Positions 1 to 64,000 of a stretch of DNA of 64,000 nucleotides are shown in pieces. Below the pieces are notes generated by a model. The model did not search any database. It saw nothing but the letters and a program-made list of their open reading frames with translations, and was not told the origin of the DNA. The stretch lies in assembly GCF_000378425.1 (NCBI RefSeq), contig NZ_KB899824.1, forward strand, positions 1 to 64,000. Direction: 5' to 3'. The DNA comes from Cohnella laeviribosi DSM 21336. GTDB lineage: Bacteria; Bacillota; Bacilli; Paenibacillales; Paenibacillaceae. Each line of letters opens with the position of its first letter. Positions within the stretch are counted from its first letter, which is position 1. A program made the position numbers and the translations under genes.

Positions 1-134
1 GGTTGCCTACGTGTTACTCACCCGTCCGCCGCTAACCTTCTCGGAAGCAAGCTCCCTCGAAGGTCCGCTCGACTTGCATGTATTAGGCACGCCGCCAGCG
101 TTCGTCCTGAGCCAGGATCAAACTCTCCATAAAA
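1..134 (-). rRNA. rrs: 16S ribosomal RNA, 5' end (partial)
   Basis: Read on the minus strand, the segment begins with GGAGAGTTTGATCCTGGCTC (the universal 16S 5' region) and continues into the conserved GACGAACGCTGGCGGCGTGC stretch and the CTAATACATGCAAG motif. The gene runs off the left edge, so only about the first 134 bases are present. It lies downstream of lysS in the same orientation, as the rRNA operons do after lysS in B. subtilis. The mature 5' end is placed to within a few bases by analogy. Confidence 0.97.
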
Positions 135-304
135 GGTCCAACGGACCGGTTTATCGAAGAGCCGTTTGGCTCCAAATTCTTCTGGCTTGTCTCGCAAGAA
201 AACTCTTGCTTGACGGTGTTTCGAATTACGCTCGATGTTCAGTTTTCAAGGAGCAATCGCTTGGCCCGAAGGCCTTCGCTTTCGCGCCGCCGTTCAGCGG
301 CGAC
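135..304 (-). other. rRNA operon leader with boxA-like antitermination element
   Basis: This is the transcribed spacer between the rRNA promoter and the 16S 5' end. The minus strand carries GCTCCTTGAAAACTGAAC near 238-255, the boxA-like motif typical of Firmicutes rRNA leaders that recruits Nus factors. A short hairpin (GAGCC/GGCTC) lies near 160-175. No protein gene is supported here. Confidence 0.75.
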
Positions 305-310
305 TCAAAT

Positions 311-362
311 AATATATCACGATCTATCCGCCTATGCAATACCTTTTTTAAAATTTTTTTGT
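311..362 (-). promoter_or_regulatory. Sigma-A promoter of the rRNA operon with UP element
   Basis: On the minus strand, -35 TTGCAT (334-339) and -10 TATATT (311-316) are separated by exactly 17 bp. Directly upstream, 341-362 is an A/T tract with A-runs, as expected of an rRNA UP element. The promoter lies between the lysS terminator and the 16S leader, so the rRNA operon has its own start. Confidence 0.85.
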
Positions 363-403
363 GGGCAGATGATCATCCCCGATCTACCTTTCATATTGGC
401 CAT

Positions 404-437
404 AATAAAGAAAGAAAGCCCGCTCTTGCGAGCGGGC
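404..437 (-). terminator. Intrinsic terminator of lysS
   Basis: On the minus strand an 8-bp perfect G+C-rich stem (GCCCGCTC/GAGCGGGC, 418-437) is followed by TTTCTTTCTTTATT. It begins 13 bases after the lysS stop codon and separates the lysS operon from the rRNA promoter. Confidence 0.9.
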
Positions 438-449
438 TGCCGGCCACCC

Positions 450-1958
<1,509 letters not shown>

Positions 1959-2000
1959 TCATTCCCTCCAGCCTGCGCCTTGCAACCCTCTGTTACGCAA

Positions 2001-2041
2001 TTAAACGTCTTCGCCCGCATTTCGGAGGACGAGACGTTTAA
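2001..2041. repeat. Perfect 10-bp inverted repeat in the lysS leader
   Basis: TTAAACGTCT (2001-2010) and AGACGTTTAA (2032-2041) are perfect complements around a 21-base loop that can itself form CCG/CGG pairs. On the lysS strand it would make a long hairpin ending about 50 bases before the start codon. No U-run follows, so it does not look like an intrinsic terminator. Its function is unknown; a protein operator or an mRNA structure are both possible. Confidence 0.7.
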
Positions 2042-2135
2042 CGGCATTCCTTCATTACTATGAAGACAATTTCCCGAAGGACTGTGAACATGATGGTTCC
2101 GTCACAGAAAGTTAACATGCGTTTATAAAATTTCG

Positions 2136-2158
2136 GCAAAAAGCGGCCAACCGGCCGC
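2136..2158 (-). terminator. Intrinsic terminator of greA
   Basis: Minus strand: GCGGCC, loop GGTT, GGCCGC, then TTTTTG. It lies about 50 bases after the greA stop, so greA and lysS may be largely separate transcription units. Confidence 0.85.
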
Positions 2159-2208
2159 ACATGACGCCCGCGCTGACCGCCATCCGTTTGCGTTTTGCGC
2201 TCCGATGG

Positions 2209-2685
2209 TCACTTCTTGATTTCAACGATTTTGTAGGAAATGATGCCCGCCGGAACATTGACTTCCACGGTCTCGCCTTTTTTCCTGCCGAGAATCGCCT
2301 TGCCGACAGGACTTTCATTCGAAATTTTGTTTTGCAGCGGGTCCGATTCAGCCGTACCTACGATTGTATATTCAAGCGTATCCCCGAATTCCAAATCTTC
2401 GACGACGACCGTGGAACCGATTCCGACCGTATCGACGTCGATCTCGTCGTTATTGATGATTCGCGCATTGCGCAGCATCTTCTCCAGGGTGATGATACGC
2501 CCTTCGATGAAAGCCTGCTCGTTCTTTGCATCCTCGTACTCGGAGTTTTCGCTGATATCTCCATAACCGATCGCGACTTTAATGCGTTCCGCAACTTCGC
2601 GCCGCTTGACCGATTTGAGGTTTTCAAGCTCTTCTTCGAGTTTCTTTAACCCGTCCGGGGTCAGAAGGACTTCTTTCTCGGCCAT
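2209..2685 (-). CDS. greA: Transcription elongation factor GreA
   Basis: Enters the RNA polymerase secondary channel and stimulates cleavage of backtracked RNA. At 158 residues it has the standard GreA length: an N-terminal coiled coil (about 1-75) with the acidic tip around [15 protein letters not shown] at about 40-54, then an FKBP-like C-terminal domain. AGGAG precedes the ATG. A consensus sigma-A promoter sits about 200 bases upstream and a terminator follows, so it can be monocistronic although it lies between dusB and lysS. In B. subtilis greA is elsewhere, so its presence here is a lineage feature. Confidence 0.97.
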
Positions 2686-2883
2686 CTCATCGATCTCCTG
2701 TCATATGGATATAATTTTCATGCGCGCTGCATGAACGGTCTGCTGCCATTTAAGTAAAAGGGTTTGGTACAGTCCGTTGCTATTCAAATATATGGCTGAA
2801 CATCGCTGACATGACACCTGCTGCATGACATCCATAAACTCCGACAACCGTTCTGAGAGACGGTCGCGAGAATATTGGTTACG

Positions 2884-2912
2884 ATTATATTTCAACCCCA
2901 TAGAAATGTCAA
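2884..2912 (-). promoter_or_regulatory. Consensus sigma-A promoter of greA
   Basis: On the minus strand TTGACA (2907-2912) and TATAAT (2884-2889) are perfect consensus hexamers with a 17-bp spacer. The predicted start near 2877 leaves an unusually long leader of about 190 bases before greA. The leader includes an ACCGT/ACGGT hairpin near 2848-2868 and a possible 43-codon reading frame ending near 2701. Confidence 0.9.
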
Positions 2913-2942
2913 TTAGCGGAAAACCCTTCTATTTTTTAAATT

Positions 2943-3968
2943 TTAATGGACAAGCGTCTCGCCGGCGGATTCGCTTCCGGCTGGACGGGCAGCTTCCTCC
3001 TCGATCGTCCGGACGTATTCCTCCAGCCTTGCGGCCACAGCCGCGCGGGTCGTCATTTCCATAATTTCGTTTTTGACGCGGGCGGCGTCGGGCAGCCCCT
3101 TCAAATACCAGGCCAGATGCTTCCGCATTTCGCGAACGGCCTGTCCTTCGCCTTTCAGGTTCACCAGACGGTCCATGTGCAGCATGGCAATCCGAATCTT
3201 TTCTCTCGGCGTCGGCTCCGGGAGCAGTTCGCCGCGCGTCAAATAATGCACGGTGCGGTACAGCATCCACGGGTTGCCCAAAGCTCCGCGGCCGATCATC
3301 ACTCCGTCCACGCCCGTATGCTTCAGCATGCGCTCGGCATCTTCGGGGGTAAAGACGTCCCCGTTGCCGATCACCGGAATGGATACCGCCTGTTTAACGT
3401 CCCTTATAATATCCCAGTTCGCTTTGCCGGTATACAATTGTTCCCTGGTCCGCCCATGCACGCTGACGGCCGCGCCGCCTGCACGCTCGACCGCCTGCGC
3501 GTTCTCCACCGCGTAGATATGCTCGTCGTCCCAGCCGATCCGCATTTTGACCGTAACCGGCTTGTCGACGGCGTCAACGACGGCCGATACCATTTCGTAA
3601 ATTTTATTAGGATCGAGCAGCCAGCGGGCGCCCGCATCGCATTTCGTCACCTTGGGCACAGGGCAGCCCATATTGATGTCGATGATATCGGCATTCGTGT
3701 TCTTGTCGACGAACTTGGCCGCCTCGACCAGCGAATCCTTGTCTCCGCCGAAGATCTGCAGGCTGAGCGGCTTTTCGCGTTCGTCCACGTACAACATTTC
3801 CATTGTCCGCTTGTTGCCGTGCAGAATCGCCTTGTCGCTCACCATTTCCGCGCAGACGAGCCCGCACCCGAATTCCTTCGCAATGAGACGAAAGGCCGGG
3901 TTGCAGACGCCGGCCATCGGGGCCAGCACCACATTGTTGCTCATTTCGATATTTCCGATCTTAAGCAT
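2943..3968 (-). CDS. dusB: tRNA dihydrouridine synthase, DusB type
   Basis: FMN-dependent reduction of uridine to dihydrouridine in the tRNA D-loop. The 341-residue TIM barrel starts with VVLAPMAGVCNPAFR (about 13-27), which contacts FMN, and carries the catalytic NMGCPVPKVTK segment with Cys102. A glycine-rich phosphate-binding stretch (IGNGDVF, then GVMIGRGALGNPW) follows. AAAGGAG precedes the ATG. It follows folK by 21 bases, in the folate-to-dusB order known from B. subtilis, but the small HTH gene yazB found there between folK and dusB is absent. Confidence 0.96.
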   Translation of the reverse strand: MLKIGNIEMSNNVVLAPMAGVCNPAFRLIAKEFGCGLVCAEMVSDKAILHGNKRTMEMLYVDEREKPLSLQIFGGDKDSLVEAAKFVDKNTNADIIDINMGCPVPKVTKCDAGARWLLDPNKIYEMVSAVVDAVDKPVTVKMRIGWDDEHIYAVENAQAVERAGGAAVSVHGRTREQLYTGKANWDIIRDVKQAVSIPVIGNGDVFTPEDAERMLKHTGVDGVMIGRGALGNPWMLYRTVHYLTRGELLPEPTPREKIRIAMLHMDRLVNLKGEGQAVREMRKHLAWYLKGLPDAARVKNEIMEMTTRAAVAARLEEYVRTIEEEAARPAGSESAGETLVH

Positions 3969-3989
3969 CGCTTTTCACTCCTTTCGGGC

Positions 3990-4475
3990 TTACCATTTCG
4001 CCCACAGCCGGATTCCGGCTTCTTTTAGCACACGATCCGTCAAAAACGAATTCCACGGAAAAGCCTCCGGCCCGTCCGCCCACACCTCGCGCAAAGGCAC
4101 CAGCACGAACGCGCGTTCCTCCATGCGGGGATGAGGGAGCGTAAGCTCTTCCGTATTCATCTTTACCCCTTCGTACAAAAGCAAATCGAGATCGATCGTT
4201 CTCGGCCCGTACCGTATTTCCCGCACTCTGCCCATTTCCCGCTCGATGCCGAGCATGACGCGGATCAACTCGACGGGGGAAAGCGTCGTACCGAGCGCGA
4301 CCGCCATGTTGAGAAAAGCGGGTTGTTCCGTATATCCGACCGGGTCGGTCTCATAAAGCGCGGAATGCCGCCGCACCTCGATGCCGGACGTCGCCGCCAG
4401 ACGGCGGACCGCCTCGCGCAGCGACTGCTCCCGGTCTCCGAGATTGGCGCCCAACGCCGCGTAAGCTTCATACAC
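3990..4475 (-). CDS. folK: 6-hydroxymethyl-7,8-dihydropterin pyrophosphokinase
   Basis: Transfers pyrophosphate from ATP to 6-hydroxymethyl-dihydropterin, the substrate of FolP. The 161-residue protein shows the HPPK landmarks: ALGANLGDR (about 7-15), YTEQPAFLNMAV, and RYGPRTIDLDLLLY with the Mg2+-binding DLD. LPHPRMEERAFVLVPL closes the signature. The start is GTG with GAGGA 10 bases upstream, overlapping the end of folB by a few bases of ribosome-binding region. It is the last enzyme of the pab-fol operon before dusB. Confidence 0.97.
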   Translation of the reverse strand: MYEAYAALGANLGDREQSLREAVRRLAATSGIEVRRHSALYETDPVGYTEQPAFLNMAVALGTTLSPVELIRVMLGIEREMGRVREIRYGPRTIDLDLLLYEGVKMNTEELTLPHPRMEERAFVLVPLREVWADGPEAFPWNSFLTDRVLKEAGIRLWAKW

Positions 4476-4481
4476 GTATAA

Positions 4482-4874
4482 TCAATCCTCTACAGGGACG
4501 ATTTGGCCATCGCGATCCCGGCGCCTTCGCAGTTCGACCGTCACGCCGTCGAACTTGATATCGAAGGGCGGATGCGGCTTCGTTACCGAGACGGTAACTT
4601 CATGGATACTAGTATACGTTTCGAGCACACCAATGGCAATCCTGCCGGCAAGCGTCTCGATGAGCTTAACCGGAGGCCCTTCGACAATTCCCTTTACCAG
4701 CGAATGAACGTCCGCGTAATTGACGGTGTCGTCCACTTCGTCGCTCGCCGCCGCCCGGCTCAGATCCATCCGCATATCCAGATCGACGATAAACTGCTGG
4801 CCGAGCTTGTTTTCTTCCGGATAAACCCCGTGGTAGCCGTAGAACACCATCCGTTTGAGCGCCATGCGATCCAT
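4482..4874 (-). CDS. folB: Dihydroneopterin aldolase
   Basis: Cleaves 7,8-dihydroneopterin to 6-hydroxymethyl-dihydropterin and glycolaldehyde. The reading frame extends to a TTG at 4883, but AAGGAGG lies 10 bases before the ATG at 4874, giving a 130-residue protein. FYGYHGVYPEENKLGQ near the N-terminus carries the family's substrate-binding Tyr/His/Glu; KLIETLAGRIA and a VTVSVTKPHPP segment follow, both typical. It starts 5 bases after the folP stop, so translational coupling is likely. Confidence 0.96.
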   Translation of the reverse strand: MDRMALKRMVFYGYHGVYPEENKLGQQFIVDLDMRMDLSRAAASDEVDDTVNYADVHSLVKGIVEGPPVKLIETLAGRIAIGVLETYTSIHEVTVSVTKPHPPFDIKFDGVTVELRRRRDRDGQIVPVED

Positions 4875-4879
4875 CCGTC

Positions 4880-5740
4880 TCAAGCCTCCTTCCGCCGTAC
4901 GGCCTGGCGGTATACGATCGCATCGGTCATTTGGGCGATGCGCTTGTTCGCCTTCACGTCATGCACGCGCACGATCTGGCAGCCTTGCGCGATGCCCAGC
5001 GCCGTCGTGGCCCCCGTTCCTTCCACCACATCGTCCGCAGGCAAGCCGAGCGTATTGCGGATGAACGTTTTGCGCGAAGTGCCCAGCAGAACCGGATACC
5101 CCAGCGCCGTCAGTTCGTCCAGCCTGCCCATCAATTCCAGGTTTTGCTCATAGCTTTTGGCGAAGCCGATGCCCGGATCAAGCCATATCCGGTCGTCCTT
5201 TACGCCGGCTTCGCGCGCAAGGTCGATGCTTTGGCGCAGATCGTCAAGCACATCCGGCACAAAGTCGGCATAATCCGTGTCACTGCGGTTGTGCGTCACA
5301 ATGACCGGGCAGCCGAACTCGGCGGCAACCGCGGCCATCTTGGGGTCTCCCTTCAATCCCCAAATATCGTTCAGGATATGCGCACCCGCCTCCAGCGCCC
5401 GGCGCGCCGTGTCCGCCTTGTACGTATCGACGCTGATCGGAACGCCGATACTGCCTGCCAGGGCGCGAATAACCGGCAAAATGCGGGCTTGCTCCTCCTC
5501 GGCCGACACCGGTGCGTGTCCCGGCCGGGTCGACTCTCCTCCGATATCGATCAAGTCGGCGCCTTCCTCGACCATCTGGCGCGCCCTTGCGACCGCATCT
5601 TCCACATTCAAATAACGGCCGCCGTCCGAGAAGGAGTCCGGCGTCACGTTCAGAATCCCCATCACCAGCGTGCGCTGGCCCAGTTCCAGCGTCAGCCCGT
5701 CATTAAACGTATACTTTCTAACATATATGGTCGGTTTCAT
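4880..5740 (-). CDS. folP: Dihydropteroate synthase
   Basis: Condenses 6-hydroxymethyl-dihydropterin pyrophosphate with p-aminobenzoate to dihydropteroate, the step blocked by sulfonamides. The 286-residue TIM barrel contains NVTPDSFSDGG (31-41), IGGESTRPG (about 66-74), and the downstream DPGIGFAKS and GTSRKTFI motifs that bind pterin and phosphate. AGGAG lies 9-10 bases before the ATG and inside the end of pabC; the two genes overlap by 23 bases. Confidence 0.98.
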   Translation of the reverse strand: MKPTIYVRKYTFNDGLTLELGQRTLVMGILNVTPDSFSDGGRYLNVEDAVARARQMVEEGADLIDIGGESTRPGHAPVSAEEEQARILPVIRALAGSIGVPISVDTYKADTARRALEAGAHILNDIWGLKGDPKMAAVAAEFGCPVIVTHNRSDTDYADFVPDVLDDLRQSIDLAREAGVKDDRIWLDPGIGFAKSYEQNLELMGRLDELTALGYPVLLGTSRKTFIRNTLGLPADDVVEGTGATTALGIAQGCQIVRVHDVKANKRIAQMTDAIVYRQAVRRKEA

Positions 5741-6626
5741 GATTTTCGTCTCCTGCCTTCCCTATGGCCTGCCGGTACGCCGACATCAATCTGGCCGTCC
5801 ACGGACCGCGGGCTTTCCATGCGCCGCTTGAAGCCGGACGGCCCTCCGCATCCTCCAATTTGTCGATCGGCACAATCTCCTGAATCGAATTGGTAACAAA
5901 AGCCTCTTCGGCCGCCGCCAAGTGCTCAAAGCGATACAAGCCTTCCCGCACCTCAAGCCCGAGCTGCGCCGCCAGTTCCATCACGTAATCCCGGGTAACG
6001 CCCGCAAGCGGCCCGGCCTGCAGGGCGGGGGTGTAAAGCACGCCGTCCCGTACCCAAAACACGTTGCTGACGATCCCTTCCGAAATATATCCCGATTCGT
6101 TCAAAAACACCCCTTCCGTGCCGGGCGCGGCGCCCGACGCGGACAGCTCCCGCTTCGCCGCTATATTATTCATATAATGGAACGATTTTAACCGGACGCC
6201 GCCTTCGGGCCCGCTGCGGGGCAGGCGAAGCAGCCGCAGCGTCTTGCCGGGCCGGGACGCCGGATCGTCCGGAGCCAGCGGCTTCATGTAGACGATTTCG
6301 CTCGGCTCCGGGTAATCGTCCGACGGCAAGCCGACCGGCCCCGTTCCCGCAGATACCGACCAGCGGACATAGGCGTCGCGAAGCCCGTTCGCTTCAAGCA
6401 GGCGCGCCACCGCCGCGGCCATTCGGTCCGGCTCCGGCCGATAACCGATGCCCAGCAAGCGGCACCCTTCGCCTAATCGCTTGGCGTGACGCTCAAGCAG
6501 CCAAGGCTTGCCTCCGTACGTCCGGAACGTTTCGAACAGCCCCATCCCATACAGAAAGCCGTGATCGTAGACGGAGATCACGGCTTCGTCGCTGTTCACC
6601 AAATGTCCGTTCAACAGCACCTTCAT
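5718..6626 (-). CDS. pabC: 4-amino-4-deoxychorismate lyase (PLP, class IV)
   Basis: Splits aminodeoxychorismate to p-aminobenzoate and pyruvate. It is a fold-type IV PLP enzyme of 302 residues: [15 protein letters not shown] near 21-35, the likely PLP lysine Lys147 in [10 protein letters not shown], and [15 protein letters not shown], the cofactor phosphate loop. A D-amino-acid or branched-chain aminotransferase would look similar, but the position between pabA and folP settles the role. It starts with an ATGA overlap on the pabA stop. Confidence 0.95.
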
Positions 6627-7204
6627 GCGCGTACACCGGACCGATAGGCGAGAAAATTGCTCAGCATTTTCAGGCCGCTGTCAGTCATGATCGACTCGGG
6701 ATGGAATTGCACGCCTTCGATCGCGTACTCCTTGTGCCGCAGCCCCATAATCTCGCCGTCTTCGGTCTCCGCGCTGATTTCAAAGCAATCCGGCAGCGTC
6801 TCCCGTTTGACGATCAGGGAGTGGTAACGCGTTGCCGTAAACGGCGAAGGAATGCCTTCAAAGATCGTCTTGCCGTCATGGCGGATCGCCGACGTTTTGC
6901 CGTGCATCAGCTTGTCCGCCCTTACGACTTCGCCGCCGAACGCTTGGCCGATCGATTGATGGCCGAGACAGACGCCCAATATCGGAATTTCCCCTTTGAA
7001 GCGCTCGATAACCGCAAGGCTGATGCCCGCTTCGTTCGGCGTGCAGGGACCCGGAGAAATCAAAATATGATCCGGCTTCATGGCCGCGATACCGTCGAGA
7101 TCGATCTCGTCATTCCGACGGACTTCGATTTGCTCGCCCAGCTCGCCCAAATATTGCACCAAATTATACGTAAACGAATCGTAGTTGTCGATCACCAAAA
7201 TCAT
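6623..7204 (-). CDS. pabA: Aminodeoxychorismate/anthranilate synthase glutamine amidotransferase subunit
   Basis: Releases ammonia from glutamine for PabB; in B. subtilis the homologue also serves TrpE. It is a class I glutamine amidotransferase of 193 residues with nucleophile Cys79 in GVCLGHQ and the His168/Glu170 pair in VQFHPES. AAGGAGG precedes the ATG by 7 bases. No trpE lies nearby, so shared use in tryptophan synthesis cannot be judged from this window. Confidence 0.97.
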
Positions 7205-7222
7205 GGAGGCTCCTCCTTCGAA

Positions 7223-8812
7223 TCAGACAAGTTCCCCGCTTGCGGCTTCAGGGTCTGCCCGATCCCAGGCCCCCTCCCCGTACTGCACCGCTTTCCAAAG
7301 CGCTTTGGCCTTGTTCAGGCATTCGTAAAATTCCCGTTCGGGATCGGAATCGATCACGATGCCGGCTCCCGCCTGGATATGGCATATTCCGTCCTTGACA
7401 ACCATCGTGCGGATAATAATATTAAATTCCATATTCCCCGCATAGTCAATCCACCCGAACGACCCGGTATACGGCCCGCGGCGCACCGGTTCAAGCTCCT
7501 CGATGATTTCCATCGTCCGGATTTTGGGCGCGCCGGTAATCGTGCCTCCGGGAAAAACTCCCGCCAACACGTCGAACGCGTCCTTGCCCGCAGCCAGCCG
7601 TCCTTCGACCTGGGACACCAGATGCATCACATGCGAATAGCGCTCGACCGTCAACAGCTCCGGCACATGGACCGAGCCGTAGGCGGCGGTGCGGCCGATA
7701 TCGTTGCGCAGCAAATCGACGAGCATTATATGCTCCGCGCGCTCCTTCTCGCTTGCCTTCAGCTCTTGTTCGAGGTTTTGGTCCTCCTCGTCCGTCCTGC
7801 CCCGCCTGCGCGTTCCGGCGATCGGTCTTGCGCTGATCCGGTCGCCTTCCAGCCGGATGAGCAGCTCCGGAGAAGCGGAGACAAGGCAAAAATCCGGAAA
7901 CTTCAACAGTCCCATATAAGGAGAGGGGTTGAACAGACGCAGCCATTCGTACAGCTCCTCCGGACGCGAGCGAATCGGCCGGCTTTGGCGGAGCGACAAA
8001 TTGACCTGGAATACGTCGCCCTGGCCTATATAGCGCTGAATTCGCCGGACGGCTTCCATGAAGGCTTCTTTGTTGAACGACGTGGCCAGTCCGGGAATCG
8101 CTTCGACGTCGATCTGCAAACTGCCGGATGCGATCGCCGCCTTCCGCGCGTCCGTCTCCCGCCGGGAATCCGCTTCTTTCGCAGCAGCCGTGATCCGGTC
8201 CCACAGCCGCTTCATTTCGTCCGCCCGGGCCGCCGCCCGCTCGTATGCCGCGCGCGCCCGGGCTTCGCCTTCCCCTTCCGGAAGCGGAACATGCACGGCG
8301 CAAAACAAAGCGGGTTCCCGATGGTCGATAATCCACAACTCATCGATGCGCATGAAGAGAAAATCGGGCAGCATCAGATCGTCGGCGGCCGTCTCCGGCA
8401 ATCTTTCTAAAGAACGGGCCACATCGTAGCTCAAATAACCGACACAGCCGCCGATAAATTGGGGAACCCCCGCCGGCCTGGGCGCGCGATGACGCCCCAT
8501 CCATTCCCGCAGCGCCTGCAGCGGCGCTCCAGTCCGTTCGGCTTCGGATGCGGGTTCCCTTCCCGCCTGAACGGCGACGAACCCGTCCTTGCCCCGAATC
8601 GTTTCGCTCGGGCGCAAGCCCAAGTAGGTGTATCGGCCCCCTTTGCCGCTTTCCAGCACGAAGGCGTGCTCGTCCGCCTGCTCCCAAGCGCCGCGCCAGA
8701 CCGCAACCCGGTCCTCGCCCGCTTTCAGCGAATATTTTCTAACGTAAGGCAAACGATTGTAAACCCGCTCAGCCGCCCATTGCGCCCACTGTTCCCACGT
8801 TGTCGAAATCAA
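7223..8812 (-). CDS. pabB: Aminodeoxychorismate synthase component I
   Basis: Converts chorismate plus ammonia to 4-amino-4-deoxychorismate. At 529 residues it has the chorismate-binding fold of TrpE/PabB: ARPIAGTRRRGRTDEED, the DLLRNDIGR segment, and VFPGGTITGAPKIRTMEIIEELE. The start is TTG with GGAGG 7 bases upstream and a sigma-A promoter just beyond it, so this is the first gene of the seven-gene pab-fol-dusB operon. The following pabC-folP-folB context favours PabB over TrpE. Confidence 0.95.
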   Translation of the reverse strand: MISTTWEQWAQWAAERVYNRLPYVRKYSLKAGEDRVAVWRGAWEQADEHAFVLESGKGGRYTYLGLRPSETIRGKDGFVAVQAGREPASEAERTGAPLQALREWMGRHRAPRPAGVPQFIGGCVGYLSYDVARSLERLPETAADDLMLPDFLFMRIDELWIIDHREPALFCAVHVPLPEGEGEARARAAYERAAARADEMKRLWDRITAAAKEADSRRETDARKAAIASGSLQIDVEAIPGLATSFNKEAFMEAVRRIQRYIGQGDVFQVNLSLRQSRPIRSRPEELYEWLRLFNPSPYMGLLKFPDFCLVSASPELLIRLEGDRISARPIAGTRRRGRTDEEDQNLEQELKASEKERAEHIMLVDLLRNDIGRTAAYGSVHVPELLTVERYSHVMHLVSQVEGRLAAGKDAFDVLAGVFPGGTITGAPKIRTMEIIEELEPVRRGPYTGSFGWIDYAGNMEFNIIIRTMVVKDGICHIQAGAGIVIDSDPEREFYECLNKAKALWKAVQYGEGAWDRADPEAASGELV

Positions 8813-8847
8813 CCCCGGTCCTCCGCTCTCACTTGTTGGTGCCCATA

Positions 8848-8876
8848 ATTATACAAGATGAAGAAGCGTTGAACAA
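8848..8876 (-). promoter_or_regulatory. Sigma-A promoter of the pab-fol operon
   Basis: Minus strand: -35 TTGTTC (8871-8876), 17-bp spacer, -10 TATAAT (8848-8853). The predicted start is about 30 bases before the pabB TTG codon, leaving a short leader with only the ribosome-binding site. Confidence 0.8.
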
Positions 8877-8895
8877 AGGCGGATTTCGGATTGCC

Positions 8896-8924
8896 AAAAA
8901 AGCCCTCGCGGCAAGCGAGAGCTT
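8896..8924 (-). terminator. Intrinsic terminator of cysK
   Basis: Minus strand: a 10-bp stem AAGCTCTCGC/GCGAGGGCTT with a 5-base loop and a following T-run. It separates cysK from the pabB promoter. Confidence 0.9.
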
Positions 8925-8951
8925 CTGGACGATCTATGGATGAAAAAACGA

Positions 8952-9890
8952 TCAGTTTTCGAAATTGAACAGCGGCGTGCTCAGATAGCGTTCGCCGTTG
9001 GACGGAACAACCGCGACGACGCGTTTGCCTTCGCCCAGCTCTTTCGCGACTTTGAGCGCGGCATGGATCGCAGCCCCGGAAGAAATGCCGACAAGCAGGC
9101 CTTCCTTCTTTGCTACCGTACGAGCCGTCTCGAACGCTTCTTCGTTTTCGACCGTGATGACTTTATCGTAAATATCGCGATTCAGAATTTCCGGAATAAA
9201 GTTCGCGCCGATGCCTTGGATTTTATGAGGCCCCGGCTTGCCGCCGGACAAGAGCGGAGAAGCCGCCGGTTCGACCGCATAGATCTTGATGTTCGGGAAG
9301 TTCGCCTTGAGCACTTCGCCCGCACCCGTAATCGTGCCGCCCGTACCGATCCCGGCAACGAATGCGTCCAGCTTGCCGTCCAGAGAGTTGATCGCCTCCA
9401 CGATTTCCGGTCCGGTCGTCTCGCGGTGAATTTTCACGTTCGCTTTATTCTTGAATTGTTGGGGCAGGAAATATTCCGGATGCTCGGCCGCGATTTCCTC
9501 GGCTTTCTTGACCGCGCCGTTCATGCCTTCGGAACCCGGCGTCAGCACCAGCTCGGCGCCGTAAGCGCGAAGCAGATTGCGGCGTTCCAAGCTCATCGTC
9601 TCCGGCATGACGATAATGACGCGATAGCCCTTGGCTGCGGCAACGAGCGCAAGGCCGATTCCCGTGTTGCCGCTGGTCGGCTCGACGATCGTGTCGCCGG
9701 GCTTAATGCGGCCTTCCTTTTCCGCTTCCTCGATCATGCTCAGAGCGATACGGTCCTTAACGCTGGAGCCCGGATTTTGGTATTCCAGCTTCACATAGAT
9801 TTCGGCGCTTCCTTCCGGAACAACGCGGTTCAACCGAACGAGCGGCGTGTCGCCGATTAATTCGGTGACGCTTTGTACAATCCTTGCCAT
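8952..9890 (-). CDS. cysK: Cysteine synthase A (O-acetylserine sulfhydrylase)
   Basis: PLP enzyme making cysteine from O-acetylserine and sulfide. The preferred ATG at 9890 (312 residues) has GGGAGG 10 bases upstream; an in-frame ATG at 9965 would add 25 residues unlike the family. PLP Lys45 sits in [11 protein letters not shown], the phosphate loop is TSGNTGIG at about 72-79, and [14 protein letters not shown] binds the cofactor further on. It has its own promoter and terminator, so it is separable from yacD upstream and pabB downstream. In B. subtilis cysK occupies the same place. Confidence 0.98.
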
Positions 9891-9945
9891 GGATACATTC
9901 CCTCCCAATGTATTCGGACGACCGGTTGCCGCCCCGCTTCTTAAT

Positions 9946-9962
9946 CCGACTATTTCAGTCGG
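9946..9962. repeat. Small hairpin in the cysK leader
   Basis: CCGACT and AGTCGG (6 bp) flank a 5-base loop about 60 bases upstream of the cysK start. It is too small and U-poor for a terminator and does not match an S-box or other riboswitch I recognise. Confidence 0.5.
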
Positions 9963-9976
9963 CATTTTCTGATTTC

Positions 9977-10005
9977 ATCTTATCAACGAATGTTCGTATT
10001 GTCAA
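9977..10005 (-). promoter_or_regulatory. Sigma-A promoter of cysK with palindrome in the spacer
   Basis: Minus strand: TTGACA (10000-10005), 17-bp spacer, TAAGAT (9977-9982). The spacer contains the perfect palindrome ACGAA-CA-TTCGT, a plausible repressor site. In B. subtilis cysK is controlled by CymR, but I cannot confirm a CymR match. Confidence 0.8.
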
Positions 10006-10064
10006 TACTTACATAACGATTGCCGCGCTTCGCTGAACGAAAGGCGAAAGCCGTACTCCCGCCT

Positions 10065-10967
10065 TCACAGCTTCAGTTCGGGATCCCGGATTTCCGCCCC
10101 ATACTTGTCCAGCAGCGCTTGTTCCAGCTCCGCCATCGGCTCCGCCCGGTCGAGCGCCAGCCGGCGCCTGGCTTCCTGGCGGGCCGCCTCGCGCCCCATG
10201 GCGGGCGTGTCCTTCCGTCCGGTGAGCATGACGATCTCGTAACCGGCTTCCGTTTCGATCGGTCCGGCGATCTGTCCGACCTCCAGTTCCGAGACGGCGT
10301 CCACAACGGCTTGATCGACAAACGGATCGCCTATTTCCATCCACCCGAGATCGCCTCCCTGGGACGCCGTCCAGCCGTCGACGGAAAATTCTTGGGCTAG
10401 CTCCGCGAAGTCCCCCCCGTCCTCCAGCTTCTTTAAAACCTTCTCCGCATCGTCGCGATTTTCGGTTACAATGTGCGAAAGTTGAAGCTCGGTTTTGGGC
10501 CCGAAATCCTCGGCGTGTTCTTTCAAATACCGATCGATTTCTTCGTCGGTCACGTTTACGGACATCGTGGCGATCCGTTCCAGTTTCAACCGGTACAGCG
10601 CGTCTTTGCGCACCTCGTCCCGGGTCAGGCCCAACTGCTCCCGCATGGCGGAAAAGTAGTTCTCCAAGCCGCCGTAGCCTTCGCTCAACCGTTCAAGTTC
10701 CTGCTCCACTTCTTCATCCGTAACGGCAATTCCGGCGGCAGCCGCCTCCTTGTCGACGGCGATCCGCAGCATAAGCGTTCTCAACGTCTGCGCGCCGGAG
10801 TTCGCAAGAAGCTGGTCGACCAGCTCCTGCCGTGTAATCTTCACATCCCCCACGGTGGCTACCGTATCGTTGCCCGGCTGGCCTGCCGTACAACCCGTTT
10901 CTCCCATCAGCACCCAGATGAGGGCGAGCAGAACGACCGGCGAATAGAGCCGCTTCGTTCGTCTCAT
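10065..10967 (-). CDS. yacD: Peptidyl-prolyl isomerase-like secreted foldase (YacD/PrsA family)
   Basis: The 300-residue protein has a basic N-terminus and one hydrophobic segment (about 9-25) followed by GETGC. The position -3 Glu makes this a poor lipobox, so lipid attachment at that Cys is uncertain. A SurA-like N-domain follows, then a parvulin domain (about 165-265) with LSHIVTENRDDAEKVLKKLEDGG and WTASQGGDLGW. The start at 10967 has GAGGGG upstream overlapping the hslO stop; an in-frame start at 11081 lies inside hslO and is rejected. The place between hslO and cysK is that of B. subtilis yacD. Confidence 0.88.
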   Translation of the reverse strand: MRRTKRLYSPVVLLALIWVLMGETGCTAGQPGNDTVATVGDVKITRQELVDQLLANSGAQTLRTLMLRIAVDKEAAAAGIAVTDEEVEQELERLSEGYGGLENYFSAMREQLGLTRDEVRKDALYRLKLERIATMSVNVTDEEIDRYLKEHAEDFGPKTELQLSHIVTENRDDAEKVLKKLEDGGDFAELAQEFSVDGWTASQGGDLGWMEIGDPFVDQAVVDAVSELEVGQIAGPIETEAGYEIVMLTGRKDTPAMGREAARQEARRRLALDRAEPMAELEQALLDKYGAEIRDPELKL

Positions 10968-10980
10968 CTCGATCAACCCC

Positions 10981-11859
10981 TCATTGCGCAGCCCGTTCGA
11001 ACAACGCCTCGAGATAAGGACCGTCAAACCGGTACGTCTCATTGCAGAAATGGCAGTGAACCTCGGCATGGCCGTCTTCATCGATCAGCCGCCGCAGCTC
11101 CTCCTTGCCCATGCTGATGAGCGTCCGCTCCACGCGTTCTTCGGAACATTGGCATTGAAACTTGGGTTCGATTTCATCAAGCAGCCTCAGGTCGTCGCCG
11201 ACCAAAAATTTCAGAATACCTTCGGGCGTTTCGCCTTGATCGAGCAGGGCCGTAACGGGAGGCATGGCCGCCACCGCCTTTTCCAGACGCGTCAGCTGCT
11301 CCTCCTTAAGTCCAGGCATCACCTGCACGATGAAGCCGCCCGCGTGAACGACCGAATTGTCCGTATCCACGAGGACGCCCAGCCCGACCGCGGACGGCGT
11401 CTGTTCCGAAAGCGCGAAATAATAGGTAAAATCTTCACCAAGTTCGCCGGAAATGAGCGGGACGCTGCCTTTGTAAGGTTCGCGCATTCCCAAGTCTTTG
11501 ATCACGTACAAATAGCCTGTGCGGCCGACGGCTCCGGCCACATCCAGCTTGCCTTGGGCATTGCTGGGCAGATGCACGTGCGGGTTGTCGACATATCCCC
11601 GGACTTCGCCTGCGGCGTTGGCGTCGATCACGATTTGGCCGAGCGGCCCGTCGCCCTTGATTTGAATCGTCAGCTTTTCTTGACCCTTAAGCATGTTGCC
11701 CATCATCGCCGCAGCGGTTGCGGCTCTTCCCAGCGCCGCCGTTGCGACCGGATACGTATTGTGACGGCGCTGGAGTTCTCCGACGAGCGCCGTCGTCCTC
11801 GCGGCGAACACACGGATTCCGTCGTTCCAGGCCGTACCGCGAACCAGCTGGTCCTTCAT
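10981..11859 (-). CDS. hslO: Redox-regulated chaperonin Hsp33
   Basis: Cytoplasmic holdase switched on by oxidation. The 292-residue protein ends in the zinc-binding redox switch with Cys236-x-Cys238 (CQC) and Cys269-x-x-Cys272 (CHFC), both intact, so redox control should be retained. The N-terminal core has GRAATAAAMMGNMLKG and a GEVRGYVDNP segment typical of the family. It sits 28 bases after coaX, in the conserved coaX-hslO-yacD-cysK order of Bacillales. Confidence 0.97.
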   Translation of the reverse strand: MKDQLVRGTAWNDGIRVFAARTTALVGELQRRHNTYPVATAALGRAATAAAMMGNMLKGQEKLTIQIKGDGPLGQIVIDANAAGEVRGYVDNPHVHLPSNAQGKLDVAGAVGRTGYLYVIKDLGMREPYKGSVPLISGELGEDFTYYFALSEQTPSAVGLGVLVDTDNSVVHAGGFIVQVMPGLKEEQLTRLEKAVAAMPPVTALLDQGETPEGILKFLVGDDLRLLDEIEPKFQCQCSEERVERTLISMGKEELRRLIDEDGHAEVHCHFCNETYRFDGPYLEALFERAAQ

Positions 11860-11887
11860 CTCTCTTTGCTCCTTTGCCGATCTTTTC

Positions 11888-12652
11888 TTATTGATTGCGT
11901 TCGTAAATGATTCTTAACCCTTCCAGCGTGAGCATCGGATCGACCCGTTCGATCGTTTCCGATTCCCCCGCGATCAGTTCGGCCAGTCCCCCGGTCGCAA
12001 TCACCTTGGCTTCGACGCCCTGCTCTCGGCGGATGCGGTTCACGATGCCGTCCACTTGACCCGCATAGCCGTAGATGAGCCCGGACTGGATCGCCGCAAC
12101 CGTGTTGCGCCCGACCACGCGCTTAGGCTTGACCAGTTCGACGCGGGGCAGCTTGGAAGCCCGCTGGTACAAAGCTTCCGCGGAAATGCCGATGCCGGGA
12201 AGGATGACGCCTCCCAAATACGAACCGCTCGGATCGATGTAGTCAAACGTCGTCGCCGTGCCGAAATCGACGACGATAAGGGGAGCGCCGTAATGCTCGA
12301 TTCCGGCGACCGCATTGACGATCCGGTCGGCCCCGACTTCCTTCGGATTTTCATAGCGGATGTTCAGGCCGGTTTTCATGCCCGGACCGACGACGAGCGG
12401 TTCGCGCCCGACGTATTTCCGGAACAGCCGTTCGAGCGTCGGCATGAGCGGGGGCACCACGCAAGCCAGCATGACGCCCTCGATATCCTCCACGTTCACG
12501 CCGGCGAACTGAAACAGGGTGACGATCTGAATTCCGTATTCGTCGACGGTCGCCGAACGGTTGGTGCTAAGCCGCCAATGCTGCTTGAGCGCCGCTTGAT
12601 CGTAAAGTCCAAGCACGATATTGGTATTCCCGACATCGACAACCAGAATCAC
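11888..12652 (-). CDS. coaX: Pantothenate kinase type III
   Basis: First step of coenzyme A synthesis, phosphorylating pantothenate. The 254-residue protein belongs to the ASKHA fold: [13 protein letters not shown] (6-18) is the phosphate-1 motif, and [11 protein letters not shown] with the DFGTATTFD motif gives the catalytic Asp and phosphate-2 loop. Type III kinases need a monovalent cation and escape CoA feedback. The start is GTG overlapping the nadC TGA stop, which puts NAD and CoA synthesis genes on one mRNA. Confidence 0.97.
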
Positions 12653-13548
12653 GATTTCGCCCCCTCTTTGATCTCGTTCAGATCGAGGCTGATGTCAAGC
12701 GCCTGGAACGAATGGGTCAGGCTGCCGACCGAAATAATGTCCACGCCGCTGGCGGCCAGCTCCCGGACGCGTTCCGGACGGACGCCGCCCGACGCTTCGA
12801 GCAGCACGTGCGGAGCGAGCTCGCGAACGCGGGCAACCGCCTCGCGCAGCCGTTCGGTGGGCATATTGTCGAGCATGACGATGTCCGCGCCGCTTCGGAC
12901 GGCTTCCTCCGCCTGGGCGAGCGATTCCGCTTCCACCTCGATCTTCATCGTATGCGGCACGCGCGATTTGGCGGCCCGCACCGCTTCCGCGATGCCGCCC
13001 GCCGCTTTGATATGGTTGTCCTTGATCAACACGGCATCGTAAAGGCCGTACCGGTGGTTGTATCCTCCCCCGACCCGTACCGCGTACTTCTCCAGCGTGC
13101 GGTGTCCGGGGGTCGTCTTGCGGGTATCGGCGATCCGCACCGGGTACCCCTCCGCCGCATCCACATAAATCCGGGTCTGGGTTGCGATGCCCGAAAGCCG
13201 CTGCAGCAAGTTGAGCGCAAGCCGCTCGCCGGTCAGGATGCTGTGCGTGGAGCCTTCCACAACGGCAAGAACCGTCCCTTTTTCGAGACGGGTGCCGTCT
13301 TTTACTCTCGCTTCGAATTTCAGGCCGGGATCCACCGTTTCGAATACAAGCCGCGCAAGCGGCATGCCCGCCGCAATTCCGCTTGCCTTCGCATGAATAA
13401 TGCCGCTTGAACGATGTCCTTCCGGCACGGTCGCCATCGTCGTCACATCGCCGCTGCCGATATCTTCGGCCAGCCAGGCGCGAATTTGCGACCGGATGGC
13501 TTCCACCGCCGGCCCTCCGACGCGAAAATCGCTTTCGCGCTCAAACAT
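12649..13548 (-). CDS. nadC: Nicotinate-nucleotide pyrophosphorylase (carboxylating)
   Basis: Converts quinolinate plus PRPP to nicotinate mononucleotide. The ATG at 13548 (299 residues) has GAGGAGG 9 bases upstream; the frame also offers a TTG at 13557. Signature stretches are [39 protein letters not shown]-like residues ([18 protein letters not shown]) and VLLEASGGV. It overlaps nadB by 8 bases and coaX by 4. Confidence 0.97.
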
Positions 13549-15157
13549 GCCCGACAACCTCCTCGCTGATCCCGCTCTCCCGATGCAAAATCGTATGTTT
13601 CTGCCAGCGAAGATCGTCCCGTTCGGGGAAATCCTCGCGATAGTGCGCCCCGCGGCTCTCCTCGCGGGAAAGCGCCGCCTCGGCCGTCAGCAGCGCGCAC
13701 GTCAGCAGATTGGCGAATTCCAGTTCCTCGCGCTTTGTCAGCGCCGTCTGAAACAACGGTTCCTGCCGCTTCAATTCCTCGAGTCCTTTTTGCAGTCCGG
13801 CGCCGTTGCGCCTTAGCCCGACGTACCGCACCATAACCTTCTGCAGCTTCAAGCGGCGCTCGATGACCGCTCCCATCGGCCCCGCCGTCCGGTCCGTTTT
13901 GCAGCTTGTCCTCAGCTTGCCTTCGAGCGGAGTCAGACTCCCGATGCGCTCCGCGATCCGCCGCCCGAACACGATCGCCTCCGAAAGCGAATTGCTCGCC
14001 AGCCGGTTGGCGCCGTGAACGCCGGTGGACGACACTTCGCCGCAGGCGAACAACCGCGCGATGTTCGTCTCGCCGTTCAGATCGGTGCGGACACCGCCCA
14101 TCATATAATGAGCCGCGGGCGCAACCGGAATCCAGTCGGCCGTCATATCGAGGCCGTAATTGAGGCAAAATTCATAAATATTCGGAAACCGGTGTTTGAT
14201 CCGTTCCGGCGATTCATGGGTAATATCGATATACACGTACGTCGATTTGGTCGCTTCCATCTCGCTGACGATCGCCCTGGCCACCACGTCCCGCGGCGCC
14301 AGCTCCAGCTGCGGGTGATATTTTTCCATGAACCGTTCGCCCCGGATATTCCGCAGCACGGCCCCTTCGCCCCGCACAGCCTCGGAGATGAGGAATCGGG
14401 GCGCGCCCGGATAGCACAGCGAAGTCGGATGAAACTGAACAAACTCCATGTCCCGGATCACCGCTCCGGCCCGATAAGCCATCGCGATCCCGTCGCCCGT
14501 CGCCACTTCGGGATTGGTCGTGTAGCGGTACAGTTGGCCCGTTCCCCCGGTGCACAGCACGGTCGCCAGACCGCGGACGGCAACGCGCGCGCCGCCCGGC
14601 TTCATCACAAGCGCCCCGTGGCATTCCCCATCCTCGGTCAACAGATCGAGCGCGAAGTGGTCCTCCCATACTTCGATCCGGGAATCCGTCTTCACCTTCT
14701 CCGCAAGCGCGCGCACGATTTCATATCCGGTGGCGTCCCCGTTGGCGTGCAAAATGCGCCGCTGGCTGTGCGCGCCTTCCTTCGTCAACGCGAGCAGCCC
14801 GTTCTCTTCGTCGAATTGGGTCCCGTAGCGAATCAAATCCTGAACGCCCTGCGGGCCTTCATGCACGAGAACGTCTACGGCCTCCGGGTCGCACAGCCCG
14901 GCCCCGGCAATCAGCGTGTCCTGGCGGTGGAATTCGAACGAGTCCTCGTCGGAGATGACGGCCGCGATGCCGCCCTGCGCATACCGCGTATTGCTGTCGA
15001 AGAGCGATTTCTTCGTAATCATCAGCACCCGCTTGTTGCGCCGGCTTGCCTCGAGCGCGGCGAACAGGCCCGCGATGCCCGCGCCGATCACGATCACGTC
15101 GGTTTCGTAAACGGGCAGCGCATCCAAGTCGAAATCAACAATATAACGTGGAATCAT
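13541..15157 (-). CDS. nadB: L-aspartate oxidase
   Basis: FAD enzyme oxidising aspartate to iminoaspartate, the substrate of NadA. The chosen ATG at 15157 (538 residues) has GAGGAG 8-9 bases upstream; another in-frame ATG at 15190 overlaps the nadA stop region. The FAD dinucleotide motif VIGAGIAGLFAALEASRR lies near 22-39, with RYAQGGIAAV and HPTSLCYPGAPRFLISEAVRGEG-type residues of the succinate dehydrogenase/fumarate reductase flavoprotein family. The neighbours nadA and nadC argue against SdhA. Confidence 0.97.
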   Translation of the reverse strand: MIPRYIVDFDLDALPVYETDVIVIGAGIAGLFAALEASRRNKRVLMITKKSLFDSNTRYAQGGIAAVISDEDSFEFHRQDTLIAGAGLCDPEAVDVLVHEGPQGVQDLIRYGTQFDEENGLLALTKEGAHSQRRILHANGDATGYEIVRALAEKVKTDSRIEVWEDHFALDLLTEDGECHGALVMKPGGARVAVRGLATVLCTGGTGQLYRYTTNPEVATGDGIAMAYRAGAVIRDMEFVQFHPTSLCYPGAPRFLISEAVRGEGAVLRNIRGERFMEKYHPQLELAPRDVVARAIVSEMEATKSTYVYIDITHESPERIKHRFPNIYEFCLNYGLDMTADWIPVAPAAHYMMGGVRTDLNGETNIARLFACGEVSSTGVHGANRLASNSLSEAIVFGRRIAERIGSLTPLEGKLRTSCKTDRTAGPMGAVIERRLKLQKVMVRYVGLRRNGAGLQKGLEELKRQEPLFQTALTKREELEFANLLTCALLTAEAALSREESRGAHYREDFPERDDLRWQKHTILHRESGISEEVVGHV

Positions 15158-15191
15158 GAACGGATACTCCTCATGAAGAAAGTAGCGCATG

Positions 15192-16130
15192 CTACTTCAC
15201 TTGCAGCATGCGCATGAGCGACAGTCTGGCTTTATCGGCTACATCTTCGGGGACGTAGATTTGCGGCTGCATCGTCTCCAGGCAGCGGACGACTTTTTTG
15301 AGATTATTGACCTTCATGTTCGGGCAGACCAGGTATTTGGATGCAAAATGGAACGTTTTGTCCGGACTGTCAAGGCGAAGCTGATATCCCGTCCCGTCTT
15401 CCGTTCCGACAATGAATTCTTTGCAGTCCGATTCCCGGCAGTACTTCAAGATGCCTGTCGTGCTTCCGACATAGTCGGCCATCGCCACCACTTCCGGACG
15501 GCATTCGGGGTGCACGACGAATTGGGCGTTCGGGTATTTGGCCCGCATTTCCACGACGTCCTTGAGCGTCAGCATGTCATGCGTGTTGCAATACCCTTCC
15601 CAGATGATCATCTTTTTGCCGGTTTGCTGCTGCACCCAGTGGCCCAGATTTTTGTCCGGACACCAGATGATTTCTTCCGCGTCGATGGAGTTGACGACCT
15701 TCACCGCGTTGGACGATGTGCAGCAAATATCCGTCTCCGCCTTTACATCGGCGGATGAGTTAATGTAGGTCACCACTTTGGCGTTCGGATGCTTGGCTTT
15801 CAGCTCCCGAAGTCCGGCCGGGTTGACCATGTCCGCCATCGGGCAGCCCGCGCGCTCGTCTGGAACAAGCACGATCTTGTTGGGGGCGAGAATCTTCGCG
15901 CTCTCTCCCATAAAATGGACGCCGCAAAATACGATCACGTCGGCATCCGTCTCGGCCGCCTTTTGGGCGAGCAGGAACGAATCTCCGCGAAAATCTGCGA
16001 CTTCCTGTATTTCATCCCGCTGATAATAGTGAGCGAGAATAATGGCGTTGCGTTCTTTCTTTAGTTGAAGCAGCCGTTCGCGAAGCTCGCGGTTCTGCTC
16101 CGCTCTGCGTTCCAGAGCTAAGGCTTCCAT
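15192..16130 (-). CDS. nadA: Quinolinate synthase, [4Fe-4S]
   Basis: Condenses iminoaspartate with dihydroxyacetone phosphate to quinolinate. The 312-residue protein is the short form; B. subtilis NadA is longer. The three likely cluster ligands are visible: Cys96 (AGCPMAD), Cys210 (VVHPEC) and Cys283 (RCLETM). HYYQRDEIQEVAD near the N-terminus and EGYCNTHDML are also typical. It heads the nadA-nadB-nadC-coaX-hslO-yacD run behind a near-consensus promoter. In B. subtilis the nad genes lie elsewhere, with nadR. Confidence 0.97.
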   Translation of the reverse strand: MEALALERRAEQNRELRERLLQLKKERNAIILAHYYQRDEIQEVADFRGDSFLLAQKAAETDADVIVFCGVHFMGESAKILAPNKIVLVPDERAGCPMADMVNPAGLRELKAKHPNAKVVTYINSSADVKAETDICCTSSNAVKVVNSIDAEEIIWCPDKNLGHWVQQQTGKKMIIWEGYCNTHDMLTLKDVVEMRAKYPNAQFVVHPECRPEVVAMADYVGSTTGILKYCRESDCKEFIVGTEDGTGYQLRLDSPDKTFHFASKYLVCPNMKVNNLKKVVRCLETMQPQIYVPEDVADKARLSLMRMLQVK

Positions 16131-16151
16131 GGCGGATTCTCCTTGGTTAAA

Positions 16152-16171
16152 TTTGTGAATATAAGCACAAA
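16152..16171. promoter_or_regulatory. Palindromic candidate operator in the nadA leader
   Basis: TTTGTG, 8 bases, CACAAA form a perfect 6+6 inverted repeat between the nadA promoter and start codon. Bacillales nad operons are repressed by the niacin-responsive regulator NiaR (YrxA). I cannot confirm a match to its motif from memory, so the assignment is a guess from position and symmetry. Confidence 0.4.
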
Positions 16172-16246
16172 GTATCGGTCAAGCTTCCTATAGTGTGAAC
16201 AAAATGCGTCCGTTTCATCGGGTTCGACACAAACGGTTCACCAACT

Positions 16247-16275
16247 AATTTACACTCGCGGCATAAGGCTGTCAA
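16247..16275 (-). promoter_or_regulatory. Sigma-A promoter of the nadA operon
   Basis: Minus strand: TTGACA (16270-16275), 17-bp spacer, TAAATT (16247-16252). The predicted start is near 16240, about 110 bases upstream of nadA. Confidence 0.82.
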
Positions 16276-16307
16276 TGAAAGTTGGGAAAAAGACGCTGTC
16301 CAAAAAA

Positions 16308-16368
16308 ATGAATAATAAGAAAAGAAACCTCCCGCCCCCGCGAAGTTTCGCGTTGGGACTGAAGGTTT
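16308..16368 (-). terminator. Likely terminator of ftsH
   Basis: Minus strand: outer stem AAACCT/AGGTTT (16363-16368 with 16325-16330), an inner GCGAA/TTCGC hairpin, then a T-rich run. The middle of the stem is imperfect. Confidence 0.6.
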
Positions 16369-16384
16369 CCGTCCGGGATTCGGG

Positions 16385-18400
16385 TTACGATTTCGGTTCG
16401 TCCGAACCGTTGTCGTCCACGCGCTGATCCGGCGGCGTCGGCGTTGCCGCTTCACCCTCGCGGGTCTGAATGCGGACGCGGACATTGCCGCCGAGCGTAT
16501 CGATATTCGGGTCGGCCGTGGACTCCGCCGAGCCTTCCGCAGAACCGCTGCCGTCCGACGATCCGTTGAGGTCGCCTTTCTCAAGAAGCCTCTTGATTTG
16601 CTCCAGCTCGAGCGTTTCTTGTTCGAGCAGCGTCTTCGCGAGCAAGTGCACCTCTTCGCTCTTTTCGGTCAGCAGCTTTTTCGCGCGTTCGTAGCAGCTT
16701 TGGATGATCGACCGCATTTCCTGATCGATCTCGTACGCGATTTTGTCGGAATAATTCTGTTCGTGCCCGAGATCGCGGCCGAGGAACACTTGGCCTTGGC
16801 TTTGGCCGAACTGCATCGGCCCGAGCTTTTCGCTCATGCCGTACTCCATAATCATGCTGCGCACGATGCTGGTCGCCTGCTTGAAGTCGCTGTAAGCGCC
16901 GGTGCCGATCTCGCCGATAAACAGCTCTTCGGCCACACGTCCGGCGAGCAGCCCGGTGACTTTGTCCAGAAGCTCCTGCTTCGTCACAAGCATCCGGTCT
17001 TCCTTCGGCAGCATGATGACGTAGCCGCCCGCGCGTCCGCGCGGAATGATCGTCACCTTGTGCACCATGTCGGCGTGCTCCAGGAAGTAGCCGACCACCG
17101 TATGGCCGGATTCGTGATAGGCCACGATCCGCTTCTCGCGCTCGCTGATCACGCGGCTCTTCTTCTCCGTGCCGACGATGACGCGGTCGATCGCTTCGTC
17201 GATCTCGGCCATATTGATCTCTTTCTTGTTCTTGCGTGCGGCGATAAGCGCCGCTTCGTTCAGCAGGTTCTCCAGATCCGCGCCGGTAAAGCCCGTCGTG
17301 CGCTTGGCGATCGTGTCCAGCCGCACGTCCTTGCTCAGCGGCTTGTTGCGGGCGTGAACCTTCAGGACGGCTTCGCGTCCCTTCACGTCCGGACGGTCGA
17401 CCGTAATCTGACGGTCGAAGCGGCCCGGCCGCAGCAGCGCCGGGTCCAGAATGTCGGGACGGTTCGTCGCCGCGATGATGATAATGCCTTCATTCGCGCC
17501 GAAGCCGTCCATCTCGACGAGCAATTGGTTCAGCGTCTGCTCGCGCTCGTCGTGTCCGCCACCGAGGCCCGCGCCCCGCTGCCGGCCGACGGCGTCAATT
17601 TCGTCGATAAAGATGATACAGGGCGCATTTTTCTTGGCGTTCTCGAACAAATCCCGGACGCGGGACGCGCCGACGCCCACAAACATTTCGACGAAGTCCG
17701 AACCGGAAATGCTGAAGAACGGCACGCCGGCTTCGCCCGCCACCGCTCTGGCGAGCAGCGTTTTACCGGTGCCTGGCGGCCCGTTCAGCAGGACCCCCTT
17801 CGGAATCCGAGCGCCCAGCGCGGCGAATTTGCGCGGGTCTTTGAGAAACTCGACGACTTCCACAAGCTCCTGCTTCTCTTCGTCCGCCCCGGCGACGTCC
17901 TCGAAGGTGACCCTTTTCTTATCTTCATTATAAAGACGCGCCTTGCTCTTGCCGAAGTTCATGACCTTGCCGCCGCCGCCCTGCGCCTGATTGATCAGGA
18001 AGAAGAACAGGATGAACATGATCACGAACGGAATGATGGATGTCAGGAATGTGAGCCAGAAGCTCTGAGTCTTCATTTCTTTGAAATGAACGATGGCGCC
18101 TTTCTCGACAGCCATGGCCGCAAACTCGTCCGCAGCTCTATCGGTAAGCATGATCCGGCCAGCGAAGGCATCGCTCTTCCGGTCGGCTGGTCTTTCCTTG
18201 TAATGACCGGTAACCAAATACGTGCCGTTATCCGCCTGCAGCTGCAAGTCTTTGACGTTTCCCTGCTGCACGACGGCCAGAAGTTCGTTATACGTAAGTC
18301 CTTCCGTCGTCTCGTTCTTGCTGATAAAAAACTGAACGATTCCGACGGTCACCAAAAAAATAAGCAAATAAAAGCCTGTGTTCCGGATGATCCGATTCAT
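16385..18400 (-). CDS. ftsH: ATP-dependent zinc metalloprotease FtsH
   Basis: Membrane-anchored AAA+ protease for quality control and regulated proteolysis. The 671-residue protein has two membrane segments (about 8-27 and 115-137) around an extracytoplasmic loop. Walker A GPPGTGKT is at 207-214 and Walker B FIDEID follows at about 264-269. The zinc motif HESGH lies at 429-433. The C-terminal 45 residues are a low-complexity Ser/Gly/Glu/Asp tail of a kind often variable in the family. It has its own promoter downstream of hpt. Confidence 0.98.
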
Positions 18401-18429
18401 CCCTGACCTCCTCTCGACACGCTTACATC

Positions 18430-18459
18430 ATTTTACCATAGCCTGTCTGAGCATCACAA
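18430..18459 (-). promoter_or_regulatory. Sigma-A promoter of ftsH
   Basis: Minus strand: TTGTGA (18454-18459), 18-bp spacer, TAAAAT (18430-18435), about 30 bases upstream of the ATG, with AGGAGG between. Confidence 0.65.
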
Positions 18460-18499
18460 CAAAATCAGCCTGCTCTTCAAGGCGGTCATCAGCGCATCC

Positions 18500-19039
18500 T
18501 TAGCTCGAATACACTTCGGGTTTCAGCACGCCTACAAAGGGCAAATTGCGGTATTTCTCCGCATAGTCGAGCCCGTACCCGACCACGAAGGCGTCCGGAA
18601 TGACGAAGCCGGTGTAGTCGGCATTCAAATCGACCGTGCGGCGTCCCGGCTTGTCGAACAGGGCCACGACGCGAACGGACAGGGCGTTCCGGCGCTCCAG
18701 AACGTCCATGATGTAGCTTAGGGTCAGTCCGCTGTCGATGATGTCTTCCACGATCAGAACATCCCGGCCTTCGACGGAAGTGTCCAGATCCTTGACGATC
18801 CGGACTTCCCCCGACGAACGGGTGGAATTGCCGTAGCTAGATACGGCCATAAAGTCCAGCCCGATCGGCACCGTGATGTTCTTGGCCAAGTCCGCCATAA
18901 AAATAAAGGCGCCCTTCAGCACGCAGATGACGAGCGGATTGCGCCCTTCGTAATCGCGGCTGACGGCGGCACCCAACTCCTTGACTTTTTCCTGAATCTG
19001 TTCCTCGGTGAACAAAATTTCTTGAATGTCGTTCAGCAA
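18500..19039 (-). CDS. hpt: Hypoxanthine phosphoribosyltransferase
   Basis: Salvages hypoxanthine or guanine to IMP or GMP with PRPP. The 179-residue type I PRTase has the PRPP loop [13 protein letters not shown] and the [10 protein letters not shown] segment near the N-terminus. The order tilS-hpt-ftsH is conserved in Firmicutes, and in B. subtilis HprT and TilS together have been reported to influence ftsH transcription. That link is known from the relative and not shown here. Confidence 0.97.
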
Positions 19040-19114
19040 AAATAAATCCTCCCGATCCGATTTAATACACGGTATGATAACGTTACTCCGTTCATGTCGC
19101 CGTTTATTGGCGAT

Positions 19115-20512
19115 CTACCGGAGCTCTTCGACGAAAACCCGAACCGTCTTTCGGGTCCCGGCGTCCGGAACGGCGTGCCGCGAACGGCGCAACCCCGGAA
19201 TCCACAAAATCCTGCCGTCCGCATCCGCCAGCAAAGGCACCGCATCCCGGAGGGAACGCGGAATTTTGGCGTCAACGAACATATCTTGCACTTTTTTGGA
19301 GCCTTTTAATCCGAGCGGCTCAAGCCGGTCACCGGGCCGGCGGCTGCGAATCGTCAGCGGAAACCGCAAGGCGGCCAAGTCGAAAAAAGCCTCCCTTTGG
19401 CTTTCCGCAAGCGAGGAGCCGCTTTCGTCCAGCGATCGCAAACGAAACACAACCTTTGCCTCCGGCACGGCGATGTCCGCATCCGGACCGGATACGGCAT
19501 AGGCAAAGCCCGGCCGAACGGAAGGCTGGGGACCGAGGTAAGCCTCATCGTATTCGCATGCGACGATCCAGCCGCCGCCGATGTCGGCGCGATACCCTGC
19601 GGTACGTTCCGAAGCGATCGCCTGGGCAACCACTTCCACCTGCCCGAAGTCGTTCGCGTTTTCAAGACAGCTTAATATTAATTTAATCATTCTGCGTTGT
19701 AAAGCGACGTGAAGGCTGCGAAAACGCCGCCGGTCGATCAGCCAGCCTTCTTCCTTGCGAACCGCCGATTCCGCGAGCGCCTTGCCGGCTTCGGCTTCCA
19801 TATACTCGTTCTCCGCCGCCGCCAGCTCCGACAGCCGAACAAGCGCCGCGCGAAGCTGCGGGTTGTACTGCTCCAGCATCGGCAAAAGATCAAGGCGGAC
19901 CTTGTTGCGGAAATAGTCGCGTTTGGCGTTGCTGCTGTCCACGGCATGCGGAACCCCGTTTCGCACACCATATTCAAGCAGCTCACGTTTGGTTATACGC
20001 AGCAAGGGCCGAATGAGTTCCAAATCTTTTTCGCGGCGGCGATAGGGAATTCCTGCCATGCCCCCGATGCCGGTCCCCCGCAAAAATCGCATCAGCACGG
20101 TCTCGGCCTGATCGTCCGCATGATGGCCGAGCGCGATCGCGCTCGCCCCGTTCCGGCGGGCCACCTCGCGCAAAAACGCGTACCGCTTCTCCCGGGCTGC
20201 CGACTGCGGATTCAAACCCGTTGCGGCGATATAAGCGGGAACGTCGATCGCCGCCGTCTCGCAGGCCACTTGCCAGCTTCGGGCGACTTGCTTGACCAGC
20301 TCTTCCTCGGCGTCCGACTCCTCCCCGCGAAACCGGTGGTTTACATGCGCGGCCACGACGCGGAAGCCGTCGGTTTCCGCCATCGTCTTGAGCATATGAA
20401 GCAACGCCATGGAGTCGGGCCCGCCGGAAACGGCCGCTACGACCGTTTGGCCTGGGGCTCGCCAGATTTCTTCGGAGGTCTCTTCCATGACCCGGAGCAA
20501 AAGATCGTCCAT
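19115..20512 (-). CDS. tilS: tRNA(Ile)-lysidine synthase
   Basis: Modifies C34 of tRNA-Ile(CAU) to lysidine so that it reads AUA and is charged with Ile; essential where studied. The open frame runs far upstream into other genes, but the ATG at 20512 has GGGGGGAGAG directly upstream and yields 465 residues. The PP-loop SGGPDS is at 29-34. HADDQAETVLMRFLRG and GMAGIPYRR follow, and the C-terminal domain carries RRPGDRLEPLGLKGSKKVQD. Confidence 0.96.
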   Translation of the reverse strand: MDDLLLRVMEETSEEIWRAPGQTVVAAVSGGPDSMALLHMLKTMAETDGFRVVAAHVNHRFRGEESDAEEELVKQVARSWQVACETAAIDVPAYIAATGLNPQSAAREKRYAFLREVARRNGASAIALGHHADDQAETVLMRFLRGTGIGGMAGIPYRRREKDLELIRPLLRITKRELLEYGVRNGVPHAVDSSNAKRDYFRNKVRLDLLPMLEQYNPQLRAALVRLSELAAAENEYMEAEAGKALAESAVRKEEGWLIDRRRFRSLHVALQRRMIKLILSCLENANDFGQVEVVAQAIASERTAGYRADIGGGWIVACEYDEAYLGPQPSVRPGFAYAVSGPDADIAVPEAKVVFRLRSLDESGSSLAESQREAFFDLAALRFPLTIRSRRPGDRLEPLGLKGSKKVQDMFVDAKIPRSLRDAVPLLADADGRILWIPGLRRSRHAVPDAGTRKTVRVFVEELR

Positions 20513-20577
20513 TGTCTCTCCCCCCGTCCGCAGGCGCTTTTCGTCTTTCTTCTTATTGATGGGCCGTGAAGGCCAGC

Positions 20578-21495
20578 CTACCGAAGCAGCCAGTATGCCG
20601 TTACGGATACGAATAGAATGAGCGAGACCGCGAACAGGCCGGCCATCCAGCCAGGCACGCCGGATTTGTTGCCGGCCTGGCGCTGCTGCGGCTGCTGAAG
20701 CAGCCGCCAAGCCTCGCAGGCCTCCTCCGTATCCCGGAATCCTCCCGCCAAAGCCCGCTCCAGCCACGACTCGAGCGGCTTCAGCAGCCGGTTCGTGCGG
20801 ACGAGCGTCATCAGCTCGCGCGGGTGCCGGTTTTGCGGCAGCAGCGTCCGGCTCAACTGTACAAGGCGCTTGCCGTCCAGGACGTGAATCCAGAGCATGG
20901 CGACGGCGAACCAATCGTAAGACGGCTCGGCCGTCCGGCTGCCCGCCGACCAGAAGCCGCGGTCGTACAGCTCGGTAAACTGCCGGACGCCGCGGCCCAT
21001 CGCCGTCGTGCCGCCGTAATCGACCAAGCTGACCCGGCCGTATTGGCCGACCAGAATGTTGTCGCTCTTCAAATCGCCGAAAACCCAACCTGCCGCGTGC
21101 AGCTCGGAAAGCCGCTTCAGCAGCCGGTAGCCGATGACGCCGACCCATTCCTCCCCGTATCGGCGTATGTACGTCTTAACGGGCATACCCGGAACATACT
21201 GCATCGCGTAAAAAGGAAGCACCCGTTCGCCGGCCACGGCGTCGTCCACATCGAGCAAGAAAGGCGAGCGTCCCCGCTCCCGCTTGTCGAGCGAGGCGAG
21301 GACGTTCGCTTCGGCCTGCAATTCCGCAGGATCCTGGCCGATCTTGACGGCGCATATCGATCTTCCCGACGCAGCGAGATACACCTGTCCGTTCGAGCCG
21401 ACGCCAAGCAAACGCCGCAGGGTGTAGCTTTTGCCATTCCATTTCCCGCGCAATACCGTTCCCGGCGGCAAACGGGATTCAGACGACGTAGTCAC
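20578..21495 (-). CDS. yabT: Membrane-anchored Ser/Thr protein kinase (YabT-like)
   Basis: Hanks-type kinase of 305 residues from a GTG with GAGGT upstream; a TTG 12 bases earlier is less likely. The glycine loop GVGSNGQVYL is at 31-40, Lys51 and Glu62 are the expected pair, the catalytic loop is FGDLKSDN (Asp141, His-Arg replaced by Phe-Gly) and the metal motif is DYG (159-161) instead of DFG. One C-terminal membrane segment (about 283-302) leaves no external domain, as in B. subtilis YabT, a DNA-activated kinase active in spore development. It overlaps yabS by 17 bases and precedes tilS. Confidence 0.85.
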   Translation of the reverse strand: MTTSSESRLPPGTVLRGKWNGKSYTLRRLLGVGSNGQVYLAASGRSICAVKIGQDPAELQAEANVLASLDKRERGRSPFLLDVDDAVAGERVLPFYAMQYVPGMPVKTYIRRYGEEWVGVIGYRLLKRLSELHAAGWVFGDLKSDNILVGQYGRVSLVDYGGTTAMGRGVRQFTELYDRGFWSAGSRTAEPSYDWFAVAMLWIHVLDGKRLVQLSRTLLPQNRHPRELMTLVRTNRLLKPLESWLERALAGGFRDTEEACEAWRLLQQPQQRQAGNKSGVPGWMAGLFAVSLILFVSVTAYWLLR

Positions 21496-22234
21496 TCCGC
21501 ACCTCAACGCTATCGTCCCGCTTTATAGGCGAGGGTGTTTGTACAGGTTCTATCATGATATTACCACAAGTCTCCCGGAAAAACTCCAACACATGGAGCA
21601 AAGCCGGTCCCGTCGGCGTCGTTCCGCGCATTTTCAGCTTGCCGGTCAGCATGCGGAGGCGATCCGTCCCGTGGGTCCAATCGCTGTCCATAACGCAAGG
21701 CTCGTCCGTCGCATCGCCGGGAAAATGGAACACCGCCACCATGCTCTCGCCTTCTCGCGCCTTAAGGCTCAAAGCGAGATCGCGGATCGCCTCCTCCACC
21801 GAGGGCAGCTTCGACCTCATGCTCGCGCTGGCGTCGACCAGAAGGGCGACACGCAGTTCGGCCGTTTCTCCGATATCCTCCATGACGCGCACGACTTCCG
21901 CCCTTTTGGCGGGCGGCAGCTCCGCCACCGACTCCACGCCGAACAATTGCCGCAGCTCGTGGTTGACGGCCTGCTGAACGGTGGCCGCTACCGTTTTGCG
22001 CGTCATCATCTGCACCGTTCCGGACAGTTGCCGCGACGTTACGATGCGGCTCATGCCGCCTCCGGCCCGCGCGATCTCCGCGATTTCGGTCGCCCCCTGC
22101 TCGCCGATGGCGCCGTCATCCACGACGCCCGCAACATTGACGACGATGCCTTCGGCGTAAGCTTGAGCTGCCGCCACGACCGGGCTTTCCCCCACGTTGG
22201 AACCGCCGTCGGTAATCAGCAAGATCTGCTTCAA
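21479..22234 (-). CDS. yabS: VWA-domain protein (YabS-like)
   Basis: The best start is a TTG at 22234 with AGGAG 8 bases upstream, giving 251 residues beginning KQILLITDGGSN. The frame is open to 22372 but has no better start. A first half with the ITDGGS metal-site motif is followed by a second VWA-like core with LLVDASASM (DxSxS, MIDAS). Its biochemical role is unknown. The yabS-yabT-tilS order matches B. subtilis, where yabS is expressed during sporulation. Confidence 0.85.
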   Translation of the reverse strand: MKQILLITDGGSNVGESPVVAAAQAYAEGIVVNVAGVVDDGAIGEQGATEIAEIARAGGGMSRIVTSRQLSGTVQMMTRKTVAATVQQAVNHELRQLFGVESVAELPPAKRAEVVRVMEDIGETAELRVALLVDASASMRSKLPSVEEAIRDLALSLKAREGESMVAVFHFPGDATDEPCVMDSDWTHGTDRLRMLTGKLKMRGTTPTGPALLHVLEFFRETCGNIMIEPVQTPSPIKRDDSVEVRSDYVV

Positions 22235-23203
22235 ACCTATCACTCCTCTTCTCTTGGCTCTATCAACATTGTGGCCAACAATTGCTAGGTTTAACCCCGG
22301 CTTCAAACGCGGCCGAAGGCGGAACGGAAAGGGGCAAGTCCGAGGAGATGGGTCTTGGGGAGCCTGGGGCAAGGGCCTTTGCGGGAACGGTCCGGCAATC
22401 GAGCCGGTCGGACGGCCTTACGGGAGCAGAACAAAAAGCCCATCCGCGTGCGGGCGCGAATGAGCAGGAATCCGCTCCGTTGGCCGTTTGCCTTGGGGAT
22501 TGGCGGCAAAACGGCCAACGCGTTATTAGGCCAGGTGGATTCGAGGGGATGGCAAAGGGGAGTGAGCGGAGAGGGAAGAGCGGGCCCAAAGCGGGAAACG
22601 GACGAGGAGCGGCTTCGTCCCTTCCGCGTAACCCGGCTGCGTTCAGCCGGGCTTCTTCAGGGCCGGTTCGGCGTTCCGGAACGGTTCGGCTTTTGCCTCC
22701 GGGCGGGAACGGTCGACCGTCCGGCGCATGGCCTCGCTCCCCGTCTTTCCGGTTTGCGCGGGTAAGGACCGACGTATGGGCGCTATGGCCCCGGAGCGTT
22801 ATGTCCGCTTATTGTCCGCCCTGTCGGAAACGGAAGAGGGAATCGAGGCCGAAACCGGACTTCAAACGAAAGGTGACGAGTTCTGCTCGGATACGGCGCT
22901 TCCGCCTGCGCGCTCCGGCCGGAATCGTCCAGGCAGTCCGCGGCAAATGAAGCCTCGGCCCTGCAGGCGCTATGCGCGTCAGGCGAAAACCCGCTTCCTT
23001 AATAAAGGCAAAGCAAACCGGTTGCGCAGGCCGGCCGAAGCCGCGTCATGCCGCGCCGTCTTGCGAATCGCGAATCACCGTTGTTGCGCTCACCTCCGCG
23101 TCATCGAATGGATCTATATCATCAAGCCCAGGCGGGCGTTGCGGCCGGCGGATCCGCCTTATGCGCCGTCTTGCGAATCGCGTCTTGATGCGCGTCGCTC
23201 CGC
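22235..23203. other. Long intergenic region between spoIIE and yabS without a supported gene
   Basis: About 970 bases, G+C-rich, with strongly purine-biased plus strand at 22290-22760. Several overlapping open frames exist in both directions, but they are low-complexity (Gly/Arg/Pro/Ser), have no ribosome-binding sites worth naming and resemble no family. No tRNA-like or terminator-grade hairpin was found. The only structured element seen is a 20-bp direct repeat at 23053 and 23163. Confidence 0.6.
23053..23182. repeat. 20-bp direct repeat downstream of spoIIE
   Basis: GCGCCGTCTTGCGAATCGCG occurs at 23053-23072 and again at 23163-23182, exactly 110 bp apart, both after the spoIIE stop codon. 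The segment between them contains the palindrome GGCGGATCCGCC. It may be debris of a local duplication; no function is evident. Confidence 0.8.
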
Positions 23204-25741
23204 TCAGCTCACCGTTCGCGAACGCTCCAGCCGATCCAGCCCCGGCCAGCGGAACGCCGCCCATTCCGGCTCGCGGCGGACGATCTTCGTCACGACGACC
23301 GTCATGTCGTCCCGAACCCGTCCCCCCGGAAACTGGCGCAATGCCGTGTGAAGGAGCGCGTCGGCCAGTTCCTGGGGATCGTCGCTGCCGATTTCCTGCA
23401 GCACCCGCTTCATCCACAGCTCCTTATTGACCGCATGATCGGGAGCGTCGATGACCCCGTCCGTCATCATGATCAGCGTATCTCCGGGCTGCAGATCGAC
23501 CTGCAGAACGTCGATTTCGATATCCTGCAAAATCCCGATCGGCAAATTGTTGGCGGCAATCGGAATCACTTCGCGTCCGCGCTTGATGAAGCTCGGGGTG
23601 GACCCGATCTTGAGCAGCGTGGCTTGAGCGGTATACAAATCGATCAGCGCGAGATCGACCGTGGCGAACATCTCTTCGGGCGACCTGAGCAGCAGGATCG
23701 AATTGACCGACTTGACCGCCACCCGCTCGTTGATGCCCGATTGCAACAGCTGCTCCAGCATCGACAGCGCCGCGCTGCTCTCCAGCCGGGCCCTCGCCCC
23801 GTTTCCCATTCCGTCGCTGATGGATACCGCGAACTTGCCGCTGCCAAGCTCGGTCATGCTGAAGCTGTCCCCGGACAGCAGGTCGCCGTCTTTGGCCGCC
23901 GCCGCCACTCCGGTCAGCACTTCGAAAGCCTTGGCGGAGCCGAACGTCACGGTCGTCCACCGCCCTCCCGATTCGGAGACCCGCTCGCTTCGCACCGAGA
24001 TGCTTTCTCCCAGAATATCGCTAAGAAGCGGAGCGATCACTTTCCGGCACTCGTCATACCCGGGGCGAAACGCATGAACCATCTCGATCTCGACTTGTCC
24101 CTCCTCCAGACTGATAATATCGATGCGCTGAATGGCCAGTCCCAGCCCTTCCAGCGCCTCGCGGATTTGCTCCTCCTGGCGGCCGAGCTCCTTGGCCTCC
24201 CTTCGGATTTCCTTGACCAGGTCGTCCATGACCTGGGATACGCCGGACAACTGCTCGGCGACCAGCAACCGGCTGTCCTGCACTTGCCGCCGCCAATGCT
24301 GATCGTGCCGGTACAGGTCGTACTGCCGTTTGAGCACCTCCAGCACCTGCGGCGTCTTGACGCAATGCCTCGTCCATGGCTTCGGAAGATGCGACGAAGG
24401 CAGGTCCGGATCGGCTTCGACTGCGCTCATCATATCCGTGAGCAGCTTGTATGTCTGGAAAAACTGCCCGTCCCAGCACAGTCCCCGCTTGTGGCAGCTC
24501 TGGCAGTTCGTCTCGTGAACCGTATTGATAAAATGCTCGAAATCGCGCTCGTGGCTCTTCGTTTCCCCGGCATACGTGATCTGCCGGAAGCTGCCCGCAA
24601 GCTGGCGGAACACTTCCGAGAACCGCTCCACCCGTTCCGCCGTCAAATCCCGGACCTTTTTTGCGTAATCCTGCTGGTTTTGGGCATAATCCGGGGTCCC
24701 CGGAACATATCTTGCTATAGATTCGCTCCACTTCCGGGGCGTCGCAAACAGCAGCAGCGCGGCGGCGACGGAAGCCCATACCGACGACATGGCCGCTTGC
24801 GCCTGTCCTTCATACAACGACAGCATCGAAGTGCCCAGCAGCAGACCAAACGCGGCGGCAGGTTTGCCGCCTTGGCGTATCAGCCCGGCCATCAGCCCTC
24901 CGAAGGCGAGTATGCCGATTTGCGCAGCGGCGTCCAAATTCGAAAGACTCAAAATGATCCCGGCCACGACGCCTGCGGATGCGCCCAGCAGCGGCCCGGC
25001 CGCGAGCGCGACCAGCACGACCGCATATCGCGACAGCGCCATCTCCAGCGATATGCCGTAAACGGACCAACCGACGACGCCCGTCAGGACCGACGCCGCC
25101 AAGATCATCAGCCCGACCCATTCCTCGGGCCGAAGCCTCGTCCTTCGCGCCGAACGGGACAGAACGGGCAAGGCGTGCAAAAACAACAGCGTCAGCACGA
25201 ACGAAAGTCCCGCTTCCACTGCCGTCAGCACGTAAGGCAGCCAGTTCGCGGTCGTCTCCGTCATCACCGTTACGAAGAGGCGGACCAGTAGCGTAGAAGT
25301 AAACACCACGACGGGCGCATGCGACAGATCCGCCCTCTCGTAAGCTTCCAACGCCCGGACAAGCAAATAGATGATGCCGATCTCCGCGATAATGACAGCC
25401 GGCGCGGACGAAACCGCCCAGAAACTTCCCGCGATCACCCCCGCGGCCGCCCAAACCGAAAGCTCCCGGCGCGTATAAAGCACGACGGCGAAAAAAGCGG
25501 CGGCAAATGGCGCAAGCCCTTCCAGCATGACGGCCCGTCCGAGCAAAAAACCGATAAGGGCTACAAGCGCGATCCATTGATAGCGCTGAACGAACGCTTG
25601 CCAGGCGGCTTTGTCCCCGGAACGCGGGGACGCCGATTTTTTTTGCAGATTGAATTTCCATCGCCTCTCCTTTTTCTTGTTTTGGGAACCGGTTTCTTGC
25701 TGCTGACGTGGCACGAACGGTATGACGGATGGTTTAATCAT
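23204..25741 (-). CDS. spoIIE: Stage II sporulation protein E (PP2C-type phosphatase)
   Basis: Dephosphorylates the anti-anti-sigma factor SpoIIAA to free sigma-F in the forespore, and takes part in polar septum formation with FtsZ. The 845-residue protein has about ten membrane segments (45-330), a central regulatory region with a CHKRGLCW cysteine pair, and a C-terminal PP2C domain with SDGMGNG near 642-648 and MMTDGVID and DDMTVV metal-site motifs. The start at 25741 has GAGGTG upstream. The preceding promoter has the unusual spacing of Spo0A-activated genes. Confidence 0.97.
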   Translation of the reverse strand: MIKPSVIPFVPRQQQETGSQNKKKERRWKFNLQKKSASPRSGDKAAWQAFVQRYQWIALVALIGFLLGRAVMLEGLAPFAAAFFAVVLYTRRELSVWAAAGVIAGSFWAVSSAPAVIIAEIGIIYLLVRALEAYERADLSHAPVVVFTSTLLVRLFVTVMTETTANWLPYVLTAVEAGLSFVLTLLFLHALPVLSRSARRTRLRPEEWVGLMILAASVLTGVVGWSVYGISLEMALSRYAVVLVALAAGPLLGASAGVVAGIILSLSNLDAAAQIGILAFGGLMAGLIRQGGKPAAAFGLLLGTSMLSLYEGQAQAAMSSVWASVAAALLLFATPRKWSESIARYVPGTPDYAQNQQDYAKKVRDLTAERVERFSEVFRQLAGSFRQITYAGETKSHERDFEHFINTVHETNCQSCHKRGLCWDGQFFQTYKLLTDMMSAVEADPDLPSSHLPKPWTRHCVKTPQVLEVLKRQYDLYRHDQHWRRQVQDSRLLVAEQLSGVSQVMDDLVKEIRREAKELGRQEEQIREALEGLGLAIQRIDIISLEEGQVEIEMVHAFRPGYDECRKVIAPLLSDILGESISVRSERVSESGGRWTTVTFGSAKAFEVLTGVAAAAKDGDLLSGDSFSMTELGSGKFAVSISDGMGNGARARLESSAALSMLEQLLQSGINERVAVKSVNSILLLRSPEEMFATVDLALIDLYTAQATLLKIGSTPSFIKRGREVIPIAANNLPIGILQDIEIDVLQVDLQPGDTLIMMTDGVIDAPDHAVNKELWMKRVLQEIGSDDPQELADALLHTALRQFPGGRVRDDMTVVVTKIVRREPEWAAFRWPGLDRLERSRTVS

Positions 25742-25776
25742 GCATAGCACCTCGTTTTTTAAAGAGTGTGCCTCTC

Positions 25777-25809
25777 ATTATAGGTGCGGCGTTTTATAAA
25801 GTTTGTCAG
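25777..25809 (-). promoter_or_regulatory. Spo0A-type sigma-A promoter of spoIIE with 21-bp spacing
   Basis: Minus strand: CTGACA (25804-25809), 21-bp spacer, TATAAT (25777-25782). In B. subtilis the Spo0A-activated spoIIE and spoIIG promoters have -35-like and -10 hexamers 21-22 bp apart instead of 17. The TATAAT is consensus and the start lies about 30 bases upstream of the ATG. Confidence 0.85.
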
Positions 25810-25842
25810 AAGCCGTTGGCGACGCAAAAGTTTTTTCCGACA
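25804..25842 (-). promoter_or_regulatory. Candidate Spo0A boxes upstream of spoIIE
   Basis: Against the 0A box TGNCGAA: TGTCGGA on the minus strand (25836-25842, one mismatch), TGGCGAC on the plus strand (25817-25823, one mismatch), and TGTCAGA on the plus strand (25804-25810) overlapping the -35 region. The spacing of about 13-19 bases and the overlap with the -35 fit a Spo0A activation site. Confidence 0.55.
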
Positions 25843-26275
25843 GCGCCCGCAGGTTGCGGGTGACGCGATTCGGGAAAGCGGCGAATCCGCATCCGGCCGG
25901 GAAAAAAGGCCGCGCAAGGCCGCTGCGCCGGCGGCCGTCCGTCGAATGCGGGAAGGAAAACCGCCCTTATCCGACGGCAATTGGCGACCTTGCGGCCCGT
26001 CCTTTTTTTCGCGAAGTGCCGGATGGCCCCGAAATACCGAACCCGAAAATGCCCGAGCGGCAAGAAAAAAAGAAGCCGGGCTTGCCAGCCCGGAGCGCGA
26101 AAAGCCGCCGCCAACCCGCCATGTCGTCCGTCCGGTGCCTCGCACGGACCCGAGCGGTTAAATGGAGCGGCTATGTTAAGTGGGTTACCTCCTGATGAGC
26201 GGTTGTGTGGAGCGGCCGATTGCCTTACGGATCCGGCTTCTGCGGGTAAAATGGATGGATTTTTCCAATATAGAT
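25843..26275. other. Intergenic region between yabR and spoIIE
   Basis: About 430 bases. In B. subtilis two tRNA genes lie in this gap; none was recognised here. The segment contains an orphan minus-strand terminator (26064-26093) and, further upstream on the same strand, an isolated AGGAGGT (26187-26193) with no start codon at a usable distance. No protein gene is supported. Confidence 0.55.
26064..26093 (-). terminator. Orphan intrinsic terminator
   Basis: Minus strand: CCGGGCT, loop GGCA, AGCCCGG, then CTTCTTTTTTTCTT. No gene ends just before it: the nearest upstream gene, yabR, ends 285 bases away behind its own terminator. It suggests a small transcript between 26094 and 26275, or a back-up terminator. 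Confidence 0.75.
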
Positions 26276-26304
26276 ATAAAAAACCGCCGATGATTCGGCG
26301 GTTT
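26274..26304 (-). terminator. Intrinsic terminator of yabR
   Basis: A perfect 10-bp stem AAACCGCCGA/TCGGCGGTTT (26281-26304) followed on the minus strand by a run of T. It lies about 75 bases after the yabR stop. Confidence 0.88.
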
Positions 26305-26378
26305 CCTTGTGCGGTTGTTTGTTGTGCGGTTGTTTAATGCAGCTTCATTGTGTATAAGACGGGGGCCGCAAGCTGGCC

Positions 26379-26804
26379 TTACGAACGACGCCCGCCGCGT
26401 CCGCCCCGTTTGGATTCCGTGTTCTTCTTCAGGGAAGACATGCGCTCTTCGCTGTCCTTGAGGAATCGGCTCATCTTATCCTCAAACGACGAGCGGCTGG
26501 AGCCGAAGGATTTGAAGGGTCGGCCTCCGCGATCCCCGCGGGGTCCGCGATGCTGTTGCTCCGGCGGCTTGTCAACAGCTTGTCGGATGGACAGACCGAT
26601 CTTTCCGTCCTTGTCCACATTGATGACTTTCACGGTGACGACGTCGCTGATTTTCAAATGGTCGTTGACGTCCTTGACATAGCTGTCGGCAATTTCGGAA
26701 ATGTGAACAAGACCCGTTACGCCGTCCGGCAAGTCCACAAATGCTCCGAAATGCGTAATGCCGGTCACTTTGCCCTCCAATTTAGCGCCCACTTCGATGG
26801 CCAT
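26379..26804 (-). CDS. yabR: S1-domain RNA-binding protein (YabR)
   Basis: The 141-residue protein begins with one S1 domain (about 1-72): VGAKLEGKVTGITHFGAFVDL and GLVHISEIAD are typical of the OB-fold that contacts RNA. A basic, Arg/Gly/Ser-rich tail with RGPRGDRGGR and GGRGGRR follows, likely disordered and RNA-binding. The target RNA is not known. A strong promoter at 26868 makes it independently expressed from divIC. Confidence 0.93.
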   Translation of the reverse strand: MAIEVGAKLEGKVTGITHFGAFVDLPDGVTGLVHISEIADSYVKDVNDHLKISDVVTVKVINVDKDGKIGLSIRQAVDKPPEQQHRGPRGDRGGRPFKSFGSSRSSFEDKMSRFLKDSEERMSSLKKNTESKRGGRGGRRS

Positions 26805-26867
26805 AAAAAACGATGTTCCTCCCTGAACATAAGTGTGCCGTCAACATAATCAGTCCGGCTTACGCCG

Positions 26868-26897
26868 ATTATAACCGATTGTGAAAAGCAAGGTCAA
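26868..26897 (-). promoter_or_regulatory. Sigma-A promoter of yabR
   Basis: Minus strand: TTGACC (26892-26897), 18-bp spacer, TATAAT (26868-26873). It lies just after the divIC stop codon and about 60 bases before yabR. Confidence 0.8.
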
Positions 26898-26927
26898 CAG
26901 ACGGATATCTTGAAAAAACGCCGTTTT

Positions 26928-27236
26928 TTAGGGTTTTATCTGAATCTCCCGCTCTCCGGGAAGCATCATCCCCTGATCCTTGCGCGCGATCTGTCCGACG
27001 TATTCCGGATCGTTCAACCTCTTGACTTCCAGTTTCAGCGCGGCCGTCTTCGCCTCCGCTTCGGCAAGCTTATCTTTCATCTCGCGAAGCTTGACGGTTC
27101 TTTCGGCTTCCTGATGATACTGGCGAAGCATGGTATAAGCAGCCCAACTCATGAACAAGGCAACAACGAGAAACAGCAGCTTCAACCGTCTGCGTGCGCC
27201 GACGGCTGCAGGCGTAGACATTGTGTTCGATGCCAC
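26928..27236 (-). CDS. divIC: Septum formation initiator DivIC (FtsB-like)
   Basis: Bitopic cell-division protein that forms the FtsL-DivIB-DivIC complex at midcell. The 102-residue protein has a short basic cytoplasmic N-terminus (ARRRLK), one membrane segment (about 19-37) and an extracytoplasmic coiled coil rich in Lys/Glu/Leu (about 40-80). RLNDPEYVGQIARKD is the conserved C-terminal motif of the family. Its position between yabQ and yabR matches B. subtilis. Confidence 0.95.
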   Translation of the reverse strand: MASNTMSTPAAVGARRRLKLLFLVVALFMSWAAYTMLRQYHQEAERTVKLREMKDKLAEAEAKTAALKLEVKRLNDPEYVGQIARKDQGMMLPGEREIQIKP

Positions 27237-27365
27237 CGGAAGCTCTCCTTCCTTCGTTCATGCGGAAATGCGCTAAAAAAGGGTTCAGGCGGTTGTATTA
27301 TAGCATACTCCAAAAGCTAGATTATATGCTCCTTCGGACGCAAAAACAGCCGCCGCCGTGTCGAA

Positions 27366-27932
27366 TTATGACTTTCGACGGATACGCGCCCACCATTTTT
27401 CCCATTTTTGCGCCATCGGGCCGAATAACCGCTTCCCAAGCCCCTGCCCTATCCGCCGGCCGATGCCGGCAAAGGGCTTCATCAGCAGCTTCGCGATCCA
27501 TAACAAGAGAGCGGCAGCAACGATAAACAAAATGTCGAGCAGCCGGGCAACCGTGCGCACCAGCCAGAAAACCGGAACGATCAGCAGCATGCGCGCCGCC
27601 TTCCACAGCCATTTGCACAACGTTCCGGCCCATGCGTACAGCAAGTCGACCAGCTTTCGCATGAACGGGCTGAACAGGCCGAAATACCCCGTAACGCCGA
27701 TGCCGATGCCCAGAAACACATACAGACGGACTTCTCCGAAGTTGCTCGCGAGCAGGATTTGGAACGCCGCGACGGTGGCGGCCACCCAATACAGGAAGTC
27801 AAGTCCGGGAAGCATCCATCTGCGGATATCGAAACGCCCGCACGCAACCCGGTACGCGTCGAACGCAAGACCCATGCCAAGCCCGAGCAAAATCATGGCG
27901 CCGATCGTCGTCCAATGCATAGCCGTATTCAC
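27366..27932 (-). CDS. yabQ: Spore cortex biosynthesis membrane protein YabQ
   Basis: A 188-residue protein from a GTG that overlaps the yabP stop (GTGA); an ATG at 27920 is the alternative start, and the longer frame to 28091 runs through yabP. Four to five hydrophobic segments occupy most of the length, with GLAFDAYRV, characteristic of YabQ, in the first third and a very basic C-terminus. In B. subtilis YabQ is needed for cortex formation and sits in the mother-cell-controlled yabPQ-divIC operon. Confidence 0.9.
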   Translation of the reverse strand: MNTAMHWTTIGAMILLGLGMGLAFDAYRVACGRFDIRRWMLPGLDFLYWVAATVAAFQILLASNFGEVRLYVFLGIGIGVTGYFGLFSPFMRKLVDLLYAWAGTLCKWLWKAARMLLIVPVFWLVRTVARLLDILFIVAAALLLWIAKLLMKPFAGIGRRIGQGLGKRLFGPMAQKWEKWWARIRRKS

Positions 27933-28213
27933 TTGAACAACTTCCCGAACAAGCCTTTCGATTTGCTGCCGGCGGAGGCGCCGTCCAAATAGACGAATGA
28001 ATGGATCAGCCCTTCGATCGTCACCAGCCCTTGCTCCAGGCTCAGGTTTTTCATATGCAGATTTTGGCCTCTGATCGTCAAGTAGCCGCACTCGGTTTCC
28101 AGCAGAAACTCTTCATTGTCGAAGCTCTCCACGTTGAGCACGCCGGTGATGTCCATCAGCTTGCGGTTGAGCATGCGGACTTCCTGCCGCTTGGCGCCCT
28201 TGCCCTGGTCCAT
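27929..28213 (-). CDS. yabP: Sporulation protein YabP
   Basis: A 94-residue YabP/YqfC-family protein: MLNRKLMDITGVLNVESFD and EFLLETECGYLTIRGQNLHM are the conserved blocks, and it has no membrane segment. The ATG at 28213 has AAAGGAGG upstream; the longer frame to 28378 lacks a start of similar quality. In B. subtilis it is a sigma-E gene needed for cortex formation. A weak sigma-E-like -10 (CATATGCT) lies near 28235. Confidence 0.92.
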   Translation of the reverse strand: MDQGKGAKRQEVRMLNRKLMDITGVLNVESFDNEEFLLETECGYLTIRGQNLHMKNLSLEQGLVTIEGLIHSFVYLDGASAGSKSKGLFGKLFK

Positions 28214-28352
28214 GGCACGTCCCTCCTTTACGAGACTAGCATATGGACGGAAGGGACGAATTAGAACCGCATCCGCCGATATCTTTCGGCGCCCGCAATG
28301 CCGCTTTGGAGGACGACTGGGCTCGGATGGACGCTTCAGGTTTTGCGGAATA

Positions 28353-28397
28353 CAAAAAAAGACGACCGCCCCTGCCAAAACGCCTGGGCGTCGTCTT
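28353..28397 (-). terminator. Intrinsic terminator of rqcP
   Basis: Minus strand: AAGACGAC plus GCCC pairs with GGGC and GTCGTCTT around a 14-base loop, followed by TTTTTTTGT. It separates the HU-rqcP unit from yabP. Confidence 0.85.
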
Positions 28398-28411
28398 GCG
28401 GATATACCGGC

Positions 28412-28693
28412 TTATGCGAGAAACGGAGGCTTTTCATTGGTTTTGAATTCTTCCTTCAGAACCGTATACATGCTCTCCGCCTCTTCCTTGCGCGTCGAAT
28501 CGGCAAGCCTCTCCACGCGGACCGTCAGGATGCGCTGTCCGTACTGGATTTCCAGCATGTCGCCGACCTTCAGCGCGGCGCTCGGCTTCGCTTCCCTGCC
28601 ATTGAGAAGGACGCGCCCTTGGTCGGACACGTCCTTCGCCACGGTGCGGCGCTTGATCAGGCGCGACACCTTCAAAAACTTGTCAAGCCGCAT
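28412..28693 (-). CDS. rqcP: S4-domain ribosome-associated quality control factor RqcP (YabO)
   Basis: The 93-residue protein is almost entirely an S4 domain: MRLDKFLKVSRLIKRRTVAK, then GRVLLNGREAKPSAALKVGD. In B. subtilis YabO/RqcP binds the 50S subunit with RqcH and supports addition of C-terminal alanine tails to stalled nascent chains. It starts 3 bases after the HU gene ends, so the two are presumably cotranscribed. It could also be annotated as an Hsp15-like protein. Confidence 0.92.
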   Translation of the reverse strand: MRLDKFLKVSRLIKRRTVAKDVSDQGRVLLNGREAKPSAALKVGDMLEIQYGQRILTVRVERLADSTRKEEAESMYTVLKEEFKTNEKPPFLA

Positions 28694-28696
28694 AAA

Positions 28697-28969
28697 TTAC
28701 TTGACGGCTTCTTTCAGCTTGTTGCCCGCTTTGAAGGCAGGGACTTTGGAAGCGGCGATTTGGATCGTTTTGCCGGTTTGCGGGTTGCGGCCGATGCGGC
28801 CGGAACGGCTGCGCGTTTCGAACGTGCCAAAGCCGATCAGCTGAACCTTTTCGCCTTTGGAAAGAGCGTCGGAAACTTCGCCCAGGAAACCGTTCAATAC
28901 GGTTTCGACATCTTTTTTCGTCAGACCGCTTTTTTCCGCGATGTTGTTGATCAGATCCGTCTTGTTCAT
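28697..28969 (-). CDS. hup: DNA-binding protein HU
   Basis: A 90-residue histone-like protein that bends and compacts DNA. MNKTDLINNIAEKSGLTKKD, GFGTFETRSRSGRIGRNPQTG (DNA-clasping arm with the conserved RNP) and KVPAFKAGNKLKEAVK cover the full family. AGGAGGAG lies 9 bases before the ATG. It sits between mazG and rqcP; the B. subtilis HU gene hbs is elsewhere. Confidence 0.97.
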   Translation of the reverse strand: MNKTDLINNIAEKSGLTKKDVETVLNGFLGEVSDALSKGEKVQLIGFGTFETRSRSGRIGRNPQTGKTIQIAASKVPAFKAGNKLKEAVK

Positions 28970-29135
28970 AATCGAAACTCCTCCTAGTTTCCAAATCGGT
29001 TATTTGCGTTTTGATAAGTCTGGCAAAAAGACACGAAGAATACTATTCTTTCTGCCTTAAAAAAAATCCTGCCGCACGATCAAAAAATTTCAGGAAAATT
29101 GTTGAAAGCGGCTAAGCCGTGACGAATTCCGCCGA

Positions 29136-30635
29136 CTATAGAGGTTTGCGACTCTTCGCCTCCTGCCATAAATCTTCCATTTCTGTTAAGTCAGTTTCGT
29201 CAAAACTACGTCCTTTTATACGTAATTGCTCTTCTATATACCGAAAGCGCGAAGCGAATTTGCGATTGGTATAAGCCAGCGCCTCTTCCGGATCGGCGCC
29301 GATAAAGCGAGAGGCGTTCACGACGGCAAACAGCAGGTCGCCGAGCTCTTCCTTCTGGCGCTCCTTCGACTCGCCGCCCGCCGCTTCTTTCAGTTCGGCC
29401 AGCTCCTCCTCGATTTTCCCGAACACGCCGGCCAGATCGGGCCAGTCGAAGCCGACGCCGGCCGCTTTCTTCTGCAGCTTGTACGCGCGGGGCAAAGCCG
29501 GCAAGTCCTTCGGTATGCCGTCCAGCATCGATTTGCGCTCCTCGGCCCCTTTGCGGCGCTTCTCCTCGGCCTTCATCGCCTCCCAGTTGCGCAGCGCTTC
29601 CTCCGCGTCCTGCGCGTTGTCGCCCCCGAACACGTGAGGATGCCGGAAGATGAGCTTGTCGTTCAGCTCGGCCAGCACGTCGAAGACGGTGAACGTTCCA
29701 TTCTCCTCTTCCATTTGGCTATGCAGCAGCACCTGCAGCAGGACGTCCCCGAATTCCTCTTTCATGTTGTCGGGGTCGTCGTTGTCAATCGCTTCGATCG
29801 CCTCGTACGTTTCTTCGATGAAGTTTTTGCGGATCGATTGGTGCGTCTGCTCCCGGTCCCAGGGGCAGCCTTCCGGACTGCGCAATATGCTCACGATCTC
29901 ATGCAGCCGCTCGAACGAATGGCGGCGCAGCCGGTCGTCGCGGCTGGCGGCGACGTAGACGAGCGTCAGATTACCGTATTCGTCCAGACGGTCGAGCTCA
30001 TACAGCGGAATCCGCAGAATCCGCTCCTGTCCCGGAACGCCAAGCGCCTGGCCGACGACGATGGGATAGTCGTCCGGGTATACGTCCATCAGCGACAGCT
30101 TCACGTCGGAGGCGGTGTAGACGTCGTAGACCTGACCGATCAAGGTATGCAGGCGGGGCCGCAGATGCTCGCGGGTAAGCTCGGCGGCATCGAGCAATTG
30201 AAAGCCTTCGATCGGGTCGAAGCCGAGCCGGGCGAACGCCTCGTCGAGAAAGCTTTCGCCGCCGAGGAGGCGAACCTCCACGTTTCGTTGCGGCGCGCGC
30301 TCGCGCAGCAGCCGCACTGTCCGCTCGGCCACCATCGGGTGTCCGGGAACGGCGTAGACGATAGGCGCATCCGGATTTTCCGCGGCCAGGCGAAGCAAGG
30401 TCTCCGCTATCTGTTCGTAGACCTGCTCGAAATCGCCGCGCGATTCGTAAACGGCATCGAAGGTTTCGAAGGTGATGCCGCGCCGCGCCAGATCGGCGAC
30501 CGCCGGGTGGTCCGCCGTGCGCGCATAGCGCCGCCCGGAAGCTTCCAGCAGCTTCAGGACGCCGAGCGTCAACCGGTCTTCGCCGCCGGCGCCCAGGCCG
30601 ACGACGGTAATGGTGGAAGGCATAAAACGAATCAT
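29136..30635 (-). CDS. mazG: Tetrapyrrole methylase-like / MazG NTP pyrophosphohydrolase fusion (YabN)
   Basis: A 499-residue two-domain protein. The N-terminal half (about 5-225) is an SAM-dependent tetrapyrrole methylase fold (ITVVGLGAGGEDRLTLG, YAVPGHPMVAERTV). The C-terminal half carries two MazG modules with CPWDREQTHQSIRKNFIEET and the metal-binding EETYEA/EEFGD helices, which hydrolyse NTPs. The start at 30635 overlaps the flippase stop as ATGA; ATG 30623 is an alternative. The open frame to 31622 belongs to the neighbour's antisense coding space and is not part of the gene. Confidence 0.93.
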   Translation of the reverse strand: MIRFMPSTITVVGLGAGGEDRLTLGVLKLLEASGRRYARTADHPAVADLARRGITFETFDAVYESRGDFEQVYEQIAETLLRLAAENPDAPIVYAVPGHPMVAERTVRLLRERAPQRNVEVRLLGGESFLDEAFARLGFDPIEGFQLLDAAELTREHLRPRLHTLIGQVYDVYTASDVKLSLMDVYPDDYPIVVGQALGVPGQERILRIPLYELDRLDEYGNLTLVYVAASRDDRLRRHSFERLHEIVSILRSPEGCPWDREQTHQSIRKNFIEETYEAIEAIDNDDPDNMKEEFGDVLLQVLLHSQMEEENGTFTVFDVLAELNDKLIFRHPHVFGGDNAQDAEEALRNWEAMKAEEKRRKGAEERKSMLDGIPKDLPALPRAYKLQKKAAGVGFDWPDLAGVFGKIEEELAELKEAAGGESKERQKEELGDLLFAVVNASRFIGADPEEALAYTNRKFASRFRYIEEQLRIKGRSFDETDLTEMEDLWQEAKSRKPL

Positions 30636-32434
30636 CCTTTCGGAGGGATAAAGTGGGTCGAATCGTTGGGGTCCGGGCGGCCGCGGCGCAAAGCGGCGGC
30701 AAGCCGGGCGAGCCGCGCTTCCCAGCGGGTGCCGGCGACGCCCGGAAGCGCGCCCCATTCGCGGGGGCCGAGCGCGCCCGTGGCGACGAGCGCCGCCGCG
30801 AACACGAGCGCGCCCGCGGCGACGCAGGGCAGCGCCGTGAGCGCGGCCGCGATGCGGGGCGGCAAGCCGCCTGCGAGCGCGTGCAGCGCGGCCGCAAGCA
30901 GCGCGACGACGGCGGCCATCGCCGCGAGCGAAGCTGCGGCGCGCCCGGCGGCGCGGGCGCCGGGGCGCGGCATCGCCGCCATGCGGCGCAGGCGGCGGAC
31001 AGACAGCGCGGCCGCGGCCCCGTAGGCCGCGATCGCGGCCATGGCGGCGCCCTCGATGCCGAAGGCGGGCGCAAGCAGCGCGTTCGCCGCCGCTTTGACA
31101 AGCGCGGCGGCGGCAAGATGGAGGGCGGGCGAGCGCAGGTCGCCCAGGCCCTGAAGCAGGGCGGCGGCCACCGCCTGCAGGGCGCCCGCGCCCGCGGCGA
31201 AGGCGAGCAGCGCCATCGCGGCGGTCCCGCGCCCGTCGGCGAACAGCGCGACGTTGACCGGGCCGGCCAGGAGAGCGAGGCCGACCGCGGCCGCGGCGGC
31301 GAACCACCAGGCGAGCCGCATGGCCAAGGCCGCGTGGTCGCCCGCGGCCGCGTGATCGCGCCGCGTCCTGGCGGCGGTCAACGCCGGCACAAGCGCGGCG
31401 GCCGCGCTGCCGGCCGCGAGGACGACAAGCTGCAGCAGGGCGATGCCGCGGTTGTACGCGCCGAACGAGGCCAGCGCCTCCGCGGACGACTGGCCTGCAG
31501 CCTGCAGCAGCCGGGGCAGCGTAAACGCATCGATCAGCCCGAACAGCGGGGCCGCGACCGAAGCGGCCCCCACCGGCAGCGCAACGGCGGCGATCCGCCG
31601 AAGCAGCTCGCGCCGCGTCCAAGCCGCGCCTTCCCGCCGCCCCATTCGGGCGCCGCCCGCGCCCGCTATTTCCCTAGCGCTGCCCGAAGCCGAGAGCGGG
31701 GCCGGGGCCGCACCGCGCGGGCTCGAACGCGCGGACGCCCGGCCCGCCACGCCTGCGGCCGCCTCGCGCCCCTCCCGGCGGCGCCGCAGGCGCGGGATAG
31801 CCATGGCGGCGAGTCCCCCCGCCGCCCCGACCGCCATGCCGCCGTGCACGGCGGCGGCCGTCGAAGCGGGCGACCAGCCGTGCCCGATCGCCCACAGCAG
31901 CGCGGCCAGCATAAACGCCACCCGCGCACACTGCTCCGCAAGCTGCGACGCCGCCGGGCGCAGCATGTCCATCCGCCCCTGCGCGCCGCCGCGCAAAACG
32001 GCGGTCAGCGGCGCAAACAGCAGCGCAAGCGACGACATGCGGATCGCGTCCGCCGCCGAGGGAACCCCCATCCAGCGGGCGAACGTATCCGCCGCCAGTT
32101 GCAGGACGGCGAACGCGGCAAGCCCGCTTGCGCCAAGCAAGCCCGCCGACCAGCGCAGCACCCTTCGCGCCCCGTCCTCGTCCCCTTCCGCCGTCCGCTC
32201 CGCGACGAGCACCGACACGGCCACCGGCACGCCCGCGGCGGCGAGCGTCATCCACATCACCGTAAGGGCGTACACCGCGCTGTACAGGCCGAACGCCTCG
32301 TCGCCCGCAAGGTTCTGCAACGGGATTTTCTGCAGGGTGCCGATCAGCTTGGAGAGCAGTGCGGCCCCTCCCAGCAGCGCCGCGCCCTTAAGCAGCGGGG
32401 AAGAGCCTCCGCTCCTTGTCCGTCTGTCCGTCAT
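30632..32434 (-). CDS. yabM: MurJ/SpoVB-type lipid flippase (YabM-like)
   Basis: A 600-residue MOP-superfamily membrane protein with about 14 hydrophobic segments. The start GAALLGGAALLSKLIGTLQKIPL and NLAGDEAFGLYSAVYAL closely resemble SpoVB/YabM proteins that move lipid-linked oligosaccharides. The substrate cannot be told. Its base composition is extreme: long runs of GCG/GCC codons, Ala- and Arg-rich loops, well above the neighbours. It overlaps mazG by 4 bases. Confidence 0.87.
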   Translation of the reverse strand: MTDRRTRSGGSSPLLKGAALLGGAALLSKLIGTLQKIPLQNLAGDEAFGLYSAVYALTVMWMTLAAAGVPVAVSVLVAERTAEGDEDGARRVLRWSAGLLGASGLAAFAVLQLAADTFARWMGVPSAADAIRMSSLALLFAPLTAVLRGGAQGRMDMLRPAASQLAEQCARVAFMLAALLWAIGHGWSPASTAAAVHGGMAVGAAGGLAAMAIPRLRRRREGREAAAGVAGRASARSSPRGAAPAPLSASGSAREIAGAGGARMGRREGAAWTRRELLRRIAAVALPVGAASVAAPLFGLIDAFTLPRLLQAAGQSSAEALASFGAYNRGIALLQLVVLAAGSAAAALVPALTAARTRRDHAAAGDHAALAMRLAWWFAAAAAVGLALLAGPVNVALFADGRGTAAMALLAFAAGAGALQAVAAALLQGLGDLRSPALHLAAAALVKAAANALLAPAFGIEGAAMAAIAAYGAAAALSVRRLRRMAAMPRPGARAAGRAAASLAAMAAVVALLAAALHALAGGLPPRIAAALTALPCVAAGALVFAAALVATGALGPREWGALPGVAGTRWEARLARLAAALRRGRPDPNDSTHFIPPKG

Positions 32435-32814
32435 GACGCAAATCCTTTCTTCGCTTTCCCGCCCGTGCTTCGCGGCCCGGATGCCGGGCCGAATGCCCGG
32501 ATGCGCGCGCGCAGCGTAGCGTATCCGGCGAGCCGATCAAGCTTGGCCTTCGAAAAAGGTTCTAAAGGCATTATACAGGGAAAACGGCCGGTTGCGCGAA
32601 ACGGCCGGAAAAGCGCATGCAAACGAGCGCCCGCTGCCGCCCGGCCCCATGCGGATCGCCGGGCGGCAGCCGATTCGCGGCAGCCGATTTAACCATCCGG
32701 TCCGTCCGGGTCCGCCCAAGCCTTCCCGATTCGGCAAAAAAGCTCCGCCGGCAAGTGTTCGACCACTTCCGCGAAGCTTTTCCGCCGGTCCGCCGGACCG
32801 TTCGCCAATCGTGA
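32435..32814. other. Intergenic region between spoVT and yabM
   Basis: About 380 bases. It holds an inverted repeat CGGCCG/CGGCCG with a following TTTT on the minus strand (32582-32610), which may terminate spoVT, and a TATAAT on the minus strand at 32571-32576 with no clear -35. A G+C-rich stretch at 32615-32690 repeats the GGCAGCCGATT motif twice. No gene is supported. Confidence 0.5.
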
Positions 32815-33357
32815 TTATTGCTCCATCTGTTTGGCCAGAAAGCCGGCCGCCGTTTCCACCATCTTGCTTTCCAACTCGCCCATGGTTACGCCCTCTTCCT
32901 TGCTGAGAAGGACGACCGTCCCGATCGGGTCCCCGCTTGCGACGATCGGCGCTGCCGCAAAGGAGGAGAACGTCTCCGCGTTATCCCGCAGAATTTCATA
33001 GTTGCCGGAGCCGGTTTCCAGCACGATTTTGCGGTTTTCCATGCAGGTTTCCAGCAAATTTCCGATCGGTTTTTCCAAATATTCCTTCTTGGACGCGCCC
33101 GCCACGGCGATGATGGTATCCCGGTCCGAAATCATGGCAATATGGCCGGTGCTCTCATGCAAAGATTCGGCATATTCCTTGGCGAAGTCGCCAAGTTCGC
33201 CGATCGGCGAATATTTCTTCAGGATGACTTCTCCGTCGCGATCCACGAAGATTTCCAGCGGATCTCCTTCACGAATGCGGAGCGTGCGGCGAATTTCCTT
33301 CGGTATGACGACCCGACCGAGGTCATCAATGCGGCGTACAATCCCGGTTGCTTTCAT
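32815..33357 (-). CDS. spoVT: Stage V sporulation transcription factor SpoVT
   Basis: Late forespore regulator of sigma-G genes. The 180-residue protein joins an AbrB-type swapped-hairpin DNA-binding domain (1-50: MKATGIVRRIDDLGRVVIPK, EIRRTLRIREGDPLEIF) to a C-terminal GAF domain (about 55-180). B. subtilis SpoVT has nearly the same length. GTGGGG precedes the ATG at 33357; the frame to 33708 is open by chance. A candidate sigma-G promoter lies upstream, which fits its known control. Confidence 0.97.
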   Translation of the reverse strand: MKATGIVRRIDDLGRVVIPKEIRRTLRIREGDPLEIFVDRDGEVILKKYSPIGELGDFAKEYAESLHESTGHIAMISDRDTIIAVAGASKKEYLEKPIGNLLETCMENRKIVLETGSGNYEILRDNAETFSSFAAAPIVASGDPIGTVVLLSKEEGVTMGELESKMVETAAGFLAKQMEQ

Positions 33358-33478
33358 GGCAAGTGTTGCCCCACTTTCTTGGATGTTTTGGAACTTGGCC
33401 CCAAGCTCCCGCCATTGGCGGTCAGCTGTATAACGTACGCAAGAACACTCGATGATCGGGTGAACTTGAACTTGGGCA

Positions 33479-33508
33479 TAGTATTCAACCCCTCCCAATT
33501 TCTTATGC
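33479..33508 (-). promoter_or_regulatory. Candidate sigma-G promoter of spoVT
   Basis: Minus strand: GCATA (33504-33508), 18-base spacer, AATACTA (33479-33485), against the sigma-G pattern GHATR-N18-CATWHTA (one mismatch in the -10). The predicted start is about 110 bases upstream of the spoVT ATG. B. subtilis spoVT is transcribed by sigma-G. Confidence 0.55.
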
Positions 33509-33648
33509 GCATACCCTCCGCTGGGGGATTTCCCCAATCGACCATCGACGCTGCCCGGGCCAAAACCGGGTCGTATTTTTGATTTACACCATGCGCCCCG
33601 CAGCGAAACGGAAAACATGGAGCCCCGAACCCACAGCTTGCTCCGCGC

Positions 33649-33687
33649 AAAAAACCTCCATTTCCGCGTTTCACAGAAATGGAGGTT
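33649..33687 (-). terminator. Intrinsic terminator of the PrsA-like gene
   Basis: Minus strand: AACCTCCATTTC pairs with GAAATGGAGGTT around a loop of about 10 bases and is followed by TTTTTTG. It closes the pth-fin-mfd-foldase direction before spoVT. Confidence 0.92.
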
Positions 33688-33723
33688 GGGGTTGCATCCA
33701 AGTCGCATAGGCTCTTGGTCGCG

Positions 33724-34806
33724 TTATTTGCCTGCGGATGCGGAAGCCGATGCGCTTGCGGAGGCTGTCGGCGAAGCCGAAGGCGATTCCGATGCGGGAG
33801 CCGATGCGCTTGGGCTCGGGGATGCCGAAGGCGAGGCGGAAGGCGACGGAGACGGAGACGGTTTCGGCAAGTTTATGCTCTTAATCAGGCCAGGGAGCTC
33901 GTCCGTCATAAATTTGCCGATGTTCTCCGAAGCGATCGTTTGCTTGATGGACGTCTTCGCTTCGTCGAACGTCTTCGTTCCGCGCTCCTCGACCTTCATG
34001 ACATGGTAGCCGTATTCCGTCTTGACCGGGTCGCTGATTTGGCCGATCGGAAGGGTTTGGGCCGCCTTCTTGAATTCTTCGACCCATTCCGAAGGGTTCG
34101 CTTTTTCATACAAACCGCCGTTCGAGGCCGAGCCGCCGTCGTCGGAATATTCCTTCGCCAGCTCGGTCCAGTCGCCGCCCTTTTCCAGCTTAGCTTTGAC
34201 TTCGTTGGCAAGTTTGAGCGCTTCTTCGTCCTTGCGCGTTTTCCCGTTTTTGTCGGTCAGACCGATCAGAATATGGCGCACGGTCACATAATTAAAGCTG
34301 TCCTTATTTTCGTTGTAATATTTTTGCGCTTCTTCGTCGGTGACTTTGGATTCCGCGTCTTTCAGCATGATCTGCTGTTCGCTCTCGAACTGAACGATGA
34401 GATCATCGGTCAAGCCGCCTTCCTTCATCGTTTTCTTCAACTCTTCGTTGGAATTCAGGCTTTTCTTGATCGCTTCGAATTGCTCCTTAACGTCTTTGCT
34501 TGCCTGCTCCTTAATCTCTTTGGAAGCGCGGTCGCTCAATATGCGAATTCCCACGAATTGTTTCAGAAGTTGCTCCTGAGAAGAAGGTTCGTCGACAAGG
34601 GACGGGAAAGACGAATAAACAGAGAAAATCTTCAAAAAGGTTTTGTAAGCCGTAAACTCTTTATTGGTCACCTGGCCGCCTTCATATTCGGCTACGACTT
34701 GATTTTCTTCTTTTTTACCGCAGGCGGCCATAAGGCCGACAAGCAGCGCCGCCGCCACCGTGATGGCGATCAGCCGGCCGAGCAAGCGGCCTTTACGGTG
34801 CAACAT
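33724..34806 (-). CDS. PrsA-like peptidyl-prolyl isomerase lipoprotein
   Basis: Extracytoplasmic foldase of 360 residues. A basic start and hydrophobic segment lead to the lipobox LMAAC with Cys29 as the lipid anchor. A SurA-like N-domain (about 35-165) precedes a parvulin domain (about 170-275) with VRHILIGLTDKNGKT, WTELAKEYSDDGGSA and GYHVMKVEERG. The last 45 residues are an unusual Pro/Ser/Ala repeat tail that may cross or interact with the wall. AGGGGG lies upstream inside the mfd end; the genes overlap by 14 bases. It follows mfd in many Paenibacillus. Confidence 0.92.
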   Translation of the reverse strand: MLHRKGRLLGRLIAITVAAALLVGLMAACGKKEENQVVAEYEGGQVTNKEFTAYKTFLKIFSVYSSFPSLVDEPSSQEQLLKQFVGIRILSDRASKEIKEQASKDVKEQFEAIKKSLNSNEELKKTMKEGGLTDDLIVQFESEQQIMLKDAESKVTDEEAQKYYNENKDSFNYVTVRHILIGLTDKNGKTRKDEEALKLANEVKAKLEKGGDWTELAKEYSDDGGSASNGGLYEKANPSEWVEEFKKAAQTLPIGQISDPVKTEYGYHVMKVEERGTKTFDEAKTSIKQTIASENIGKFMTDELPGLIKSINLPKPSPSPSPSASPSASPSPSASAPASESPSASPTASASASASASAGK

Positions 34807-37800
34807 CTTGCAATTCCCCCTCGATTGTAGTCGCTTCTTTGTATTTTACCAGAAAATCCTCGACGAAAGCGAGCAGCGCATCGTCGTCGAGCTTGCGCAC
34901 GAACAGCTTCAAAACCGGCTGCGGCTGAAGCGAGACGATTTGCAACTTGCCCTGCATGCGCTTTTCCATCTGCTTCAGCTTCGTCTCGTCGATCGTCCGG
35001 CGATGGCGTTCCGCGAATTTGAGGACGACTTCATCGCCTTTCCTGACGATCGATTCGATGCCGTAATGCCGCCCGTACACTTTCAGCCGGGCAACGGCAA
35101 GCAGGTTAAGCACGGATTTGGGCGGTTCGCCGAAGCGGTCCGTCAATTCGTCGAAAAGCTCGCCCACATCGTCCAGCGAAGCGGCTGCCGCAACTTTTTT
35201 GTAAATTTCGATCTTCTGGATGCTGTCGTAAATATAGTCGGACGGCAAGTACGCGTCCACCGCCAAATCGAGCTGCGTATTGACCGGCTGCAGCGGAACC
35301 GTCTCCTCGCCGAACGCCTTCGCCTTGCGCGCCTGAATCTCTTCAGCCAGCATTTGCGAATACAAGTCGAAGCCGACCGATGCGATAAAGCCGTGCTGTT
35401 CCGCCCCGAGCAGGTTGCCGGCGCCCCGGATGGCCAGATCGCGCATGGCGATTTTGAACCCGGAGCCGAGCTCGGTGAACTCCTTGATCGATTGCAGACG
35501 CTTCTCGGCCACCTCGGTCAGCACCTTATCCCGCTGATAGGTGAAATAAGCGTACGCAATCCGGTTCGAGCGGCCGACGCGGCCGCGCAGCTGGTACAGC
35601 TGGGAGAGGCCCATCTTGTCGGCGTCATGCACGATCAGCGTATTGACGTTCGGGATGTCGACGCCCGTTTCGATGATGCTGGTGCTGACGAGAACGTCGT
35701 ATTCGCCGTCGAGAAAATCGAGGATCGTCCGCTCCAGCTCCTGCTCGGTCATCTGTCCGTGCGCAACGGCAATGCGCGCGTCGGGAACGAGCGCCGAGAT
35801 TTGCTCCGCCATCTGGTAAATGCCCTGAACGCGGTTGTATAAGAAGTACACCTGTCCGTCCCGGGCAAGCTCGCGCTCGATCGCTTCCCTTACAAGCGTC
35901 GGGCTGTATTCGACGACATACGTCTGCACCGGGAACCGGTTCTCCGGCGGCGTCTCGATCACGGACAAGTCGCGCACGCCCAGCATGGACATGTGCAGCG
36001 TGCGCGGAATCGGCGTCGCCGTCAGCGTCAGAACGTCCACGTTCGTCTTCAGTCGTTTGAGCTTCTCTTTGTGGGACACGCCGAACCGCTGTTCTTCGTC
36101 GACGATAAGCAGTCCAAGGTCCTTGAAGACGATGTCCTGGGACAGCAGGCGATGGGTGCCGATGACCACATCGACCGTGCCGGCTTTAAGCCCCTTGATC
36201 GTCTCGTTCTGCTCCTTGCGCGAACGGAACCGGCTGAGCACGCGGATCTGGAACGGGTAGCCCGCAAACCGCTCGCGGAACGTCTCGTAGTGCTGCTGGG
36301 CGAGAATGGTCGTCGGCACGAGCACCGCAACCTGCTTGCCTTCGATCGCCGCCTTAAACGCGGCGCGGATCGCCACTTCCGTCTTGCCGTAGCCGACATC
36401 GCCGCAGAGAAGCCGATCCATCGGACGGGGTTTTTCCATATCCCGCTTGATCTCTTCGATCGCCCGCAATTGATCGGGCGTCTCCTCATACGGGAACATG
36501 GCCTCGAATTCCTGCTGGTAAGGCGTATCCTTGCCGAATTGGTATCCCGGGGTTGCCTGCCTTTCGGCATACAGCTTGATCAAATCGTCGGCGATGTTCT
36601 GGACGGACGAACGGACCTTGGTCTTGACGCGGTTCCATTCGGATCCGCCGAGCTTGTTGAGTTTCGGCTCCTTCTCCTCGGAACCGACGTACTTCTGAAT
36701 AAGGTCGAATTGCTCGACCGGCACCGACAGACGGTCGCCGCCGGCGTATACGATATGCAAATAATCTTTGTGAATGCCGTTGATCTCCAGCGTGCCGATC
36801 CCCAAATATTTGCCGATCCCATGATTCTGGTGAACGACATAATCGCCCACCTTGAGTTCGGTGTAACTCTTGATCCGTTCGGCATTGTCGATGCGGCGGT
36901 CGACGCGCCGGGCTTTGCGCTGCTTCTGGGTAAACATCTCCCCTTCGGTAATAACCACCAGCTTGACCGAGGGCAGTTCGAAGCCGCTCTGCAGGTTGCC
37001 TTCCAGGATGTCCGGCTGCGCGATATGATAATCTTCGAGCACCCGCTTCATCCGGTCGGCCCGCTCGGCGTTGCCGGCCAGCATGATGATGTGCGAACCG
37101 CTTCTTTGCCAGCGCTCCATTTCCGCTTTGAGCACGTTCATCTGCCCGTGGAAGTTCTGCATGCCCCGGCAGACGAAGTTGACGATATTTTGGGGCTGGG
37201 TGTGCGGAACTTGACGGACGAACAAGGACAGGTAGATCGTCTGGAACGCTTTCGGATACAGCGCCCGGTCCGCTTCCACGGCCAGGACAAACCCGGGCAG
37301 CGATTTGCCCTGCTGCAAAAGATGGGTCGTCCACTCCGACTCGTCCCGTTCAAGTTGCCGCGCCGTTTCGGTCAGCCGGTTCGGTTCGTCCATCAGAAGC
37401 AGCGTATCTTTCGGCACATAGTCAAGCAGCGTGTGGCGTTCCGGGTACAGCAATGAAATATATTTGTAAATCTCGGGAAAATAAACGTTTTGCCGCAGCA
37501 AATCAATTTCCCGGGCAATTTCCCCGCGCAGCCGTTCCTTCGCCTGACGGTCGGTCATGCGTTCCAGTTGCTTTTCCAGCAGTTCGTATGCATGCTGGGC
37601 GGCGTTGTTGAATCTTCGCGCGTCCGCCACAATTTCCCGGCAAGGCCGGACAAGGAACTGCTCCAGCTTGTCGATCGAACGCTGGTCGGCGGGATCGAAG
37701 GTGCGGATCGAATCGATTTCGTCGTCGAACCATTCCACCCGCAGCGCCACGGGCGAAGTCAACGGGAAAAAGTCGACGATTCCCCCGCGCACGCTCATAT

Positions 37801-38317
37801 GCCCTTTTTGTTCCACCCGGTCCACGCGCTCATAACCGAGCCCGACCATGCGCTCAAGGAATTGGTCCATCGGCAGCGATTCGCCGACCTTAAGCGGCAC
37901 GAAGGCCTGCGCCATCGTCTCGCGATCGGGTTGAAAGCGCCGAACGCCGGAAAAAGGCACGACAACAACCCCGCGGAAGCCTTCCGCGAGTTGCAGCAGC
38001 ACATCCATTCGACGCGCAGACATTTCCGGACTGGAGATGGCCGTCTCCGCCGCGATCAGCTCGTTGGCGGGATAAAGCAGCACTTCGCCTTGCGGCAAAC
38101 ATTCCTGCAAATCCTCCGCTATTTTCTGCGCGGAGAACATATTATGCGTCACCACGAGTATCGGGCGCCGCAGTTCGCGATACAAAGAGGCGACCATCAC
38201 CTGCCGCGCGGAGCCGGACAAGCCGGCGACGAGCTGCTCCCGCATGCCGCTTCGCACGCCCGACAGCACCGAGACAAAATCAGGATCGGTCGCAAACGTA
38301 TTCAAAAGCGCCTCCAT
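34793..38317 (-). CDS. mfd: Transcription-repair coupling factor Mfd
   Basis: DNA translocase that removes stalled RNA polymerase and recruits UvrA. The start at 38317 has AGGGG 7 bases upstream and gives 1174 residues, close to the B. subtilis protein; the frame to 38479 has no better start. Order: UvrB-like domains (about 1-350), the RNA polymerase-interacting KVGDYVVHQNHGIGKYLGI region (about 500), a RecG-like helicase core with Walker A GDVGYGKTEVA and the DEEQRFGV box, motif TATPIPRT, and the C-terminal TRCF domain. Confidence 0.98.
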   Translation of the reverse strand: MEALLNTFATDPDFVSVLSGVRSGMREQLVAGLSGSARQVMVASLYRELRRPILVVTHNMFSAQKIAEDLQECLPQGEVLLYPANELIAAETAISSPEMSARRMDVLLQLAEGFRGVVVVPFSGVRRFQPDRETMAQAFVPLKVGESLPMDQFLERMVGLGYERVDRVEQKGHMSVRGGIVDFFPLTSPVALRVEWFDDEIDSIRTFDPADQRSIDKLEQFLVRPCREIVADARRFNNAAQHAYELLEKQLERMTDRQAKERLRGEIAREIDLLRQNVYFPEIYKYISLLYPERHTLLDYVPKDTLLLMDEPNRLTETARQLERDESEWTTHLLQQGKSLPGFVLAVEADRALYPKAFQTIYLSLFVRQVPHTQPQNIVNFVCRGMQNFHGQMNVLKAEMERWQRSGSHIIMLAGNAERADRMKRVLEDYHIAQPDILEGNLQSGFELPSVKLVVITEGEMFTQKQRKARRVDRRIDNAERIKSYTELKVGDYVVHQNHGIGKYLGIGTLEINGIHKDYLHIVYAGGDRLSVPVEQFDLIQKYVGSEEKEPKLNKLGGSEWNRVKTKVRSSVQNIADDLIKLYAERQATPGYQFGKDTPYQQEFEAMFPYEETPDQLRAIEEIKRDMEKPRPMDRLLCGDVGYGKTEVAIRAAFKAAIEGKQVAVLVPTTILAQQHYETFRERFAGYPFQIRVLSRFRSRKEQNETIKGLKAGTVDVVIGTHRLLSQDIVFKDLGLLIVDEEQRFGVSHKEKLKRLKTNVDVLTLTATPIPRTLHMSMLGVRDLSVIETPPENRFPVQTYVVEYSPTLVREAIERELARDGQVYFLYNRVQGIYQMAEQISALVPDARIAVAHGQMTEQELERTILDFLDGEYDVLVSTSIIETGVDIPNVNTLIVHDADKMGLSQLYQLRGRVGRSNRIAYAYFTYQRDKVLTEVAEKRLQSIKEFTELGSGFKIAMRDLAIRGAGNLLGAEQHGFIASVGFDLYSQMLAEEIQARKAKAFGEETVPLQPVNTQLDLAVDAYLPSDYIYDSIQKIEIYKKVAAAASLDDVGELFDELTDRFGEPPKSVLNLLAVARLKVYGRHYGIESIVRKGDEVVLKFAERHRRTIDETKLKQMEKRMQGKLQIVSLQPQPVLKLFVRKLDDDALLAFVEDFLVKYKEATTIEGELQDVAP

Positions 38318-38532
38318 GGCGGTTCCCCTTTCCTTACGTAAAGCGTTTCCGTTCTGACCGGCAGAAAGCGGCCGCTTTGATTCCTGCAACGGCTTCAATC
38401 GTTTCGATATGAAGGGTTCAAAGATGACCGGCAGCGGTCGGGGAAACAGTTCTCGCAACCCAACGCTTTTTCCGCTCAAACGCTTTATCGGTTTCGTCTT
38501 TCTGCAACTGCGCAGCGCTTTTCATGCAACGT

Positions 38533-38562
38533 TAAAAAGAAGCCCCGGCAATGCCAAGGCCT
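38533..38562 (-). terminator. Likely terminator of fin
   Basis: Minus strand: a 10-bp stem with three G-U pairs (AGGCCTTGGC/GCCGGGGCTT), a 3-base loop and TCTTTTTAA. It separates fin from mfd. Confidence 0.7.
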
Positions 38563-38591
38563 CCGTTTCCCTGTCGCAACGGCGCATTCAC

Positions 38592-38822
38592 TCATTGAAG
38601 AGGATTGGACAGCAACGAGAGCTCCGGATATTGATCCAGCGTCTGGCTGCAGTATTCGCATATGACCCGCACCGTTACGTCCCCGTTGGAATTATACGAT
38701 ATTATACGCTTCCGCTCATCGGGGGTCAAGAAATGCAAGCCTAGCCTGTATTCCGGAACCTGCCAGCTCTCGAAGCTTCCGAGCGGCATGCGGCAATGTC
38801 GGCAAACATAGTTTACAGCCAT
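38592..38822 (-). CDS. fin: Anti-sigma-F factor Fin (YabK)
   Basis: Forespore protein that shuts off sigma-F when sigma-G takes over in B. subtilis. From the ATG at 38822 (AGGAGG 7 bases upstream) it has 76 residues with two cysteine pairs, CRHC near the N-terminus and CEYC near residue 58, plus LGLHFLTPDERKRIISYN and GDVTVRVICEYC, which match Fin block for block. The longer frame to 38861 is not needed. It lies between pth and mfd as in B. subtilis. Confidence 0.93.
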   Translation of the reverse strand: MAVNYVCRHCRMPLGSFESWQVPEYRLGLHFLTPDERKRIISYNSNGDVTVRVICEYCSQTLDQYPELSLLSNPLQ

Positions 38823-38891
38823 ATGTATGCCTCCTGAAGAGTGGTTATGCGGCGGGCGCATTCCTCTTCAGTATGTCCCGATAAGCGAAAA

Positions 38892-39464
38892 TTAAGCGCC
38901 GGAGCGGTTGTTGAATTTGGCCATCGTCTCCTCGAACGGATGCGACAAAGCAAATTCGATGGCGTCGCACGCATCCTCCACCATGCGGCGAACGCGTTCC
39001 TGTTCCTCTTTGGCAAACGGGGCCAGCACGTAGTTCACGATCGGAAACCCCGGCTTCGGACGCGATATGCCCATCCGCACGCGGTTAAAGCTCTGGGTGC
39101 CGGTATGCTGGATGATCGATTTGATGCCGTTATGGCCACCTGCGCTGCCTTGATAGCGCAGCCGGATCCGTCCCGTCTCCGTATCGAGATCGTCGTAAAC
39201 GATAATGGCGTCTTCCAGCTTCGCTTTGTAGTAATCCATGAACGCGCGCACCGATTCGCCCGACAGATTCATGTACGTCATCGGCTTGATCAGCGCCACC
39301 TTTTGCCCGTTTATGCGGGTCTCGCCGATCAAAGCTTTACACTTGTTCTGAGTGACGCTGATCTGCCAGCGCCTGGCCAGTTCGTCCACGACCATAAACC
39401 CCGCATTGTGCCTTGTCGCTTCGTATTCGGGACCGGGATTTCCGAGTCCGACAATCCATCTCAT
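38892..39464 (-). CDS. pth: Peptidyl-tRNA hydrolase
   Basis: Releases tRNA from prematurely dropped peptidyl-tRNA. The 190-residue protein starts at the ATG at 39464 with AGGAGG 8 bases upstream. WIVGLGNPGPEYEATRHN holds the substrate-binding Asn and catalytic His19, followed by KPMTYMNLSGE and YDDLD with the catalytic Asp. GGHNGIKSI completes the active site. Confidence 0.97.
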   Translation of the reverse strand: MRWIVGLGNPGPEYEATRHNAGFMVVDELARRWQISVTQNKCKALIGETRINGQKVALIKPMTYMNLSGESVRAFMDYYKAKLEDAIIVYDDLDTETGRIRLRYQGSAGGHNGIKSIIQHTGTQSFNRVRMGISRPKPGFPIVNYVLAPFAKEEQERVRRMVEDACDAIEFALSHPFEETMAKFNNRSGA

Positions 39465-39621
39465 GATCAAATCCTCCTGCTTGGCGCTAGTTCGTCACTT
39501 TTGGGGAGCATGCAACGATTTGTTCATGTCGCGTGTCCTATCTCATGGAAGGGTTAAAACACGAAGAACCTTAAAACCGGCGTTTCGCCATTATTTTCAC
39601 TGACAGAAAGAAGGTGATATC

Positions 39622-39822
39622 GTGTACATGAACGGTCAAATGATTTTTGACGACCATCATTTTTACGATCATATGAAGGCTGAAGTTCCGATCCAGGTAT
39701 ACCGCGGGCGGATGCACAGCGACATCGGGCTTATCGAATATTATGGCAAAGAATTTGTCAAGGTCAACAATATTTTCTACAGCCGCAAGCAATTTACGTT
39801 TGTCTCCCGCCCGGGATATTAA
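39622..39822 (+). CDS. Small protein of unknown function, plus strand
   Basis: A 66-residue open frame running against its neighbours, between pth and ctc. AAGAAGG lies 7 bases before the GTG at 39622; an ATG at 39628 is the alternative start. A strong terminator follows 30 bases after the stop. The sequence is rich in His/Tyr/Phe (DDHHFYDHMK, NIFYSRKQFTFVSRPGY), has no membrane segment or signal peptide, and looks folded and beta-rich, not random. I recognise no family or function. The ribosome-binding site, terminator and non-shadow position support a real gene. Confidence 0.7.
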   Translation: MYMNGQMIFDDHHFYDHMKAEVPIQVYRGRMHSDIGLIEYYGKEFVKVNNIFYSRKQFTFVSRPGY

Positions 39823-39850
39823 ATCGGGAACCGATCATGCTTGTCCCAAT

Positions 39851-39888
39851 GAAAAAGTGCGGAGCTGAGGCCAGTCCGCACTTTTTTC
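39851..39888. terminator. Bidirectional intrinsic terminator between the small gene and ctc
   Basis: A 12-bp stem AAAAAGTGCGGA/TCCGCACTTTTT has T-runs on both strands. It can end the plus-strand small gene and, from the other side, the glmU-prs-ctc operon. Confidence 0.92.
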
Positions 39889-39897
39889 GTTTTCCGT

Positions 39898-40539
39898 TTA
39901 GCTTTTTTCCACCGTATTTGCGGCCTTGCTATGCTGCGCGTTCTCTTCCGCCGCATCGTCCGCCGCGTTCAGTTCGTCGTCCGGGAGCGTCTTCTGCGGC
40001 GCCAGCACGGACACGACCACCGCGTCTTCGTCTTCCGCGGCCGCAACTCCCTCCGGAAGCCGGAGCTGTCCGACCGTAAGATGGTCGCCGATCTGAAGCG
40101 AGCCGATATCGACCGTCAGCTTTTCCGGCAAGTCTTTGGCTACGCACTCGACTTCCAGTTCGTGCATCACGATCTGAAGCATGCCGCCTTCCTTCTCGCC
40201 AGGGCTTTCGCCGACAAATTCGAGGCGGACCGGAGCCTGGATCTTCTCGTCCAAGCTGATCTGATGAAAATCGGCATGCAGCAGTTTGCCGTTGAGCACA
40301 TCCCGTTGAACTTCATTCAGCAGCACCGGCCGGCTTCCCAACCCGGCAATTTCAAGCTCCACAATGCCGTGCCCTTCGCTGCGCAGCAGCGAGGACAGTT
40401 CCCTTGCATCCAGTGCAATGGCGGCAGCGCCGAACTGCTTGCCGTAGACGACGGCGGGAACCTTGCCTTGGCTCCTAAGCCGGCGAAGCGCTCCCCGGCT
40501 CGACTTTGTTCGCGGTTCCGCATGTAATGTCGTACTCAT
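39898..40539 (-). CDS. ctc: 50S ribosomal protein L25/general stress protein Ctc
   Basis: Binds 5S rRNA. The 213-residue protein is the two-domain CTC/TL5 type: an L25 domain (about 1-95; GALRRLRSQGKVPAVVYGK, LLHADFHQISLDE) and a beta-barrel C-domain (PEKLTVDIGSLQIGDHL), ending in an acidic Ala/Asp/Glu tail. It follows prs by 55 bases in the classical glmU-prs-ctc order. In B. subtilis it is a sigma-B general-stress gene; I saw no clear sigma-B promoter here. Confidence 0.96.
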   Translation of the reverse strand: MSTTLHAEPRTKSSRGALRRLRSQGKVPAVVYGKQFGAAAIALDARELSSLLRSEGHGIVELEIAGLGSRPVLLNEVQRDVLNGKLLHADFHQISLDEKIQAPVRLEFVGESPGEKEGGMLQIVMHELEVECVAKDLPEKLTVDIGSLQIGDHLTVGQLRLPEGVAAAEDEDAVVVSVLAPQKTLPDDELNAADDAAEENAQHSKAANTVEKS

Positions 40540-40594
40540 TTGGGCATCCCTCCTGGCAGCGGTATACCCTATTCGTACCCATTACGTCCGATTG

Positions 40595-41551
40595 CTAAAC
40601 ATGCGGTTCGAACAACTTGCTGATCGACTGCTGCTCGTGAATGCGGATAATCGCTTCGCCGATCAGCGGAGCGACCGACAGCACCCGGAGTTTGGTCGAA
40701 GCAGCCGGATCGCGGAGCGGAATGGTATCCGTAACGACAACCTCGGTGATCGGCGAGGCTTCCAGGCGGGACAACGCTTGTCCGGACATGACCGGGTGCG
40801 TGCAGCAGGCGTAAATCTCCCTCGCCCCCGCTTTCTTCAGCGCTTCGGAAGCCAGGCAGATCGTGCCGGCGGTATCGATGATATCGTCGATCAAAATAGC
40901 GGTGCGTCCCGCTACGTCGCCGATAATGTTCATGACTTCCACCACGTTCGGTTCGGGGCGGCGCTTGTCGATGATCGCAAGCGGGGACTGCAGCTCGTCC
41001 GCCAGACGGCGGGCGCGCACGACGCCTCCGTGGTCGGGGGAGACCACAACGGGAGCAAGCAGCCCTTTGGATTTGAAATAATCGCCCAGAATCGGCACGC
41101 CGAGGAGATGGTCGACCGGAATGTCGAAGAAACCTTGAATCTGCATCGCGTGCAAATCCATGGCAATGACACGATGCGCTCCCGCGGTTTCGATCAGGTT
41201 CGCGACCAGCTTGGCCGTGATCGGATCGCGGGATTTGGCTTTGCGATCCTGGCGGGCGTACCCGTAATAAGGAACGACGACGTTGATCGTTTTGGCGGAA
41301 GCGCGTTTAAGCGCGTCGACCATGACGAGCAGTTCCATCAAATGCTCGTTTACGGGCTGCGAAGTCGACTGAACGACAAAGACGTCGCTGCCCCGTACAC
41401 TTTCGTTTAACCGGATATGAATTTCGCCGTCACTGAATCTTCGCATGTCCGCATCTCCGAGCGGTACGCCGATATGCCGCGCAATGGACTCGGCCAGTCT
41501 TAAGTTAGAGCTGCATGCAAACAATTTCAAAGTGGCGTCCGGATAAGACAT
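40595..41551 (-). CDS. prs: Ribose-phosphate pyrophosphokinase
   Basis: Makes PRPP from ribose-5-phosphate and ATP for purine, pyrimidine, NAD, His and Trp synthesis. The 318-residue protein has the usual length. Visible are [33 protein letters not shown], the divalent-metal site [17 protein letters not shown]-type residues ([16 protein letters not shown]), and the PRPP loop [13 protein letters not shown]. Several consumers of PRPP (nadC, hpt, purR) are in the same window. Confidence 0.98.
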
Positions 41552-41621
41552 GAAGCCACCTGCTTTCCGTTTTAATCGATGGTTGAAAAGCCGTGCCGAA
41601 GTCGATCACACGGCAGTTGAT

Positions 41622-43025
41622 TTAGGATTTCGATTCTTCCCGTTCTTTTTTGAGCCGGGCTTTGATCCGGAGTTTTTCGGCATAACCCGGTTTGTTGACT
41701 TGGCGCTCCCGTGCAATCGCGACATCGTTTGCGGCCACGTCGTGGGTAATCGTCGAGCCGGCTACGACATAGGCGCCCTCGCCGACGCGGACCGGCGCGA
41801 TCAGATTGGCGTTGCTGCCGATAAAGGCGTTGTCGCCGATCACCGTCTTCGACTTATTGTATCCATCGTAATTGGCGGTAATCGCGCCGCAGCCGATATT
41901 TACGTTCGCCCCGACTTCCGCGTCGCCGATATAGCTGAGATGCGGCACTTTGCTGCCGATGCCGATGACGCTGTTTTTCACTTCGACAAAGTCGCCGATC
42001 TTCACCTTGGCCAGCAAGCGGGTTCCCGGCCGCAAGTAAGCGAACGGTCCAACCTGGCAGCCTTCGCCGAGCTGCGCCTGGTCGACGACCGACTGGCGAA
42101 CGGTCGAGCCGTCGCCGACTTCGGCGTCGTTCAGTTCGGCGTTCGGTCCGATCACGCATTCGGCCCCGATCTTCGTCTTCCCGCGCAGGATCGTGCCCGG
42201 ATGCAGGACGGTATCCTGGCCGATTTGAACGTCCGGCCCGATATACGTATGGTCGGGATCGATAATCGTCACCCCGTTCGTCTGATGCCGAAGCGCGATC
42301 CGCCTGCGCATCAGCCGTTCGGCTTCCGCGAGCGCCACGCGGTCGTTCACGCCGATCGCTTCGGCCGGATCGTCCGTCTTGTAGGCGGCAATGCGCTCCC
42401 CTTGTCCCTTGAGAATGCCGATGACATCGGTCAAATAATACTCGCCCTGCGTATTCTCGTTCGTCACTTGCCCGAGCGCGGCGAACAGCTTGCGGTTATC
42501 GAAGCAGTACGTGCCGGTGTTGATCTCGCGAATCGCCGCTTCTTCGGCGGAGCAGTCCTTCTGTTCCACGATACGCAACACGCTGCCGTCCTCTCCGCGG
42601 ACGATGCGGCCATAGCCGAACGGATCCGCAAGCTCGGCGGTCATGACGGTCGCAGCCGCGCCTTCCTTCTGGTGGAGCGAAATAAGCGCTTCGAGCGACG
42701 AGGATGTCACCAGCGGCGTATCCCCGCAGACGACAATCGTGACGCCGTCCGCTTCGCCCAGCAGCGGCTTCGTCTGCAGCACGGCATGTCCGGTGCCGAG
42801 CTGTTCCGTCTGCAAGGCGTATTCGGCCGCATCGCCAAGCTCCGCTTGAACGGCCTCCGCCCCGTGGCCGACGACAACGACCGCGCGCTCGCAGTTCGCC
42901 TGCCCTACGGCTTCCAGCACATGCCTGACCATCGGTTTCCCGCATACCGGATGAAGCACTTTATATAATTTCGATTTCATTCGTTTGCCTTGACCAGCGG
43001 CAAGAATAATCGCCATTCTTTTCAT
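41622..43025 (-). CDS. glmU: Bifunctional UDP-N-acetylglucosamine synthase GlmU
   Basis: Acetylates glucosamine-1-phosphate and then couples it to UTP, giving UDP-GlcNAc for peptidoglycan and teichoic acids. The ATG at 43025 gives 467 residues. The N-terminal pyrophosphorylase has [19 protein letters not shown] and GDTPLVTS; the C-terminal half is a left-handed beta-helix with hexapeptide repeats and the acetyltransferase [15 protein letters not shown] weak promoter (TTTTCA, 17 bp, TATGAT, minus strand near 43066-43094) overlaps the spoVG terminator. Confidence 0.97.
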
Positions 43026-43095
43026 AAAGCGTTCAACCCCCTTCCTTTCACGCACAACAATCTCTACAGAATCATAGCTTATTCCGGGACAAATG

Positions 43096-43120
43096 AAAAG
43101 AGAGCCTGATTAAGGCTCTC
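43096..43120 (-). terminator. Intrinsic terminator of spoVG
   Basis: Minus strand: GAGAGCC, 7-base loop, GGCTCTC, then TTTTC, about 50 bases after the spoVG stop. Confidence 0.88.
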
Positions 43121-43167
43121 TCATAAAACCAAAGATATCCATTCTATTTCTCGTTTATGAATCGGGT

Positions 43168-43452
43168 TCAGGCGCCTTCAACCAGCACTTCCTCTTCTTG
43201 AGCCGACCGTTCATATTCCGCAAGGACAGCGGATTGAATTTTCTCGCGCGTACCCGAAGAGATCGGATGAGCAATGTCCCGAAACTCCCCATCAGGGTTC
43301 CGCTTGCTCGGCATGGCTACGAACATGCCATTGTTGCCGTCGATGACGCGAATGTCATGGACGACAAACTCATTGTCTATCGTGATTGAAGCAATGGCTT
43401 TCATCCGTCCTTCGGAATTGACACGACGCAGCCTCACATCTGTAATTTGCAC
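43168..43452 (-). CDS. spoVG: RNA-binding regulator SpoVG
   Basis: A 94-residue SpoVG protein, a small regulator of septation in sporulation and of virulence or envelope genes in relatives. [42 protein letters not shown] and DIAHPI are near-invariant across the family. The last dozen residues are acidic. It has its own sigma-H promoter, so it is induced at the start of sporulation, and sits between ridA and glmU as in B. subtilis. Confidence 0.98.
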
Positions 43453-43494
43453 TTGTGTTCACCACCTTTGCCCCATCGGAAGACTTGGTGTAAT

Positions 43495-43520
43495 ATTCCA
43501 CATTCATGTGCAAATTTCCT
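43495..43520 (-). promoter_or_regulatory. Sigma-H promoter of spoVG
   Basis: Minus strand: GCAGGAAAT with AGGAAAT at 43514-43520, 12 bases, then GTGGAAT (43495-43501), matching the sigma-H pattern RnAGGAWWW-N11/12-RnnGAAT in full. An A/T-rich block (43545-43570) lies directly upstream, as at the B. subtilis spoVG promoter. Confidence 0.85.
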
Positions 43521-43563
43521 GCTTAATCCTGGCAAAACAAGCTGAGAAAATTAAAAAAATTTT

Positions 43564-43962
43564 TTAATAACTTCCATTTTCGACAGCAATCTCCGCGATC
43601 AACTCTATTTCGACAAGAACATCCTTGGGCAGCCGTGCGACTTCCACCGTCGAGCGGGCGGGCGTATGCTCTCCGAAATAGGAAGCGTATACTTCGTTGA
43701 AGGCGGCAAACATATTCATATCCTTCAGGAACACGGTCGTTTTGACGACGTCCCGCAGCGTTGCGCCTTCCGCCGCAAGCACGGCTTGCAGGTTGCGAAG
43801 CACTTGGCGGGTCTGCTCCTCGATGCCTCCCTGGACAAGTTCCCCGGACGGCAGAAGCGGAATTTGACCGGAGGTAAACAGCAGATTGCCAACCCTTACC
43901 GCTTGCGCATAAGGCCCGATGGCCGCGGGAGCGTCTTTGGTCGAAACGATTTTAAGCGACAT
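43564..43962 (-). CDS. ridA: RidA family enamine/imine deaminase (YabJ)
   Basis: Hydrolyses reactive 2-aminoacrylate-type intermediates. The 132-residue protein has [41 protein letters not shown] and the C-terminal [21 protein letters not shown] with the active-site Arg. The order purR-ridA-spoVG is the B. subtilis one, where yabJ is needed for full PurR function. Its stop abuts the A/T-rich block upstream of the spoVG promoter. Confidence 0.96.
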
Positions 43963-43990
43963 TCCGTTTCCTCCTTATAATTAGAAGATT

Positions 43991-44824
43991 TTAATTTTCC
44001 GTTTCAAAAAAATTTCCCGGCTTCACGACGATCTGACGGGTCTTCAGGTCCACTTCACGCAAACTCGCGAGCGAAACGTAATCGTGCAAAAGCCGTTCCT
44101 CGCTGCCGATTTCCCCGGATTCCACAAACACGCCGACACCGGCCACGGAAGCGTGGAATTCGTGAAGCAAGTCCACCATGCCTTGAATGGTGCCTCCGGC
44201 CTTCATGAAGTCGTCGATAATCAGCACCCGCGATTGTTCTTTAAGCGCCCGGCGCGTCAAGGACATCGTCTGAATCCGTTTGCTGGAACCGGAAACATAA
44301 TTGATGCTGACGACGGAGCCCTCGGTCACTTTATGGTCGCGGCGAACGATGACGACCGGCACGTTCAAATACACGCTTGTGGCGTATGCAAGCGGAATGC
44401 CCTTGGTTTCCACCGTCATAATGACGTCGACTTCCCGGTCGGCGAATGCGGTGGCGAACATCCGGCCGATCTCCTGCAGCAGCTTCGGCTGTCCGAGCAA
44501 ATCGGTCATATACAAATAGCCGCCGGGCAGCAGGCGATCCGGCTGCTCCAACTGCCGGCATACACCCATAATCATCTGAAGCGCCTGCTCCTTCCGGCAC
44601 TTCGGCACATAGCGCACGCCCCCCGACGCTCCCGCCAGCGTATGCAAATCTCCGATCCCTTCTTCTTCGAAAACCTCTTTAATGATCGCCAGATCCTCGC
44701 TGATGGACGACTTGGCGGATTGATAGCGATCGGCGAACGCTGTCAGCGATATTAACGTATGGGGACGGGCAATCAGGTATTGGGTCATTTCTACGAGGCG
44801 CGCGCTGCGCTTCAATTTTTTCAC
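43991..44824 (-). CDS. purR: Pur operon repressor PurR
   Basis: Represses purine synthesis genes; PRPP lifts repression. The 277-residue protein has an N-terminal winged-helix domain (about 1-75; KLKRSARLVEMTQYLIARPH, SISEDLAIIKEVFEEEG) and a type I PRTase-like C-domain with VLIIDDFMKAGGT, the PRPP loop used here for effector binding. It has its own promoter about 40 bases upstream. Confidence 0.97.
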   Translation of the reverse strand: MKKLKRSARLVEMTQYLIARPHTLISLTAFADRYQSAKSSISEDLAIIKEVFEEEGIGDLHTLAGASGGVRYVPKCRKEQALQMIMGVCRQLEQPDRLLPGGYLYMTDLLGQPKLLQEIGRMFATAFADREVDVIMTVETKGIPLAYATSVYLNVPVVIVRRDHKVTEGSVVSINYVSGSSKRIQTMSLTRRALKEQSRVLIIDDFMKAGGTIQGMVDLLHEFHASVAGVGVFVESGEIGSEERLLHDYVSLASLREVDLKTRQIVVKPGNFFETEN

Positions 44825-44863
44825 TCATCCTCACTCCCGTCCAAATCCGAATAATTTATCGAC

Positions 44864-44893
44864 ATCATAACACTTTTATCCGGTTTTGGGCAA
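44864..44893 (-). promoter_or_regulatory. Sigma-A promoter of purR
   Basis: Minus strand: TTGCCC (44888-44893), 18-bp spacer, TATGAT (44864-44869). The A/T-rich ispE-purR gap upstream has no clear terminator for ispE, so some read-through is possible. Confidence 0.65.
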
Positions 44894-44934
44894 GGTGGGG
44901 GCATTTGGAATGATAATATATGTAACACAGTGCG

Positions 44935-45798
44935 TTATTTTAACCCTGTCAACATCCGAACGACATAGACTTCTTTGCAAAACCCGCGCAAGCCGTTGTA
45001 CAGCCTCGCCACCTTCGATTCTTTCGCGACAAGGCCGAAGACGGTCGGTCCGCTCCCCGACATCAGCACCCCGTCGGCGCCCAACTTCTCCATGACATTT
45101 TTGATTTGCCGGACTTCGGGATAACGATCCAGCGTTACGGTTTCAAGCACGTTGCCGAGCTGGCTGCAAACGTCCCGGAAGGACTTCCGGGCTATGGCAT
45201 CCAGCATGCCGGAAACGGACGGATGCTCCTTCAGCTCGCTTGCTTTTAGCCTTCCGTATACGTCGGCCGTCGATACGTTGATCGGAGGCTTCGCCAGTAC
45301 AACCCAGCACTGGGGCGGATTCGGGATCGTCTCCAGGATCTCTCCGCGCCCCCGGGCGATTGCGGTTCCTCCGCGGATGCAGAAAGGCACGTCGGAGCCC
45401 AGCTCGGCGCCGAGTTGCTCCAGCTCGCTCAGCGTAAGTCCCAAGTCCCACAGGCGGTTCAGTCCCCTTAGCGTCGCGGCCGCATCGCTGCTGCCGCCGG
45501 CAAGACCCGCGGCGACGGGGATATGCTTGTCCAAGTGAATATAGACGCCGCGTCTGACGTTGTACCGTTCCTTCAGCAAGCGCGCCGCCTGAAACGCCAA
45601 GTTCTTTTCGTCGAGAGGGATAAAGCCCGCGTAACTGGACAGCACGATCTGGTCGCGCGGCAGTTCGGACATTTCCAGACGATCCGCCAGGTCCACCATC
45701 GTCATGATCATCTCGACTTCATGGTAACCGTCTTCCCGCTTGCGAAGCACATCGAGCAATAAATTAATTTTGGCCGGAGCCTTTTCGTAAACTTTCAT
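44935..45798 (-). CDS. ispE: 4-diphosphocytidyl-2-C-methyl-D-erythritol kinase
   Basis: Phosphorylates CDP-methylerythritol in the MEP route to isoprenoids. It is a GHMP kinase of 287 residues from the ATG at 45798; the frame also offers start codons at 45801 and 45810, with AGGTGA just upstream. [25 protein letters not shown] opens the protein, the ATP loop is [15 protein letters not shown], and [11 protein letters not shown] closes it. Located between sspF and purR as in B. subtilis. Confidence 0.96.
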
Positions 45799-45969
45799 CA
45801 TGGTCATCACCTGTCGGCTAAAAACGGTTCGAAAGCTTTACATATTATAACAAACCCCCGGGTGAATTGCGATTTGCGGACTATCCAGGACTTCGGTCGC
45901 GGGAAACGGAAAGGAATCGATGCGGATAGAATCGGTGCGGATGCTTGCGAATACAGATACATACGAATC

Positions 45970-46016
45970 AAGACAGGGCGAACGGTCGTCCGGCACGGCC
46001 GCATTCGCCCTGTCTT
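45970..46016 (-). terminator. Long inverted repeat, probable terminator of sspF
   Basis: AAGACAGGGCGAA (45970-45982) and TTCGCCCTGTCTT (46004-46016) form a perfect 13-bp stem 14 bases after the sspF stop. The following minus-strand sequence is only moderately T-rich, so termination may be partial and ispE may be reached by read-through. Confidence 0.6.
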
Positions 46017-46029
46017 GTGGTTTTGCGCC

Positions 46030-46209
46030 TTATTGAGGCTTCCGGGATGCGGCCTGTTCGGCGATCTGAATTGCGCGCTTGACCATGTTCCCGGCATCCT
46101 TGGCGCGAATGCCGCCCCAGCCCTCCCGCTCGACCGTACCGTAGAACCCTAGGTCTTTGGCCAGTTCGGCTTTGAACTGTTCGGACATCGTGCTTCGTCT
46201 GCGGCCCAT
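46030..46209 (-). CDS. sspF: Small acid-soluble spore protein, SspF type
   Basis: A 59-residue protein that coats and protects DNA in the dormant spore. It reads [16 protein letters not shown] at the start, then [20 protein letters not shown] with the Glu used for GPR cleavage in alpha/beta SASPs, and [21 protein letters not shown] lies 7 bases before the ATG. A sigma-G-like -10 CATTCTA lies near 46259 but its -35 is poor. The position between veg and ispE is that of B. subtilis sspF. Confidence 0.95.
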
Positions 46210-46359
46210 TGAAACGCCTCCTTAAGACAAGTGACGCCAATTCGGACGCCCGAATTTAGAATGCCCCGTTCGGGCGCAAGCGAATCTTTATCGGCCCCGC
46301 CATTGCAAAACGGACAACCACGCGCCTTAAGCGCATGATTGCCCGCTGTGAAAAACGTG

Positions 46360-46635
46360 TCAATGCGTCATAAAGTTGATGCGTACTTGGCCGTCGTCGT
46401 TGCAGACCATCACTTCCACGGATTCGGTCAGAATATCAGCGTAGCTATACGAAACCCGCTTGAAGGCATTCTGTTCCTGATCCAGCTTGACAATAAAAAC
46501 GGACGGGTAGATCTCTTCCAACACGCCGGTTCGTTCGACGGTTTTGCGGCGTCCACCATTGGCGCGGAGCATGATTCTGGAGCCAACGTGCGGTTCCAAA
46601 CTCCGCCTGATCTCCATAAGCGTGTTTTTAGCCAT
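46360..46635 (-). CDS. veg: Veg protein
   Basis: A 91-residue, SH3-like small basic protein. [38 protein letters not shown] and [29 protein letters not shown] match Veg throughout. In B. subtilis Veg stimulates biofilm matrix gene expression through SinR, and its promoter is one of the strongest vegetative ones. The promoter here is fully consensus, so high expression is expected. Confidence 0.97.
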
Positions 46636-46662
46636 GATCCACTACCACCTCTTTCCCTGTAA

Positions 46663-46691
46663 ATTATAACTAAAAAGAGGCGATGTGTCAA
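46663..46691 (-). promoter_or_regulatory. Consensus sigma-A promoter of veg
   Basis: Minus strand: TTGACA (46686-46691), 17-bp spacer, TATAAT (46663-46668), both hexamers perfect, with A/T-rich sequence upstream. It matches the strength expected of the well-known Pveg. Confidence 0.93.
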
Positions 46692-46703
46692 ATAAGATGA
46701 TTA

Positions 46704-47585
46704 TTATATCAGCGATCCCGTTTTTTTGTCAATGGCGTTTTTCATGCTTGGAAGCCCAATCCGATATTTCCCCATCGTTTCAATGCCGCCGACTCCCTGA
46801 ATGCCGCTGATGGTATGCGAGATCACGTCGGCAATGTCGATCGTATCGCGAAAGGGAGTAAGGGCAGCCCGAACCGCTACATACACCGGATCAAGCGCAT
46901 GAATCATAATCCGGCCGGGAGAGCTGGCAAAATTAGCCCCTGCCGACAGAATGGCTTCGAAGTGGGATTGGCACGCTCCCGCGACAACCACGAGCGAATC
47001 GCGATGCTTTTCGTATTCCCTGGCCACGTACACCGCGCGGACAAAATTGACGGAGTTTTTGTAGCTGCTCAAATTTTGGTAATCTTTTCGATGCTTCAGC
47101 ACCCCGTCATGCCCCGTAATCACGACGATATCCGGCCTGACCTGCGGCAACAGACGCATAAGCACCTGGGGCATTTGCGATTCGTGGCAATAAGTGCCCT
47201 GCGCGGGAACGCCGAGCTGCGCGTAAACCGCCATGCTTTTCTTGAGGTAGTTCGAATCCCCGTCAAGATGAAGCACTTTGCCGGGCAGCTCGAAATAAGG
47301 CTCGCGCCGCAGCGGGCCTTGCTGCAGGGCGGGTGCGATCTTCGGTTTAAGCTGCGCCAGCTCCACCTTCATTCGCCGCAGCGTTTCATGGGTCTGAATG
47401 CGCGCTTGAAGCGTTCCTTCGAGCTCGTCCGGGTCTCGCACCGCGTGGAGATCATCGATCCTTGAATCGGCCAGCAGACGATAATCCGTCCCGCGCAGAA
47501 CCGCCAAGCGGCCGGATAGAGCCGCTATCCGGAACAGAATGTCTCCGCCGTACGATTTGCGGACGACCAGGTCACCCTGCTTCAT
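46704..47585 (-). CDS. yabG: Sporulation-specific protease YabG
   Basis: Cysteine-type protease that processes spore coat proteins in B. subtilis and cortex-lytic precursors in clostridia. The 293-residue protein shows GDLVVRKSYGGDILFRI at the start, YFELPGKVLHLDGDSNYLKK, VITGHDGV and VAGACQSHFEAI, with the conserved His/Cys blocks of the family. GAGGTGAT lies upstream of the ATG, and a candidate sigma-K promoter precedes it at the expected distance. Confidence 0.96.
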   Translation of the reverse strand: MKQGDLVVRKSYGGDILFRIAALSGRLAVLRGTDYRLLADSRIDDLHAVRDPDELEGTLQARIQTHETLRRMKVELAQLKPKIAPALQQGPLRREPYFELPGKVLHLDGDSNYLKKSMAVYAQLGVPAQGTYCHESQMPQVLMRLLPQVRPDIVVITGHDGVLKHRKDYQNLSSYKNSVNFVRAVYVAREYEKHRDSLVVVAGACQSHFEAILSAGANFASSPGRIMIHALDPVYVAVRAALTPFRDTIDIADVISHTISGIQGVGGIETMGKYRIGLPSMKNAIDKKTGSLI

Positions 47586-47606
47586 GGGCTAATCACCTCT
47601 TTCGTC

Positions 47607-47634
47607 TATCCTATGGAGGCGAATCCCGCATGGT
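47607..47634 (-). promoter_or_regulatory. Candidate sigma-K promoter of yabG
   Basis: Minus strand: AC (47633-47634), 17 bases, CATAGGATA (47607-47615), fitting the sigma-K pattern AC-N17-CATAnnnTA. The predicted start is about 15 bases before the yabG ATG. B. subtilis yabG is a sigma-K gene. Confidence 0.65.
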
Positions 47635-47696
47635 GCAGAGCGTCTGCAAAATGATTGCCGATCCCTTTCATGTTTGTTGGCGGCCGCATTTGGGGC

Positions 47697-48596
47697 TTAC
47701 TTCACCAATCCTGCTTCCGCAAGCGCGCCTTCGAGGCGGGCGAATTCGGCAAGCGAGAGCGTCTCGCCGCGCCGCTCGGGCGCAATGCCGGCGGCGCTCA
47801 GCACCTCCGCCAGCTCCGCTTTGCGATCCTTGCCGAAGAAGGCCGTCAGGTTGTTGTGCAGCGTCTTGCGCCGCTGCGCGAATGCGGCATGAACGATGCG
47901 GAAAAACCGCTCCTCGCTCGCCACTTCGACGGGCGGCTTGCTTCTGCGCTTCAACCGAATGACCGCCGACTCGACATTCGGCGCCGGGATGAAGGAACCC
48001 GGCGGCACGGTGCAGACGTATTCCGGCTCGCAATAATATTGAACGGCGATGCTGAGCGCGCCGTACTCTTTGCCCCCCGGAGCTGCGGCCATACGTTCGG
48101 CCACTTCCTTCTGCACCATCACGACGATCGATTCGACCGGCAGCTTGTCCTCGAGCAGCTTCATCACGATCGGCGTCGTCACGTAATACGGCAGGTTGGC
48201 GACCACGCTTACGCTTTCGCATTCGGCGAACCGTTCGTTCCACAAAGGCCGAAGATCGGCTTTCAGCACATCCGCGTGCAGCAGGGTGACATTGTCGTAG
48301 ATGGCGAGCACATCCCGCAGAATCGGAATGAGCCGGTCGTCGATTTCGACAGCCGCCACCTGTCCCGCCTCCTGCGCCAGCCGCTCCGTGAGCGCCCCGA
48401 TGCCCGGGCCGATTTCGAGCGCGCCTTTGGTCGGCCCCAAATCGGCTGCCGCGATGATCTTGTCCAAAATATTTTTGTCGATCAGAAAATTTTGTCCCAG
48501 GCTTTTCCGAAACGTAAATCCGTGCCTGCGAATAATTTCTTTGGTCCGGCTCGGAGTCGCGATAGCGGCTCCGCTGCGGACGACGCTTTTGTCCAT
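47697..48596 (-). CDS. rsmA: 16S rRNA (adenine1518/1519-N6)-dimethyltransferase
   Basis: Dimethylates two adjacent adenines in helix 45 of 16S rRNA (KsgA). The 299-residue Rossmann methyltransferase has [17 protein letters not shown], the SAM motif [14 protein letters not shown], and the target-base motif [12 protein letters not shown] (NLPY). It lies 6 bases downstream of rnmV, and the pair is conserved in Firmicutes. Confidence 0.97.
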
Positions 48597-48602
48597 AGCC
48601 GT

Positions 48603-49157
48603 CTACAATCCTTCCCGCTCCAGCTGCGATAACGCGCTTGCGAACTCCTCACGCGTAATGCGGAACATTACGCAGCGCTTGTAAAACTGTTTGCCGTTCG
48701 CGTATCCGATACCGAGCAGCTCGCCCATCCGCCGGCGGCGCTGCGCGGCCGAACCGTGAACGATCAGCCCCGCCTCCAACAGATCGGTCCAGGCGATTTC
48801 CGGCTCGTCGCCCTTCTCCGGCGCCTCTCCGCTGCGGGCCTTAGCGAGCGCCTGCCGGATCGCTTCGTCGGTTGCGTGCTCGACGCCGATCCCGTCCTTG
48901 CCGCGGGCTTCGGCCCGGGTCAGAAACGCGTGCTTGCAATCCGGAATCCGCTCGGCGATGATTTTGCGAATCCGCTCGCCCGGCACGTCCGGATCCGTAA
49001 ACACGATGACGCCTCGGCGCTTGTGCGCCAGCTCGATTCGGCGGAGGACGTCTTCGCCGATCGCCGATCCCCCGGTCTCGATCGTCTCGGCCGAAACCGC
49101 GCGCCGGATGGCGGCCGTATCGTCTTTTCCCTCCACCACAATGACTTCTCGAATCAT
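48603..49157 (-). CDS. rnmV: Ribonuclease M5
   Basis: Final maturation of 5S rRNA. From the ATG at 49157 it has 184 residues: a Toprim domain with VVEGKDDTAAIRRAV near residue 6-20 and the metal-binding VFTDPDVPGERIRKII, then GVEHATDEAIRQAL and the DUF4093-type C-terminus. The frame extends to 49250 without a usable start. It pairs with rsmA downstream. Confidence 0.96.
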   Translation of the reverse strand: MIREVIVVEGKDDTAAIRRAVSAETIETGGSAIGEDVLRRIELAHKRRGVIVFTDPDVPGERIRKIIAERIPDCKHAFLTRAEARGKDGIGVEHATDEAIRQALAKARSGEAPEKGDEPEIAWTDLLEAGLIVHGSAAQRRRRMGELLGIGYANGKQFYKRCVMFRITREEFASALSQLEREGL

Positions 49158-49304
49158 GTTTTGCCATTCCGCCTTCTTCGTATCCCGTATAAATGCAACA
49201 AATCTTATTATAACCGAGAACGGGATCGTGCCGCATGCCGGCGGATGCATCGGTCCTAATGCGTCGCATCGTCACCGCGACACCGGCCCCCGTCCCCGAA
49301 ATTG

Positions 49305-49331
49305 CAAAAAGAAGGGGCGTAACGCCCCTTC
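49305..49331 (-). terminator. Intrinsic terminator of yabE
   Basis: Minus strand: GAAGGGGCG, loop TTA, CGCCCCTTC, then TTTTTG, about 125 bases after the yabE stop. Confidence 0.92.
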
Positions 49332-49456
49332 CACTATCATTGCCGCTGTATTTCGCATATGCTGCGGACGCGTCCCGCGGTTGGCATCCCCGATCGACGC
49401 ATCCCGATATCGGCCCGATCCGCGGCTCCGGTTCGGATCGGCTTCAAGCCTGGCGA

Positions 49457-50599
49457 TCAGCTCGCCGACGGCTTGACAGGTCCGATCACATATACCGTAT
49501 ATCCGCTTCTCGCGCCGAATTTGTTGGCATATTTCTCGCTGTCGAAATACACATCGATTTTTTTCCCTTTGATGGCGCTGCCGGTATCTTCGGCACGGCG
49601 GAAGCCGATGCCTTCGATGTAAACCCACCAGCCGAGTGGGATCACATCGGGGTCGACGGCAATCGTCCGCCCTTCCTCCACCTTCGTGCCGGATGCGGTA
49701 ATGCCGTAGCCCTCGTCTCCGACATCTTTGCCTGTGGAAGCCGGACCGGCCGAATAAGCGGTCAGCTTGACGTTTTTCAGCACGCGCTTGACCTTGACCG
49801 ACTGTCCGTTAAGCTTGACGATGTTGTTCGCATCGTACGACATGATCTTGACTTCCGGCGCTTTTTTCTTGGTGCCGACCGCCACGACCTTCTGCACGGC
49901 CGGTTTTGCCACCGTCTTGGAAATCAACTGGTCGCTGACCAGACGGCCGTCTACATAAACGCGCTCGAACTTTTTGACCAGCAAGCCTTCCCTACCGGAT
50001 TGAACGACTTTTTTCTTACCTTCGAGCAACGTGCCGTCCTTCTTCTCAACGATCGTGAAGGTGACCGGATGCTTCGTCTCCACGATCTCTTTTTTCACTC
50101 GCAGCACTTGAATGGTCATACCGTCCGTTATCGGCGTCGTCGGACCGGGATAAACCCGATCGTTCGCCGAAAGCGTGATGTTCGCTGCCCGCAGCACATC
50201 CCGAACGGTATCTGCGGTTGTATATCGGATTTCCTTTTTTCCGTCTGCCTGCAACGTAATGCGGGCCGCACGCGTAATCGCGATCGTGCTGCCTTCTTCC
50301 AGCTTGGCATCGAGCGGTTGGGAGATTTCATCTTGCGGGCCGATGACGATATTATGCTCCGAAAGAAGCGATCGCACATCGGAGACTTTGGTTTTGATAA
50401 CGGTTGTCTTCCCGCCGTCCACAACGGTCACGCTTCTTGCGGACGCGTCGTGTAGCAGCAATAAGAACAAGATGGTCATAGCAAAAGAGAGAATTGCGCT
50501 GAGGAGAATCAAACGCAAATGCTCATGCTTCCATCGCGCTGCGAAAAGCTTGCCGGTCGGTCGTGGATCATGGGTGTTCCCGACAGGAACAGTTCCCAT
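49457..50599 (-). CDS. yabE: Cell-wall 3D-domain protein YabE (G5/DUF348)
   Basis: Predicted secreted or membrane-anchored wall lytic factor related to resuscitation-promoting factors. The 380-residue protein has a cytoplasmic start, one membrane segment (about 29-48), three DUF348 repeats (about 54-215), a G5 domain (about 170-245; VTFTIVEKKDGTLLEGKKKVVQ) and a C-terminal 3D domain with the three conserved Asp in EGRTIAVDPDVIPLG, RRAEDTGSAIKG and KIDVYF. AAGGAGGA lies 8 bases before the ATG. A c-di-AMP riboswitch and terminator stand in its leader. Confidence 0.95.
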   Translation of the reverse strand: MGTVPVGNTHDPRPTGKLFAARWKHEHLRLILLSAILSFAMTILFLLLLHDASARSVTVVDGGKTTVIKTKVSDVRSLLSEHNIVIGPQDEISQPLDAKLEEGSTIAITRAARITLQADGKKEIRYTTADTVRDVLRAANITLSANDRVYPGPTTPITDGMTIQVLRVKKEIVETKHPVTFTIVEKKDGTLLEGKKKVVQSGREGLLVKKFERVYVDGRLVSDQLISKTVAKPAVQKVVAVGTKKKAPEVKIMSYDANNIVKLNGQSVKVKRVLKNVKLTAYSAGPASTGKDVGDEGYGITASGTKVEEGRTIAVDPDVIPLGWWVYIEGIGFRRAEDTGSAIKGKKIDVYFDSEKYANKFGARSGYTVYVIGPVKPSAS

Positions 50600-50796
50600 T
50601 TTCTCGTTCCTCCTTCATAGCCCCGCCGTCGACTGTTACGCATGACTTCGTCTGACGCGACTATCCTTTTTTGATAACGGCGCAATGCTTCGCGCGAAGC
50701 GGCATTCGCACGGAAGACGCGCGCCGTCCTGACCAGTGAAGGTCTCACCTTGTGGCTGAAACCATTCGCCCTTTTTGTTACACCGAAAACGGACAA

Positions 50797-50833
50797 CAAA
50801 AAAAGCCGACGGACAGAGGATCTGTTCGTGGCT
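50797..50833 (-). terminator. Riboswitch-controlled terminator in the yabE leader
   Basis: Minus strand: AGCC-ACG-(AA)-CAGA pairs with TCTG-(C)-CGT-(C)-GGCT and is followed by TTTTTTTG. It lies directly downstream of the c-di-AMP aptamer and about 200 bases before yabE, the expected place for a switch-off expression platform. Confidence 0.8.
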
Positions 50834-50868
50834 TCCGCTTGCGGCAACTAAAGGGAAATGGGCAGCAC

Positions 50869-51062
50869 GAGATGACCTCTCTCTCATACGCTTGCGAGGT
50901 TAGCTGTCGGGTTCGGACCTCGAGAGTAGCCCTATTCGCTTTGAAGCGAAATTCACCCCAAGATTGCTCGTCCGCCGAAGCCGTGTTCTGGCAATCGTAC
51001 ACAACTTCCGCGTCGGGTCCCCCGCTCTCCTTGCGGAGATTCAGCGCACTGGAAAAGGGATG
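50869..51062 (-). promoter_or_regulatory. c-di-AMP riboswitch (ydaO-yuaA type) of yabE
   Basis: The minus strand carries the conserved ydaO-yuaA blocks in order: CGCTGAATCTCCGC (51033-51046), AGCGGGGGACCCGACG, TTGGGGTGAAT (near 50951-50961), AGGGCTACTCT (50923-50933), GTCCGAACCCG (50908-50918) and CAGCTAACCTCGCAAGCG (50889-50906). An intrinsic terminator follows and a promoter precedes it. Riboswitches of this class bind c-di-AMP and turn wall-hydrolase, osmolyte and K+ transport genes off; here the target is yabE. Confidence 0.94.
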
Positions 51063-51085
51063 CCATATTCAAACTCTTGGAATTG

Positions 51086-51115
51086 ATCATAACCTCTTGG
51101 CGGCGAAGGTGTAAA
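51086..51115 (-). promoter_or_regulatory. Promoter of the riboswitch-yabE transcript
   Basis: Minus strand: TTTACA (51110-51115), 18-bp spacer, TATGAT (51086-51091), with the start placed just before the aptamer. The rest of the gap to tatD (51116-51235) is A/T-rich and holds only a weak TTTTCCG/CGGAAAA hairpin. Confidence 0.7.
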
Positions 51116-51235
51116 GAAGGCGTAAAGAGCGAATTTCTCCATTTTCCGGCGGAAAAAGCTCTGTTTTTTGAATTTTATCGAGCCGAGTCCAGTTTTTTCT
51201 GACAATAGGTTTATTTTTCTCGAAATGTTACCGTT

Positions 51236-52009
51236 TTATCTCGCAAGTCCCAAACAGGTGCGGCTATTTAAGGATGTTAAATTAGCAAATTCTTCCACTG
51301 TTTTCCCTTTTATTTCCGCTCCTGCCTCCGCTACGAAACGCACATATGCGGACTCGTTTCGCTTCCCTCGATAGGGGTGGGGGGTAAGGTAAGGCGCGTC
51401 GGTTTCAATCAAAATCCGGTCGTCCGGAACCTTCGCCAGCACCTCTTTGGGCACCCTTGCGTTTTTGAACGTGACCGGTCCGCCAAACGAAATATAGAAA
51501 TTCATGTCGAGACATTGCTTCGCGATCTCCCAGCTTCCGGAAAAACAATGCATGATGCCGCCTACCTCGGACGCCCCCTCTTCCTTCAGCAGACGGACGA
51601 CATCCTCGTGCGCGTCACGATTGTGGATGACGATCGGTTTTTTGAGCCGCTTGGCCAGACGGATTTGCTCCCGGAACACGGTGTGCTGGATTTCTTTAGG
51701 GGACGTGTCCCAATAGTAATCGAGCCCGATTTCGCCAATGGCGACCACTTTCGGATGCGCGCACAGCCGCTCGATCCATGCCAGATCCTCTTCCAGTCTC
51801 ATGTCGATCGCATCCGTCGGATGCCAGCCTACGGCCGCATAAATAAACGGGTATTGTTCCGCCAGCGCCATGGTGGTCGGAATCGTTTCACGGTTGAAGC
51901 CGATGTTGACGATGATATCCACGCCAGCCTCGCGCGCGCGGGCGATGACTTCCGCGCGGTCGTTGTCGAATTTGGGGGAGTCGAGATGAGCGTGTGTGTC
52001 GATAAGCAT
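51236..52009 (-). CDS. tatD: TatD-family metal-dependent deoxyribonuclease
   Basis: Amidohydrolase-fold nuclease of 257 residues, acting on DNA ends or D-aminoacyl-tRNA in characterised members. MLIDTHAHLD holds the HxH metal ligands, GEIGLDYYW the bridging Glu, KPIVIHNRDAHED and MHCFSG further His, and LIETDAPYL the Asp. The ATG at 52009 has AGGAGA 11 bases upstream. The last residues (NSRTCLGLAR) are a slightly unusual version of the normal NAKRLF.L ending. Confidence 0.95.
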   Translation of the reverse strand: MLIDTHAHLDSPKFDNDRAEVIARAREAGVDIIVNIGFNRETIPTTMALAEQYPFIYAAVGWHPTDAIDMRLEEDLAWIERLCAHPKVVAIGEIGLDYYWDTSPKEIQHTVFREQIRLAKRLKKPIVIHNRDAHEDVVRLLKEEGASEVGGIMHCFSGSWEIAKQCLDMNFYISFGGPVTFKNARVPKEVLAKVPDDRILIETDAPYLTPHPYRGKRNESAYVRFVAEAGAEIKGKTVEEFANLTSLNSRTCLGLAR

Positions 52010-52031
52010 AGCGTAATTTGTCTCCTTCGGT

Positions 52032-53324
52032 TTAAATTCCAAAAAGCTCGCGGGTTTCCGGCTTAAGCGCCGGCGCCTTTTTGCTGACCTCGTCTGCGGG
52101 ATAGTACAGATAGTATTGTCCCCGGTGCAGCCCGGTAATGGAGCGGATAATGTCCGATTTGACCGAAATTTCCGTCAGCCTTTCCTTGGAATCCAGCAGC
52201 AAAATCGGCGGTTTTTCCGCCCCGTCCGGCTCCGCTCCCGGTTTATAGACGTCATACGGAAGATCGACAGGGGTATCGGCTTCCAGGTGATACTCGGGGT
52301 GAAGGCCGGCTTCCGCCCATTCGCCGCGAAGGCGCTCGATCAAGGCATCGTCCCGTTGATCCAGCGAGATGTATTTGTAGAGCCGGCGGTTTAAAAAACG
52401 CGAACAAAGGTCGGCAAGCAATTCGTCCCGCTCCTTCGTCCATTGTCCGAACGTCGTCTGCACCATGGCTTCGTCCACCGCCAAATACGATTCGACCGTA
52501 AGCGTGCCTTCGAACAGTTGCCGAAGCTGCGGCAGCAGGAACGCGAAGCGGTAGCCGGATTGGAACAGCTCTTTCGCCCTGCGGAAAATTTGCCTTAAGA
52601 CGATCTCCGAACTCCGGGTCACGGGGTGAAAATAAACCTGCCAATACATTTGATACCGGGACATCAAGTAATCCTCAACGGCGTGCATCCCGCTTTCCTT
52701 GACGACAATGCGGCCCTGGAACGGCCGGAGCACGCGCAGAATCCGGTCGAGATCGAACGTGCCGTAATGGACGCCGGTAAAGTAGGCGTCCCGAAGCAAA
52801 TAATCCATGCGGTCGGCATCCATTTGGCTCGAGACGAGGCTGATTACGATCTGCTTGTCGTAATCCTTGCGGATGACGGCCGCCACCCGCTCGGGAAAAT
52901 CGTCCCCGACTTCCCTCAATATCCGGTTGATATTCGTGTCGCCGAGGATAATGTCGCAAGACCATTTCTCATGATCGTTACCGAATACCTGTTCGATCGA
53001 GTGCGAAAAGGGGCCGTGTCCGATATCGTGCAGTAAAGCCGCGCACAAACAGACCAGATTCTCCTCTTGCGGCCAATCGAGATAGCGGTTCCGTTCAAAT
53101 TGGCTTATAATTTTTCTCGTAATTTCATACACGCCGAGCGAATGCGAGAATCGGCTGTGTTCCGCACCGTGGAAGGTCAAATAGGTCGTGCCCAGCTGCC
53201 GGATGCGCCGCAACCTCTGGAATTCCGGTGTATTGATCAACTTCCAGATCGTCTGGTCTTGCACATAAATCGAATGGTGAACCGGATCTTTAAACACCTT
53301 TTCCTCTTCCAACCGACGGCTCAT
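52032..53324 (-). CDS. HD-domain phosphohydrolase (YwfO-like)
   Basis: A 430-residue dNTPase-like HD protein. The metal motif is complete: HSRFSHSLGV (His), then ALLHDIGHGPFSHSIE (His-Asp) and the later SQMDADRMDYLLRD with the final Asp. The start at 53324 has GGAGG 8 bases upstream. The nucleotide substrate is unknown. It lies where B. subtilis has metS between abrB and tatD. A perfect 0A box (TGTCGAA, 53374-53380) stands upstream, but no convincing promoter was found. Confidence 0.9.
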   Translation of the reverse strand: MSRRLEEEKVFKDPVHHSIYVQDQTIWKLINTPEFQRLRRIRQLGTTYLTFHGAEHSRFSHSLGVYEITRKIISQFERNRYLDWPQEENLVCLCAALLHDIGHGPFSHSIEQVFGNDHEKWSCDIILGDTNINRILREVGDDFPERVAAVIRKDYDKQIVISLVSSQMDADRMDYLLRDAYFTGVHYGTFDLDRILRVLRPFQGRIVVKESGMHAVEDYLMSRYQMYWQVYFHPVTRSSEIVLRQIFRRAKELFQSGYRFAFLLPQLRQLFEGTLTVESYLAVDEAMVQTTFGQWTKERDELLADLCSRFLNRRLYKYISLDQRDDALIERLRGEWAEAGLHPEYHLEADTPVDLPYDVYKPGAEPDGAEKPPILLLDSKERLTEISVKSDIIRSITGLHRGQYYLYYPADEVSKKAPALKPETRELFGI

Positions 53325-53373
53325 CGACAGCACCTCCATTAAATGTCATCATCCGACATTCCGCCAAGATAAA

Positions 53374-53380
53374 TGTCGAA
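53374..53380 (+). promoter_or_regulatory. 0A-box-like site upstream of the HD hydrolase
   Basis: TGTCGAA, a perfect match to TGNCGAA, lies 50 bases before the HD gene and 270 before abrB, next to a second partial copy (TGTCGGA on the minus strand near 53351-53357). A single heptamer can occur by chance. Confidence 0.4.
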
Positions 53381-53518
53381 TTTTGTCTAATTATTTATCG
53401 AAACCCGATTTCGTCGTTTCTTCCGAAATAATTCGCCGTTATCGTTGCCATTCCCCTATAAAACAAGTATTATCAAGCAATATTATGATTAAAAATCTCA
53501 AATCCGCGATTTATTTGG

Positions 53519-53547
53519 TTGACTTAAATGGGAATGGTTGGTATGAT
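53519..53547 (+). promoter_or_regulatory. Sigma-A promoter of abrB
   Basis: TTGACT (53519-53524), 17-bp spacer, TATGAT (53542-53547). The start is near 53554, about 95 bases before the coding region. The rest of the divergent gap (53340-53518) is A/T-rich and holds no gene. Confidence 0.85.
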
Positions 53548-53570
53548 AATAATCGACAATTCGGGAAAAA

Positions 53571-53587
53571 TGTCGAATCCTGACGAA
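53571..53587 (+). promoter_or_regulatory. Tandem Spo0A boxes repressing abrB
   Basis: TGTCGAA (53571-53577) and TGACGAA (53581-53587) are perfect 0A boxes exactly 10 bp apart, so on the same DNA face, and start about 17 bases downstream of the predicted abrB start point. The B. subtilis abrB promoter has the same tandem arrangement, where Spo0A~P represses. Confidence 0.9.
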
Positions 53588-53649
53588 CGTAAGCAAGTTT
53601 CTCAAAATAGCATTGCTTTTATTTTAACCTGAAAAGAGGGAGTTTCCAA

Positions 53650-53904
53650 ATGATGAAATCTACGGGAATTGTTCGTAAAGTCGATGAATTGGGACGGGTG
53701 GTCATTCCGATCGAATTGCGCCGCACTTTGGGAATCGGCGAGAAGGATGCGTTGGAAATTTATGTAGACGGAGAACGCATCATGCTGAAAAAATACGAGC
53801 CGGCCTGCATCTTCTGCGGCAACGCGGAAAACGTCATTTACTTCAAAGGAAAAATTGTTTGCCGAGATTGTTTGAAGGATTTGCCTGTACCTGTGACAAA
53901 TTAA
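53650..53904 (+). CDS. abrB: Transition-state regulator AbrB with cysteine-rich tail
   Basis: Represses post-exponential genes during growth; Spo0A~P switches it off. MKSTGIVRKVDELGRVVIPIELRRTLGI and EKDALEIYVDGERIMLKKYEP form a standard AbrB DNA-binding domain. The 84-residue protein then has Cys53-x-x-Cys56 and Cys71-x-x-Cys74 (CIFC, CRDC), a small zinc-ribbon-like tail in place of the longer C-domain of B. subtilis AbrB. Starts at 53650 and 53653 are both possible. It is one of only two plus-strand genes. Confidence 0.95.
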   Translation: MMKSTGIVRKVDELGRVVIPIELRRTLGIGEKDALEIYVDGERIMLKKYEPACIFCGNAENVIYFKGKIVCRDCLKDLPVPVTN

Positions 53905-53974
53905 AAAAAATACGTTATAATACCTTTGTGAGCTTGTATTCTGTTAATTCTAACCTTTTTATATCTCCTTATGC

Positions 53975-54012
53975 TCCCTCCCGATCGAAGCCTCGGGAGG
54001 GAACTTTTTTTG
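53975..54012 (+). terminator. Intrinsic terminator of abrB
   Basis: TCCCTCCCGA and TCGGGAGGGA form a perfect 10-bp stem with an 8-base loop, followed by AACTTTTTTTG, about 70 bases after the abrB stop. Confidence 0.92.
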
Positions 54013-54029
54013 TTTGGCCGGCTTGAACG

Positions 54030-54965
54030 TCATCGCTCGCTTTCGATCAGCGCCTGATAAACATCCCGGCGAGACAACCCGCGATCCTTGGCGACAAGCC
54101 GCATCGCTTCCTTGCGGCTCAGCTTGTCCGTCTGTTCATAACGCTCCACGTGCTGCGCCACGGTCAGATCCCGCCACCAGGCGCCGGCATCGGATTGCGG
54201 ACGCTCATCGGTGCCGTACGTTTTTCCTTCGATGACCAGACAGATTTCTCCCAAAGGCGGAAAGGCCTCGACATGTTGCAGGCAAGAACGAACCGTTCCC
54301 CTCACGACTTCTTCATGCCGCTTGGTCAGTTCCCGTACGACGGCCGCTCTGCGGCTTCCCCATTTTTCCGCCATCGTCTGCAGCGTCTTGACCAGCCGGT
54401 GCGGCGATTCATAAAAGACGAGCGTGCCCGGTTCTTCGCCCAGCTGTTCAAGCAGTTGCTCCAGCCCTTTGCGTTGCCTGGGCGGAAAGCCCGCAAAGAG
54501 AAACCGGCCGGTCGGCAAACCGGACACGATCAGCGCTGACAGCGCGGCATTGGCCCCGGGCACCGGCACGACCGGAACGCCTTGCGAGACCGCTTCCGCC
54601 ACCAGCTCGGCGCCCGGATCGGATATGGCCGGAATGCCGGCGTCGCTGACCAGGGCAATATTCTTGCCGTCCAGAAGCATCCGGATCAACTCCGGGCCGC
54701 TCGATTCTTTATTATGTTCGTGATAGCTGACAAGCCGGTTCGAAATGCCGAAATGCGTGAGCAGCTTGCGCGTTTGCCGCGTATCCTCCGCCGCGATCAG
54801 ATCGGCCTCTTTGAGGATGCGAATCGCCCGGAAGGTCATATCCTCCAAATTGCCGATCGGCGTTCCCACCAAATAAAGCGTGCCGGTCTGCTGCTGTTCG
54901 CCGAAGCTCTTTTGAACGGCGGCTCTTTCCGCCGGATGATGTCCGCCCCGCTCCAGATCGTTCAC
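54030..54965 (-). CDS. rsmI: 16S rRNA (cytidine1402-2'-O)-methyltransferase
   Basis: Methylates the ribose of C1402 in the decoding centre. The GTG at 54965 has AAGGAGGA 7 bases upstream and gives 311 residues; the frame to 55067 is open but lacks such a site. TLYLVGTPIGNLEDMTFRAI, EDTRQTRKLL, ALVSDAGIPAISDPG and VPGANAALSALIVSG are the signatures. B. subtilis has yazA, a small GIY-YIG protein, between this gene and the next; the 142-base gap here has no room for it. Confidence 0.96.
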   Translation of the reverse strand: MNDLERGGHHPAERAAVQKSFGEQQQTGTLYLVGTPIGNLEDMTFRAIRILKEADLIAAEDTRQTRKLLTHFGISNRLVSYHEHNKESSGPELIRMLLDGKNIALVSDAGIPAISDPGAELVAEAVSQGVPVVPVPGANAALSALIVSGLPTGRFLFAGFPPRQRKGLEQLLEQLGEEPGTLVFYESPHRLVKTLQTMAEKWGSRRAAVVRELTKRHEEVVRGTVRSCLQHVEAFPPLGEICLVIEGKTYGTDERPQSDAGAWWRDLTVAQHVERYEQTDKLSRKEAMRLVAKDRGLSRRDVYQALIESER

Positions 54966-55107
54966 GAAATGTCCTCCTTCCGGCTGCATGTTGTTCGGGC
55001 TTGTCCCGATCAGCGCGTTTTTCCTCGAGTGTTTCTTCTTATTATATATGGGTAAATATGGAGGCAAAACAAGTCTTGCCTTGACCCTGTCCCGTCCGTT
55101 CTTCGGG

Positions 55108-55887
55108 TTAAAATTTCAACCGGTTCTTTTCGCCGTAAAAGACGTCGAGAAGCTCTTGGGTATACTCCGTTCCTTTGCCCTCGTAGACGATCAGCGGCGG
55201 CAGCAGCCGAACCTCCGGGCGGCCGTCCTTCAACGCGTCGAGCAGGACCATGTTCGCCTCCGCGTCCGCCCGCGGATGAACGAAGCGTATTCGCTTCGGC
55301 TCCAGCCGGTGCCGCCGCATCGTCTCCACAATATCCGCCAGTCTTGCCGGCCGATGCACCATCGATACGCGCCCTCCCGGTTTCACAAGCCTGGAAGCGG
55401 CAGCGGCGACATCGTCCAGCGTACAGCCGATTTCGTGGCGGGCCATCGCCTGGTGCCAGTTTTCTTTACGATCTCCCGTATGGACGGGCAAATAAGGCGG
55501 GTTGACCGTAACGGCGTCGTACGGCACGGCCTCCGGGTCGGCAAATGTCTTCAGATCGGCCTCGATGATTCGCACCTGCTCCCCAAGGCCGTTCATTTCG
55601 ACGCTGCGCCTGGCCATGTCCGCAAGACGCGGCTGAATCTCAACCCCGTCAATGCGGGCGCCTGTACGCGTTGTCAGCAGCAGCGGCACGACGCCGTTGC
55701 CCGTGCACAAATCGAGGACGCGTCCGCGCGGCGGCACGCTGGCGAATCGGGCGAGCAGCACGGCGTCCAGCGAGAAGCTGAAAACTTCGGCGCTCTGGAT
55801 GATCTTCAGTTCGTACGTCAGCAGATCGTCAATCCGCTCGCCGGGCAGCAGGTTCGGTATCGGCCGCATTTCTTTTTCCATCTCCAT
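55108..55887 (-). CDS. yabB: tRNA1(Val) (adenine37-N6)-methyltransferase-like protein (YabB)
   Basis: N6-adenine methyltransferase of 259 residues related to TrmN6/YfiC. The SAM motif is VLDLCTGNGVVPLLL (about 58-72) and the catalytic NPPY lies in AVTVNPPYLPVHTGDRKENWHQ. The tRNA substrate is known for E. coli YfiC; for Firmicutes YabB it is inferred. Located between rsmI and the phosphoglycosyltransferase in the yabA-yabB-rsmI order. Confidence 0.92.
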   Translation of the reverse strand: MEMEKEMRPIPNLLPGERIDDLLTYELKIIQSAEVFSFSLDAVLLARFASVPPRGRVLDLCTGNGVVPLLLTTRTGARIDGVEIQPRLADMARRSVEMNGLGEQVRIIEADLKTFADPEAVPYDAVTVNPPYLPVHTGDRKENWHQAMARHEIGCTLDDVAAAASRLVKPGGRVSMVHRPARLADIVETMRRHRLEPKRIRFVHPRADAEANMVLLDALKDGRPEVRLLPPLIVYEGKGTEYTQELLDVFYGEKNRLKF

Positions 55888-55943
55888 CCGATCTCCGTTT
55901 CCATTAGCTTACTCGATTCGGGGTTCGATTTCATCTTTCCGCT

Positions 55944-55988
55944 CAAAAGAAGACAGGCCCCCAACGTCTCCGATGACCGAGGACCTGT
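55944..55988 (-). terminator. Terminator of the phosphoglycosyltransferase gene
   Basis: Minus strand: ACAGGTCC pairs with GGGCCTGT (one G-U), loop about 20 bases, followed by CTTCTTTTG. Confidence 0.65.
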
Positions 55989-56049
55989 TTGTTCCGCTTT
56001 GACTGTTGCGCCGCCATGCCCTTTGCCGCTTCCGTTAACCCCCGGGAAC

Positions 56050-57009
56050 TTATCCTTGGGCCAGCAGAAGCACGATCGAGAACAAGCCGAAGCAAAGGTT
56101 CACCAAGTACAGGAAAGAAACGACCTGAACCGGCTTCATGCCGGTCTCCAGCAGGCGGTAATGGACCTGCGACGCATCGGCCCGGTAGATGGGAACCCCC
56201 TTCATCAACCGGACAAGAACGACGCGGATGTTGTCGAGAATCGGGACGCCAAGGGCCAAAATCGGAATGAATAAGGAAATCAAGGTCGCCTGCTTGAACG
56301 CACCGTCGAGTGCGACGACGCCGAGCATAAAACCGAGGAACGTCGCTCCCGCATCCCCCATAAACACCTTGGCAGGCGGCCGGTTGAACAGCAAATAGCC
56401 GATGGAGACGCCGACCGTGATCACGGCCATCATCGCCGAATCCTGCTGCCCCATGACAAGGGCGACGACCAGCAGCGTGCCGCCCGATATGGCGGATAAT
56501 CCGCCCGCCAACCCGTCCATGCCGTCGGAAAAGTTGATCACCGTCGTCACGCCGAAAATCCAAAGCACCGTAAACAGAAACGACAACCATTCGGGCAAAA
56601 CGACGTATGCGCCGTTCAGCGGATTTTCAAACCCCGCGAAGACAACGCCGGAGGCATAGACAAGAATGGCGGCCGATATCTGCACGAGGAACTTGGGCAG
56701 AGCGGGAAACTCTTTGCCATGCGTCTTGTGCCAGTCGTCCACGAGCCCGATCAGCAGAACAAGCAAGCCGCCTCCGAGTATCGCCCCCGTCTGAAGCCAA
56801 GAATCCCGCACGAAAATCAGATAAACGGCAATAAACGCAATATAGATAGCAATCCCGGCCGTCAGCGGGATGGGTTCTTTGTGTATTTTGCGCGCGCTGT
56901 CCGATCTGGGCTTATCTACAAAGCCGATTCGCAGCGCCACTTGTTTCAATGGAGGAATGAGCGAGATCACGATAAAGAAAGACAACGCGAAAGCGATAAA
57001 ATAACTCAT
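56050..57009 (-). CDS. Undecaprenyl-phosphate GlcNAc-1-phosphate transferase (TagO/WecA/MraY family)
   Basis: Polytopic enzyme of 319 residues that moves a sugar-1-phosphate onto undecaprenyl phosphate. Ten to eleven membrane segments are visible, with the family's cytoplasmic motifs: LVDDWHKTHGKEFPAL, NFSDGMDGLAGG (catalytic Asp), VFMGDAGATFLGF and the DNIRVVLVRLMKGVPIYRADASQVHYRLLETG loop residues. The HYRLLETG-type histidine motif favours TagO/WecA over MraY. It has its own strong promoter and terminator and is not part of the yabA-yabB segment in B. subtilis. Confidence 0.9.
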   Translation of the reverse strand: MSYFIAFALSFFIVISLIPPLKQVALRIGFVDKPRSDSARKIHKEPIPLTAGIAIYIAFIAVYLIFVRDSWLQTGAILGGGLLVLLIGLVDDWHKTHGKEFPALPKFLVQISAAILVYASGVVFAGFENPLNGAYVVLPEWLSFLFTVLWIFGVTTVINFSDGMDGLAGGLSAISGGTLLVVALVMGQQDSAMMAVITVGVSIGYLLFNRPPAKVFMGDAGATFLGFMLGVVALDGAFKQATLISLFIPILALGVPILDNIRVVLVRLMKGVPIYRADASQVHYRLLETGMKPVQVVSFLYLVNLCFGLFSIVLLLAQG

Positions 57010-57047
57010 CGTCGACTCCTTTCCCGCTTCGACAGTCTATTTCCTCG

Positions 57048-57077
57048 ATTGTAGTCGGAAAAGTTTGATAGTGTCAA
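57048..57077 (-). promoter_or_regulatory. Sigma-A promoter of the phosphoglycosyltransferase gene
   Basis: Minus strand: TTGACA (57072-57077), 18-bp spacer, TACAAT (57048-57053), about 30 bases before the start codon. Confidence 0.85.
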
Positions 57078-57125
57078 CGCTAGAAGCATTAAGCTTTATT
57101 AATCGGAGCGCCGCAGGCGAACGTT

Positions 57126-57157
57126 AAAAAAGCCGCCCGTCCTATCGGACAGACGGC
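57126..57157 (-). terminator. Intrinsic terminator of yabA
   Basis: Minus strand: GCCGTCTGTCC, loop GATA, GGACGGGCGGC (one G-U), then TTTTTTAA. It ends the yaaO-to-yabA run. Confidence 0.92.
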
Positions 57158-57189
57158 GTGTTCTTCACGCTTCGGGTTGCTTACCGCTT

Positions 57190-57555
57190 TTATTTGCTCA
57201 GGAATGACAAGCAGAACAGGCAGTCGCCTTCCAAACGCAAATGCCCGTAGTACACATTGCAAATATGAAAACCTTCGTGATAAAGCCGGGCCAAATTGTC
57301 GTGGCCTTCTCCCACGCCAACGATCGAAGACGATTTCTCTTTCCCTTTGACGACGGCCGATTCGTCTGTCGCCTCTTGCGGAAATTCTGCAGTCGTCTCG
57401 CGCTTCAGGACTTTGCGCAGCTGCTGGTTTTCAATTCGGAGCCGTTGATTTTCTTCGAGCAATTCTTTGATCTGCAGCTTGAGATCGCCGAAGTGCGTGT
57501 GCATATGGCCCAAAGCTGCTTCAAGTTCGTCCACGCGAAGGAAAATGTCTTTCAT
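57190..57555 (-). CDS. yabA: Replication initiation control protein YabA
   Basis: Tethers DnaA to the DnaN clamp to limit initiation. From the ATG at 57555 it has 121 residues: an N-terminal leucine-zipper coiled coil (about 1-60), an acidic/Ser linker, and a C-terminal zinc site with [15 protein letters not shown] and the CLFC pair. This is the complete YabA plan. It follows ricT by 39 bases, next to holB, so replication genes cluster here. Confidence 0.95.
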
Positions 57556-57594
57556 CAACACCTTACACCTCAAGCCCCAGGTAGTGTTGCAACA

Positions 57595-58395
57595 TTAATT
57601 GACCACAACGTCCTCAAACGGCAATTCTTTCACTTTTCCGAGCTCAAACAACTGGACATGAACGGTGCGGTTTCCCGCATTAAGCCCGACGACCTTGCCT
57701 TCTCCGAAGGAAGTGATGACGATCTTGCCGACGGCCGGCATCTCTTCCTTCGCGCTTTCGTAATTGTCGTGCTCGTATTTCAGACAGCACATCAACCGTC
57801 CGCACAGGCCCGATATTTTGGTCGGATTCAGCGATAAATTCTGATCTTTGGCCATCTTGATGGAGACCGGTTCGAAGTCCCCCAGCCATGAAGAACAGCA
57901 GAGAACGCGTCCGCACGGACCGATTCCTCCGAGCATCTTGGCTTCGTCTCGTACGCCGATCTGGCGCAGTTCAATGCGGGTCCTAAAGACGCTGGCCAGA
58001 TCCTTGACCAACTCCCGAAAGTCGACGCGCCCTTCAGCCGTGAAGTAAAAAATGATTTTATTCCGGTCAAACGTGTATTCCACGTCCACCAGCTTCATTT
58101 GCAACTGGTGATCCTTAATCTTCTGCAGCCCGATCGCGAAAGCGTTCTTCGCCGCATTGCGGTTCTCTTCCACCGTATGGGCGTCATGCTCTCCGGCAAT
58201 GCGGATGACCTTCTTGAGCGGCAGCACGACATCCGATTCGTCAACCTTCTTCGGCCCGACCACGACAGTACCGTACTCGACACCGCGCGCCGTTTCCACA
58301 ATAACGTGCTGATCTTTGGAGACAGGGTGCTCGGCGGGATCGAAATAATAGACTTTGCCCGCTTTCTTGAAGCGGACACCGACAACATCGTACAA
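57595..58395 (-). CDS. ricT: RNA-processing regulator RicT (YaaT)
   Basis: PSP1-domain protein; in B. subtilis it forms a complex with RicA and RicF carrying [4Fe-4S] clusters that helps RNase Y cleave mRNAs and promotes the phosphorelay. The start is TTG at 58395 with GGGAGGGG upstream, giving 266 residues beginning YDVVGVRFKKAGKVYYFDP. ARGVEYGTVV and the Cys-rich centre (GGIGPCGRVLCCSSW, GLCGRLMCCLKYEHD) hold the cluster cysteines. The stop of holB lies 2 bases upstream. Confidence 0.95.
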   Translation of the reverse strand: MYDVVGVRFKKAGKVYYFDPAEHPVSKDQHVIVETARGVEYGTVVVGPKKVDESDVVLPLKKVIRIAGEHDAHTVEENRNAAKNAFAIGLQKIKDHQLQMKLVDVEYTFDRNKIIFYFTAEGRVDFRELVKDLASVFRTRIELRQIGVRDEAKMLGGIGPCGRVLCCSSWLGDFEPVSIKMAKDQNLSLNPTKISGLCGRLMCCLKYEHDNYESAKEEMPAVGKIVITSFGEGKVVGLNAGNRTVHVQLFELGKVKELPFEDVVVN

Positions 58396-58397
58396 CG

Positions 58398-59375
58398 CTA
58401 CCCCTCCCGCGCGTTTACCAGAAATTGCTCCATGGCTAGCTGCGGCTGCACATGAGCCTTGATGCGGCGAGCCGCCGTCAGCGCCGTTTCCATCGCATGG
58501 ACCCAAGCGTCAATACTTCGGCTCCAGGCATGCTTGGCAATCCAATCGGCTTGGTCGGAGAACACCATCTTCTGATGACGACCTGTCATCGCGTATATCA
58601 TATCTCTAAACCATAAAGCGAACATTTGCAGGATCGTGTCCGCATAATTGGAAAGTTCTGTCTTAAATACCTGTTGTTGGGCGGTAAGCAAAACGCCAGG
58701 AAACTGGGAGAACATCTCCTTGCCTAATTGTATCACTACGTTTCGAGTTTCTGCAAACCAATTCTGTTCGACCAGCTCCCGGCTTGCTTCCAATCCGGCC
58801 GCCAAATGAACGGCCGTCCGCGCAAGCAGCGGCGGTTTGCCTTCGGCAACGAGCGCCTGCTCCATCTCCTCGGGATTGCCGGGTACGAACGGAATCAGCT
58901 GCGTGCGCGACAGGATCGTCGGCAGCAGCGATTGCGCGCTTGGCGCAATCAAAATCGCCACGACCGGCGACGGAGGTTCTTCCAGAAATTTGAGCAAGCT
59001 GTTGGCCGCCTGCACGGTCATCGTCTCGGCGCCTTCGATTCGGTACACTTTGCGGCCTGCTCCGGCGTTGCGGTACGACAGATCGCGCTGCAGTTCCCGA
59101 ATCTGTTCGATCTTCACCGCCGCCCCGTCCGGAACGATCGTATGCCAGTCGGGGTGGTTGCCGTGCTTCACTTTCCGGCACGACAAGCATTCCCCGCATG
59201 CGTCGTCGCCCTGCCGTTCGCACAGCAGCGTCTGCGCCAACGCCTCGGCCATCGCCCGCTTTCCGCTGCCGGGCGGGCCGGCGAACAAGTAGGCGTGCGC
59301 TACTTTTCCGGAACGAATCGCCCGCTGCAGCAGCATTTTCGCCCGGTGCTGTCCGGGAACATCGCGCATCGCCAT
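58398..59375 (-). CDS. holB: DNA polymerase III delta' subunit
   Basis: Clamp-loader subunit of 325 residues from the ATG at 59375 (GGGGG 7 bases upstream). The AAA+ fold has the Walker A variant AGPPGSGKRAMAEALA, a zinc module with C-x8-CGECLSC cysteines, and SLLKFLEEPPSPVVAIL and SRTQLIPF as in other delta' proteins. The neighbours ricT, yaaR, darA and tmk match B. subtilis. Confidence 0.95.
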   Translation of the reverse strand: MAMRDVPGQHRAKMLLQRAIRSGKVAHAYLFAGPPGSGKRAMAEALAQTLLCERQGDDACGECLSCRKVKHGNHPDWHTIVPDGAAVKIEQIRELQRDLSYRNAGAGRKVYRIEGAETMTVQAANSLLKFLEEPPSPVVAILIAPSAQSLLPTILSRTQLIPFVPGNPEEMEQALVAEGKPPLLARTAVHLAAGLEASRELVEQNWFAETRNVVIQLGKEMFSQFPGVLLTAQQQVFKTELSNYADTILQMFALWFRDMIYAMTGRHQKMVFSDQADWIAKHAWSRSIDAWVHAMETALTAARRIKAHVQPQLAMEQFLVNAREG

Positions 59376-59387
59376 CTCCAATCCCCC

Positions 59388-59837
59388 TTAAAAAACCAGG
59401 TTGATGAGCAGCCCCCGGATTTCGCCGACCTTCTCCAACAGCTCAAGGCGGCCTTCTTCCGTTTGAAGCAGCTCTTCTCCCATTTGAACGAGCACGGCAT
59501 CGACTTCCTCGAGAATTTTGTATCTTTTCCCGCGGCCGCGATGATCCCAGCCCCTTGTTTCTTTCAATCCGATTCCTCTGCGCAAGGTATCTTCCAGGAA
59601 GCTTTTGACCATATTCCGGTATAACCGAAGTTCCCGTACCGTCATCGAACGCATCAGACGGTCGCCCTGGGCCCGGATATCCTCCAGCTTGCGCTGCAAT
59701 TCCTCCTGCGTCCGTTCTCCTTCCTGCTGCTGCAGAAAATCGCCGAACGTCTGCGTCTGAGGGGGGCGGGACGGCATGTCGCTTCGCTGAACCGTTTTGT
59801 TCCTCGGAAAGTACCCCGATTCGATCTTCACATCCAT
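59388..59837 (-). CDS. yaaR: YaaR family protein (DUF327)
   Basis: A 149-residue, highly charged helical protein with no membrane segment and no known function. TFGDFLQQQEGERTQEELQRKL, GDRLMRSMTVRELRLYRNMVKSFLEDTLRRGI and RYKILEEVDAVLVQMGEELL are the conserved blocks. The exact start is uncertain: ATG 59837 is used; the frame offers TTG at 59846. Always found between darA and holB in Bacillales. Confidence 0.9.
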   Translation of the reverse strand: MDVKIESGYFPRNKTVQRSDMPSRPPQTQTFGDFLQQQEGERTQEELQRKLEDIRAQGDRLMRSMTVRELRLYRNMVKSFLEDTLRRGIGLKETRGWDHRGRGKRYKILEEVDAVLVQMGEELLQTEEGRLELLEKVGEIRGLLINLVF

Positions 59838-59858
59838 CACCGCCAAGGTTGTTCGTCA

Positions 59859-60233
<375 letters not shown>

Positions 60234-60264
60234 TTAATTATACACGTTATGGCCGAATTCCTCT

Positions 60265-60903
60265 TTATTTTGTTTCATTCAATTTGGCCGCCAAATGCAG
60301 CCAGGCCTCCCGCAGGAGGTCATCCGGCGCTTGCATCGCGTCCAGGGTGACGATCCGCTCCGGATAACGCCTTGCCACTTCCCGGTAACCGTCCCGCACC
60401 TTGCGGTGAAAAGCCAGCCCCTCGAGATCGAGACGGTTGACCTCGCGCCCGGCGTCCGCCCGAATTCTCGCAAGTCCCGCTTCGGGTTCCAGATCCAGAT
60501 ACAGCGTCATCGCGGGCATGCAGCCTTCGACGGCAAAGCGGTTGATTTCCCATACTTCGTCCATGCCCAATCCCCGCGCATAGCCTTGGTAAGCCAGGCT
60601 GCTGTCGATGAACCGGTCGCACAATACGATTGCGCCTCTCGCTAATGCCGGCAGCACGACTTCTACCAGATGCTGCCTTCTTGCCGCAGCGTAAAGCAGC
60701 GCCTCCGTTCGCCCGTCCATGGCGGTATGATTCCGCTCCAAAATAACGGCCCGTATCGACTCCGCAATCGGGCTGCCGCCCGGCTCGCGCGTCGTCACCA
60801 CATCGTATCCCGCTTGTTGGAGCCGGTCCGCCAGGCCGCCGATCAGCGTCGTTTTGCCCGAGCCTTCCCCGCCTTCGAATGTGATGAACGTTCCTTTGGA
60901 CAC
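60265..60903 (-). CDS. tmk: Thymidylate kinase
   Basis: Phosphorylates dTMP to dTDP. The preferred start is GTG at 60903 with AAGGGG 8 bases upstream (212 residues); ATG at 60924 would add 7 residues. The P-loop is [20 protein letters not shown], followed by the DR-type motif [11 protein letters not shown] and [13 protein letters not shown]. It is preceded by a membrane protein gene that is not there in B. subtilis, where yaaO directly precedes tmk. Confidence 0.97.
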
Positions 60904-60935
60904 CGGCGTTTCCCCTTCCCGCATCTATCCCTGAT

Positions 60936-62411
60936 CTATCCCTTTCGGTTCAAAAAGCGGCCTGCCGCCGCGATTCGGAAGATCCCGTAAACCGCGCCCG
61001 CAAGGACGCTAAAGACTATCATATCAAAGCTAACGTTGAACATAAACAAATGCTTGCCCAAATCGGCTTCACCGTCCCCGACAATCGGAATCATGATCGC
61101 CATGACGCCGGTAAGCGCCACGACCGCGAGCGTTTCCGCTTTTAACCGGGACTTTCGGTCCGTTCGCCACAGCCACCACGCCGCCAGCCCGGCCGCAAAA
61201 AGCGCGTAAACGGCGGCAAACCACCCGAACGTATGAGGCATCCGCTTCGCCTTCCATTCGCTCCAGCTGCTGAATTCGTAGGACAATGCGCCGGGAGGCT
61301 TGCCCGCCTCTTTCTCGTAATTTCCCAGGTAATACGGCCGGATGAACGCCCCGTTCGCGGCGGCTTTTTCCAGCTTGCCGACAAACCGTCCCGGATGCTT
61401 GAGATAGAACAGGGCAATATCCTTGTGGCTCAGCTTTTCCAATACTTCCTTCCGCAAGGTCGGATCGCGCTGCGGAATGGCGGTGTCTTTTTGAAAGTAG
61501 TTCGTCCCCGCGAGGACCGCGTATTTTTCCGGAATGCCGAGCTCGCGCATATCTCCGGCCACGTCCGGAGAATCCTTGAGGACGCCGTAAAAGATGGACT
61601 GATAGAGATTCGTATGCTTCAACCGGTCCGGCGCCGCGACAATCATGATCACCGAACCGGCGATGAGCACGCATACGCCCGCCAGCACCTGCCTGTGCCA
61701 TCGGCGGTCTTGACGAAGGCCCATCATGCGCCAAGCGAGCAGAGCGAACGCGAACCCGAGCGGAGCGTTTTGGATTTTGGAGCTGGCCACCGCCAGCGCC
61801 GCTCCGATGAACAAGACGAGCAATCCGCCGGTCGGTTTCTCCATAGAGGATATGGCCAGAGCGGACGCAACCGCCAGCAGCATCCCGATCAGCGCGTAGG
61901 GTTCGCCGTAAAACGACTGAAAATAAGCCGTATACCCAATGTCGCCGAATATCCATACGACAAGCGCGCCCAATGCCGCCGCGAATGCGGCCGTCGCTTT
62001 TTTGCCGCCCGGGGCGGGCGCAAAGCGGACAAGCAAAAACAATGCGGTAAGAAAGAAAAGAAGGTAGAAAGCCCCCAGAAACCGAATGTCATACGTCTGC
62101 CCGTTAAAAATACGGGAAACGAGACCGGAAACCGCAACCAGAAGAACATGCGTGGAGACGTAACCGCCGGGCGTGAAGCTTCCGTATGCATATTGGGAAT
62201 GGGAGTATGCAAAATATCGATCCTCATAAGCTTCGCCGGGATCGAGCGGCGCGATGCCGGACACGCTCATGACCCGCGCAAAATCGCCGTTGTCGGCCAT
62301 GCCGATAACCGGAGGAATCATGAGCAGGCAGATAATCAGCCCCGCCGCTGCCAGCACGCAAATCCAGGCGATAGGTCTGCGGAAATCCTGTATAGGCAAA
62401 ATTCGTTTCAT
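60936..62411 (-). CDS. Polytopic membrane protein, possible glycan transferase
   Basis: A 491-residue integral membrane protein with about 11-12 hydrophobic segments and one larger loop (about 245-375) rich in Lys/Asp. The first loop reads MADNGDFARVMSVSGI and YEDRYFAYSHSQYAYGSF, with acidic residues just after membrane segment 1, as in GT-C-type glycosyltransferases. It resembles hexose transferases of S-layer glycan loci (WsfD type), but that is a weak guess. It starts 4 bases after the decarboxylase gene ends and 30 bases before tmk, so it is inserted in the yaaO-tmk operon. Confidence 0.75.
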   Translation of the reverse strand: MKRILPIQDFRRPIAWICVLAAAGLIICLLMIPPVIGMADNGDFARVMSVSGIAPLDPGEAYEDRYFAYSHSQYAYGSFTPGGYVSTHVLLVAVSGLVSRIFNGQTYDIRFLGAFYLLFFLTALFLLVRFAPAPGGKKATAAFAAALGALVVWIFGDIGYTAYFQSFYGEPYALIGMLLAVASALAISSMEKPTGGLLVLFIGAALAVASSKIQNAPLGFAFALLAWRMMGLRQDRRWHRQVLAGVCVLIAGSVIMIVAAPDRLKHTNLYQSIFYGVLKDSPDVAGDMRELGIPEKYAVLAGTNYFQKDTAIPQRDPTLRKEVLEKLSHKDIALFYLKHPGRFVGKLEKAAANGAFIRPYYLGNYEKEAGKPPGALSYEFSSWSEWKAKRMPHTFGWFAAVYALFAAGLAAWWLWRTDRKSRLKAETLAVVALTGVMAIMIPIVGDGEADLGKHLFMFNVSFDMIVFSVLAGAVYGIFRIAAAGRFLNRKG

Positions 62412-62414
62412 GCG

Positions 62415-63923
62415 TTACCTCTCCATATGGGGTTCTTTTTCTCCGCACGATACCGTCCGGACTCGGATCGCTGAAAGAGTCGCATCCTCGGCGCCCTGGA
62501 ATTTGGCTCCGCGTTTTTGCCACTTGCGAAGCTCCGCAATCGTCTCTTGGGTGATGCGCTCCCCCGGATAAAGCAGCGGAATCCCCGGCGGGTAGGGAAT
62601 GATCCATTCGCCGGCCAGACGGCCTGCGGCTTCTTCCAGCGGTATTTTCTCCGTCTCCATCGGTCTGCGGCTAAACGCCACCGGTTCCGAAACGCAATCC
62701 GCGGCAACCGGTTCCGGCCGGGATGGCGAAGGCGAAAACCGTTCATCGGCGCGGCCGGCAGGCTGCAGCCTTTCGGCGATATCGTTCAGCGCGCGGACAA
62801 GCGCATATCCGTCCTCGGGCACCGTCCCGGGACCGAAGGCGAGCACGACATGCCGGTAGTCGGCCATTTCGGCCATGCAGCCGCGTTTCTCCAGTTCGTC
62901 CCGCAGCCGGTATCCGTCCCATGCGCCCGTTTCGTCATAAAGCGTCAGCTTTAGCGGGTCGAGCCCCACGGGAGGGCGCGGCGCAACGGCCCGAATCGGC
63001 ATGGTCGCAAGCTGCTCACGAACATATCCGGCCGTCCGGAGGGCGTTTTCGAACATCCGTTCTTTTTCCGTATGAAGCTGGCGCCGCGCCAAATCCAGCG
63101 AGGCCATAATCGGGTAAGAAGGGCTTGAGCTCTGCACCATTCGCAGCATTTGCCTTACGGCCGACCGGTCGATCAGCCGGCCTTGCATGTGGAGCAGCGC
63201 CCCCATCGTCAGCGAAGCCAGCATTTTATGCGCCGATTGCACCACGATATCCGCCCCGGCCTGCAAGGCGCTGGCCGGAAATTCGCCATGCCGGCCAAAA
63301 TGCGCCCCGTGCGCTTCGTCGACAAGCACCGGCACCCCCCGATCGTGAGCGCAGTCGACAATAGCGGACAATTCGCTGCTCAATCCGTAATAATTCGGGT
63401 TGGTGATCAGCAGCGCCTTCGCTTCCGGATAGCGTTCCAATCCCGCCCGAACGGTCTGAACGGACGGCGCGACCGCCAGCCCCGATGCCGTCTCCAGCTC
63501 CGGCGCCAGAAAGACCGCCCTCGCTCCGGCAAGCATCAATCCGTGAATCACCGATTTATGCGAATTGCGCTGCACCAGCACCAGATCGCCGGGCTGGCAG
63601 ACGGCCAGAATCATGGCGAGATTTCCGGCCGTGCTGCCGCCGACAAGCAAGCAGGTCTCGTCCGCGCCGAAACATTCCGCGGCGAGCTTTTCCGCTTCGG
63701 CGATCACCCCTTCCGGCTGATGCAAATCGTCGGTATCCGAAAGTTCCGTCAAATCGATGGGCAGCATCGGACGAAACCGCGCATCCGCGTCATCGTCGTT
63801 CCAAACCGCCCGCTGCTTGTGTCCCGGCACGTGAAACGGAATCCAATTTTGCTCCGCATGGCGTTTCAGCGCCTCATAGAGGGGAGCTCTTGCTGCATGA
63901 AGCTTCGATTCCGGATGCGTCAC
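62415..63923 (-). CDS. yaaO: Orn/Lys/Arg decarboxylase family protein (YaaO-like)
   Basis: Fold-type I PLP enzyme of 502 residues. WIPFHVPGHKQ (28-38), DLTELSDTDDLHQPEG, GGSTAGNLAMI (95-105), VDEAHGAHFG (201-210) and the PLP Lys233 in QSAHKMLASLTMG are all intact. The C-terminal domain is short compared with large biodegradative decarboxylases. The substrate (arginine, lysine or ornithine) cannot be told. The start is GTG with AAGGGGGA upstream. It heads the operon as in B. subtilis. Confidence 0.92.
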   Translation of the reverse strand: MTHPESKLHAARAPLYEALKRHAEQNWIPFHVPGHKQRAVWNDDDADARFRPMLPIDLTELSDTDDLHQPEGVIAEAEKLAAECFGADETCLLVGGSTAGNLAMILAVCQPGDLVLVQRNSHKSVIHGLMLAGARAVFLAPELETASGLAVAPSVQTVRAGLERYPEAKALLITNPNYYGLSSELSAIVDCAHDRGVPVLVDEAHGAHFGRHGEFPASALQAGADIVVQSAHKMLASLTMGALLHMQGRLIDRSAVRQMLRMVQSSSPSYPIMASLDLARRQLHTEKERMFENALRTAGYVREQLATMPIRAVAPRPPVGLDPLKLTLYDETGAWDGYRLRDELEKRGCMAEMADYRHVVLAFGPGTVPEDGYALVRALNDIAERLQPAGRADERFSPSPSRPEPVAADCVSEPVAFSRRPMETEKIPLEEAAGRLAGEWIIPYPPGIPLLYPGERITQETIAELRKWQKRGAKFQGAEDATLSAIRVRTVSCGEKEPHMER

Positions 63924-63958
63924 GAAGATCCCCCTTCATTTTGCTTTGATCGTGGTTT

Positions 63959-63967
63959 ATTATACCA
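63959..63967 (-). promoter_or_regulatory. Extended -10 promoter of the yaaO operon
   Basis: Minus strand: TGGTATAAT (63959-63967), a consensus -10 with the upstream TG dinucleotide. The -35 region is poor, which fits an extended -10 promoter. It lies 36 bases before the yaaO GTG. Confidence 0.65.
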
Positions 63968-64000
63968 GAACCGCCTCCGAAATCGCCTCACGGAAAAAAA

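Follow-up and report, generated by a model that had tools for sequence, protein, structure and literature searches.

In Bacillus thuringiensis, the leader of kdpFABC contains a c-di-AMP riboswitch that, when tested, terminated transcription on c-di-AMP, and the c-di-AMP pool falls under K+ limitation (PMC6488665). The leader of yabE in Cohnella laeviribosi is similar in its aptamer class (RF00379), in having an intrinsic terminator behind the aptamer, and in its predicted OFF direction, but the target is a wall protein instead of a K+ transporter. Cell-wall-remodelling genes are already known as targets of this class from the actinobacterial rpfA/rpf1 and nlpC switches (PMC9960051). Neither of the tested examples, S. 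coelicolor rpfA and C. glutamicum nlpC, has a canonical terminator, whereas the yabE leader has a terminator and an antiterminator, and C. glutamicum nlpC is probably controlled at translation (PMC9960051). In actinobacteria, the counterparts of Sps/YabE are the Rpf proteins (PMC1084345). Since the same class of riboswitch precedes rpf genes there, whose products have an equivalent role with an unrelated catalytic domain, the regulatory link looks either convergent or very old.

Two other systems involve the same gene or its syntenic counterpart. In M. tuberculosis, there is transcription attenuation before rpfB, in the gene order tatD-rpfB-ksgA, but that leader is found in some mycobacteria only, its ligand is undefined, it is predicted to be an ON switch, and it is not described as a ydaO element (PMC6009663). 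In B. subtilis, the orthologous yabE has the same synteny (PMC1084345) but is reported to be controlled by the antisense RNA S25 under SigM/SigX (PMC8464778); YabE, YdjM and YocH support the function of LytE there (PMC10653849). A simple pattern search of the + strand at 48400-51100 gave no match for similar ECF-type antisense promoters. In the literature that we searched (Nelson 2013 and Block 2010 lay outside this search), we found neither the link between yabE and a c-di-AMP switch nor its conservation across an order.

The features that we discuss are listed here, in the direction of yabE transcription. Coordinates refer to the window, which is the whole 64,000-nucleotide stretch of DNA that was analyzed.

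51236-52018: TatD gene, upstream of yabE
51086-51115, minus strand: promoter, TTTACA-18-TATGAT
50874-51056, minus strand: c-di-AMP riboswitch aptamer (RF00379; 104.1 bits, E = 1.1e-23)
50866-50882, minus strand: switching tail, with AGAG (50882-50879), GGUC (50877-50874) and UCGUG (50870-50866), from alignment A1 and a series of folds
50803-50834, minus strand: terminator hairpin, from folding; CACGA (50830-50826), GAUC (50822-50819) and CUCU (50818-50815) double as the antiterminator partner
50798-50804, minus strand: U-tract of the terminator (seven U), from the sequence
50618-50663, minus strand: second conserved element, UAGUC-G-CGUC...GGCG-G-GGCUA, abutting the Shine-Dalgarno sequence; P1 pairs UAGUC (50663-50659) with GGCUA (50622-50618), and P2 pairs CGUC (50657-50654) with GGCG (50627-50624) around a variable loop that contains UCAUGC
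50609-50613, minus strand: Shine-Dalgarno sequence of yabE, GGAGG, from the sequence
49457-50599, minus strand: yabE (spsB), a 380-amino-acid protein with two DUF348 stretches, G5 and 3D
49312-49329, minus strand: terminator-like hairpin 3' of yabE
48603-49154: Toprim/DUF4093 gene, rnmV-like, downstream of yabE
47697-48596: rsmA/ksgA-like ORF, downstream of yabE, named from sequence alone

An earlier note, made without database searches, had described a minus-strand ydaO-yuaA element with a promoter before it and a terminator after it, about 200 bases ahead of yabE. Each of these parts was confirmed. A search with Rfam covariance models identified RF00379 at 51056-50874, matching all of model positions 1-134 of 134 and far above the gathering threshold of 38 bits; this is one of just two Rfam matches in the window. 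The promoter matches the consensus at 10 of 12 positions and is the sole promoter-like site in a 900-base scan. The same promoter, with its 18-base spacer, lies 26-43 nt 5' of the aptamer in all 52 relatives that we checked (mean score 10.0/12, versus 7.7 in shuffled sequence). From the end of the terminator to the ATG at 50599 is about 199 nt, and the gene is indeed yabE: the DUF348, G5 and C-terminal 3D (Sps) domains all score far above the Pfam cut-offs. Its nearest relatives are from Cohnella (69% identity).

The switch is an ordinary member of the known class. We take c-di-AMP as the probable ligand from the class, and OFF as the probable direction from the class, from the anatomy of the switch and from the tested kdp member (PMC6488665). 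Because the ligand is assigned by family, the aptamer could instead be a degenerate or altered one, with a ydaO-like fold that senses another ligand or none. This seems very improbable, given the full-length match at 104 bits, equally complete matches in the orthologous leaders described below, and the two proteins with diadenylate cyclase domains that the genome encodes.

To see how widely the switch precedes yabE, we gathered 80 loci from the Paenibacillus/Cohnella group by their YabE proteins. RF00379 lies on the same strand and directly 5' of yabE in 70 of them, with full-length matches, and it is the only Rfam family above gathering at these loci. The distance from the end of the aptamer to the start codon is 193-414 nt (65 leaders measured). 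Eight of the 10 loci without the switch still lacked RF00379 at a relaxed threshold. Across the order, joining the positions of yabE with those of RF00379 gave the pair in 11 of 14 sampled genomes, from families f2, f3, f6, f7, f8 and f11; it was absent from the sampled genomes of f4, f5 and f9. Outside the order, RF00379 did not precede the best YabE match in any of 29 genomes of Bacilli, among which B. subtilis itself was not located. This lineage-wide spread had escaped the earlier note. Control by the switch is nevertheless dispensable, because 10 of the 80 yabE genes do without it and because we found no recognizable terminator behind the switch at another locus, L046.

The terminator fold has a predicted energy of -20.2 kcal/mol over a 64-nt stretch (z = -2.85), and 2 of 200 shuffled sequences folded equally well. 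A simple terminator scan of the yabE leader did not detect the hairpin (50834-50798, including the U-tract) because its stem is interrupted. The tail that follows the aptamer can pair in two ways. Its AGAG pairs either with the CUCU of an aptamer loop or with the CUCU of the terminator, and its AGAG, GGUC and UCGUG can all pair with the terminator. Because AGAG is shared, the two states are mutually exclusive.

These pairings are strongly conserved. Across 61 aligned leaders, both partners of the antiterminator hardly change, the tail with AGAG-N-GAUC and UCGUG and the terminator with CACGA and GAUC-CUCU: identity is 89-100% for AGAG, GAUC, UCGUG and GAUCCUCU, as compared to 39% in the linker between the tail and its partner strands in the terminator. 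The aptamer loop CUCU and the tail AGAG form all four pairs in 61/61 leaders, so this pairing shows no covariation within the set. In the yabE leaders, 99.1% of antiterminator cells can pair, versus 37-58% in a slid control. The antiterminator hardly varies among yabE orthologs, which makes a covariation control uninformative there, so we turned to unlike switches: 23 terminator-bearing c-di-AMP switches before different genes. Each tail was paired with its own terminator (mean -16.8 kcal/mol) or with permuted partners (-13.4 kcal/mol, standard deviation 0.64), and none of 10,000 permutations was as good. This preference in unlike switches suggests that the tail/terminator logic is general to the class.

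We also folded the growing transcript, beginning downstream of the aptamer core. For transcripts ending at 50816-50808, the antiterminator was the most stable fold; from 50804 on, it was the terminator. In these models, then, thermodynamics in the end favors the terminator, whose formation may be delayed by a free tail.

In leaders from Paenibacillus (L030-L089), the sequence GNCGACA just 3' of the U-tract is complementary to the 3' arm of the terminator, UGUCGNC. These motifs covary in the Paenibacillus-group leaders (-8.9 kcal/mol for own partners versus -7.45 for permuted ones; 0/5000 permutations as good) and do not in the Cohnella leaders. This pairing could form in read-through RNA only.

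We think it very probable that c-di-AMP controls yabE transcription as an OFF switch, by a choice between terminator and antiterminator. Transcription would start at about 51079. At low c-di-AMP, the tail (AGAG-N-GGUC...UCGUG) would be free to pair with CACGA...GAUC-CUCU of the nascent terminator; the terminator would then form too late, and the polymerase would continue into yabE. With c-di-AMP bound, the aptamer (P1, plus the pairing of the loop CUCU with the tail AGAG) would sequester the tail; the terminator hairpin would then form and prevent synthesis of YabE, which is predicted to remodel the cell wall. High c-di-AMP would turn yabE down here, with a likely effect on the wall. Regulation of yabE by c-di-AMP, as the earlier note held, is supported by the sequence comparisons and is the best reading, because the arrangement is conserved across an order. 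It would tie the c-di-AMP pool, and thus turgor and K+, to a wall-remodelling gene of the Sps/Rpf type across a whole order of Firmicutes.

The locus has the gene order tatD-yabE-rnmV-rsmA (ksgA), and the tatD-yabE-rnmV-ksgA context is known to be conserved (PMC1084345). The order is also that of M. tuberculosis rpfB-ksgA-ispE, where co-transcription has been shown (PMC6009663), so read-through might mainly serve rnmV and rsmA instead of yabE. But the terminator-like hairpin behind yabE (49329-49312) suggests that yabE is a single-gene transcription unit, and we consider a mainly downstream role improbable.

The more novel part of the leader is the second conserved element, at the ribosome-binding site, which the earlier note had also overlooked. 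Every one of the 80 yabE leaders has a recognizable copy, whether or not the c-di-AMP switch is present, and so do most of the families sampled across the order; we did not find it in 14 yabE leaders from outside the order. A covariance model of the element finds one strong copy per genome across the order, just 5' of yabE wherever we compared positions. Genome G020 has an additional, weaker match (27 bits) before another gene, and a yabE-like gene that is cut down to the 3D part still has the element. A search of 50560-50860 found no same-strand Rfam match to the element (50663-50618) up to E = 10. We set aside a sub-threshold match to nhaA-II (E = 5.1) upstream of it as due to chance. In two f4 leaders without RF00379 (L152 and L164), a different stem, GGUC...GACC, seems by eye to be kept at the same Shine-Dalgarno position.

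RNAalifold gave no sensible consensus on a long alignment, so we tested the structure of the second element directly. On alignment A4, 96.6% of cells can pair, versus 32-64% in a slid control. One pair has three compensatory cells and three other pairs have one-sided changes, so we consider the structure supported but not proven. An alternative register for P2, using the repeated GGCGGCG, is broken in several families, whereas the chosen one is preserved. We also considered a leader peptide (AUGCGUAAC...), but indels among relatives shift the frame, which rules it out.

The ubiquity of this stem, as a single copy per genome before yabE, raises the possibility that the riboswitch is real but that translation, through the second stem, is the main level at which yabE is controlled, with c-di-AMP merely tuning the amount of message. 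We think this is unlikely: where the terminator and antiterminator are present, they are as conserved as the second stem, and in the predicted folds the second stem leaves GGAGG free, with no sign of occlusion. Transcriptional control by c-di-AMP is still the preferred reading. We tentatively suggest, as a less than even possibility, that the yabE leader of this order has two layers, in which the c-di-AMP transcription switch is joined by an undescribed element, UAGUC-R-CGUC...GRCG-R-GGCUA, that sets yabE translation according to another signal or a protein. Translational control is a guess from the position of the element. Either way, the element is a concrete candidate for a new cis-acting RNA.

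The genome contains nine copies of RF00379. Judging from the downstream ORFs, the remaining copies precede genes for K+ transport, osmoprotectant uptake, and lysine-aminomutase-like, LysM-3D, NlpC/P60 and SCP-like proteins. Two of these switches (L004 and L009) lie before lysine-2,3-aminomutase-like genes, which belong to the KamA family by sequence. Elsewhere in the window, the 5' part of a 16S rRNA gene lies at the edge (1-133, minus strand).
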